Assembly (NCBI GenBank): GCA_902781545.1
Contig: CACZJR010000037.1
Coordinates: 1-38,306 of the forward strand
Reading direction: 5' to 3'
DNA length: 38,306 bases
From: an uncultured Spirochaetales bacterium
GTDB lineage: Bacteria; Spirochaetota; Spirochaetia; Sphaerochaetales; Sphaerochaetaceae
Shown: piece by piece, positions 1 through 38,306 of the stretch
How positions within the stretch are numbered: position 1 is the stretch's first letter
How the letters are laid out: each line of letters starts with the position of its first letter
Position numbers and translations under genes: made by a program
Notes under the pieces: model-generated
What the model was told of the DNA's origin: nothing
Databases searched by the model: none
What the model saw: the letters and a program-made list of their open reading frames with translations, nothing else

Positions 1-1
1 C

Positions 2-142
2 TCTCATGCCACAGAGGGCAACGGCCTTGGCCTGAGCATGGTCAGAAGAATTGTTGACCTGCACCAAGGGCAGATAGAGGTTGAAAGCCGGCTGGGGAAG
101 GGAAGCACATTCACAGTAAGATTGGGAGGCATGGATGTCTGA
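2..142 (+). CDS. Sensor histidine kinase, C-terminal end (partial)
   Basis: Only the last 46 residues are in the window; the gene enters from the left edge. The frame reads through [14 protein letters not shown] and ends [15 protein letters not shown], which is the G2 box and last strands of the HATPase_c domain of two-component sensor kinases. The GxGLGL glycine motif binds ATP in this family. The stop codon overlaps the start of the next gene by 8 bases, so the two are probably co-transcribed and translationally coupled. The signal sensed cannot be judged because the sensor domain lies outside the window. Confidence 0.88.
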
Positions 143-524
143 TACCAAAGTATTCAAGCTTTCATTCGACTCAAAGAACCGCACACAGACCGCCTTGATT
201 CTGCAGAAGTACGGCATTGCCTACAAGAACAGCCTGCCTTCAGGGACGGATGCTTTGATCTGGGATCTGGACAGAAGGATAGAGAAGCCGGCCAAGGTTG
301 CAATGACTGTCATGATTGTGATTGGGATTCTCACATTTGGTGGAGGCCTTTCAATGGTCCTTACAGCGAACCTTTACTACACCGGCTCTTTGGTTGGTGT
401 TCTTGGCTTTGCCATCATAGCCATGGCTTTTGCAGTCAAGGACAGGATGCTGAAGAGGTGCCACAGGCGAAACAGGGTTCTGATGGAGGACCTTGTCGCA
501 TATCCAAACATTAAAAACTCTTGA
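135..524 (+). CDS. Small two-TM membrane protein downstream of sensor kinase
   Basis: A 129-residue protein I cannot assign to a named family. A soluble N-terminus of about 50 residues is followed by two hydrophobic segments at roughly residues 54-76 and 82-101, then a short basic cytoplasmic tail ([13 protein letters not shown]). The start codon overlaps the kinase stop, which supports it as a real cistron of the same operon. Position beside a sensor kinase suggests an accessory membrane role, but that is inference from context only. Confidence 0.75.
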
Positions 525-566
525 ATAAAAACAATTCCAAAAAAATAAATTCTTTTATTAAAATAA

Positions 567-597
567 TTTGCATAAAAAACATTGCATTTTTTGCAAA
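567..597 (+). terminator. A/T-rich hairpin, possible terminator
   Basis: TTTGCATAAAAAA (567-579) can pair with TTTTTTGCAAA (587-597) around a 7-base loop, with one bulged T. It sits about 40 bases after the end of the kinase/membrane-protein pair. The stem is weak because it is mostly A-T pairs, so termination is plausible but not certain. Confidence 0.35.
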
Positions 598-721
598 ACA
601 TCAGAACCAAGATGAATATCGCTTGAAGCGCCTGAAAAACCAGCCCTAGAATTCTTGGTGATGGACAGGAAAACACAGAACTGTAATTGACTTGCCTTCC
701 TTGAATGCGGAAAATGCAGTT

Positions 722-1852
722 ATGTTCAACGTAAAGGATCCTGCAAGAAATGCGTTCATGCTCCATGGCCCATTGGCCAGGTTGGGCTATGATTGGTGGT
801 GGCACTCGTTCACTGCAATAGATGATGAGACCGGAGATGAGAAGCCGTTCTTCATTGAGTTCTTTGTCTGCAACCCTGCCCAAGGCGGGGCTCTTCCAAT
901 TCTTGGACAGCTTCAGGAGAACAAGAGGAAAGGCATAAAGCCATCATATCTGATGGTGAAGGCAGGTTGCTGGGGAGAGGATCATGTCCAGCTTCACAGA
1001 TTCTTCGGATGGGATTCTGTCAAGATATCCAATGGTGCGCCATACAGTGTTGAGGCAGCTGACTGCTATGCAAGTGACACCGAGCTTAGAGGAAGCGTAA
1101 GCATCTCAGAACAGGAGTCGGATTCCCACCCGGAGTGGATGTGCGACTTCGGTTCAATGGAGTGGAATCTCCATTTGGACAAGAGGATCGCCTTCAATGT
1201 GGGCTATGGTGCCAGCAAGGTTCTGAGAGACATCGAGGCATTTGCCATGTATTGGCATGCAGAGGGGATGAAGACACTCTTCAGTGGGGACATCACACTC
1301 AACGGTAAAAGATACAAGGTGATTCCGGAGAGGAGCTACGGCTATGCAGACAAGAACTGGGGACGCGATTTCACCAGCCCATGGGTGTGGCTTTCCTCAA
1401 ACTGCCTCAGAAGCAGGAAGACTGGTCAGATGCTTCAGAACAGCGCGTTTGACATTGGAGGAGGAAGGCCCAAGATCTACTTCGTACCGCTTGACCGCAG
1501 GCTTCTAGGTGTATTCTACCATGAGGGAAAGGAGTATGATTTCAACTTCTCTCATGCATGGCTCAAGGTAAGGACTACGTTCTCGTTCAAGGAAGGGCAG
1601 GATGAGGTTGTATGGAACGTCAGGCAGGAGAATATCCACGCTGTCATGGAGACCGAGATACGCTGCCTGAGGAAGGATATGCTTTTTGTGAACTATGAGG
1701 CGCCTGACGGAAGCCGAAAACACAACAGGCTGTTCAATGGTGGGAACGGATATGGGACTATCAAGCTCTATGACAAGTCCCAAGGGAAGATTGAGCTAGT
1801 TGATGAGATTGAGGCCTCCCATGTGGGGTGTGAGTACGGGGAGTACTGCTGA
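722..1852 (+). CDS. Tocopherol cyclase-like (lipocalin-fold) protein
   Basis: About 376 residues, soluble, without signal peptide. The N-terminal RNAFMLHG and GYDWWWHSFT motifs and the central SYGYADKNWGRDF motif followed by WVWLSSN match the tocopherol cyclase-like family (PF14249), whose bacterial members are of unknown function. The family fold is a large two-domain beta barrel; plant members cyclise a prenylquinol, but a bacterial non-photosynthetic member is unlikely to make tocopherol. I place the start at the ATG at 722 because family members begin a few residues before the RNxFML motif; an in-frame TTG at 692 would add ten residues. Neither start has a clear ribosome binding site. It may be co-transcribed with the following CMD/cupin gene. 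Confidence 0.72.
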   Translation: MFNVKDPARNAFMLHGPLARLGYDWWWHSFTAIDDETGDEKPFFIEFFVCNPAQGGALPILGQLQENKRKGIKPSYLMVKAGCWGEDHVQLHRFFGWDSVKISNGAPYSVEAADCYASDTELRGSVSISEQESDSHPEWMCDFGSMEWNLHLDKRIAFNVGYGASKVLRDIEAFAMYWHAEGMKTLFSGDITLNGKRYKVIPERSYGYADKNWGRDFTSPWVWLSSNCLRSRKTGQMLQNSAFDIGGGRPKIYFVPLDRRLLGVFYHEGKEYDFNFSHAWLKVRTTFSFKEGQDEVVWNVRQENIHAVMETEIRCLRKDMLFVNYEAPDGSRKHNRLFNGGNGYGTIKLYDKSQGKIELVDEIEASHVGCEYGEYC

Positions 1853-1946
1853 AGGTAGACACAATGAACGCGGACTTCAAGTTGAACGGAAAGACACGTC
1901 TGGTCCACAGGAGACCAGAAGATCGGTAAGTGAAGAGGAAAAGCAA

Positions 1947-2705
1947 ATGGCTGAAAAGATCGTACAGACCGCAGGAAGGAACCAGCTTGGTGAATTCGCC
2001 CCGATGTTCGCTCATCTCAACGATGACGTGCTCTTCGGGGAGGTTTGGAATGCTCAGACGATTGATGTGAAGACAAAGTGCATCATCACCGTGGTGTCTC
2101 TGATGGCATCAGGGATCACAGACTCATCTCTGGTCTATCATCTGCAGAACGCAAAGGCCCATGGTGTGACCAAGGAGGAGATAGCCGCAATCATCACACA
2201 TGCCACAATGTATGTAGGCTGGCCGAAAGGCTGGGCGGTGTTCCGTCTGGCAAAGGAAGTCTGGAATGAAGAGAAGCCCGTTCTGACGGAGAAGGACAGT
2301 TACCAGAACACCATCTTCTTCCCTATCGGAGTCCCGAACGATGCTTATTCCCAGTATTTTGTGGGCCAGAGCTATCTGGCACCGGTGTCCACCGAACAGG
2401 TTCCGGTATTCAACGTGACCTTTGAACCTGGATGCCGAAACAACTGGCATATCCATCATGCAAGGAAGTGTGGCGGACAGATGCTGATCTGTGTCGGAGG
2501 CAGGGGCTATTACCAGGAGTGGGGTAAGGACCCTGTTGAGATGGTTCCCGGAACAGTTGTGAACATCCCGGCAAACGTGAAGCACTGGCATGGTGCTGCC
2601 CCGGATTCCTGGTTCTCCCATCTTGCAATCGAGGTTCCAGGAGAGGAGACCCATGCGGAATGGCTGGAGGCTGTTTCCGAGGAAGTCTACAGAAAACTGA
2701 AGTAA
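1947..2705 (+). CDS. Carboxymuconolactone decarboxylase-cupin fusion protein
   Basis: A 252-residue two-domain protein. Residues about 10-115 form an AhpD/CMD-like helical domain (GEVW, TDSSLVYHLQNAKAHG, EEIAAIITHATMYVGWPK). Residues about 150-240 form a cupin with the metal-binding pattern HIHHARKCGGQ...GxG and a second histidine cluster in VKHWHGAAPD. This arrangement is common in proteins annotated as CMD-family cupins in anaerobes, function undefined. The CxxC peroxidatic motif of true AhpD is absent. The start at 1947 is chosen because AGAGGAA lies 7 bases upstream; the open frame extends back to 1800 and overlaps the previous gene, which is less likely to be coding. Probably oxidises or decarboxylates a small molecule; substrate unknown. 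Confidence 0.82.
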   Translation: MAEKIVQTAGRNQLGEFAPMFAHLNDDVLFGEVWNAQTIDVKTKCIITVVSLMASGITDSSLVYHLQNAKAHGVTKEEIAAIITHATMYVGWPKGWAVFRLAKEVWNEEKPVLTEKDSYQNTIFFPIGVPNDAYSQYFVGQSYLAPVSTEQVPVFNVTFEPGCRNNWHIHHARKCGGQMLICVGGRGYYQEWGKDPVEMVPGTVVNIPANVKHWHGAAPDSWFSHLAIEVPGEETHAEWLEAVSEEVYRKLK

Positions 2706-2717
2706 GGAAAACAGCAA

Positions 2718-2822
2718 TATGATCATGTCGATTTCTTCAAAAAGAACGGCTATATGCTCAGAGGTGAACTCAAAGACGTTCCCAAGGGACACAACTGCTA
2801 TGAACTCTACAAAAAGATTTGA
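2718..2822 (+). pseudogene. C-terminal remnant of a GNAT acetyltransferase
   Basis: The frame ending with TGA at 2820-2822 reads FFKKNGYMLRGELKDVPKGH then NCYELYKKI, nearly identical to the last 31 residues of the intact tandem GNAT protein at 8749-9612. No start codon or acetyl-CoA-binding region precedes it; the 5' part is lost right after the CMD-cupin gene. It is therefore a fragment of a second, deleted paralogue. It may still be transcribed but encodes nothing functional on its own. Confidence 0.85.
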
Positions 2823-2834
2823 TGGGAGGAAAAC

Positions 2835-3362
2835 ATGGACATTGTTGAAGTATTGAAGACAAGGTTTTTTGAAAACAAGGCTTTTCATTCGGATCTTGAA
2901 TGGGCAGAAGTTGAAAAACGCTTTCTCTTAAATCCGAACGTTTTAGAGGTGCTGTTGAGGATGGAGGAGAGTGGAGGAGAGCCTGACACTATCGGGTTTG
3001 ACGAAAAGACGGGTAAACTCATTTTCTGCGACTGTTCCAAAGAGTCTCCTTCGGGACGAAGAAGTCTGTGCTATGATGATGAAGCCTTGAGAAAACGTGC
3101 CAAGAACCCTCCAGCGGGCAGCGCTCTGGGGATGGCTTTTGAGATCGGAGCTTCCTTGTTGACGGAGGACCTTTACCGCAGGCTTCAGAGCCTCGGTGAA
3201 TTTGATCTGAAGACTTCTTCCTGGATCAATACACCGAAGGAGATCAGACAACTGGGCGGTGCCATATTCTGTGAGCGAAGATACGGAACGGTATTCACGT
3301 TTCATAACGGTGCGGATTCGTACTATTCCGTACGTGGATTCAGGTGTTTTATTCTGGTGTGA
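2835..3362 (+). CDS. DUF4256 family protein
   Basis: A 175-residue soluble protein. The motifs LEWAEVEKRF, MEESGGEPDTIGFDEKTG, CDCSKESPSGRRSLCYD, LGEFDLKTSSWINTP and GGAIFCERRYGTVFTFHNGA follow the DUF4256 family (PF14066) from start to near end; no function is known for it. The start has GGGAGGA seven bases upstream. The extreme C-terminus (FRCFILV) deviates where family members continue with a short beta strand, because the sequence runs into the remnant of a Nudix gene, so the last residues are probably replaced by a deletion junction. Likely still functional. Confidence 0.85.
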   Translation: MDIVEVLKTRFFENKAFHSDLEWAEVEKRFLLNPNVLEVLLRMEESGGEPDTIGFDEKTGKLIFCDCSKESPSGRRSLCYDDEALRKRAKNPPAGSALGMAFEIGASLLTEDLYRRLQSLGEFDLKTSSWINTPKEIRQLGGAIFCERRYGTVFTFHNGADSYYSVRGFRCFILV

Positions 3363-3642
3363 GTACAGATCTGTGTGTTCCTTGCGCTGACGGGGTGGTG
3401 AACATCCGTGTCGGTGCACTTATAGCTAAAGACGGCAAGATTCTGATGGTTGAGAGCTGCCGCGGTTATCTATTCTGTAGGCGGAAGAATCAAGGTGGGG
3501 GAGACGGCCGAGGAGGCTGTTGTAAGAGAGGTCTTTGAGGAGACCGGCGTTTTGATGTCCATCAAGAGGCTGATAGCAGTCCATGAGAACTACTTACACG
3601 GTGACTCTCCAAAGAAACTCGGGAAGGGCTTTTATGAATAAG
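3362..3642 (+). pseudogene. Frameshifted, truncated copy of Nudix hydrolase
   Basis: This stretch is a degenerate duplicate of the intact Nudix gene at 5356-5847. It encodes LCVPCADGVVNIRVGALIAK and KILMVESCRG in one frame, then SVGGRIKVGETAEEAVV and REVFEETGV in another. Aligning the DNA to the intact copy shows two bases missing near 3466-3475, just before the Nudix box. The start methionine is also lost, and the 3' half after LGKGFYE is deleted. The Nudix box itself is intact in sequence but cannot be translated from a normal start. Confidence 0.88.
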
Positions 3643-3843
3643 CAGCTTACAAAGTATGGGCTATGTCCAATTTACATAAACGAAGATAAAAACCAGTAGT
3701 TTGCTGCCCTGAACTCTGCTGACAAAACCAGCGATGTTTTAGAACTTGAAGCCATTTTGATCTCAAACATCTATAGGACTCATGCTGAAATCTATACAAA
3801 TAGTTGGAAGGAAAAGAAAAGAAGACAGACAGAGAAGAAATAG
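3634..3843 (+). pseudogene. C-terminal remnant of a Fic-like protein
   Basis: A single frame reads MNKQLTKYGLCPIYINEDKN, then a TAG stop at 3697-3699, then ALNSADKTSDVLELEAILIS and NIYRTHAEIY, ending at TAG 3841-3843. The pattern of a proline/isoleucine strand, charged DK, and (Y/F)xALxxADKT resembles the C-terminal segment after the Fic core in Fic/DOC proteins. No HPFxxGNGR motif remains. The internal stop and missing core make it a remnant. The family assignment is from memory of the pattern and is moderate; the remnant status is firmer. It is not the end of the neighbouring intact fic gene. Confidence 0.5.
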
Positions 3844-3987
3844 TGTTTTTCCTTCCTGGATTCAATGACTTCTACCCGCAAACCTCACTAAAACGTTTAG
3901 TTTCTTTATACAAACTGGCTGAACTCTGATTGACAGCAGGGTTAAGGTCTCGCGTAGAATTAAGACATCGGAGTTGGGGTCTCGGGG

Positions 3988-4077
3988 CATGTTGAGACGG
4001 TAGTTCTTTTACGTTGGACAAAAACCTCCAGCCATGTCAGCGTTGATCTTGATGTGGAGAAGCTTGGAATCAACTAA
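3988..4077 (+). pseudogene. Remnant of an RlmD-type rRNA methyltransferase tail
   Basis: The frame from 3988 to TAA at 4075-4077 reads HVETVVLLRWTKTSSHVSVD and LDVEKLGIN. HVETVxLL followed by a hydrophobic-acidic strand is the C-terminal signature of 23S rRNA (uracil-5-)-methyltransferases of the RlmD/RumA family. Stop codons lie just upstream in this frame, so only about 29 residues survive. The rest of 3844-4168 shows no recognisable coding pattern. Confidence 0.5.
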
Positions 4078-4168
4078 AGGAAAACCTTTTGGAAGTGTCT
4101 CGAGTTCTAAACTGCCGAACAGTTATCTTACAAACTACCGAAGACACATATTCCACACAGCATTTTAT

Positions 4169-4212
4169 CGTCCAATTATTTGATTATTCATCCAAATAAT
4201 GTTATTATTGGA
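4169..4212 (+). promoter_or_regulatory. Palindromic operator-like site upstream of fic
   Basis: TCCAAATAAT (4191-4200) faces ATTATTGGA (4204-4212) in a near-perfect inverted repeat, and a further half-site CGTCCAATTATT lies at 4169-4180. The site ends 15 bases before the fic start codon. Matching palindromes follow the gene at 5297-5342, so this is probably the operator of a DNA-binding protein, possibly the winged helix at the end of Fic itself. Confidence 0.6.
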
Positions 4213-4227
4213 CAAAAGAGGTTTTAA

Positions 4228-5283
4228 ATGAGGACTTTTAATTATGATGCTCTAGAGATACGGTCATGGGATACAGACATTCTAAATCTCATTGCAAGGA
4301 TACATGAACGCAAAGGAAGACAAGACCTGTATGTGAGACAAAAACCGGTGGAATTGGACAGGCTGGTTGAGATTGCAAAAATACAAAGTACGGAATCATC
4401 CAATAAGATTGAAGGTATTGTCACTACAGCCAGCCGTATAAAGCGGCTTCTCGAAGAAAAGACGACCCCCCGGAACAGAGATGAGAAGGAGATTGTCGGA
4501 TATAGGGACGTGTTGAATACAATCCATGAGAGTTACGAACATATTCCAATCAGTCCTTCCTTTATTCTTCAACTCCATCGTGATTTGCTCAAAAAGGCAG
4601 GTTTGTCTTTTGGTGGGCATTTTAAGAATGTTCAAAACTACATAAGTGAAACATTGCCGGACGGAACTGTATCTACTCGCTTTACACCTGTTGCTCCTTT
4701 TGAAACACCCGAAGCTATTGAGAACCTCTGCAATGCCTATGAAAGGGCGATGTCAAGTGAGAAGGTGGATTCTCTGTTGTTGATACCTGTTTTTATATGT
4801 GATTTTCTATGTATTCACCCTTTCAATGATGGCAACGGAAGAATGAGTAGACTTCTTACATTGCTTCTTCTCTATCAAAACGGCTATGCAGTAGGAAAGT
4901 ACATCAGTATTGAGAAACAGATAGAGAAGACAAAAGACCTATACTACGATTCCCTGGAAGCTTCTGATGCTCAATGGCATGAGGGGAGAAACGATCCAAC
5001 CCCATTTATCAGGTACATGCTTGAAGTGATTCTGGCCTGTTATGTCGAATTTGAAGAACGAGTAGGGATGATGACTGAGAGCGGAAATCGCAGTAATGCC
5101 TATGATATTGTCAGAAAATACGTTGAAGAAAAAATCGGAAGGTTTACAGGTTCAGATGTCTTATCTCATTGTCCGAAAATCGGAAGATCATCTGTGCTGG
5201 CATCTCTAAAAAAATTGACAGAGGAAGGAATCATTCTCCGGAAAGGATCAGGCAGAAGTACGTTTTATGTACGAGCTAATTGA
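4228..5283 (+). CDS. Fic family protein with C-terminal winged helix
   Basis: A 351-residue Fic (filamentation induced by cAMP) protein. Residues 57-63 (SSNKIEG) match the class II inhibitory motif (S/T)xxxE(G/N), which blocks ATP binding until released. Residues 197-208 (HPFNDGNGRMSR) are the complete catalytic Fic loop, so AMP transfer to a target hydroxyl is expected. An N-terminal Fic_N-like region (residues 5-80) precedes the core, and the last 65 residues look like a winged helix-turn-helix (GSDVLSHCPKIGRSSVLASL, then a GSGRSTFYV wing). The gene is clearly richer in A/T than its neighbours and lies among gene remnants, which points to horizontal gain. AGAGG precedes the ATG. Flanking palindromes suggest autoregulation. 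Target unknown. Confidence 0.93.
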   Translation: MRTFNYDALEIRSWDTDILNLIARIHERKGRQDLYVRQKPVELDRLVEIAKIQSTESSNKIEGIVTTASRIKRLLEEKTTPRNRDEKEIVGYRDVLNTIHESYEHIPISPSFILQLHRDLLKKAGLSFGGHFKNVQNYISETLPDGTVSTRFTPVAPFETPEAIENLCNAYERAMSSEKVDSLLLIPVFICDFLCIHPFNDGNGRMSRLLTLLLLYQNGYAVGKYISIEKQIEKTKDLYYDSLEASDAQWHEGRNDPTPFIRYMLEVILACYVEFEERVGMMTESGNRSNAYDIVRKYVEEKIGRFTGSDVLSHCPKIGRSSVLASLKKLTEEGIILRKGSGRSTFYVRAN

Positions 5284-5296
5284 TGAAAGAGGAATT

Positions 5297-5342
5297 GTCC
5301 AAATCATGGTATTATTTGGACGATAATTATACAATTTGGACG
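5297..5342 (+). promoter_or_regulatory. Second palindromic site, between fic and nudix
   Basis: GTCCAAATCAT (5297-5307) faces ATTATTTGGAC (5311-5321), a 25-base inverted repeat with one mismatch, followed by a further half-site CAATTTGGACG (5332-5342). The half-site is the same as upstream of fic. It lies directly before the ribosome binding site of the Nudix gene and could control it, or could mark the right edge of the fic insertion. Confidence 0.55.
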
Positions 5343-5355
5343 AATCGGAGGAGAA

Positions 5356-5847
5356 ATGAAACCTGATATGTGTGTGCCCTGCGGTGACGGATTGGTGAAT
5401 ATCCGCGTCGGTGCTTTAATTCTCAAGGACGGCAAGATCCTGATGGTTGAGAGCAGCCGCGGCTATCTGTACTCTGTCGGCGGTAGGATCAAGATGGGTG
5501 AGACTGCACAGGAGGCTGTTGTCAGGGAGGTCTTAGAGGAGACCGGGGTCGTGATGCCCATCAAGAGGCTCATTGCCGTCCATGAGAACTATTTCTACGG
5601 AGATATGAAAACTAATCTGGGCAAGTTGATCTATGAGGTATCGTTCTACTTTCTGATGGATGTGCCAAAAGATTTCGAGCCTGTGTGCAGCAGCGTGACG
5701 GAGGAGGGTGTGAGTGAATCCCTGAAGTGGGTTAGCCCTGACACGCCTCAGAGAATGTTCCCTGACTTCTTCAGGGAAGAGGCGAAAAGCCCTTCGGATT
5801 GCGTCAGATATGCAATAAATGATGAACGAAAAAAACGTCAGGGGTGA
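5356..5847 (+). CDS. Nudix hydrolase
   Basis: A 163-residue Nudix protein of usual length. Residues 43-65 contain a complete Nudix box, GRIKMGETAQEAVVREVLEE followed by TGV, including the REVLEETG metal-binding core, so hydrolysis of a nucleoside-diphosphate-linked substrate in a Mg-dependent manner is expected. GGAGGAG stands seven bases before the ATG. A short cysteine-containing N-terminus (MCVPCGDGLVNIRVGA) is shared with the broken copy at 3362-3642, showing that this gene was duplicated. The physiological substrate cannot be told from the sequence. The next reading frame overlaps the stop by four bases. Confidence 0.93.
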   Translation: MKPDMCVPCGDGLVNIRVGALILKDGKILMVESSRGYLYSVGGRIKMGETAQEAVVREVLEETGVVMPIKRLIAVHENYFYGDMKTNLGKLIYEVSFYFLMDVPKDFEPVCSSVTEEGVSESLKWVSPDTPQRMFPDFFREEAKSPSDCVRYAINDERKKRQG

Positions 5848-6086
5848 TGGAGCACCACAGATGGGAGCACAGTCTGCTGTCCGAAGAATCGGTCGCGTTT
5901 CTACGCAGTCTTACGAAAAGAATCGATTTCATATCTGAGGGAATGAGCATATCTGTCATGCATTCCTGCATGGACAAAAGCGGTCATTATAGGGGCTCAG
6001 TCCAGAATCCCACAGAGCATGATCTGCTGACCATGTTCGCCGATGTGAAAAGCAATGTCATAATATACGGGCATGGCATACCTTGA
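5844..6086 (+). pseudogene. Metallophosphoesterase remnant
   Basis: An 80-codon open frame overlapping the Nudix stop. It reads SLTKRIDFISEGMSISVMHS, then HYRGSVQNPTEHDLLTMFAD, and ends VIIYGHGIP. MxxxHxS...VKSNVIIYGH is the middle of a calcineurin-like phosphoesterase (YfcE-type), where GHTH would supply two metal ligands; here the motif is cut to GHG and the protein stops. The N-terminal DxH and GD motifs are missing too, since 40 residues cannot hold them. I read it as a fragment of a 240-residue enzyme; short-protein translation is possible but catalysis is not. Confidence 0.7.
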
Positions 6087-6189
6087 TATGACTCGGTTTG
6101 TTGAGGCACAAAGGCAATCATATCAGAGTGCTCTGTCGGAGATCCGAAAAGGCAGAAAGACTTCCCATTTGTCTCATGGAGATCAATGA
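6073..6189 (+). pseudogene. DUF1810 remnant
   Basis: The frame from ATG 6073 reads MAYLDMTRFVEAQRQSYQSA, then LSEIRKGRKTSHLSHGDQ and a stop. RFVEAQxxxYxxALxEIRxGRKxSHW is the N-terminal signature of DUF1810 (PF08837, about 140 residues); the family goes on with WMWFIFPQ, which is replaced here after SH. Only the first 34 residues remain, so this is a 3'-truncated fragment. Confidence 0.75.
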
Positions 6190-6198
6190 AAATCAGTT

Positions 6199-6420
6199 AT
6201 GGAAAAGAATGGTCTGACAGGCTTCTTGCTTGATGATATGAACAAATCCTGCTCCGGCTTGAACGAAAGCACATTCGAACAGATTCTTTGGAACGGGATG
6301 ATCTTCAACACCTGCCGTGAATGGATCAAAGGCGGAATGAAGGAATCGCCCTCAGAGATGACCGGGTTTGTCATACGGCAGCTCAAGAGACTGGAGGCTA
6401 GGCTGTCCGCGATCCAATAA
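6199..6420 (+). pseudogene. TetR family C-terminal remnant
   Basis: A 73-residue open frame. The segment FNTCREWIKGGMKESPSEMT with the hydrophobic FVIRQLKRLEARL after it matches the end of TetR_C_8-type ligand-binding domains (GxxxxxxxWxxxGMKESPEEM). No helix-turn-helix is present, because the upstream 120 residues of a TetR protein are missing. It could be translated from the ATG at 6199 but would be a fragment. It completes a row of three unrelated gene pieces between 5844 and 6420. Confidence 0.65.
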
Positions 6421-6434
6421 TGGTGTCTGGACTG

Positions 6435-7553
6435 TCAGTCCTTCTTCTCGGAGAACATGAGCTTCAGGGTCTTGTTGCCTGAGCCTACAAGCAGATGAAG
6501 AAGCTGTCTCAGGACCTCGCGGTCAGCCTCCGGTATCTCGGAGATCTTCCTTTTCACCTGGGGAATCTTCTTCACAAGACCTTTGACTATATCCCGGACC
6601 TTGACTGCCCCGGAGATCTCTATCAACTCGAAAACCGTCTTGACGAGGGTCTCCGTCTGCTCAACTGTGCATGAGGAGAGAAACTGGTGCAGAGTCCCGT
6701 CCAGGAACCTGCTGGAGATTGTGGTCTCTTCGGATCGCAGGAAAATCGGTCCCATAACATGCCAATGGAACGGGTTGTGCTGCATGAGGCTGACGCTTTC
6801 GCTCTTGACCACAACGGGGTGTGTTGTGTTGCCTAGAAGCAGTCCTATCACAGATGATTCTGGTATATATGAATGGATGAGGCCTTCGATTGCCTTCCAA
6901 CCGTCCGACTGGAGGACTGAAGCTGGGAGACCCGGACCGTCGAAGCTGTAGACGGCTTTTATCCTGTCAGGGGCGTTGCACATGGCCGCCGAGTACATGG
7001 CAAGGTTGCCGCCCTTGCTGTGCCCGCATACCGTGATGTTCTCATATGTGCCGGAGGATATGACCTCGTTCAGAAACGCAACGGAATCTGTCTGTGCGGG
7101 GATTGGACTTTTGTAGGCCATGTCAAAGTCCTCCTTCCAGCCTGTGACTGTGGAATCGGTCCCACGGAAAGCCACAACGGCGGTACGTTCAGCCCCAAAG
7201 CCGTAGCTGAAGACTGCGGCTGCGAACTGCTTGTCGTTCTCCGGCTCGAAGTTCGACATGAAATGGTCCAGCCTGACTTCCGCGAAACGACGATGGTCGG
7301 CCATGAGCGACCAGACATCATAGCGGGGTCTGAAGACGTAGCTGGCGTTCTTCGGAAGCGGCTCAGGAAAGACCTTCTCGAAAATGGAGATCAGGGAAGG
7401 GCCTTCACCATCCAGGCTGCCGCTTTCATTATTACACCTTTCCAGCGGCGCGTAGACCAGCTCGGAGAAGATGAGGTAGTCAACCTCGTTCGGTGCGCAT
7501 TCTGCAAGGGGTAAGTCTCCTCTCCATCTGATATAGTCAAGTGCGTTGTTCAT
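6435..7553 (-). CDS. Mbeg1-like lipase/esterase (DUF2974)
   Basis: A 372-residue alpha/beta hydrolase. The nucleophile elbow GHSKGGNLA places the catalytic serine at about residue 179, and the preceding VVAFRGTDSTVTGWKEDF is the oxyanion strand of lipase_3-like enzymes. DGPGLP about 30 residues after the elbow and the overall layout match the DUF2974/Mbeg1-like family (PF11187) of anaerobes. There is no signal peptide, so it acts in the cytoplasm. The start at 7553 is chosen since GGAGACAGGA lies just upstream; an ATG nine codons earlier has none. The C-terminal 90 residues are helical and charged. Substrate unknown. Confidence 0.9.
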   Translation of the reverse strand: MNNALDYIRWRGDLPLAECAPNEVDYLIFSELVYAPLERCNNESGSLDGEGPSLISIFEKVFPEPLPKNASYVFRPRYDVWSLMADHRRFAEVRLDHFMSNFEPENDKQFAAAVFSYGFGAERTAVVAFRGTDSTVTGWKEDFDMAYKSPIPAQTDSVAFLNEVISSGTYENITVCGHSKGGNLAMYSAAMCNAPDRIKAVYSFDGPGLPASVLQSDGWKAIEGLIHSYIPESSVIGLLLGNTTHPVVVKSESVSLMQHNPFHWHVMGPIFLRSEETTISSRFLDGTLHQFLSSCTVEQTETLVKTVFELIEISGAVKVRDIVKGLVKKIPQVKRKISEIPEADREVLRQLLHLLVGSGNKTLKLMFSEKKD

Positions 7554-7678
7554 TTCCTGTCTCCGACAATAATCTATCAAGTTTTACTGAATTATGGGAG
7601 AGGAATCGTTTCGCTGGTTTTTTTCACGCAGTTCTTCAAAGTTTTGAATGTAAGGCAATCTGAATCATTCAAATCGGA

Positions 7679-7840
7679 TCAGTTTCCGAATTCCAAGATT
7701 GTCTGAAGGCTGACTTTTCTGTAGGTTCCGTTGAACTTGAACTGGAAGTCGTATTCACCGTTCTCATCCCTTGCAATCTTGAAGACTGTGGCTCCCATTC
7801 TGCGTGCTGCGATGATGATGGCTCTTATAGGCAGATTCAT
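7679..7840 (-). CDS. Hypothetical 53-residue protein
   Basis: A small open frame preceded by a perfect AGGAGG seven bases before its ATG. The product begins MNLPIRAIIIAARRMGATVF and contains KIARDENGEYDFQFKFNGTY, a beta-hairpin-like stretch, then RKVSLQTILEFGN. I do not recognise a family. It has a basic helix followed by strands and no membrane segment. The strong ribosome binding site, sensible composition and isolated position between two convergent or divergent genes support a real small gene. Confidence 0.65.
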   Translation of the reverse strand: MNLPIRAIIIAARRMGATVFKIARDENGEYDFQFKFNGTYRKVSLQTILEFGN

Positions 7841-7970
7841 TGTCGTTCCTCCTATTCTTTCTTTTGTTTACACCACATTCTTGCTCGGGATATGTGGCCA
7901 TTTCACAACGCATTTGTACAATTTGATTTTGCGTGCTACGATTTTCATGCAGCAGAAAGGAGGTGCCTAA

Positions 7971-8345
7971 ATGGTTCTCGAGAGATTGCCTTACAGTCTG
8001 ACCGTGTGCAAGGTCGCACATGTCGGGGACTTGGCCCTTGAGGCGGGATTCTTCTTCGTAGGGAAGACGGACAGAGAGATATCGCTCGTGTGCGAAACTG
8101 AGGATGTTCCAGCAGGCGCTGTTGAAAGGGTGGATGGATGGAAGGCTTTCCGTGTTTGCGGGACCCTTGATTTCTCTCTTGTTGGAATCCTCTCGGAACT
8201 CAGCGGGATTCTGGCTTCCAACGGAATAGGACTGTTTGCGGTATCGACCTATGACACGGAATACATCCTAGTCAGGGAAGTGGACTTTGACAGAGCTTCT
8301 GGTGTGCTTTCGGATGCCGGACATGAAATCGTGCAGGCGAGGTGA
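7971..8345 (+). CDS. ACT domain-containing protein
   Basis: A 124-residue protein with two ACT-like halves. The second half (FRVCGTLDFSLVGILSELSG, then ILASNGIGLFAVSTYDTEYI) is a clear ACT domain of the CASTOR/ACT_7 type, which binds small ligands such as amino acids at dimer interfaces. The start has AGGAGGTG nine bases upstream. It is followed after three bases by the DUF1801 gene and then the tandem GNAT gene, forming a three-gene operon. No catalytic domain is attached, so a ligand-sensing or regulatory role is likely. Confidence 0.88.
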   Translation: MVLERLPYSLTVCKVAHVGDLALEAGFFFVGKTDREISLVCETEDVPAGAVERVDGWKAFRVCGTLDFSLVGILSELSGILASNGIGLFAVSTYDTEYILVREVDFDRASGVLSDAGHEIVQAR

Positions 8346-8348
8346 GAC

Positions 8349-8747
8349 ATGGCACTGACAAGTCATGAGGGGCAAGGGAAGAATGAGACGGTAGATCAGT
8401 ATATCGAAAGACAGGATGAGACCGTCAGACCTTATCTGAATGAAGTGCGGAAAATCATCCATGACGCTATTCCTGATGCACAGGAGAGGATCTCATGGAG
8501 CATGCCGACATTCTGGAAGGGGAGGAATCTCATTCATTTCGCTGCATCGAGAAAGCATCTGGGACTCTATCCGGGTGGAGAGGCAACGACGGTTTTCGCT
8601 GAGAAGCTGGCCGGCTATGATGTGAGCAAGGGGACAATCCGGATCCCATATTCCGCACCGATGCCTGAAAAGCTGATCTCAGAGATCGCGGTATGGTGTT
8701 ATAAGCAGTATGCAACCAATGATGATGGGGTTAAACAGGGACTGTGA
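8349..8747 (+). CDS. DUF1801 (YdhG-like) protein
   Basis: A 132-residue protein. TVDQYIERQDETVRPYLNEV, RKIIHDAIPDAQERISWSMP, FWKGRNLIHFAASRKHLGLY and KGTIRIPYSAPMPEKLI are the successive motifs of the DUF1801 family (PF08818), of which Bacillus YdhG/Fra is an iron-chaperone-like member. It lies three bases after the ACT gene and its stop is directly abutted by the GNAT start, so it belongs to the same operon. The biochemical role is uncertain. Confidence 0.9.
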   Translation: MALTSHEGQGKNETVDQYIERQDETVRPYLNEVRKIIHDAIPDAQERISWSMPTFWKGRNLIHFAASRKHLGLYPGGEATTVFAEKLAGYDVSKGTIRIPYSAPMPEKLISEIAVWCYKQYATNDDGVKQGL

Positions 8748-8748
8748 T

Positions 8749-9612
8749 ATGGGATACAGAATTGAGGATCTGACAAAGGAAGATGCAGGATATATCGGTG
8801 AGAAGATTAATGAGATTGTTCCGCATGAGGTGGATGCGGATGAGGAAGAGTTCGTCCTGAAGATCGAGAACGAGAACGGCAAGATCATCGGAGGTTGTAT
8901 TGCCCAGGCCTATGAATACCACTGGTCCAGGGTCTTATTAAAAGTGCTCTGGGTGGATGAGCGTTACCGTCATCAGGGTCTCGGGTCGATGATAATCCGT
9001 GAGGTCGAGCGCATTGCAAGGGAGAAAGGCTGCAGGGTAGTGACGCTCGGAACTGCCAGTTACATGGCCAGGCCGTTCTATGAGAAGCACGGCTACACGG
9101 TCTTCACGACTCTTAAGAAGCCGAACGGCTACATCAGCTATTCATTGGTCAAATATCTGGACAAGGACACACCTGATTATGTTCCCACAAACAACAGCGG
9201 CACCTGTTTCAGGGTCTCGTTCGGAAATGAAACCGATGCGGATGTCATCGAAAACGGCATAGACACATACAGTGAAGCCTATGAGCCGGAATGCGAGAGC
9301 ATTGATTACCATAAGAAACTTGTGGGCAAGGACGGCAGGTTCGCCGCTGGTGTCATAGCGGATGTGAACAAAGGTGAGTATGGTTTCATCGATGCCCTTT
9401 TTGTGGAGGAGCAGTTGAGACATCAGGGCCTTGGCACGTTCCTATTGAAGGAAGTGGAGAAACTGGCAAAGGAAAACGGTGCGTCCATGATCATGACTAG
9501 CGCCGGCGACTGGAACGTCGGTTTCTTCAAGAAGAACGGCTATCTGCTCAGAGGTGAGCTCAGGGATGTTCCGAAAGGACACGACTGCTACGAGCTCTAC
9601 AAAAACATCTGA
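8749..9612 (+). CDS. Tandem GNAT N-acetyltransferase
   Basis: A 287-residue protein with two GNAT domains in a row. The first has ERYRHQGLGSMIIREVERIA and the second EQLRHQGLGTFLLKEVEKLA; each RHQGLG is the pyrophosphate-binding motif A for acetyl-CoA, and each domain ends with an FYEKHGY or FFKKNGY motif B. The start at 8749 abuts the DUF1801 stop; an upstream ATG at 8710 would overlap that gene. The C-terminal 31 residues were found again as an isolated fragment at 2718-2822, so the gene had a paralogue. The acceptor substrate is unknown. Confidence 0.9.
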   Translation: MGYRIEDLTKEDAGYIGEKINEIVPHEVDADEEEFVLKIENENGKIIGGCIAQAYEYHWSRVLLKVLWVDERYRHQGLGSMIIREVERIAREKGCRVVTLGTASYMARPFYEKHGYTVFTTLKKPNGYISYSLVKYLDKDTPDYVPTNNSGTCFRVSFGNETDADVIENGIDTYSEAYEPECESIDYHKKLVGKDGRFAAGVIADVNKGEYGFIDALFVEEQLRHQGLGTFLLKEVEKLAKENGASMIMTSAGDWNVGFFKKNGYLLRGELRDVPKGHDCYELYKNI

Positions 9613-9614
9613 TT

Positions 9615-9868
9615 TTAGAAGATGAATCCCGCTGCCAGGTACATGAGCATTGTGATTGCCGCGGCAAGAAGTGCGGCGTCATGAATGATTCTGCGATCTG
9701 GATCATGTAGTATGTGAATCCGATTGCCGCGTTCACCTTTGCGAACAGGAAGGCCAGGACCATGAGGAGCAGCGAATTGAGCATGTTCTTGATGCCTGAT
9801 GTGAAGCAGGTCCAGTACTCAGATGCGGTCATGACTCCTTGTGCCAGATAGAGGATAAAGCACACCAC
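9615..9868 (-). pseudogene. Remnant of a Na+/H+ antiporter-like membrane protein
   Basis: On the minus strand the sequence reads GVMTASEYWTCFTSGIKNML, then NSLLLMVLAFLFAKVNAAIG and FTYYMIQIAESFMTP, a pattern found in NhaC-type sodium/proton antiporters. After FMTP the frame breaks: the ORF goes on as HFLPRQSQCS, while the neighbouring frame gives LLAAAITMLMYLAAGFIF and a stop at 9615, clearly the next membrane helix. The 5' and 3' parts of a 450-residue transporter are missing. A frameshifted fragment. Confidence 0.65.
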
Positions 9869-9917
9869 TTGGGGTTATCTGAATCCGCCGACTTTTTTGA
9901 CCATGGTTTTCAGACCT

Positions 9918-10100
9918 GTAGGCGGAATTTGGGAGACTCTGGTTTTCCGCCTATGAAAAAACATCTTTTTGAGCTTCTGCCATGATATTTATCGGCGGTA
10001 ATCAAGGATTTACTGAAACCCGCCTATCATAATTGCTGAAAAGAGGTTATAGGTGCAAAATAAATAGGCGGAAAACAATCAAACGTGTCTTTCCGCCTAT
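9918..10100. repeat. Three 37-nt inverted repeats at a 73-nt period
   Basis: Units at 9918-9954, 9991-10027 and 10064-10100 each start with ATAGGCGGAA (or a close variant) and end with its complement TTCCGCCTAT, leaving a 17-base centre that differs in each unit. The units are separated by exactly 36 bases, so they repeat every 73. Unit 3 has perfect arms, unit 1 has one mismatch, unit 2 several. Extra single half-sites occur near 9883-9889 and 10049-10060. No coding frame is visible in 9869-10133. The function is unknown; it could be a multi-site protein-binding array or a set of RNA hairpins. Confidence 0.7.
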
Positions 10101-10133
10101 CAGCTACAAATCTACGGTTGCAGATTATCCCCA

Positions 10134-10922
10134 TCAAGCCTGCTGGCTCTCAGAGGCCTTCTTCTTCCCGAATATCATGAAGAAGAAGTTCACAACGCTC
10201 ATGTAGATGCCTATGATCACAAGAGCAGGCATCAGGTAGAGATAGGGGACTGGAATCCAGCTGTTGAACAGGTCCAGCACGGGGTTACCCTCTGTCTCAA
10301 CTGAGAAGAAGTAGTTGACCTTGGGGCAGATCCCGGTCTTCCTGAGGAGCATGTTGAAGAGGAAGACGGTGAATGAGACGACAACTGTTGTCAGAAGTGT
10401 CAGCGGAATCTCCTTGAAGCGCGGCCTGAACAGCCCGAATGAGGCAATGGCGATGCTCTCTATGAAGACCATGTAGTGTGTGAAGTAGAATCCGAGCATC
10501 CTGGGCATGAGGAGCGAGTAGCCCGAGAATCCCGTGCTTGGCATGATCAGGGCCATGAGGGCTCCGAGAGGGCCGAGGAAGAAGCAGAAGTTCTGCAGGG
10601 CTCGGTTCTTTGTCCAGACAGCGATCGGGATGAGGATCATGTTGATGTTGCAGAGGTTCAGCGGAAGCTCGCTCCACCAGTTGAATCCGCCCATTGCCGC
10701 ATTGACGACCCTGTACTGCGCATCTATTGAGAGGAAGTACTTGTAGACAAAGAATACTACGACTGTGACGATGCATGTGATTGCAAGGACATTGCGCCTT
10801 GTCTTCTCATCCTTCTTCCTCAGAAGCAGCGATGAGACAACCAGCAGCGCTATGAACAGGCCGAAGCTGATCAGAAATATAGGATTAAATGGCCTGAGGA
10901 CCCAAAAGTTTTCTTTTTCCAT
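10134..10922 (-). CDS. YwaF/TIGR02206 family membrane protein
   Basis: A 262-residue integral membrane protein with about seven hydrophobic helices. NWWSELPLNLCNINMILIPI, then FCFFLGPLGALMALIMP and LGFYFTHYMVFIESI match the YwaF/TMEM164-like family (TIGR02206), which carries a conserved ELPLxxCxxxxxxxP motif and a histidine in the FYFxHYMV helix. The start at 10922 is preceded by GGAGAGGCA; the frame runs upstream to 11078 but without a ribosome binding site. Eukaryotic TMEM164 is an acyltransferase for ether phospholipids; the bacterial role is not established. It is transcribed away from the redox operon. Confidence 0.87.
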   Translation of the reverse strand: MEKENFWVLRPFNPIFLISFGLFIALLVVSSLLLRKKDEKTRRNVLAITCIVTVVVFFVYKYFLSIDAQYRVVNAAMGGFNWWSELPLNLCNINMILIPIAVWTKNRALQNFCFFLGPLGALMALIMPSTGFSGYSLLMPRMLGFYFTHYMVFIESIAIASFGLFRPRFKEIPLTLLTTVVVSFTVFLFNMLLRKTGICPKVNYFFSVETEGNPVLDLFNSWIPVPYLYLMPALVIIGIYMSVVNFFFMIFGKKKASESQQA

Positions 10923-11110
10923 TGCCTCTCCTTCCTGAAGGTATTCCCTGTAAACTGATTTTAGTCCCAAAAATGGAAATAATAAAGAAAAAGATGCAGG
11001 AGAGGCGAGATGGAGTCTCTTGAGAGCAATTGATGGGCCTCGGGAACGGGAAAAAGAAGTAATCCACAAAGAGCCCAAAACAGTTTATCATCGAACTATA
11101 TGGAGACCTC

Positions 11111-11434
11111 ATGATCACGGTCAACCTTTATTACACAGGAAAGAACGGTTCGGCAAGGGCGTTCTGCAATGAGATGGAGTCATCCGGGACCGCCGATGAG
11201 ATCAGATCGGAATCCGGGAATCTCAGGTATCAGTACTTCCAGTCGTTGTCTGACCCGGAGACGGTTCTCCTGATTGACTCATGGAGGGATCAGGCGGCTC
11301 TTGATGCCCATCATGCATCCCCGATGATGGCCAGGATCGCCGCACTCAGGGAAAAGTATGACCTGCACATGACCGTGGAGCGTTTTATCGGAGCCTCTGA
11401 CAACGGGGCGGACGAGAGATTCATAAGGAGATGA
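11111..11434 (+). CDS. Antibiotic biosynthesis monooxygenase (ABM) family protein
   Basis: A 107-residue dimeric alpha-beta barrel protein. RYQYFQSLSDPETVLLIDSW, RDQAALDAHHASPMMARIAA and a terminal VERF are the signature of the ABM family (PF03992), which includes quinol monooxygenase YgiN and many proteins of unknown use. GGAGACCTC lies just before the ATG. The stop overlaps the ATG region of the following flavin reductase gene, so it is the first gene of the plus-strand redox run. It probably acts on quinone-like or reactive small molecules, an inference from the family. Confidence 0.88.
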   Translation: MITVNLYYTGKNGSARAFCNEMESSGTADEIRSESGNLRYQYFQSLSDPETVLLIDSWRDQAALDAHHASPMMARIAALREKYDLHMTVERFIGASDNGADERFIRR

Positions 11435-11436
11435 CA

Positions 11437-12072
11437 ATGGGAAAGAGGATAGTGGCTGTCAATGCCGGTCCTAGAACCGGATGGAACACGGAGACACTTG
11501 TCTCAGAAGCCTCGCAAGGGGCAGTCTCCTCAGGAGCCGAGGTTGAGAGGTTCAACCTGTTCAGGCTCGAGAGGTACACAGGGTGCATATCATGCTTCGG
11601 GTGCAAGAAAGAGCGCTTCAAGGGACATTGCATCTGTAAGGATGCCCTTACTCCTGTCCTTGATTCCATCAGGGAGGCTGACGGCCTGATCATCGGCTCT
11701 CCGAATTACCTTGGGAACCTGACAGCGTCATTCAGGGCGCTCTATGAGCGTCTGATCTTCCAGAATCTGACCTATAACATTGAGAGCCCGTGCTGCAATG
11801 AGCACCCGATCCCTGTATTGCTCATCATGACCAGCAATGCGCCTGACTACATGTACGGGTCTCTTCTGAGCGACTATAAGCAGACCCTGAGCCGCTTTGT
11901 GGGCCCGACTGAGGTTCTGGTCAGCGGTGACACCCTCCAGATATGGGATTACGGGAAGACCGACTGGAGATGGACTATGTTTGACCCTCAGGCCAAGCTG
12001 AGGAGACATGAGACTGTGTTTCCGGAGGAGAGGAAGAAGGCATTTGAGCTGGGAAGGTCCTTGGCCTTGTAA
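11437..12072 (+). CDS. NADPH-dependent FMN reductase-like flavoprotein
   Basis: A 211-residue flavodoxin-fold protein. VAVNAGPRTGWNTETLVSEA is the FMN phosphate-binding loop and GLIIGSPNYLGNLTASFRAL the second flavin loop of the NADPH-dependent FMN reductase family (PF03358). Four cysteines in TGCISCFGCKKERFKGHCIC fit the iron-sulfur flavoprotein-like subgroup, where similar cysteines can hold an Fe-S cluster or disulfides. The ATG at 11437 has AAGGAG six bases upstream, while the ATG at 11431 is abutting it, so 11437 is preferred. Co-transcribed with ABM and glutaredoxin genes. Confidence 0.9.
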   Translation: MGKRIVAVNAGPRTGWNTETLVSEASQGAVSSGAEVERFNLFRLERYTGCISCFGCKKERFKGHCICKDALTPVLDSIREADGLIIGSPNYLGNLTASFRALYERLIFQNLTYNIESPCCNEHPIPVLLIMTSNAPDYMYGSLLSDYKQTLSRFVGPTEVLVSGDTLQIWDYGKTDWRWTMFDPQAKLRRHETVFPEERKKAFELGRSLAL

Positions 12073-12104
12073 GGATTGATATTTGTTCTGGGGAGAATTG
12101 AAAG

Positions 12105-12416
12105 ATGATAAAGATATACGGAATGCCGACATGCCCTTACTGCGATTATGTCCATGAGCAGGTCAAAGGCAGGGAAGATGAGTTTGAGTACATCAACATC
12201 GGAGAGGACATCCGCAACATGGGAGCCTTCATCAGGCTCAGGGACAGTAGCCCTGTCTTTGACAGGTGCAAGGAGATAGGGGATGTGGGAATTCCCGCCT
12301 TTGTCTTTGAGGACGGAAGGATCTCCATAGACCCTGCGGATGCGGGGCTGATTGAGTACGGCTCTCCGGCAGCATGCTCCATAGACGACCATAAGAGCGG
12401 AAGGAAGGGGTGCTGA
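12105..12416 (+). CDS. Glutaredoxin-like protein
   Basis: A 103-residue protein with MIKIYGMPTCPYCDYVHEQV; CPYC at residues 10-13 is the dithiol active site of glutaredoxins. VGIPAFVFEDGRIS supplies the cis-proline motif (GIPAF) and following strand. The C-terminus has two more cysteines (AACS and GC). It likely reduces disulfides or glutathione-type mixed disulfides in the cytoplasm. Its place in the redox run, 32 bases after the flavin reductase, supports a shared thiol/flavin stress role. Confidence 0.92.
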   Translation: MIKIYGMPTCPYCDYVHEQVKGREDEFEYINIGEDIRNMGAFIRLRDSSPVFDRCKEIGDVGIPAFVFEDGRISIDPADAGLIEYGSPAACSIDDHKSGRKGC

Positions 12417-12421
12417 TTCGT

Positions 12422-12592
12422 ATGGGCAGATACCCTATAAACAAAGAGTTTTTCCCTTACAGCAAGGGGGAAAAAGCCCCTTGCTTTGTGGACATCCACG
12501 GCGGAGGCTTTGACTCAAAGGTCAAGGCACCTACAACACAGAGGATGCTCCAAAGCAGGGTGAGCTTCATGAGAAGGCGGTTCGGCTCATGA
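12422..12592 (+). pseudogene. Collapsed alpha/beta hydrolase remnant
   Basis: A 56-codon frame beginning MGRYPINKEFFPYSKGEKAP and continuing CFVDIHGGGF before an unrelated basic tail. The start is that of acetyl-esterase-like alpha/beta hydrolases of anaerobes (xYPINKEFFPxxxF) and VDIHGGGF is their HGGGF oxyanion motif, but the roughly 60 residues that normally separate the two are gone and the catalytic serine region is missing. An in-frame internal deletion has therefore shrunk a 300-residue gene to this stub. It overlaps the DUF1848 start codon by four bases. Confidence 0.72.
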
Positions 12593-13515
12593 TCATCAAC
12601 ACCGGACAGCGCACTGATATCCCCGCATTCTATTCCCTGTGGCTCTCAAACAGGCTCAGGGAGGGCTTTGTGTGTGTCCGCAATCCGTTCAACCCCAGTC
12701 AGGTAAGCAGGTATCGTCTTGATCCGGATGTGGTGGATGTGATTGGGTTCTGCACCAAGAATCCCGCGCCTATGTTCACCCACATGGATCTTCTTAAGGA
12801 CTACGGGCAGTACTGGTTTGTCACAATCACACCTTACGGGCGTGACATAGAGCCCAATGTGCCTGACAAGCACAGGCTTCTGGATGACTTCAAGAGGCTG
12901 TCCGATTTTGTTGGGGTCAACGCCATAGGATGGAGATATGACCCGATCCTAATAACCGATAAATATGACATGGCCTATCATCTGCGCGCCTTTGAGAAGA
13001 TGGCGACAGAACTGGACGGGTACACGCACACTGCGGTGATAAGCTTCATCGACCTGTATCCCAAGGTGAGGAGGAACTTCCCTGAGGCCCGTGAGGTCCC
13101 GAGGGAGCAGAGGCTTGCCCTGGGCAAGGCGATCATCGAGATCGCATCTGGGCACGGGATGACCGTCAAGCCCTGCGCCGAGGGGGATGAGCTTGCCTCC
13201 TATGGCGCAGATTGCGGAGGATGCATGCGTATCAGTGACTACGAGAAGGCAATAGGAAGGCATATAATAGCCCCGAAGAAGAAGGGCGCCAGGGCAGAGT
13301 GCGCATGCTATCTCTCCTGCGATATCGGGATGTATAATACATGCAGGCATCTCTGCAGATACTGCTATGCGAACGCGGAGCCGCAGAAGGTTCTGGAGCT
13401 GAGCCGGCTCCATGATCCCCGGTCCCCGTTCCTGATTGGGAATTACATGGCAGGGGACAACATCCACGATGTCCCGCAGGTGTCATGGATTGACAGGCAG
13501 GATAGCCTGATTTGA
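12589..13515 (+). CDS. DUF1848 family iron-sulfur protein
   Basis: A 308-residue soluble protein of the DUF1848 family (PF08902), related in pattern to radical SAM enzymes. FCTKNPAPM and ITPYGRDIEPNVP in the N-terminal half and WRYDPI (residues 115-120) are conserved in the family. The C-terminal third holds a dense cysteine field: C196, C209, C212, C238, C240, C244, C252, C256 and C259, ending in the CRHLCRYCYAN motif, which resembles a CxxxCxxC cluster ligand. A metal cluster is likely. The ATGA overlap with the upstream remnant and 10-base gap to the macrodomain gene place it in the operon. DUF1848 is often seen near macrodomain/sirtuin genes, but the function is not established. Confidence 0.88.
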   Translation: MIINTGQRTDIPAFYSLWLSNRLREGFVCVRNPFNPSQVSRYRLDPDVVDVIGFCTKNPAPMFTHMDLLKDYGQYWFVTITPYGRDIEPNVPDKHRLLDDFKRLSDFVGVNAIGWRYDPILITDKYDMAYHLRAFEKMATELDGYTHTAVISFIDLYPKVRRNFPEAREVPREQRLALGKAIIEIASGHGMTVKPCAEGDELASYGADCGGCMRISDYEKAIGRHIIAPKKKGARAECACYLSCDIGMYNTCRHLCRYCYANAEPQKVLELSRLHDPRSPFLIGNYMAGDNIHDVPQVSWIDRQDSLI

Positions 13516-13525
13516 GGAGTGCAGA

Positions 13526-14320
13526 TTGAACCAGCTTGAGAGAAGACTTTATCTGACCAGATCCCTTCTTGAGGAGAACCCCACCTACCGGAGCATTGAT
13601 GTCCCTGAGGACCCGGATGCACAGAGGAGACTTCTAAGAAGCCTTCTCAATGTGAGGATGCCGGGACTGAAGGATCCTGGTTTCATGAAGGTCCAGGACG
13701 AGTACCTGTCCCAGGTGGCAACAGAGAAGGGCATTGTGAGGCTTTGTGACATCCCGGTGATCCGTGACAGGATGTCCATCTGGCAGGGTGACATAACAAG
13801 GCTTGAGACCGATGCCATAGTCAACGCCGCGAACTCCCAGATGCTGGGATGCTTTGTGCCCATGCACAGCTGCATAGACAACTGCATTCACACATACGCC
13901 GGAATCCAGCTGCGAGAGGAGTGCGGCCGCAAGATGGATGCCCTTCGCCTGAAGTACGGTGAGGACTATGAGCAGCCTACCGCAGTCCCCATGCTCACGG
14001 ACGCATACAACCTGCCGGCAAGGAAAGTGATACATGTCGTTGGGCCGATTGTCAGCGGAAGACTCACAGAGGCTCATGAGAATGATCTTGCTTCTTGTTA
14101 CAGGAACTCATTGGACATGTGTCTGGAGAACAGCCTCAGGAGCGTGGCCTTCTGCTGCATATCCACCGGTGTCTTCAGCTTCCCCAACAGAAGGGCGGCG
14201 GAGATAGCGGTCTCCACGTCGGAGGCCTGGCTGAAGGAACATGAGGGTGCGATGGACAGGGTTGTCTTCAACGTGTTCAAGGACGAGGACAGGAGGCTTT
14301 ATGAAGAACTTCTTTCATGA
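13526..14320 (+). CDS. Zinc-dependent macrodomain ADP-ribosylhydrolase
   Basis: A 264-residue protein of the protein-ADP-ribose hydrolase type. An N-terminal helical part (residues 1-85) precedes the macrodomain: GDITRLETDAIVNAAN (88-103), LGCFVPMHSCIDNCIHTYAG (107-126) and CISTGVFSFP (211-220). In the Zn-macro subclass C and H residues in the GCFxPxHxC loop coordinate a catalytic zinc; C109, H114 and C116 are present. It should remove ADP-ribose placed by the sirtuin encoded next. Translation starts at TTG 13526, with GAGGAG eight bases upstream; no ATG fits. The 3' end overlaps the sirtuin start by 20 bases. Confidence 0.92.
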   Translation: MNQLERRLYLTRSLLEENPTYRSIDVPEDPDAQRRLLRSLLNVRMPGLKDPGFMKVQDEYLSQVATEKGIVRLCDIPVIRDRMSIWQGDITRLETDAIVNAANSQMLGCFVPMHSCIDNCIHTYAGIQLREECGRKMDALRLKYGEDYEQPTAVPMLTDAYNLPARKVIHVVGPIVSGRLTEAHENDLASCYRNSLDMCLENSLRSVAFCCISTGVFSFPNRRAAEIAVSTSEAWLKEHEGAMDRVVFNVFKDEDRRLYEELLS

Positions 14321-15290
14321 CGGATACAGGGACACGATCCAGAGCGGCTATAATGCCGTAAGACATTATGACCTGCAGCTCTCCAGAGGGACCGGAACAT
14401 ATGATGAGCAGCTGAGACGCCTCAAAACCGAGATTGCCACCGCAGATGCAATAGTAATAGGTGCCGGTGCGGGCCTTTCCACATCCGCGGGCTTCACGTA
14501 CAGCGGAGAGCGCTTTGAGCTCTGGTTCCATGATTTCGCCCTCAGGTACGGGTTCAGGGACATGTACAGCGGTGGCTTCACGGATTTCGGATCCGATGAG
14601 GTCTTCTGGGCATACTGGGCACGCTACATCTACATCAACAGGTATATGGATGCCCCCAAGCCTGTCTATAATGATCTCCTGAATATTGTTAAAGATAAGG
14701 ATTTCTTTGTTATTACCACGAATGTGGACCATCAGTTCCAAAAGGCCGGTTTTGATAAGAGCCGTCTGTTCTACACGCAGGGCGATTACGGCCTCTTCCA
14801 GAGCACAGACCCCTCCATACGCATGACATTCGACAACGAGGCATGGGTGATGAGGGCAATGGAGGCCCAGGGCTATGTCAGAGACAGAAGCGGAATCTTC
14901 ACAGAGCCTGAGGACGGGAAGCTCTCCATGAGAATCCCTTCTGACCTTGTTCCCAAATGTCCCGTTGACGGAGGGAAGGTTGTCATGAACCTCCGCTCAG
15001 ATGACAGCTTTGTGGAGGATGACGGCTGGCGCAAGGCCTCTGAATCTTATTCGGATTACCTCTATGACCACAGGGACGGCCATGTCCTTTACCTTGAGCT
15101 TGGCGTGGGCTCCAACACGCCTGTGATAATCAAATACCCGTTCTGGCAGATGACAGCATCTAACCCCAAGGCCGTATATGCCTGCATCAACTACAGTGAG
15201 GCATACAGCATAAGGCAGATTGAGAGGCAGTCCATCTGCATTGACGGGGATATTGGAGAGGTTCTTAACAATCTGAGGCGAATCCTGTAA
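14301..15290 (+). CDS. Class M sirtuin (SirTM), protein ADP-ribosyltransferase
   Basis: A 329-residue Sir2-family protein. GAGAGLSTSAGFTYSGERF (54-72) is the NAD-binding Rossmann motif, TTNVDHQFQKAG (139-150) replaces the TQNID loop, and the position of the catalytic histidine (LHG in deacylases) reads YTQGDYG with Q160. Class M sirtuins carry this Q and act as protein ADP-ribosyltransferases, in studied cases on lipoylated GcvH-L. Only CP near the end of the zinc region (KCPVDGG) remains, so a four-cysteine zinc site is not evident. Start 14301 has AGGAGG upstream and overlaps the macrodomain gene, giving coupled expression. No GcvH-L or lipoate ligase is in the window. Confidence 0.9.
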   Translation: MKNFFHDGYRDTIQSGYNAVRHYDLQLSRGTGTYDEQLRRLKTEIATADAIVIGAGAGLSTSAGFTYSGERFELWFHDFALRYGFRDMYSGGFTDFGSDEVFWAYWARYIYINRYMDAPKPVYNDLLNIVKDKDFFVITTNVDHQFQKAGFDKSRLFYTQGDYGLFQSTDPSIRMTFDNEAWVMRAMEAQGYVRDRSGIFTEPEDGKLSMRIPSDLVPKCPVDGGKVVMNLRSDDSFVEDDGWRKASESYSDYLYDHRDGHVLYLELGVGSNTPVIIKYPFWQMTASNPKAVYACINYSEAYSIRQIERQSICIDGDIGEVLNNLRRIL

Positions 15291-15315
15291 ATTTGGCTTA
15301 TCAGAGGACTTTAAT

Positions 15316-15819
15316 ATGGTTTTGTTCATCAACGCCTGCGTGAGAAAGCAGTCAAGGACCAGGAAACTGGCGGAGGAGGTGCTGTCAAAGCTTGACGGCG
15401 AGGTGCAGGAGATCCGCCTGCATGAGATTGCGTTCCCTGCGGTTGATGAGGCATTCCTGCAGGAAAGGGATCGCCTGATAGACTGCGGGGAGTTCGCCAA
15501 TCCGCTATTTGACCTGGCCAGGCAGTTCGCATGGGCGGACCAGATTGTGATAGCGGCCCCTTTCTGGGATCTGTCTTTTCCTGCGGTGCTGAAGCAGTAC
15601 TTCGAGCAGATCAACGTAATCGGAATCACATTCAGGTACACCCCGGAGGGAGTGCCCCAAGGCCTTTGCAAGGCGACAAAGCTGTATTACGTGACAACCG
15701 CAGGCGGCATGTTTGTCCCCGAGGAGTTCGGATTCGGTTATGTTAAGTCTCTGGCGCAGAACTTCTACGGCATTCAGGACGTGGAGCTGGTCAAGGAGAT
15801 AGGCCTGGATATGGTCTGA
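15316..15819 (+). CDS. Flavodoxin-like NAD(P)H oxidoreductase
   Basis: A 167-residue flavodoxin_2-type protein similar to FMN-dependent NADH azoreductases. FINACVRKQSRTRKLAEEVL corresponds to the FMN phosphate loop, IAAPFWDLSFPAVLKQYFEQ to the conserved P-x-W/Y-N-F-x-x-P segment (here WDLSFP), and YYVTTAGG to the third flavin loop. It probably reduces quinones, azo or nitro compounds with NAD(P)H. It lies 25 bases after the sirtuin and shortly before a nitroreductase gene, so it is part of the same operon. AGAGGA precedes the ATG. Confidence 0.88.
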   Translation: MVLFINACVRKQSRTRKLAEEVLSKLDGEVQEIRLHEIAFPAVDEAFLQERDRLIDCGEFANPLFDLARQFAWADQIVIAAPFWDLSFPAVLKQYFEQINVIGITFRYTPEGVPQGLCKATKLYYVTTAGGMFVPEEFGFGYVKSLAQNFYGIQDVELVKEIGLDMV

Positions 15820-15841
15820 TGGATTAGGGGAGATTTTGGAT

Positions 15842-16663
15842 ATGGATTTATTTGAAGCGATTAAGAGCAGACGTAGCGTACGCACCTTTGACGGGAAGCC
15901 CCTGAGCAAGGAAGATGAGCGTGCCATCATGGACTATGCCGCAAATCAGGATAACCCGTACGGGATTCAGATTGAGTGGAGGCTCCTGGACGCAAGGAAA
16001 GAGGGGCTCTCAAGTCCTGTGATTGTCGGAACAGACACTTATATCGCAGGCAAGATGAGGCGCGTCCCGCATGCCGAGGAGGCATTCGGATATGAGTTCG
16101 AGAAGATAGTCCTTTACGCGCAGTCACTTGGTGTGGGAACCACATGGATTGCCGGAACCATGAACCGTCAGGCATTTGAGAAGGCCATGGACCTTGCATC
16201 TGATGAGGTAATGCCCTGTGTCAGCCCCCTGGGATATTCTGCGAAGAAGATGTCTCTCAGGGAGGTCATGATGAGAAAGGCAATCAGGGCGGACAGCCGC
16301 TCTGATTTCAAAGACATTTTCTTTGACGGGACCTTTGACAGGCCTCTGTTGCCGGGTGCCGCGGGAAAGCTCTCTTCAGTGCTTGAGGCCGTGAGGCTTG
16401 CCCCGTCTGCCGTGAACAAGCAGCCGTGGCGCATGGTGGTCTGCCCGGATGCGGTTCATTTCTATGAGAGGCACGGCCGCAGCTATGTCTCAGATGACGG
16501 CTGGGACCTCCAGAAGATAGACATGGGCATTGCGCTCTGTCATTTTGAGCTCTCTGCAAATGAGTGCGGCTTTGATACTGGCCTTGAGGTCAGTGACCCC
16601 GGTATTAAGGCAGAGGAGGGCATGTCTTACATCGCATCCTGCACCTATAAGGAAAAAACATGA
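15842..16663 (+). CDS. Nitroreductase family protein
   Basis: A 273-residue FMN-dependent nitroreductase of the putative TM nitroreductase type (PF14512). LFEAIKSRRSVRTFDGKPLS is the N-terminal flavin-binding RRSVR motif; LGVGTTWIAGTMNRQAFEKA and LAPSAVNKQPWRMVVCPDA are the central and C-terminal flavin contacts. The duplicated halves are normal for this family. I favour ATG 15842 with GGGGAG upstream; a TTG at 15836 is also possible. It likely reduces nitro- or quinone-type compounds. The stop overlaps the following GNAT start (ATGA). Confidence 0.9.
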   Translation: MDLFEAIKSRRSVRTFDGKPLSKEDERAIMDYAANQDNPYGIQIEWRLLDARKEGLSSPVIVGTDTYIAGKMRRVPHAEEAFGYEFEKIVLYAQSLGVGTTWIAGTMNRQAFEKAMDLASDEVMPCVSPLGYSAKKMSLREVMMRKAIRADSRSDFKDIFFDGTFDRPLLPGAAGKLSSVLEAVRLAPSAVNKQPWRMVVCPDAVHFYERHGRSYVSDDGWDLQKIDMGIALCHFELSANECGFDTGLEVSDPGIKAEEGMSYIASCTYKEKT

Positions 16664-17265
16664 ACGCAGAATTCCGTCTGAACGGAAAGACTATAGAGAC
16701 TGAGCGGCTAATTCTCAGGCCGTTTGAGCAGGCCGACCTTGATGACTTCTTCGAGTACGCCTCGGTTGAGGGGACCGGTGAGATGGCCGGCTGGCACCAT
16801 CATCAGGACAAGCAGAAGAGTCAGGAGATCCTTGATCTCTTCATCTCGGAGGACAAGACATTTGCAGTATGCCTGAGGCAGAGCGGCAAGGTGATAGGGT
16901 CGTTAGGTGTTGAGAAGTACGGCATGGAGGACAAGCTCACGGAGTTCGACGGCTACAGGGGCCGTGAGATAGGCTATGTCCTTAGCCGTGACTACTGGGG
17001 AAGGGGCCTGATGACAGAGGCCGTCAGGGCGGTCATTGATTATCTTTTCAGCGAGTGTGACCTGGATTTCCTGACCTGCGGCTATTATGACTTCAACAGC
17101 CGCTCCAGGAGGGTGCAGGAGAAATGCGGCTTCAGGCCTTACCGCAAGCTTGTCATGGATACCCGCATGGGCACCAAGGAGCCTGGAGTGCTGAACCTGA
17201 TGACCAATCCTAAGAAGGACATCAGGTTCGTTTTCTCACATCCTGAGACCCTTATAATCAGCTGA
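16660..17265 (+). CDS. GNAT acetyltransferase (RimJ/RimL type)
   Basis: A 201-residue GNAT enzyme. IETERLILRPFEQADLDDFF is the typical N-terminus of Acetyltransf_3 proteins, EIGYVLSRDYWGRGLMTEAV holds the GYxLxxxxWGxG(L/Y)xTEA acetyl-CoA motif, and FNSRSRRVQEKCGFRPY is motif B. Such enzymes acetylate protein N-termini or small amines. The start codon overlaps the nitroreductase stop, making it the last gene of the redox run before a convergent gene. Substrate unknown. Confidence 0.92.
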   Translation: MNAEFRLNGKTIETERLILRPFEQADLDDFFEYASVEGTGEMAGWHHHQDKQKSQEILDLFISEDKTFAVCLRQSGKVIGSLGVEKYGMEDKLTEFDGYRGREIGYVLSRDYWGRGLMTEAVRAVIDYLFSECDLDFLTCGYYDFNSRSRRVQEKCGFRPYRKLVMDTRMGTKEPGVLNLMTNPKKDIRFVFSHPETLIIS

Positions 17266-17273
17266 CGGCTATA

Positions 17274-18230
17274 TCAGATCCTGCAGGTGTTCTGAGGTCT
17301 ACCTTCAAGATATGCGATCACATTGTCAAACTCGATTCTTGCCCTTCTGACCATGGCTTCCTTTGTCAGGAAGGCCACATGCGGTGTGAGCAGCGTATTC
17401 TTGGCATTCAGAAGAGGGTAGTCTGAAGGAATCGGCGGCTCCATGTCAAAGACATCGATTGCAGCGCCTGCGATTCTTCCTTCATTCAGGGCATCGGCAA
17501 GGGCCTTGTTGTCGACAATCGGTCCGCGTGCACAGTTGATGAACAGCGCGCTCTTTTTCATTTTCGCAATCTCGTCCTTCCCGATCATGCCCTTTGTCGA
17601 GGCGTTGTTCGGAGTGTGAAGTGAGATGATGTCCGATGTGCTGAGAAGCTCATCCAGTGTGACGTACCTGACTCCAAGTGCCTCCACCTCAGGTCTTTTG
17701 TTCCTGGCATATGCCACGACTTCGGCTCCGAAGGCCAGGAAGAGCCTGGCTGTCATTGTGCCGATTTGGCCGCATCCGATGAGGCCGACTCTCTTTCCTG
17801 AAATCTCTGTTCCAGCAAGGCCGGCGCTTGTGCCGCCTTCACGGACTGTCTTGTCACAAGTGTTGAAGAATCTCATGAGTGAGATTGCCATTCCGACAGC
17901 CTGCTCCGAGACACAGACGTTTGAGTACCCTGCGCAGTTACAGACCATGACGTTGTTCTTTTTGCATGCATCAAGGCCCACGTGGTCGATTCCCGTGAAT
18001 GCAACCGCGAGCATCTTGAGGTCCTTGGAGGCCTCCACGACCTCTGCCGGGTATTTGTTGTTCGCAATCATGACAATGTCCTGACCTGCGCTTCTTCTTT
18101 TTAGCTCCTCGACGTCAGTGGTCTTGTTGTCATAGTAGGTGAATGTGTGACCTGCGTTCCTGATCGGAGCTGAAAGCTCCTCTATCATTGACTGAGGTAC
18201 TCCGAGTGGTTCCAAAAGACTGATGTTCAT
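17274..18230 (-). CDS. D-isomer-specific 2-hydroxyacid dehydrogenase
   Basis: A 318-residue NAD-dependent dehydrogenase. VGLIGCGQIGTMTARLFLAF is the dinucleotide-binding GxGxxG fold of the C-terminal half. The catalytic triad is visible as the arginine of NCARGPIVD, the glutamate of DVFDMEPP and the histidine of LTPHVAF. It reduces a 2-keto acid or oxidises a D-2-hydroxy acid such as glycerate or lactate; the exact substrate is not decidable. GGAGGCAC precedes the ATG. It converges on the redox operon end with only eight bases between, and is monocistronic as far as can be seen. Confidence 0.92.
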   Translation of the reverse strand: MNISLLEPLGVPQSMIEELSAPIRNAGHTFTYYDNKTTDVEELKRRSAGQDIVMIANNKYPAEVVEASKDLKMLAVAFTGIDHVGLDACKKNNVMVCNCAGYSNVCVSEQAVGMAISLMRFFNTCDKTVREGGTSAGLAGTEISGKRVGLIGCGQIGTMTARLFLAFGAEVVAYARNKRPEVEALGVRYVTLDELLSTSDIISLHTPNNASTKGMIGKDEIAKMKKSALFINCARGPIVDNKALADALNEGRIAGAAIDVFDMEPPIPSDYPLLNAKNTLLTPHVAFLTKEAMVRRARIEFDNVIAYLEGRPQNTCRI

Positions 18231-18310
18231 TTTGTGCCTCCAAGCTTAAGCTTATAGCATTTTTCTGCCATAGTTTTCAAAGAATTGACCGTGGTTTCAG
18301 AATCTTGATT

Positions 18311-19556
18311 TTATGATTCCTGCTCACTGCCCTTGGGAAAGAGCCTGGAAAGCATGATCATGGTTATTATCACAGACAAGATGGTTCCGGCAGGTCTGGC
18401 ATAAAGATAACCGGTGAAGCCCCAGAGCCGGTTGAAGAGGAAGAGGAACGGGATGTAGATTATGCCGTCTCTGGTCAGTGAAAGGAAAAGGGCGGTCGTG
18501 GGTCTCTTGGTGGCTTGGAAGAATGAGGTGCCCATTTGCTGCAATCCTGAGAACGGTCCTGCAAGAAGGGCTATTCTCATGCTCATCGTGCCTATGGATA
18601 TGATCTCAGGTATGTCCATGAAGAATCTGACAAGGACAGGACCCGCCAGATAACATGAGAGTGTGAGAATGCCCCCTATGGCCACAGTTGTTACCGCAGT
18701 CCGTTTTGTGAAGTCCCTGAGTCTCACATAGTCACATGCCCCGAAAGTGTATGCGAGAACCGGCTGCATGCCGGATGTTATTCCCATCTGGAGCATGGTC
18801 ACAAAGGAGGTTATCTTACGTGTTATGCTCACGGAGGCAACCATCACATCCCCGTAAGATGCGAGGATCCTGTTTGAGATTACGCTTGAGACGAAATTAA
18901 GCACCGTCATAAAGGCCATGGGTAATCCGAGAGACAGGACGGTCACGGAGATGTCCTTCTTCATTGTGAAGTTACCTGCTGACACTGAAATGCCGAACTT
19001 GGGCTTGAGCGAATATGAACAGGGGGTCTAGCGCTATGTTGAGGACCGACCCGATCATGTTGCCGGCCAGGGACTCCATTGATTTCCCTTTTCCCCTGAT
19101 CAGGCTTCCCATCGCCTGCGAGAAGCACATCGCAGGTGCTCCGACGGCCATGATGAGCATGTACTGCCTGCAGTATCCCTTTGCCTCCTCCGAAGCGCCG
19201 AAAAAGTTGACCAGACGGTCAAGTGAGAGGAACAGTGCCGCTCCGACAATCACACCCAGTCCGATTGATGACCAGAAGGAGAAAGCCACAATCTTTTCCG
19301 CTGAGGAATTGTCTTTTCTGCCAAGTGCCATAGCCAGGGCTGCGCATCCGCCACCGCCGACCAGAACTCCGACAGTGGACAGGATAGCAATGACCGGTGA
19401 TGCCAGAGACAGACCGCTCACCATTGCGGGGGAGCCCAGTTTTCCGATGAAGAAGACATCCGCCATGTGGTATATCTGCATTATGAGGATGGTGATAACT
19501 GACGGGATGCACATCTTCAGCATCAGTTTCCAGGGTCTGCTTGTGTCAAAGTCCAT
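18311..19556 (-). pseudogene. MATE family efflux pump, broken by deletion and frameshift
   Basis: Two minus-strand frames make up one MATE transporter. The 5' part (18972-19556) reads PWKLMLKMCIPSVITILIMQ through NIALDPLFIF, the end of the first six-helix half. The 3' part (18311-18985) begins near LKPKFGISVSAGNFTMKKDI and holds the second half. In intact pumps some 35 residues, one helix, separate LDPLFIF from the SxxxF-TMKK loop; here they join directly and the frame shifts, ending the first part at AQAQVRHFSVSR. A deletion of about 100 bases with loss of frame explains this. AAGGAGA precedes the ATG. Neither half should transport on its own. Confidence 0.85.
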
Positions 19557-19569
19557 CAGGTTCTCCTTA

Positions 19570-19597
19570 CATTAATCCAACATATGTTGAAATAATG
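19570..19597. promoter_or_regulatory. Palindromic operator between MATE pseudogene and tetR
   Basis: CATTAATCCAACAT followed by ATGTTGAAATAATG forms a 28-base palindrome with 11 of 14 pairs matching, including the perfect core CAACATATGTTG. It lies 13 bases upstream of the broken pump's start codon, overlapping its promoter region, and faces a divergent TetR gene. This is the usual size and place of a TetR operator. Confidence 0.6.
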
Positions 19598-19629
19598 GCC
19601 TGGATAAATTATAATCCCGAGACAAGGAG

Positions 19630-19661
19630 CCGACAATCAACAACACCAGGATAATTGTCGG
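19630..19661. promoter_or_regulatory. Inverted repeat upstream of tetR start
   Basis: CCGACAAT (19630-19637) and ATTGTCGG (19654-19661) are perfect complements around a 16-base loop, ending four bases before the TetR start codon. It could be an autoregulatory site or a 5' hairpin hiding the start. No other evidence supports it. Confidence 0.3.
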
Positions 19662-19665
19662 GATA

Positions 19666-20187
19666 ATGGCCATGAACACACCGGACAACATCAGAAGCAG
19701 GAAAACAGTGCAGAGAATGGAGAAGGTATATCTCGAGCTCCTGGCTGCTGATCCTGAAAGGCAGGTGAGCGTCATGCAGCTCTGCAGCTATGCCGGTGTG
19801 AACAGATCCACATTCTACTCCCATTACTCAGATGTATTTGATCTTCAGCGCAAGATAGAGAGGCGTATTTCCACAGAGGTCTCGGCAATCTTCACGGACA
19901 AAGGCTATGGTGAGAACAGGATGACACGTGAGCGTTTCTCGGTTCTGCTGGAATATATAAGGAGAAACCGTCTTTTCTATCATGCCTGGTATGTCACCGG
20001 AAGAATGGACGATCCGTCAGCCATTGCTGTGGTCATGAACAGGCCGAACATGACAGAGGATGACCGTTTCAGCATACTTTTTTACAAGGCAGGAATAAGT
20101 GCGATCATCAGGGACTGGGTGATCAGGGGATGTGTGGAGAGCAATGAGAAGGTGCTGTCCGTGCTCACTGATATCTGCAATTTATGA
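19666..20187 (+). CDS. TetR family transcriptional regulator
   Basis: A 173-residue regulator. TVQRMEKVYLELLAADPERQ and VSVMQLCSYAGVNRSTFYSH followed by YSDVFDL form the TetR helix-turn-helix (residues about 14-66). The C-terminal half with FYKAGISAIIRDWVIRGCVE is a TetR_C_8-like ligand domain. It is transcribed divergently from the MATE pseudogene with palindromes between, so it most likely repressed that pump in response to a drug. The start could be 19666 or the ATG two codons later. A fragment with the same type of C-terminal domain lies at 6199-6420. Confidence 0.88.
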   Translation: MAMNTPDNIRSRKTVQRMEKVYLELLAADPERQVSVMQLCSYAGVNRSTFYSHYSDVFDLQRKIERRISTEVSAIFTDKGYGENRMTRERFSVLLEYIRRNRLFYHAWYVTGRMDDPSAIAVVMNRPNMTEDDRFSILFYKAGISAIIRDWVIRGCVESNEKVLSVLTDICNL

Positions 20188-20225
20188 GAATCAGCGCGTA
20201 CTCTAAGAGGACAGATGAGGGAACT

Positions 20226-21551
20226 TCAGTTATTGGTCTTGTAATAGCTGCCGTGGTTCAGCCTGTATTTCGCCGGTGATATCCCCACGATTTTCTTGAA
20301 TACGGAGCAGAAATAGCTCTGGGTGTTGAATCCGAGCAGATGGGATATGTCTATTATCGAGTTGTCCGATGACTCCAGCATCCATTTGGCCTCGCTGATC
20401 CTCTGGTGCTGTATGTATTCATTGATTGTCATGTGACATTCTCGTTTGAAGAGCCGGCAGAGGTATGATTCATCCAGGTTCGTGAGCTCGCTCAGGTCAG
20501 CCAGACTTATCTTCTTGTCGATGTTGTTGACTATGTAGCGTTGGACCTTGACCACGTTGACGCTGTGGTTCTTCAGCGAGACGTTGTTGATTGAGTTGCA
20601 GTAGCTGTCGATCATCTCCTCTATCACATCCAGCATTAACTCAACGGAGTCGGCCCTCTCTATTTTGTTAACGATGTTCTCGGAGATGGAATGGATGTAG
20701 ACAGGCGGCAGGCCTGCATCGTCAGCAGCCTGTCTGAAAAGGGTGTTCATCGTCAGGATAAGGTTCTTCTGTGTCCTGATTGAGTTCGGACCTCCGACTC
20801 TGTTCTGATACACAATATTCATTCTTGCCGTTGCAAGCTGGGCATCGTTCTTGGGTAGGATCATCTTCTTGAGTTTCTCCCTGTCTCCCTGCCGTATCAG
20901 CTGCTTCAGCTCACGCTCGAACTTGTAATGGGATGCTATGTCCGCCTCATTCATCCTGTTCTCCGCTATTGTCGGGACCTCCCTGCTGAATGACGGGTTC
21001 TCCCGGATTGTGTTCACCTTGACATAAGAGCCGAACGGAACATCCATGAGGCTCAAGATGGCCTTTGCGCATGCCTGGATGAAGGATGAGTCCTTGATCA
21101 CAATTGAATCAATAAGTGCCTTTGCCTCAGATGCGGAGAACGGGCCTTCCTCCATGGTGCACAGGTAACTCTCCAGGCTTTTATCTTCCTTTTCCTCAAG
21201 GAAGAAAGGTCCCATGAATATTGTCGTAAGCGGACTGACTGAGACCATGACATTCAGGAATGAGAGGTTGAAGGAATTGACGTATCTTAGGATCTTCGGA
21301 AGCTTTGACTTGATGTCCTTTGAGCTTGTGAAAGGTTTTGTGAAGAGGATTCCCCTGATTCTGTTCATGGAGATTGTCGACAGGTACATGGCGTTCACGA
21401 CCTCGAGCTTTCCGTCACATATGTAAAATGATGGCAGATCCGTAAGATAAGAGACTATATTTGCTATTTCCTTGTAGTCCTTCATGATAAAGACTATAGA
21501 TCCGGGTTCAATACAAGTCAAGATTATAATAAAAAAGTCAATTTCATGCAT
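20226..21551 (-). CDS. AraC family transcriptional regulator
   Basis: Up to 441 residues. The last 100 form a standard AraC/XylS double helix-turn-helix: VQRYIVNNIDKKISLADLSE, LTNLDESYLCRLFKREC and GFNTQSYFCSVFKKIVGISP. The N-terminal 330 residues contain no recognisable cupin and resemble the PocR/sensor-like N-terminal region of regulators controlling carbohydrate genes, without certainty. A start at 21485 (MKDYKEIANIV) is possible; neither start has a good ribosome binding site. It diverges from the secreted esterase gene with about 60 bases between, and probably activates the right-hand catabolic locus. Confidence 0.87.
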   Translation of the reverse strand: MHEIDFFIIILTCIEPGSIVFIMKDYKEIANIVSYLTDLPSFYICDGKLEVVNAMYLSTISMNRIRGILFTKPFTSSKDIKSKLPKILRYVNSFNLSFLNVMVSVSPLTTIFMGPFFLEEKEDKSLESYLCTMEEGPFSASEAKALIDSIVIKDSSFIQACAKAILSLMDVPFGSYVKVNTIRENPSFSREVPTIAENRMNEADIASHYKFERELKQLIRQGDREKLKKMILPKNDAQLATARMNIVYQNRVGGPNSIRTQKNLILTMNTLFRQAADDAGLPPVYIHSISENIVNKIERADSVELMLDVIEEMIDSYCNSINNVSLKNHSVNVVKVQRYIVNNIDKKISLADLSELTNLDESYLCRLFKRECHMTINEYIQHQRISEAKWMLESSDNSIIDISHLLGFNTQSYFCSVFKKIVGISPAKYRLNHGSYYKTNN

Positions 21552-21609
21552 TCAGGCCATGCTGAGGTTTAATAGATTGGAGCTCAAAGAGTGAAAAGGG
21601 GGTGTTTGT

Positions 21610-24135
21610 ATGAGAAACAAGATTGCTGTTATATCTGTTCTTCTGATTGCCATGATGCTCTTGCCGGTGTACGTTTTCTCGGCGGATGTGCCGGAGGCGT
21701 TCTTCGTCACGGCAGATAATGTGGATCCGCTTTATGCCACTCCGGTCATAGACAGGGAGGAGGATGTTGAGACTCCGATCAAAGGTCATGTTGTTGTAGG
21801 ACATTTCGAGGAGACCTCCGGAAGCAAGTTCACGTTCTTCTTTCCGTCTAAGGAATACGGGCAGGACAGCCAGTACCACTGGGAGGGACGTTTCTATCAC
21901 AGTGTCTATCCGGGAACCAACGGTGATGTCTATGAGAGGAACATCATCATGAATGCCCTTTGCGGAGCCTATTCCGTTGCAGATGCCACCCCTCAGGAAG
22001 GGGGATACAGGAGCTCCGCAGCCGCAGCCAAGTTCTCAAGGATCTGCGCAGCAAAATACTATGGATATGACAAGCACATTTACGGTTACGTATACGGAGG
22101 AAGCGGTGGCGGATTTGTCACCACTGGATGTATTGAGGGAACTGAGGGTGTTTATGACGGTGCGGTCCCGTATGTCGTCTCGACAAAGACCGGTCTTCCT
22201 TACAACCAGTGCTCACGTGTGTTCGCACGTGTGATCTTCAAGGACAAGGCGCCTCAGATAGCCGAGGCCCTGGAGGTGGGAGGAAGCGGAGACCCGTATT
22301 CCTGTCTGACGGAGGGGGAGGCAGACTTGTTCAGGATGCTCACTGACTACGGTGTTCCCCTTGAGGTGTGGAGGAACTACGGCAGGTTCCTTGAGATAAC
22401 CCCATCGACCTATGTGGATACCAAGGGCACGGCAGCAGCAGGGATTCCTGAATCAGGTCTCATGGAGATGTGCCGCTACGCCATCAAGAAGGACCAGACA
22501 TATTGGGATGAGTTCTGGACAGATCCGGTTTATCTCGGAGCTTCTGACTCTCCAGCAGCCAAGGTCCTGCAGTCATATCTGCATACAGAGGATTGCGTGA
22601 TCCAGAAGATTGTCCCGAACGCCAAGGGCCAGCCGGGACAGCTCAGGCTGGACAAGGTTCCCTCCGATCCAACAGGAGTGGGGCTCAGGTACGAGCTCTA
22701 TACTGCAGACGGAAGGCTCATCGGTGACATCGATGGCACAATCAATGCGAAGAAGAAGGCATTTGACATCAATCTTGACTACTCGGGTGATATTTTCCCT
22801 TACCGCGGGACACATGAGGATGTCTGGTCAAAGATACAGGAGGGGATGATCATCAGGGCAAGCAACAGGAAGAACCTTGCCATGGTATCTGTATTCATGT
22901 ATCACCTGCCTGTGGATGAGAACGTGAACCTGGACAAGAACGCCTATCATGAGGTCCAGTTCCTCAATCCCGACGGTTCCCTTCCCGCAAGCTTCAGGCC
23001 CTCGAACAGGGACTGGATGAGCGAGAACACCCAGGGGCATCAGCCTGCTGACGGTGATATCGGGTCGGAGAAGATCATCCTTGTCGGTTGTATGTCCGAC
23101 ATGGAGGCCTATATGGGAAGCGCCTATTACGACCTCCAGCTCCAGGATGCACTTGGCCCTGACTACGGCGACCATGTCCGTATCTGGTGGTTTGACAATG
23201 CGGATCACATGGACAGTGCCCTGTCAACCAGCCCTCAGTATTTCATAGCCTACAGCGGCGGTCTGATCGAGGCGATGAACGAGGTGGCGGCCTGGGTCGA
23301 GGATGGTGTTGCGCCATCTGTTTCCACAAAATACTCAATAGATGGCGGTCAGGTTGTACTCGCTGATGGAAACGCACTTGAGCGTGGGGGCATACAGCCT
23401 ACGGTTGATGTCATGACGGCCAATGGAAAGACCGAGAAAGTGACCGTCAACGCCGGAGAGAGCGTTGATTTCGAATCATCGTTCACGCTATCAGAGATGA
23501 CCGGCAATCTTTCTGCCGTTCGCTGGGATTTGGTTGGGCTCGGTGATTATGATGATGTGGAGATGACCGGACTCTCATCTAAGGTCTCCCATACCTACAT
23601 GGAGCCTGGAATCTATATGGCCGCTGTCAAGATAGACAGCCAGAGCGACAAGCTCAAGGGAAGCCAGTACGGAATCTCCCAGAACTTCAGGAAGCTCAGG
23701 GTTGTGGTCGAGCCCTCCATAAAGACAGAGCAGGCAGGCGGAAAGACCAGGATCACCTTCTACGGAAACGACCTGAATGATCAGACCTACGGGCAGATTT
23801 ACGGCACAAAACGCTATTATCCCGTGTCCTGGAGCGCAGGAGACATGAGCGGTGAGTTCACTGCAGAAGGCGGCATCTACACCTCAGAGTGCGAGGCTTA
23901 CGGAGAAGGGTCTGTCACCTGTGACGTGAGAGTCTGGACTGGTTATAAATGGGAGGACTCAAAGCAGGAGAGCTTCAGTGTCAGATTCCCTGAGGCTCCT
24001 GCCGCATCTGAACCGGACGTATCTCCCGTTACAGAGGCTTCTAACGGCGGAATTCCTTCTTGGGTATGGATTTGCATTGCAGTTGCAGCAGTAGCCGCGG
24101 TGGTGATTGTCCTTGCAAGGAAAAAGAAGAAGTGA
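21610..24135 (+). CDS. Membrane-anchored esterase-like protein with PKD domain
   Basis: An 841-residue exported protein. An N-terminal signal segment (residues 1-24, MRNKIAVISVLLIAMMLLPV) leads into a large alpha/beta-hydrolase-like domain: YVYGGSGGGFVTT gives a GxSxG-type nucleophile at S165, and WWFDNADHMDS near residue 535 offers the histidine. The layout resembles tannase/feruloyl-esterase-like proteins, but I see no certain family match. A PKD-like domain follows at about 617-690 (VNAGESVDFESSF, WDLVGLGDYDDVE, VSHTYMEPGIYMAAV). It ends with a PSWVWICIAVAAVAAVVIVL helix and an RKKKK anchor, so the enzyme faces outside. Likely cleaves ester groups from a polymeric or conjugated substrate imported by the downstream ABC system. 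Confidence 0.75.
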   Translation: MRNKIAVISVLLIAMMLLPVYVFSADVPEAFFVTADNVDPLYATPVIDREEDVETPIKGHVVVGHFEETSGSKFTFFFPSKEYGQDSQYHWEGRFYHSVYPGTNGDVYERNIIMNALCGAYSVADATPQEGGYRSSAAAAKFSRICAAKYYGYDKHIYGYVYGGSGGGFVTTGCIEGTEGVYDGAVPYVVSTKTGLPYNQCSRVFARVIFKDKAPQIAEALEVGGSGDPYSCLTEGEADLFRMLTDYGVPLEVWRNYGRFLEITPSTYVDTKGTAAAGIPESGLMEMCRYAIKKDQTYWDEFWTDPVYLGASDSPAAKVLQSYLHTEDCVIQKIVPNAKGQPGQLRLDKVPSDPTGVGLRYELYTADGRLIGDIDGTINAKKKAFDINLDYSGDIFPYRGTHEDVWSKIQEGMIIRASNRKNLAMVSVFMYHLPVDENVNLDKNAYHEVQFLNPDGSLPASFRPSNRDWMSENTQGHQPADGDIGSEKIILVGCMSDMEAYMGSAYYDLQLQDALGPDYGDHVRIWWFDNADHMDSALSTSPQYFIAYSGGLIEAMNEVAAWVEDGVAPSVSTKYSIDGGQVVLADGNALERGGIQPTVDVMTANGKTEKVTVNAGESVDFESSFTLSEMTGNLSAVRWDLVGLGDYDDVEMTGLSSKVSHTYMEPGIYMAAVKIDSQSDKLKGSQYGISQNFRKLRVVVEPSIKTEQAGGKTRITFYGNDLNDQTYGQIYGTKRYYPVSWSAGDMSGEFTAEGGIYTSECEAYGEGSVTCDVRVWTGYKWEDSKQESFSVRFPEAPAASEPDVSPVTEASNGGIPSWVWICIAVAAVAAVVIVLARKKKK

Positions 24136-24179
24136 CCTTTTCTGACACAGGGAAAAACAGGTCAATATTTTAACAGTAT

Positions 24180-24215
24180 GGTCATAAAACTGAAAACACC
24201 CTCGGTTTTATGACC
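24180..24215 (+). promoter_or_regulatory. Perfect 11-bp hairpin before the catabolic run
   Basis: GGTCATAAAAC (24180-24190) pairs perfectly with GTTTTATGACC (24205-24215) around a 14-base loop and is followed by TTACTCTTTTTT. It fits a Rho-independent terminator for the esterase gene, yet the next gene's ribosome binding site begins only 15 bases later, so it could also act as an attenuator or mRNA processing barrier within one transcript. Confidence 0.65.
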
Positions 24216-24242
24216 TTACTCTTTTTTACAAGGAGTATTGGG

Positions 24243-25313
24243 ATGAGCCAGATCAGATTAGCTGTTGTCACTGCAAAGACCAGTGACAAGGAGAGGGAGA
24301 TCCTCAATTCATTGATCGGAGAGGAAAGGATCAAGTATTTTGAGCCGTTCTCCTTCAAGGAGATGCAGATGATGGCTGCCGCCGGAAAGACCCGTGAGGA
24401 GATAATCCAGGCGATGAAGGAGCATAAGGCCAAGATCCGTGAATTCGTCAGGGAGAACAATCCTGATGTCGCGATTCTAGGACATGATATCGATGACAGC
24501 ATCCTTGCCGGTGACGGAATGAGGTGGATCCATTGCACTCATGCCGGCGTTGAGAAAAGCGCCACCCAGGCAGTCTTTGACAGGGGAATCATTGTCACCA
24601 GCTCCGCCGGAAGAAATGCGGCAAGCCTTGCAGAGCATGCGATAATGTTCATCCTTGCTCTCACCTATGACACAAACCATATCAGGGATACACAGAAAGC
24701 CCATAAGTTCGGACTTGGTGCAGGATATTCCAGACACACGGCCCTCTGCGGAAAGACAGTGGGAATCATCGGCTGCGGACATAACGGGACCGAGATCGCG
24801 AAGAGGCTCAAGGCATTCGAAGTCAGAGTCATAGGTTATGACAGACATCCCAGGGAAGATGAGAGCTTCGAGAGGATTGTCGAGGCCAATGACGAGAACC
24901 TCAGGATGGTTGCAAGGGAAAGCGATTTCCTTGTTCTGACAGTCTCACTGAACAATGCGACGTTCCACATGGTCGATGAGCAGCTTCTGTCCGTGATGAA
25001 GCCGTCATCATACCTGATCAACATCGCCCGCGGCGGTCTTGTGGATGAGAAGGCCCTTATAAAGGCCCTTGAGAACCATGTCATTGCCGGTGCCGGCCTT
25101 GATACGTTCGAGACCGAGCCGCTCTCAGCCGACAGCCCTCTCTGGGATATGCCGGAGGTGATATGCACGCCGCATACGACACCTGCTGTCCAGGATATGG
25201 AAGAAAGGCAGTGGGAATACGTCTACAGAAACATAAAGGCTTATCTGGAAGACGGGGAATTCGAGAACAGGCTCAGACCTGAGGACATGTTTACTAAGAG
25301 AAAGGAGAACTAA
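24243..25313 (+). CDS. D-2-hydroxyacid dehydrogenase (phosphoglycerate-dehydrogenase-like)
   Basis: A 356-residue NAD-dependent enzyme. KTVGIIGCGHNGTEIAKRLK (171-190) is the NAD-binding motif; catalytic residues are the arginine of LINIARGGLVDE, the glutamate of LDTFETEPL and the histidine of CTPHTTPA. The N-terminal domain has a longer than usual insert (residues 30-75). AAGGAG lies seven bases before ATG 24243; the frame extends upstream to 24210 but that would start inside the hairpin. The stop is followed after one base by the GarR-like gene, so both act together, probably in converting 2-hydroxy/2-oxo acids released from the imported substrate. Confidence 0.9.
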   Translation: MSQIRLAVVTAKTSDKEREILNSLIGEERIKYFEPFSFKEMQMMAAAGKTREEIIQAMKEHKAKIREFVRENNPDVAILGHDIDDSILAGDGMRWIHCTHAGVEKSATQAVFDRGIIVTSSAGRNAASLAEHAIMFILALTYDTNHIRDTQKAHKFGLGAGYSRHTALCGKTVGIIGCGHNGTEIAKRLKAFEVRVIGYDRHPREDESFERIVEANDENLRMVARESDFLVLTVSLNNATFHMVDEQLLSVMKPSSYLINIARGGLVDEKALIKALENHVIAGAGLDTFETEPLSADSPLWDMPEVICTPHTTPAVQDMEERQWEYVYRNIKAYLEDGEFENRLRPEDMFTKRKEN

Positions 25314-25314
25314 G

Positions 25315-26196
25315 ATGAGAATCGGATTCATTGGAATGGGAATAATGGGCAAGCCGATGGCCTGCAATCTCGTGAAGGCAGGATATGAGGTCCTGGTCTC
25401 GAACAGGCACATGGAGGCATGTGACGGACCCGTTAAAGCAGGTGCGAAAGCCGCCACATACAAGGAGATCGCACAGACCTGTGACATTGTCATGACAATG
25501 CTTCCTGACTCTCCTCAGGTGAAGGACGTGATGCTCGGAAGCGGAGAGGTCGCAGCCAACATGCATGCCGGACAGGTCTTCATTGATTGCTCATCAATCA
25601 GTCCTGTCGCAAGCAAGGAGATTGCAAAGGCCCTGGAGGAGAAAGGGGTGGACATGCTCGATGCCCCGGTTTCCGGCGGAGAGCCAAAGGCCATTGACGG
25701 CACACTCAGCTTCATGGTCGGAGGAAGGCAGGACCTGTTCGAGAAGTACAAGCCTGTTCTTTCCGCGATGGGTGCCTCAGTGGTCCGCTGCGGAGATGTC
25801 GGTGCAGGAAATACGACAAAACTTGCAAATCAGGTCATAGTTGCCGCCAATATCGCAGCTGTGGCAGAGGGTTTCATGCTTGCCAAGAAGGCAGGTGTTG
25901 ATCCCGAGATGGTGTTCAACGCAATCCGCGGCGGACTTGCAGGAAGCACAGTCATGGACGCCAAGGGGCCGATGATGATCGCCAACAACACAAAGCCCGG
26001 CTTCAAGATCGCCCTTCACATAAAGGACCTGAAGAACGCCCTTGAGACAGCACATGAGGTGGGAAGCCCGCTTCCGATCACCGTCCAGACAATGGAGATG
26101 ATGCAGACCCTGAAGGCAGACGGTCTCGGACAGTGTGACCACAGTGCTCTTGCCAAATACTATGAGAAAGTCGGTTCGGCCACCATCTACGACTGA
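25315..26196 (+). CDS. garR: Tartronate-semialdehyde (2-hydroxy-3-oxopropionate) reductase-like
   Basis: A 293-residue beta-hydroxyacid dehydrogenase. GFIGMGIMGKPMACNLVKAG is the N-terminal NAD(P) fold, FIDCSSISPVASKEIAKALE and DAPVSGGEPKAIDGTLSFMV are the conserved substrate-binding segments, and GAGNTTKLANQVIVAANIAA carries the catalytic lysine. Overall this is a full-length GarR/GlxR type, which reduces tartronate semialdehyde to D-glycerate in glucarate and glyoxylate/allantoin catabolism. The symbol is by similarity; related 3-hydroxyisobutyrate dehydrogenases cannot be excluded. It follows the previous dehydrogenase by one base. Confidence 0.85.
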   Translation: MRIGFIGMGIMGKPMACNLVKAGYEVLVSNRHMEACDGPVKAGAKAATYKEIAQTCDIVMTMLPDSPQVKDVMLGSGEVAANMHAGQVFIDCSSISPVASKEIAKALEEKGVDMLDAPVSGGEPKAIDGTLSFMVGGRQDLFEKYKPVLSAMGASVVRCGDVGAGNTTKLANQVIVAANIAAVAEGFMLAKKAGVDPEMVFNAIRGGLAGSTVMDAKGPMMIANNTKPGFKIALHIKDLKNALETAHEVGSPLPITVQTMEMMQTLKADGLGQCDHSALAKYYEKVGSATIYD

Positions 26197-26211
26197 AGCG
26201 GAGGAACTGCA

Positions 26212-28176
26212 ATGGCCCAGTGGTGGAAGAATTATCCATGGAGAGTCATCCAGACGAATATGAGGGAAGTCGATGTGGAGGGGCTCGATGCCGAGCGCTT
26301 TGTCGAGGATCTGAAGTCCTTCCATGCGAATACCGTCATGGTCAGCTTCGGCGGCACCATGGCCAATTATCATTCCGATGTAGAGGATCATTATATCAAT
26401 CCCCGCATCACTGCTGAGACAGATGCGGAGCTGAAGAGACTGGTCGAGCTCTGTCATGAGGCGGGGATCAAGGTCATTGCCAGGACGGATTTCTCCAAGA
26501 TGCATGCCTCTGTGCTTGAGAGACACCCTGACTGGGCATACCGGGAGGGTGATGATCTTGAAGTGCTGGACAGTAACGGATATGTGAGCACATGCCAGAG
26601 CGGAGGCTTCCAGAAGGCTTTCATGGACAAGGTCATCACGGAGATAATCGAACGCTTTAAGGTTGACGGCATCTACTGCAACATGGGCGGCTTCATGATT
26701 GTGGACTACAACGTGAAGCTCCACGGCCCGTGCCAGTGCGACAACTGCAGGCAGGCTTTCAAGGCTCAGTTCAATATGGAACTGCCCAAGAAGGATGTGC
26801 CATTCGCAAACATGGCTGATCCCGCAGTCCAGGCCTATCAGAAGTTCAAGGGGATGGTGACGGCCGCCCAGAAGAGAAGGGTAGCCCAGCTGATAAAGAA
26901 GGTGAGTCCGGATGTCGCCTATTGCTCGGTGGACTATGTGAGACAGGAGTCCAACACTGAGATCGGAAGAGCACTGCCTCACTGGCAGTACAGCGCCGCA
27001 AGCAATACAAGGGCCATAATCGGCTGTGGGACTGATGCGGATAACGCCGATGTGGACATGATGGGTTTCAGTGCCCGCGAGGCCTCTGTTTCCCCGGCTC
27101 TTCAGGAGTACAGGCTTTGGCAGGCCCTGTCGAACTTCGGAGGGCTTGATTACTTCATCATGGGGCGCCTTGACAACAAGAAGGACACCAGCTCATATGG
27201 CAGGGTCCGCAAGGTGTTCTCCTATGCTGCCAGGAACGAGAGGCTTCTCCTTGATTCCCGAAGTGATGCAAAGGTCCTTCTTGTGAGAGACAGCTATCAG
27301 ATCCCGAATCCCGAGGAGCGCGGATGGGTCAGGTTCCTCACAGAATCTCATATCCCGTTTGATGAGACGCTCACAGCCTCACTTGGAGGCAGGATCAAGG
27401 AAGGCTATTGCCTTATTATCCTTCCGGAGAAGCCCAGGCTCTCTGCAGAGATTTGCAGTGCCTTGGCTGAATTTGTTTCCGGAGGAGGGAATATCGTGGC
27501 AACCGGAAAGGCTTCTCCTGCACTGTCAGTTCTTGGAGTCCAGCCGGGGAAGCCTGTTTCATCAGAGGGCGCATACATTGAGCTCTCAGATACTGACAGG
27601 GATGTCCTTTCTGAGCTCTCATGCCGCGGGCCTGTTCCGATGGGCAAGGGCTACATAAGTTACACAAGGCTCACCGCAAGGGAGCTTTGCCGCATAATGC
27701 CTCCCCAGTGCTTCGGACCTCCGGAGGTCTGTTTCTGCAATGAGGAGCCCACCGGGCTGTATGGTCTGCTTATAAATGATCATGGCAGGGGAAAGGCCGT
27801 CTACATGCCGTGGAATCCGGGAAGCCTTTACTACAATGAGGGCTATGACATATGGATGGAGTTTGTCAGCAGCGTGCTTCTTGACGTGATAGGTGTCAGC
27901 CAGGTCTCAAGGACCCTGAGTCCAATGGTGGAGGTCACCGTCGGAAGAGCTGGAGACAGCACTGTGGTGCATCTGGTGAACGGGACGGGCCATTTCGGAA
28001 CAAGCTTCTTTGATCCCGTGCCGGTGGATGCAGAGTTTGAGATCCCGTGGAATAAGGAGAGCGCAAGCATAGAAAACCTTGATGCGGCAGGAGATGTCGA
28101 GTCCTGCATCAGGGATGGCAGGTTGAGGGTCCGAATCCCTGAGCTTAGTTTCCATGCGTGCATCGTGATCTCATAA
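26212..28176 (+). CDS. Putative glycoside hydrolase (GHL6-type)
   Basis: A 654-residue cytoplasmic protein. The first 380 residues look like a TIM barrel: RVIQTNMREVDVEGLDAERF, GIKVIARTDFSKMHASVLER, a VDGIYCNMGGFMIVDYN strand and the CQCDNCRQAF cluster (174-183) typical of hypothetical glycosyl hydrolase 6 (PF14871) and related beta-galactosidase-like barrels. Residues about 385-560 resemble a flavodoxin-like trimerisation domain as in GH42-type enzymes (LVRDSYQIPNPEERGWVRFL), followed by a beta-sandwich. No catalytic pair can be named with confidence. GGAGGA precedes the ATG. It lies between the dehydrogenases and the ABC importer, so it probably cleaves the imported glycoside. Confidence 0.8.
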   Translation: MAQWWKNYPWRVIQTNMREVDVEGLDAERFVEDLKSFHANTVMVSFGGTMANYHSDVEDHYINPRITAETDAELKRLVELCHEAGIKVIARTDFSKMHASVLERHPDWAYREGDDLEVLDSNGYVSTCQSGGFQKAFMDKVITEIIERFKVDGIYCNMGGFMIVDYNVKLHGPCQCDNCRQAFKAQFNMELPKKDVPFANMADPAVQAYQKFKGMVTAAQKRRVAQLIKKVSPDVAYCSVDYVRQESNTEIGRALPHWQYSAASNTRAIIGCGTDADNADVDMMGFSAREASVSPALQEYRLWQALSNFGGLDYFIMGRLDNKKDTSSYGRVRKVFSYAARNERLLLDSRSDAKVLLVRDSYQIPNPEERGWVRFLTESHIPFDETLTASLGGRIKEGYCLIILPEKPRLSAEICSALAEFVSGGGNIVATGKASPALSVLGVQPGKPVSSEGAYIELSDTDRDVLSELSCRGPVPMGKGYISYTRLTARELCRIMPPQCFGPPEVCFCNEEPTGLYGLLINDHGRGKAVYMPWNPGSLYYNEGYDIWMEFVSSVLLDVIGVSQVSRTLSPMVEVTVGRAGDSTVVHLVNGTGHFGTSFFDPVPVDAEFEIPWNKESASIENLDAAGDVESCIRDGRLRVRIPELSFHACIVIS

Positions 28177-28259
28177 TTGAGTCAATTTCACGACATGTTG
28201 GTCAGGATATTGTAAAAGCGGTGCCATTTTAGGGCTAATAATCAACATAGAAGAAGGTG

Positions 28260-28282
28260 AATCGGAGTATTTCTTTCCGATT
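28260..28282 (+). promoter_or_regulatory. Small hairpin before the binding-protein gene
   Basis: AATCGGA (28260-28266) pairs with TCCGATT (28276-28282) over a 9-base loop, immediately before the purine-rich ribosome binding site of the binding-protein gene. It may stabilise the downstream mRNA, as often seen before abundant solute-binding proteins. The stem is short. Confidence 0.35.
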
Positions 28283-28302
28283 TAAAAAAGGGGGGGATTA
28301 GA

Positions 28303-30069
28303 ATGAAGAAAGCTGTATTCGCAGTTCTAATAGTACTGGCGATGGTCTGCCTGGTCTCATGTGGGGGCTCCGGCAAGAAGTCGGCGAAAGACACTTTGGA
28401 GATCACATGGTGGATTCCTAAGGCAGAGGATTCCACATATTACATGTCCTATGAGGAGAACCCTGGTGTCCGTCAGCTTGAGACCATGGAATTCAACAGC
28501 CACAAGGTCAACCTGAAGTTCACTGTTCCGATCTCCGGTTCTGAGAGAGACAACTTCAACACACTGATGATGACAGAGGACTACAAGATGATCTTCGACA
28601 TGAGCTTCTGCACATCTAGTCCGATGGAGCTTCTGGAAGACGGTGTGATCTGGGATCTCACTCCTTACATGGAAGAGTACATGCCGCATTACATGCAGAT
28701 CATCAGGTCCGATGCCTCCCTTGCCCCTTACGTCTACAACTCAGTGGACGGAGAGAAGAAGATCCTGTCCTTGTACTCCATCACGAACGAGACTTTGGGA
28801 AACTTCATGGGTCTGAACTACAGGCGTGACTGGGTTGCCAAGTACGGCACGAATCCCAAGACCGGCGCCAAGTTCACCTACGGATACACCGATCCCTCCG
28901 ATTACAACACCTACTATGACGATGTCGTGTTCCCAAGCGGCGGAAACGATCCGATCTACGTGAGCGACTGGGAGTGGATGTTCGGGATCTTCGAGAAGGC
29001 AATCGCTGACCTGGGAATCACCGACGGTTACTGCATCTCCCTCTATTACAAGGGCTTCTCCGAGGCCGGCGGAAACTTTGATTCGGCTTTCGGCGGCGGT
29101 ACTCCCATGTGGTTCAGGGACAAGAGCGGCAACGCAGAGTTCGGCGGAACCTCCGAGGCCCTGAAGACATATCTGCAGATGATGAACAGCTGGTATCAGA
29201 AGGGCTGGCTTGACAAGAACTTCGCCGAGCACACCGCTGACCAGATATACGCGATAGAGTCCGCAAAGATGAACAGCGGAAAAGTAGGCGCTTTTGTCGG
29301 CCGCAGGGGTAACTCCGGCGGACAGATGGACAACGGGGACAAGCTCACAGAGGGTATCATGGTCTATGGTGCACCTCCGGCAATCAACGATGTCTACGGC
29401 TCTGATGCCGTCAAGAACAAAGAGCCGTACTCACTTTACCAGTACTCACATCTCAGGGGAAATCTCTGCATCTCAAAGAAGGCCTCGGAGGAGGAGCTCA
29501 AGACCATCATGAGCATGCTGGACTATCTCTACACAGAGGAGGGCGGATGTATTCTCGCTTTCGGTCTAACCAAAGAGCAGAATGATATCCTCAAGGATCC
29601 GACATATGCCAAATACAACCTGACAGAAGGCGCTTACAACAAGGAAGTGCTTGCAGACGGAAGATTCGCCTATCACAGGGATGTGAAGCTGGTGGATGAC
29701 AACGATCTTGCCTCAGCAATGGCTGCTAAGAGACTGACAATCGGATATTACTCCCCGGGTTTCGTGCCTGCCCTGAATGAGAGCTACACAAAATGCGCCC
29801 TGTACAACATGGCCCAGTGGGACAAGTACTACAACACCGGTTACATCGACAAGGCCCTGCAGAACCAGTTCACTCCGGATGAGGCTGCCACATATTCCAA
29901 GGTCTATGCAAACGTGGACACATATATGGCCCAGAACGTCCCCAAGTTCATAACAGGAGCCCTGAATGTGAACGGCGCTGACTGGGATAACTACTGCAAG
30001 ATGCTCAACAAGTACTCACCTGATAAAGTCACCAAGATCTATCAGAGAATCTTTGAATCCGTCAAATAA
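28303..30069 (+). CDS. ABC transporter substrate-binding lipoprotein
   Basis: A 588-residue extracellular lipoprotein. The signal peptide MKKAVFAVLIVLAMVCLVSC ends in lipobox LVSC with C20 as the lipidated residue, then GGSGKKSAKDTLEITWWIPK. The length and place before LplB- and YtcP-type permeases fit the large LplA-type solute-binding proteins that deliver oligosaccharides or modified sugars. The ligand is not readable; aromatic-rich stretches (YYTDPSDYNTYYDDV-like) are consistent with carbohydrate stacking. A GGGGGG tract precedes the ATG. It is the first gene of the importer and is followed by both permeases. Confidence 0.92.
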   Translation: MKKAVFAVLIVLAMVCLVSCGGSGKKSAKDTLEITWWIPKAEDSTYYMSYEENPGVRQLETMEFNSHKVNLKFTVPISGSERDNFNTLMMTEDYKMIFDMSFCTSSPMELLEDGVIWDLTPYMEEYMPHYMQIIRSDASLAPYVYNSVDGEKKILSLYSITNETLGNFMGLNYRRDWVAKYGTNPKTGAKFTYGYTDPSDYNTYYDDVVFPSGGNDPIYVSDWEWMFGIFEKAIADLGITDGYCISLYYKGFSEAGGNFDSAFGGGTPMWFRDKSGNAEFGGTSEALKTYLQMMNSWYQKGWLDKNFAEHTADQIYAIESAKMNSGKVGAFVGRRGNSGGQMDNGDKLTEGIMVYGAPPAINDVYGSDAVKNKEPYSLYQYSHLRGNLCISKKASEEELKTIMSMLDYLYTEEGGCILAFGLTKEQNDILKDPTYAKYNLTEGAYNKEVLADGRFAYHRDVKLVDDNDLASAMAAKRLTIGYYSPGFVPALNESYTKCALYNMAQWDKYYNTGYIDKALQNQFTPDEAATYSKVYANVDTYMAQNVPKFITGALNVNGADWDNYCKMLNKYSPDKVTKIYQRIFESVK

Positions 30070-30098
30070 CGGCATTGCCGAAGGGGGAATAAAAGACA

Positions 30099-31058
30099 AT
30101 GTCAGTTTTCAAGCAGAAAAACAAGGAGAACGCTGTTGTCCTGAAGGAATACACATGGAAGTATGACTTCAAGCACAACTGGATGATCTATCTCCTGTTC
30201 ACTCCTGTACTGGTGTACTTCCTGATCTTCCACTATGCGCCGATGTTCGGACTGATCATGGCGTTCGAGAACTTCAAGCCGTCAAAGGGCTTCTTCGGAA
30301 GTCCCTGGGTCGGGCTTGCGAACTTCAGGGAACTCTTCACCGGAGACACATTCCTGAAGGTCCTGAGGAACACAACCGCTATGGCCGTGCTGAACCTGAC
30401 CGTCGGTTTCGCGGCTCCTGTTCTCTTTGCCCTGTTCCTCTCAGAGGTCAGGCTGAAGCATTTCAAGAGATCAGTGCAGATCATGAGCTACATGCCGTAC
30501 TTCGTGTCTGCCACGGTCGTGTGCTCGCTTGCCAGCGAGTTCCTCTCAAGCACGGGAGCTCTTACCATGGTCCTCTCCTGGTTCGGCTTTGACAAGCAGA
30601 ACTGGCTTGCAAACCCGAACATACCGGTATTCTGGCTTATAAACACGTTCCTGGGGGTCTGGCAAGGCATGGGATGGGGATCCATCATCTACATGGCGGC
30701 AATAGCCAATGTCAGCCATGACCTTCATGAGGCCGCCGCCATAGACGGTGCCAGCAGGTGGCAGAGGATGTGGAAGGTCACTTTCCCGACCATCCTGCCT
30801 CTTATTCTGGTCATGTTCATCATGAGGATCGGCCTTGTCTTCAGGACAGGATTCGACAAGATCCTCCTTTTGTATATGCCGATGACCTATGACACCGCCG
30901 ATGTCCTTTACACATACACATACAGAATGGCATTCGGTTCCCAGATCAACTACGGTGTGTCAACAGCATCAGGCCTTTTCCAGTCGGTGATAGGAACAGT
31001 GCTTCTTGTCATCTCCAACAAGATCAGCCGCAAGGCTGCAGGCTCAAGCCTTATCTGA
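30099..31058 (+). CDS. ABC transporter permease, LplB type
   Basis: A 319-residue inner-membrane protein with about six helices. HNWMIYLLFTPVLVYFLIFH and YAPMFGLIMAFENFKPSKGF are the LplB-type N-terminus, and EAAAIDGASRWQRMWKVTFP is the EAA loop that contacts the ATPase. It forms the channel with the next gene product. The start has AAGGGGG eleven bases upstream. No ATPase gene is present in the window; permeases of this type often share a housekeeping MsmX-like ATPase encoded elsewhere. Confidence 0.93.
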   Translation: MSVFKQKNKENAVVLKEYTWKYDFKHNWMIYLLFTPVLVYFLIFHYAPMFGLIMAFENFKPSKGFFGSPWVGLANFRELFTGDTFLKVLRNTTAMAVLNLTVGFAAPVLFALFLSEVRLKHFKRSVQIMSYMPYFVSATVVCSLASEFLSSTGALTMVLSWFGFDKQNWLANPNIPVFWLINTFLGVWQGMGWGSIIYMAAIANVSHDLHEAAAIDGASRWQRMWKVTFPTILPLILVMFIMRIGLVFRTGFDKILLLYMPMTYDTADVLYTYTYRMAFGSQINYGVSTASGLFQSVIGTVLLVISNKISRKAAGSSLI

Positions 31059-31068
31059 GGAGGGAATC

Positions 31069-31980
31069 ATGCAGAAGAAACAGAAAACAATCACTCTGGG
31101 TCACAGCGGCATGGTCGATACCCATACACCTATAGAGAAGGTCGTGGATGCCGTGATCATCTTCTTCATGGCGCTGGTGGCGTTTGCGAGTGTTGTGCCT
31201 CTCTGGCATACGCTTGTGAGCTCTCTCTCAGACGGAAAGACACTGATGCAGCATGAGGGACTTGTCCTCTTCCCCGTGGGAAAGATCAATCTGGAAGGTT
31301 ACAAGCTGACATTCAGGGATTCCTCCATCATGAAGGGTTACCTGAACACACTGCTTTATGTGATAGGCAATGTGGCCATAGGAACAGTGCTCAACGTCCT
31401 TGGCGGCTATGTGCTGAGCAGGAGGACCAAGCTCAAGTCACCGCTGACGGCATTTGTCGTGTTCACGATGATCTTCACCGGCGGAACGGTACCTCTTTAC
31501 ATGGTCTGCCGAAGCCTCGGAATGGTCGGAACCAGATGGGCTATCATACTGCCGCACTGCACGAACGCTTCGTTCATAATCATGTCCGTCAAGGCATTCG
31601 AGTCCGTGCCGAAATCAACTGAAGAGGCGGCGCGCATTGACGGAGCAGGACATTTCAGGGTCATTTTCCAGGTCATGTTCCCGCAGTGCTTCAGCTTCTT
31701 CCTTGTCACAATGGTCAACACGGCCATCATCGCATGGAACGCATGGTTGTCCGCAGCCATCTATATCCCGACAGACAAGGGCAAGTGGCCGTTGCAGCTC
31801 TGGATCAAGGAGCTTGTGGCGAACAACGCGGAATTCATGAACTGGTCAAATCCGAACTATTCGAGATATCTGGTGCAGTACTGCGTCATCTCAATAGCGA
31901 CGTTGCCGCTGATCATGGCATTCCCGCTCTTCATCAAGAGGCTGGAGAAGGGTATGGCACAGGGAGCGGAGAAGGGCTGA
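31069..31980 (+). CDS. ABC transporter permease, YtcP/AraQ type
   Basis: A 303-residue inner-membrane protein, partner of the previous permease. VVDAVIIFFMALVAFASVVP is the first helix, FRDSSIMKGYLNTLLYVIGN the typical motif after the periplasmic segment, and EEAARIDGAGHFRVIFQVMF the EAA loop. It carries the usual FIMSVKAFESVPKS-type stretch of carbohydrate permeases of the CUT1 class. GAGGAGGG lies just before ATG 31069, overlapping the LplB stop, so the two are coupled. Confidence 0.93.
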   Translation: MQKKQKTITLGHSGMVDTHTPIEKVVDAVIIFFMALVAFASVVPLWHTLVSSLSDGKTLMQHEGLVLFPVGKINLEGYKLTFRDSSIMKGYLNTLLYVIGNVAIGTVLNVLGGYVLSRRTKLKSPLTAFVVFTMIFTGGTVPLYMVCRSLGMVGTRWAIILPHCTNASFIIMSVKAFESVPKSTEEAARIDGAGHFRVIFQVMFPQCFSFFLVTMVNTAIIAWNAWLSAAIYIPTDKGKWPLQLWIKELVANNAEFMNWSNPNYSRYLVQYCVISIATLPLIMAFPLFIKRLEKGMAQGAEKG

Positions 31981-32035
31981 TCTTCCCGCTCATCAATCTA
32001 GGAAAACCTAAAGTACAAGACTTTTGGAGGATATT

Positions 32036-33229
32036 ATGAAAAAAAACAGAATCGCAGCAATCGTGATCCTTGCAGTGGCAATGATCTTCGGTATCGCATC
32101 CTGCTCAAAGGGTGCAAGCTCAACAACAAGCTCCACAGCCAAAGAGGCTGCGGCCGCAACAACAGCTGCTTCTTCAGCAGCAACCGCTCCCGCAGCAGCA
32201 CCGGCCCCGGCAAAGGAACTCACAATCGATGAGAAGCTCATTGCGGACCAGTGGTGCTATAAGTTCTCCGCCGAGGGTTATGGCGACTTCGCATTCTTCT
32301 TCAAGTTCTATGAGGCTGATCCTGTCCTTGGCAAGGTCTATTATGCAGGACTCTCAAACAACAGGCAGAACTTCGCAGGAACCTATGACCTGGTCAAGGA
32401 GCCTTATGCTTACAAGGCATACAACACCAGAGAGGAGGAGCAGGCTGATAACGAGCATGTGAACTACTCAGCTGTCGGAACAGCAGAGTACACAGTCATC
32501 CTGAAGGACTGGGACGGAAACGAGACCGGAAGAATGGGATTCGACGGTGAGAAGCTCATCAACGCACAGGACAAGAACACAGCCAAGATCTATGCATCCG
32601 GCTCAACTCCGTTCGTCTACAACAAGAACACCGGCGCATTCGATCAGACAATCGCAGGCGAGATGCCTATCCCGGTATTCGAGTATGTGGCTGACGATGA
32701 TGTCACATCCACTGTCCAGGTCAACCACAACCACACATACACAGATCTTGTCGCGGCGATGGTCGAGGGAAAATGGGCGGCGACACAGGCTGCTGACGGT
32801 GCGATCACATTCGAGTTCACACCGAACGACTCATCCGACACACCTGCCACACTGGTCGTAGCGGCTGACAAGGCAACGGCAGTTTACACTGCAAAGGGTG
32901 AGGATCCGATCAACATGAGCGTCCCGAAGCCGGCAGTGACTGTCGAGCATACCTTCGAGGGAACAAGCCCGACCTCATACGGCAAGGATGCCACTCTTGT
33001 CATCGAGTGTCTCAGCGACGGCACATTCTCTCTCAAGGGAACAGTCTTCGGACAGACCATGGAGTTCGACAAGGGAACCTGGTCAGTCAACGCAGCCCAT
33101 AAGTTCACATTCAACTGTGACAAGGCAGGTACACTCGAAAGTGCAATCGTAGGCAGAGAGGTACATCTGGTCTACAAGCAGGGCGGAACAGCTCTCGGAG
33201 ATCTCTCATCTGAGATGGTTCACAAATAA
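32036..33229 (+). CDS. Lipoprotein with Ala/Thr/Pro linker, unknown function
   Basis: A 397-residue lipoprotein. The signal peptide ends in lipobox IASC (C23). Residues 24-60 are a low-complexity Ala/Ser/Thr/Pro linker that would lift the folded part off the membrane. The rest is beta-rich: DQWCYKFSAEGYGDFAFFFK near the start and GTWSVNAAHKFTFNCDKAG near the end suggest two lipocalin-like or META-like barrels, without a clear family. TTGGAGG lies five bases before the ATG. Position directly after the permeases suggests an accessory surface protein for substrate capture. Confidence 0.8.
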   Translation: MKKNRIAAIVILAVAMIFGIASCSKGASSTTSSTAKEAAAATTAASSAATAPAAAPAPAKELTIDEKLIADQWCYKFSAEGYGDFAFFFKFYEADPVLGKVYYAGLSNNRQNFAGTYDLVKEPYAYKAYNTREEEQADNEHVNYSAVGTAEYTVILKDWDGNETGRMGFDGEKLINAQDKNTAKIYASGSTPFVYNKNTGAFDQTIAGEMPIPVFEYVADDDVTSTVQVNHNHTYTDLVAAMVEGKWAATQAADGAITFEFTPNDSSDTPATLVVAADKATAVYTAKGEDPINMSVPKPAVTVEHTFEGTSPTSYGKDATLVIECLSDGTFSLKGTVFGQTMEFDKGTWSVNAAHKFTFNCDKAGTLESAIVGREVHLVYKQGGTALGDLSSEMVHK

Positions 33230-33246
33230 TTGAATCGGATAGTTTG

Positions 33247-33273
33247 TTTGGGCCATCGCAATGATGGCCCAAA
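33247..33273 (+). terminator. GC-rich hairpin after the lipoprotein gene
   Basis: TTTGGGCCATC (33247-33257) pairs perfectly with GATGGCCCAAA (33263-33273) over a 5-base loop. The stem is strong, but only a short CTTTAAA follows, so it could terminate partially or protect the upstream message. The next gene starts 29 bases later in the same direction. Confidence 0.55.
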
Positions 33274-33301
33274 CTTTAAATGATTAACAGGAATAATCAG
33301 T

Positions 33302-34705
33302 ATGGAAACAGATAGAAGCTATTATGTTGAACCTTCAAGAAAGACTCCTGTGATCAGGACGGATGTCCTTGTCGCCGGTGCGGGAACAGCAGGTCTTATT
33401 GCCGCGGTAGCGGCGGCCAGAACCGGAGCGAAGGTACTTCTTGTCGAGAAGCTTCCTGTTCCAGGCGGGACACTCACCAACGGAGGGATAGGCTTCAACG
33501 CGTACTATTCGCAGGAGACCCCTGAGGGTGACGTCTCGCGCCGCATTGTCGGCGGACTGGCCTATGAGCTTGCGCAGCGCCTTGAGATCACAGGTTATTC
33601 CACGGGTTTCCGGCCGGTGAGGAATGACCATTACAGGATACCGCACAGGTTCATGGCCGATCATGAGGCCCTGAAGGCCGTTGCGTCGGAGATGCTGATG
33701 GAGGCGGGAGTCGAGGTCCTGCTTCAGACATTCCTCTCTGATGTTGTGTTTGAGGACGGTAAGATACAGGCCGTCATGATAGAGAACAAGGACGGCAGAA
33801 GCGCCGTCATGGCAAAACAGTACATAGATGCCACCGGAGACGGTGACATAGCACATAGAATCGGTCTGGAGCAGAGACCGCTCTGGCAGGATTACGACAA
33901 GGTCTGCGGAGGGCCCACAGGTCTGGTCTTCGGCATGGCTGGAATAGACTTCGACAGGGCTGTGGCTGAGAACGGCGGGGCATTCATGCAGATGTCGGAG
34001 AAGATGGGACCTGATGGCGGAAACCTGGGAATGCACCGCTATGCGTTCGCGCATAAGGCAAAGCCGGACCGTTACCCCCTGATGAACAGGATAGACATCA
34101 ACTTCTTCACCTCATTCCAGGGGCTGCATGAGGGAGAGGCCACTTACATCAACAACTCAAAGGCTCCCAAGATAGACAGCACGAACGCACGTGACTACAG
34201 CCTTGCAGAGATGACGATGAGATCCCGCATCATGCAGATGGCATCGGCACTGAAGGCTGAGGTGCCCGGATTCGAGAACTCCTATGTCAACTGGGCCTCG
34301 GTCCAACTCGGAGTGAGGGCATCCAATATCACGACATGCGACTACATGATGACGCAGGAGGATATCACGGAGGCCAGGAGATTCGAGGATGAGATAGGCC
34401 TGTATGCCTTCCATGACTTTGCCCCGAAGCATGCTGAGCTCTTCTGTAAGAGCCCAGGCTTCTATGGTCTTCCGTACAGGATGCTCCTTCCGGTAGGAGC
34501 GGACAACCTTCTCATGGCCGGACGTAGCGTGACATATGACATCAATGCCCATATGTCCACAAGGAACACCGTCTGCTGCATGGAGATGGGGCAAGCCGCG
34601 GGCATTGCTGCAGCAATGTGCGCGGAGAAGGAAATCGGCACCAGAGATTTGGATTACAGGGATCTCAGGGCAAAGCTGATAGAGTCCGGAGTGATTCTTA
34701 CTTGA
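33302..34705 (+). CDS. FAD-dependent oxidoreductase (FAD_oxidored family)
   Basis: A 467-residue flavoprotein. DVLVAGAGTAGLIAAVAAAR (21-40) is the GxGxxG FAD fold, with E49 for ribose binding, and PVPGGTLTNGGIGFNAYYSQ is the conserved loop of PF12831 FAD-dependent oxidoreductases. QYIDATGDGDIAHRIG is the second nucleotide contact, and LLMAGRSVTYDINAHMSTRN the C-terminal flavin motif. Members occur with glycoside or uronate utilisation genes and oxidise or reduce sugar- or acid-like compounds; the substrate is not known. It precedes the GH2 gene by seven bases, so both act on the same substrate. Confidence 0.9.
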   Translation: METDRSYYVEPSRKTPVIRTDVLVAGAGTAGLIAAVAAARTGAKVLLVEKLPVPGGTLTNGGIGFNAYYSQETPEGDVSRRIVGGLAYELAQRLEITGYSTGFRPVRNDHYRIPHRFMADHEALKAVASEMLMEAGVEVLLQTFLSDVVFEDGKIQAVMIENKDGRSAVMAKQYIDATGDGDIAHRIGLEQRPLWQDYDKVCGGPTGLVFGMAGIDFDRAVAENGGAFMQMSEKMGPDGGNLGMHRYAFAHKAKPDRYPLMNRIDINFFTSFQGLHEGEATYINNSKAPKIDSTNARDYSLAEMTMRSRIMQMASALKAEVPGFENSYVNWASVQLGVRASNITTCDYMMTQEDITEARRFEDEIGLYAFHDFAPKHAELFCKSPGFYGLPYRMLLPVGADNLLMAGRSVTYDINAHMSTRNTVCCMEMGQAAGIAAAMCAEKEIGTRDLDYRDLRAKLIESGVILT

Positions 34706-34712
34706 GGCGGAT

Positions 34713-36932
34713 ATGAGGAAAGAACGTATTCTTGGAGGATATTGGGATTTTTACAAGGGGTGCGGAAGCCTCTCCGACATATCAGGCATATGTCCGAAGG
34801 CCGTCACTATTCCACACACTTGGAACAACCTTGACGGACAGGACGGAGGAAACGACTACTTCAGGGGAAAATGCTGTTACATAAAGAGATTCCCCAGGCC
34901 TGCATTCGAGGCATCACAGCAGCTGTATGTCGAGTTCGGAGCCGTCAATGCCAGTGCAGAGGTGCTTTTCAACGGAGAACATATCGCGTCCCATGATGGC
35001 GGTTACTCGGCTTTCCAGGTGAGGATAGACCAGCTTCTCAGGGACAATAATGAGCTTGTCGTATTCGCAGACAACGGCGTAAATGACCGCGTATACCCCC
35101 AGAACGCGGACTTCACGTTCTATGGTGGCATCTACAGGGAAGTCAGGCTCATCTGCGTGGAGAAAGCCCATTTTGATTTCGGCAGATACGGCGGACATGG
35201 CGTGAGACTGACTCCGGTCGTTGACGGGACGTCGGGAAGACTTGAGGCCAAGGCATGGGTAAACGGCAGATATGACAGCGTCAGGTTCACCGTTTATGAC
35301 GGCAAAAACAGGGTCGTCTCCGCAGAAGGGCTGAGATGCGAGATGACAATACGTGATGTCCGTCTTTGGGACGGTCTGAATGATCCGTTCCTGTACCGTG
35401 TCACGGCAGAGCTCATCGTTGATGATGAGGTTGTGGACAGCCTTGAATATGAGATAGGCTTCAGGACCTTCACGTTTGATGCGGACAGAGGCTTCCTCCT
35501 TAACGGAAAGAGCTATCCTCTCAGGGGAGTATCCAGGCATCAGGACAGACTCAACATAGGCAATGCCCTGACAAGGAAGATGCACGAGGAGGATCTCGCC
35601 CTGATCCTGGAGGTCGGCGCCAACTCAATCAGGCTCGCCCATTACCAGCATGACCAGTACTTCTATCACCTTTGCGACAAGGCAGGCATTGTCTGCTGGG
35701 CTGAGATCCCATACATAACCAAGCACATGGAGAACGGCTTTGACAACACCATGAGCCAGCTCTCCGAGCTTATAGAGCAATGCTACAACCATACCTGCAT
35801 TGCCTGCTGGGGAATCTCCAATGAGATCACCGCAGGAGGCAACAGCGAGGAGCTTTACAGGAACAACCTGGCCATGTATGAGAGATGCCACAAGATGGAC
35901 GGAACCAGACAGGTGGCCATGGCTCATGCGTTCATGCTGCCGATAGACGACAAGGTCGTGTCGCTCCCGGACATCGCCGGATACAACCTCTACTACGGCT
36001 GGTATCTCGGGGAGATGGAAGGAAACGGTCATTTCCTCGATTCCTGCCACAAGGCTCATCCGGAACTCCCTATCGGGCTTACGGAGTTCGGCTGCGACGC
36101 CAACCCGAAGATACAGACATCAAATCCGGTGAAGAGCGATTACTCGGAGCAGTATCAGGCCATGTTCCATGAGTTCATGTGCTCTGAGATCGATAAGCGC
36201 CCGTATCTGTGGGGGACCTATATCTGGAACATGTTCGACTTCGCGGCCGATGCCCGTGATGAGGGCGGAACCAAGGGAAAGAACTGCAAGGGCCTTGTAA
36301 CATTTGACAGGAAGCTTAAGAAGGACAGTTTCTATGCGGTCAAGGCCTGGTACTCAAAGGAGCCTTTCGTGCATATAGCCGGGAGGCGGTATGTGGACAG
36401 ATGCGAGGATGTCACCGCAGTCACTGTCTATTCGAACCAGAATGAGGTCGAGCTTATTGCAAACGGCATGAGCCTGGGCAAGAAGACAGGACAGCACAGC
36501 TTCAGGTTCGATGTGCGTCTTGACGGCGAGATGGAGCTTGAGGCCAGATCAGGAGACCTCAGTGACAGGATCAGTATCAGAAGGGTCCCGGAACCTAACA
36601 GAAGCTATATCCTTGCCGAGACTGCGGAGATAGCGAACTGGTATGAGGGCCTGAACCTTGTGGTGAGGGACGGATATCTCTCCGTCCATGACACAGTGGG
36701 AACCATCATCGGGACAGCTGAGGGACGTGTTCTCTTCTATGAGCTCATGAGGCAGCGCGAGGGCAACCAGGCCGAGGGGATTGCCTCTCAGGTGAAGATG
36801 ACCGAGCAGATGATGGAGATGACAATGAAGGACATACAGCTTTCCGAGGTCCTGCGGAGATCAAAGTTCAATGATGATTACATCAGGGAAATCAACGGGA
36901 AGCTGAACAAGATAGCAAGGAGTGCCGAATGA
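34713..36932 (+). CDS. Glycoside hydrolase family 2 protein
   Basis: A 739-residue GH2 enzyme without signal peptide. Residues 30-150 are the sugar-binding jelly roll (VTIPHTWNN, DYFRGKCCYIKRF), 150-255 an immunoglobulin-like sandwich, and 256-560 the TIM barrel. The acid/base glutamate is E371 in CWGISNEITAGG and the nucleophile E458 in IGLTEFGCDA. GH2 enzymes hydrolyse beta-galactosides, beta-glucuronides or beta-mannosides; which one is not readable. The C-terminal 100 residues (rich in methionine and charged helices, such as KMTEQMMEMTMKDIQLSEVL) do not look like the usual beta domain. The stop overlaps the DUF1116 start (ATGA), showing close coupling. Confidence 0.92.
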   Translation: MRKERILGGYWDFYKGCGSLSDISGICPKAVTIPHTWNNLDGQDGGNDYFRGKCCYIKRFPRPAFEASQQLYVEFGAVNASAEVLFNGEHIASHDGGYSAFQVRIDQLLRDNNELVVFADNGVNDRVYPQNADFTFYGGIYREVRLICVEKAHFDFGRYGGHGVRLTPVVDGTSGRLEAKAWVNGRYDSVRFTVYDGKNRVVSAEGLRCEMTIRDVRLWDGLNDPFLYRVTAELIVDDEVVDSLEYEIGFRTFTFDADRGFLLNGKSYPLRGVSRHQDRLNIGNALTRKMHEEDLALILEVGANSIRLAHYQHDQYFYHLCDKAGIVCWAEIPYITKHMENGFDNTMSQLSELIEQCYNHTCIACWGISNEITAGGNSEELYRNNLAMYERCHKMDGTRQVAMAHAFMLPIDDKVVSLPDIAGYNLYYGWYLGEMEGNGHFLDSCHKAHPELPIGLTEFGCDANPKIQTSNPVKSDYSEQYQAMFHEFMCSEIDKRPYLWGTYIWNMFDFAADARDEGGTKGKNCKGLVTFDRKLKKDSFYAVKAWYSKEPFVHIAGRRYVDRCEDVTAVTVYSNQNEVELIANGMSLGKKTGQHSFRFDVRLDGEMELEARSGDLSDRISIRRVPEPNRSYILAETAEIANWYEGLNLVVRDGYLSVHDTVGTIIGTAEGRVLFYELMRQREGNQAEGIASQVKMTEQMMEMTMKDIQLSEVLRRSKFNDDYIREINGKLNKIARSAE

Positions 36933-38182
36933 CGGTTGAAGAGAGAATCAATCAGGCAAATGACAGGGTGATGGAGCTGTTTCTCAGTGCCCAGCCCGTA
37001 TGGACGGATGTAAGACCCGCAATAGAGGTTGTCCCGGGGATGAGGAAGAACCTGATACTCCATCCGGGTCCTCCTATCGACAAGGACAACATTGTGTTCC
37101 CGCTTAAGAACTCCATAAGCGGTGCGGCTGTCCATGAAGGTTTGGCCGGGACTGTGGAGGAGGCATGGCAGAAGGTCCTGTCAGGTGAGATCGAGATAGC
37201 TCCTGCTCAGGACTATCACTGCGGCTGTGCCGCTGCAATGGTCATGTCCGCCTCAATGCCTGTCATAGTGGTGGAGGACAAAAACGGGGGAGGAAAGGGC
37301 TTCAGCACACCTCATCCGGGCCCGAAACCCAAGGTCCTGAGATGGGGCCTCTATGATGCCGAGGTCGAGGAGGACCTGAGGCATTTCAGGGATGTCTACT
37401 GTCCTGCACTGGGAGAGGCCGTCCGCGCAAGCGGCGGAATAGATGTCAAGGGCATTCTGTCCAAGACCGCCGGAATGGGTGATGAGAACCACAACAGGCA
37501 GCCTGCAGGCTCCATGTGCTGTGCACTGACACTGGCACCTTATCTCATTGACACATGCTCTGACAAACAGGTCATCAAGGACTTCCTTGCAAACGACCGC
37601 TTCTTCCTCAACCCGGTCATGGCCGTTGCCCTGGCTGTGGTTGACTCCGCAAAGAAGATCAGGGACTCAACCGTGATGGTTGCAATGGGCGGAAACGGCG
37701 AGGACTTCGGGATCCAGGTCGCGGGAACCGGCAACAGGTGGTACACGACACAGGCCCCGTACATAGACGGGACCATGCTCAAGCCTTCCTACACACGTGC
37801 CGACCAGCTCAGGTACATGGGTGACAGTTGTGTCACGGAGGTCTACGGTTTCGGCGGAATGTGCGCTATTGCCGGCCCGATGTACATGAAGCTCACGGGA
37901 TCCTCCTTCCAGGAGGCCATTGACAGGACGGAGAAGGCCAGAAGGGTCTCACTTGGAGAGCATACCTTTGCTCCGGTGCCATGGGATAACTACAGGGGCC
38001 AGCCTGTCGGAGTCGATGTCAGAAAGGTTGTGGGCTACAACGTGCTTCCGATCAGCCATGGCGGTTCCGGACTCAAGACCGGAGGCCAGGCGGGAGCAGG
38101 TGCGGCGGAGCTTCCCATTGACTGCTTCAAGAAAGCCCTGCTCGGGGTTGCCCGTGACATGGGCATTGTGAAGGAGGGCTGA
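36929..38182 (+). CDS. DUF1116 family protein, AllG-like
   Basis: A 417-residue protein of the DUF1116 family (PF06545), the family of E. coli YlbE, reported as AllG, one of three subunits of oxamate carbamoyltransferase (AllFGH). Family motifs include LHPGPPIDKDNIVFPLKNSI, APAQDYHCGCAAAMVMSASM, KGFSTPHPGPKPKVLRWGLY, GMGDENHNRQPAGSMCCALT and AMGGNGEDFGIQVAGTGNRW. In allantoin breakdown the complex turns oxalurate into oxamate and carbamoyl phosphate. Here it overlaps a GH2 gene rather than allantoin genes, so the substrate may differ. GH2 stop and this ATG share ATGA. Confidence 0.9.
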   Translation: MTVEERINQANDRVMELFLSAQPVWTDVRPAIEVVPGMRKNLILHPGPPIDKDNIVFPLKNSISGAAVHEGLAGTVEEAWQKVLSGEIEIAPAQDYHCGCAAAMVMSASMPVIVVEDKNGGGKGFSTPHPGPKPKVLRWGLYDAEVEEDLRHFRDVYCPALGEAVRASGGIDVKGILSKTAGMGDENHNRQPAGSMCCALTLAPYLIDTCSDKQVIKDFLANDRFFLNPVMAVALAVVDSAKKIRDSTVMVAMGGNGEDFGIQVAGTGNRWYTTQAPYIDGTMLKPSYTRADQLRYMGDSCVTEVYGFGGMCAIAGPMYMKLTGSSFQEAIDRTEKARRVSLGEHTFAPVPWDNYRGQPVGVDVRKVVGYNVLPISHGGSGLKTGGQAGAGAAELPIDCFKKALLGVARDMGIVKEG

Positions 38183-38183
38183 G

Positions 38184-38306
38184 ATGCAGGTTTACTCCAA
38201 GATAGACAGGAACAGGTATGTCGATTCACTTGAGACCCTGTTCATGACAGCTGTCATCAATTCCCAGGAAGGTGTTGAGGTCGGCTTTGCGGCAATGGCA
38301 AAGGCC
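38184..38306 (+). CDS. FdrA/AllF-like protein, N-terminus (partial)
   Basis: The first 41 residues before the window edge read MQVYSKIDRNRYVDSLETLF, then MTAVINSQEGVEVGFAAMAK. The pattern of a short strand, YxDSxxLMxxSxxL...GVxxAxVxMAT fits the N-terminus of FdrA (AllF), an acyl-CoA-synthetase-like protein and partner of DUF1116 proteins. AAGGAGGGC precedes the ATG, which follows the DUF1116 stop by one base. Adjacent position is the main support, since only a short stretch is available. Confidence 0.75.
   Translation, partial: MQVYSKIDRNRYVDSLETLFMTAVINSQEGVEVGFAAMAKA

Follow-up and report, generated by a model that had tools for sequence, protein, structure and literature searches.

Genes and palindromic units at the locus

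The window, that is, the whole stretch of DNA analyzed (38,306 nt), is contig 37 of a fragmented rumen Spirochaetales MAG of 2.22 Mb in 128 contigs; this placement among rumen Spirochaetales agrees with the protein relatives of its TMEM164/YwaF-like gene. A GNAT acetyltransferase gene (PF00583; 8710 to 9612, + strand) converges on a remnant of a Na+/H+ antiporter gene and on an array of palindromic units. The remnant (PF03553; 9640 to 9868, − strand) corresponded to the middle part of the protein, covering profile positions 135 to 201 of 303, and its first half was absent on the side of the array. On the other side, a gene for a TMEM164/YwaF-like membrane protein was identified (10134 to 11078, − strand; PF14808, E-value 8e-29; TIGR02206 below its cut-off), whose true start codon may lie farther downstream than the listed TTG, and the array starts 33 nt past its stop codon. 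Both flanks were as the initial annotation had named them. No tRNA was found, and no Rfam covariance model matched the window at gathering thresholds. In addition, a 97-bp stretch at 2727 to 2823 showed 86% identity to the 3′ end of the acetyltransferase gene (9517 to 9613), and is either a remnant or a second copy.

The array consists of three palindromic units of 37 nt, given here on the + strand and labeled A (9918 to 9954), B (9991 to 10027), and C (10064 to 10100). Centers of 17 nt, separators of 36 nt, and a period of 73 nt are all exact, as previously described, and the differing sequences of centers and separators were likewise borne out, with identities at chance level (4–5 of 17 and 7–10 of 36 positions, respectively). 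The initial annotation had presented all three units as ATAGGCGGAA/TTCCGCCTAT pairs; the coordinates are correct, but the arms had been idealized. Only unit C carries perfect arms (ATAGGCGGAA – 17 nt – TTCCGCCTAT), whereas unit A has one arm change (GTAGGCGGAA – 17 nt – TTCCGCCTAT) and unit B, with degraded arms, has two changes per arm (ATCGGCGGTA – 17 nt – ACCCGCCTAT), which leaves pairing of the GGCGG/CCGCC core and two outer bases. The exact arm pattern occurred once in the window, against zero expected from shuffles. The array region folded better than shuffled sequences on both strands. A U-rich tail, defined as more than 3 T in 8 nt, followed only one of the 12 unit ends in the genome, namely that of unit C on the − strand, which is succeeded by TTATTTTG; unit C could act as a terminator of the TMEM164/YwaF-like gene on that strand.

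Two arm-like sites lie near the units, and both may be due to chance. A possible decayed right arm, ATCCGCCGAC (7/10 matches; 9883 to 9892, + strand), precedes the right arm of unit A by 62 nt and has no convincing left partner. The other, ATAGGTGCAA (8/10 matches; 10049 to 10058), resembles a left arm and precedes unit C by 15 nt.

Further copies in the same genome

Recurrence within the genome had been proposed as a check, and the palindrome was indeed found in two further places. A whole-genome search allowing up to 3 mismatches detected additional units at C25:4133-4169 (D1) and C104:1263-1299 (E), and a variable-gap search of the whole genome added a further unit at C25:4195-4231 (D2). 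The genome thus holds six units at three loci, in arrays of three, two, and one, a count taken from a fragmented MAG, in which contig ends often lose repeats. The other variable-gap match, C117:3569, was spaced differently and bore no visible relation to the units. A covariance model built from the six units recovered no further copies, the next matches having E-values above 1 and being read as coding DNA. Since the palindrome recurs with the same center length at two other places in the genome, the units represent a small repeat family and not an accident of one locus.

At all three loci, the units are intergenic and near gene 3′ ends. The two units on C25, which have a period of 62 nt, are located in a 255-nt convergent gap between an ordinary hairpin with a U-tail and another long hairpin, one of these two flanking hairpins carrying a run of seven T. 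On C104, the single unit fills a 77-nt gap on which an HD-domain gene and a thioesterase gene converge. Ordinary hairpins in the C25 gap (L061, 4044 to 4299) and in the gap at 1705 to 1783 of L058 have CTGCCGCAT beside the stem in common, and may represent a recurrent terminator form.

Constraint on the spacing of the arms

The center was exactly 17 nt long in all six units, and the center sequences were unrelated, with one marginal similarity, in opposite orientation, between the two centers on C25. The cores GGCGG and CCGCC were invariant. Arm pairs with at least 16 of 20 matches were counted in 365 kb of the same genome; as this DNA includes the copy-bearing contigs, the counts compare spacings and do not estimate copy number. 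Six pairs were found at spacing 17, in comparison with 0–2 for any other spacing between 3 and 40. Twenty Markov simulations yielded 0–1 arm pairs at spacing 17. The arm consensus was derived from the window, so that the window units match it by construction, whereas those on C25 and C104 do not. Based on the excess over other spacings and simulations, the constraint on arm position within the unit is real.

The period of 73 nt is a local feature, because the other tandem pair, on C25, has a period of 62 nt, whereas the 17-nt center is well supported. Two equal separators amount to a single coincidence, and, in view of the 62-nt pair as well, the exact 73 nt counts for much less than the invariable 17 nt. 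The difference between the two periods, 11 nt, is close to one helical turn, but this is no more than suggestive. The selection on arm position that had been put forward is therefore supported for the spacing within the unit (six copies at three loci with a 17-nt center), whereas an ordered array at a fixed 73 nt is not general, as the C104 unit is single. Changes in stem pairs showed no covariation beyond shuffles; thus, an RNA stem is not preferred over two DNA half-sites. As to the earlier choice between a protein site and a series of RNA hairpins, covariation does not favor the hairpin and most copies lack terminator tails; a protein is presumed to act on the units.

Distribution among relatives

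Conservation in close relatives, also raised earlier as a check, was not observed: the unit was absent from all 10 MAGs of the same genus (63–95% complete). First matches in two of them (G004 and G007) fell in coding-like stretches and were taken as chance. The 37-nt form was found only in the genome of origin when 139 genomes of the family, representing 22 genera, were examined. In the closest relative (G001), the gap matching that on C25 was much shorter and contained one ordinary hairpin and no unit. In two relatives, a U-tailed hairpin follows the YwaF-like gene instead. In another genome of the same genus (G005), approximately 6 kb of other genes separates the same acetyltransferase gene from a monooxygenase-like gene. 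When this acetyltransferase-to-monooxygenase-like interval was compared between the window (8349 to 13515) and G005 (L102, on G005:C81), the gene sets were quite different, and because of this difference in gene content the interval is regarded as a gene-turnover zone.

A related palindrome of 40 nt, GCAGGCGGAAT-N18-ATTCCGCCTGC, was identified in the sister genus g11, three genomes of which carry it in a single conserved convergent gap. Counted in the same way, its arms are 20 nt apart, compared with 17 nt in the units described here. The cores and overall plan of the two forms agree, but the centers match only weakly; the two forms may have a common ancestor. A conserved center in common with the g11 form was considered, but the similarity was weak, limited to units B, D1, and reversed D2, and unconvincing across all 36 comparisons. 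A fourth g11 genome (G093) harbored two copies, GTGGCGGAATC...GATTCCGCCAC, of 38–40 nt, in the same orientation and 1.5 kb apart (L119, on G093:C3, 11401 to 12965). They differ by one base and have unrelated flanks, and this near-identity despite the flanks indicates that the copies are recent. The two palindromes bracket an ATPase_2 gene (PF01637, 479 aa), so gene capture or insertion is possible at this locus.

Pattern scans of IMG/VR with the strict form gave no matches and hence no sign of a viral origin; matches to looser forms were interpreted as coding repeats or as hairpins without relation to the units. In G007, a gene for a Y1_Tnp-like HUH protein (PF01797, just below the cut-off) was found at L074 (G007:C50, 1880 to 3109), with short repeats upstream around GCAGTCTTGCAGTCC. 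It is a possible RAYT-type element within the same genus, and its repeats are unlike the units in the window. No relative of the G007 protein was detected in approximately 365 kb of the genome containing the units.

Comparison with known systems

REP families usually comprise tens to hundreds of copies per genome, and typical REP hairpins have a center shorter than the 17 nt of the present units. Published REPs are palindromes of 20–40 bp found mainly near 3′ ends, between convergent or co-directional genes; they include GTAG-tagged families tied to RAYT transposases, and several phyla, Spirochaetes included, are reported to have CGTC-tagged REPs (PMC3733652). With 37 bp and 10-bp arms, the units fall within this size range of about 20–40 bp, and they are extragenic and near 3′ ends at all three loci. 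They resemble GTAG REPs in palindrome size, in their position in extragenic 3′-end or convergent gaps, and in their occurrence as singles and small clusters. The GTAG tag, however, stands at the start of only three of the six units (A, D1, and E) and is absent from B, C, D2, and the g11 forms; the tag is incomplete and lies inside the stem, and the long center has a fixed length and a free sequence. Further differences are the low number of copies (six), the failure to find a link to RAYT in the approximately 365 kb examined, and the host phylum, which is outside those reported with GTAG repeats (PMC3733652). CGTC REPs are similar in being short extragenic palindromes of the same phylum without a known dedicated transposase, but no CGTC tag was found at the ends of the units.

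Other systems share single traits with the units. Rho-independent terminators likewise have GC-rich stems at gene ends; the units differ in lacking a U-tail at 11 of 12 ends, in the 17-nt loop, and in an arm sequence common to the loci. A CRISPR array would also show regular blocks of about 36–37 nt, alternately repeat-like and spacer-like, but was ruled out, since the units have just their 10-bp arms in common, with different 17-nt middles, and also occur as dispersed single copies. The attC core motif of integron cassettes is of the GTTRRRY type. Integron attC sites are comparable as hairpin sites with variable centers at gene ends, and in G093 a gene lies between direct copies; no core of this type was visible in the arms of the units.

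Interpretation of the palindromic units

Tandem duplication of one 73-bp unit in the distant past, with chance or weak selection preserving the arms, would account for the equal period of the window array, and the period, though not the unit, may still have arisen in this way. Separators and centers, however, retain no residual similarity; as a full explanation, duplication is largely refuted by the same arms and 17-nt center at the unlinked loci C25 and C104, and we consider it highly improbable. A role as transcription terminators of the flanking genes, or as hairpins with large loops at the 3′ ends of their mRNAs, is unlikely for the units. Their positions in convergent gaps, with the C104 unit alone in its gap, the U-rich tail of unit C on the strand of the YwaF-like gene, and the better folding of the region on both strands agree with such a role. 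The scarcity of U-rich tails among the unit ends argues that they are not generic terminators; moreover, the C25 pair has a separate hairpin on either side, of which one carries the seven-T run, and termination has no need for one exact loop length of 17 nt or for one arm sequence.

A rather unlikely but somewhat better-fitting explanation is that each unit is a binding site of two half-sites at a fixed distance for a chromosomal protein, such as a regulator or a nucleoid or chromosome-organizing protein. The site would be selected and immobile, and arrays would allow cooperative binding. The rigid 17-nt spacing with a random center in six copies, the approximately one-turn difference between the periods, and the absence of covariation in favor of an RNA stem are consistent with it. 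The sites are located at gene tails and not at promoters, however, and the arm distance within a unit, 27 bp or about 2.6 turns, is odd for a simple dimer. Absence from the 10 same-genus MAGs and from most of the family is also unlike a conserved chromosomal system.

We prefer to interpret the units as a low-copy, dispersed family of REP-like extragenic palindromes recognized via their two arms, a reading for which we judge the chances to be evenly balanced. It builds on the six copies, the constant center, the positions at gene tails, the absence from the corresponding gap of the closest relative, the similar g11 form with its two near-identical copies in G093, and an anatomy like that of published REPs; mobility and a recognizing protein are what we infer beyond these. 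The 37-bp unit is composed of two conserved arms (core GGCGG...CCGCC) and a 17-nt center of free sequence. As a very short palindrome, mobile or copied, it would have spread, or may still be spreading, to the gaps at gene ends. The recognized feature would be the pair of arms at fixed spacing, acting as two half-sites in duplex DNA or, alternatively, as a single-stranded hairpin stem that a REP-type (HUH/RAYT-like) enzyme or some other DNA-binding protein would bind, and the center would drift freely after copying. The six copies and the GTAG tag in half of the units are points against a REP family. Given the very low copy number, the incomplete tag, the long variable center, and the lack of RAYT in the part of the genome examined, the units are described as a REP-like variant and not as a proven GTAG REP. 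It is quite doubtful, but conceivable, that they represent a short mobile palindrome of a new kind, present in rumen spirochetes, which is specified by nothing but two arms at a rigid distance (17 or 20 nt), has a free center, and can bracket and perhaps move genes, as suggested by the direct copies on both sides of the ATPase_2 gene in G093.

With the units, the short extragenic palindromes gain a family from spirochetes that is unusual in the exact spacing of its arms around a randomized center. This feature suggests that two spaced arms are what is recognized, and it offers a direct handle on the protein involved. Should the unit move or bracket genes, it would also be relevant to how zones of gene turnover arise in uncultured bacteria of the rumen.
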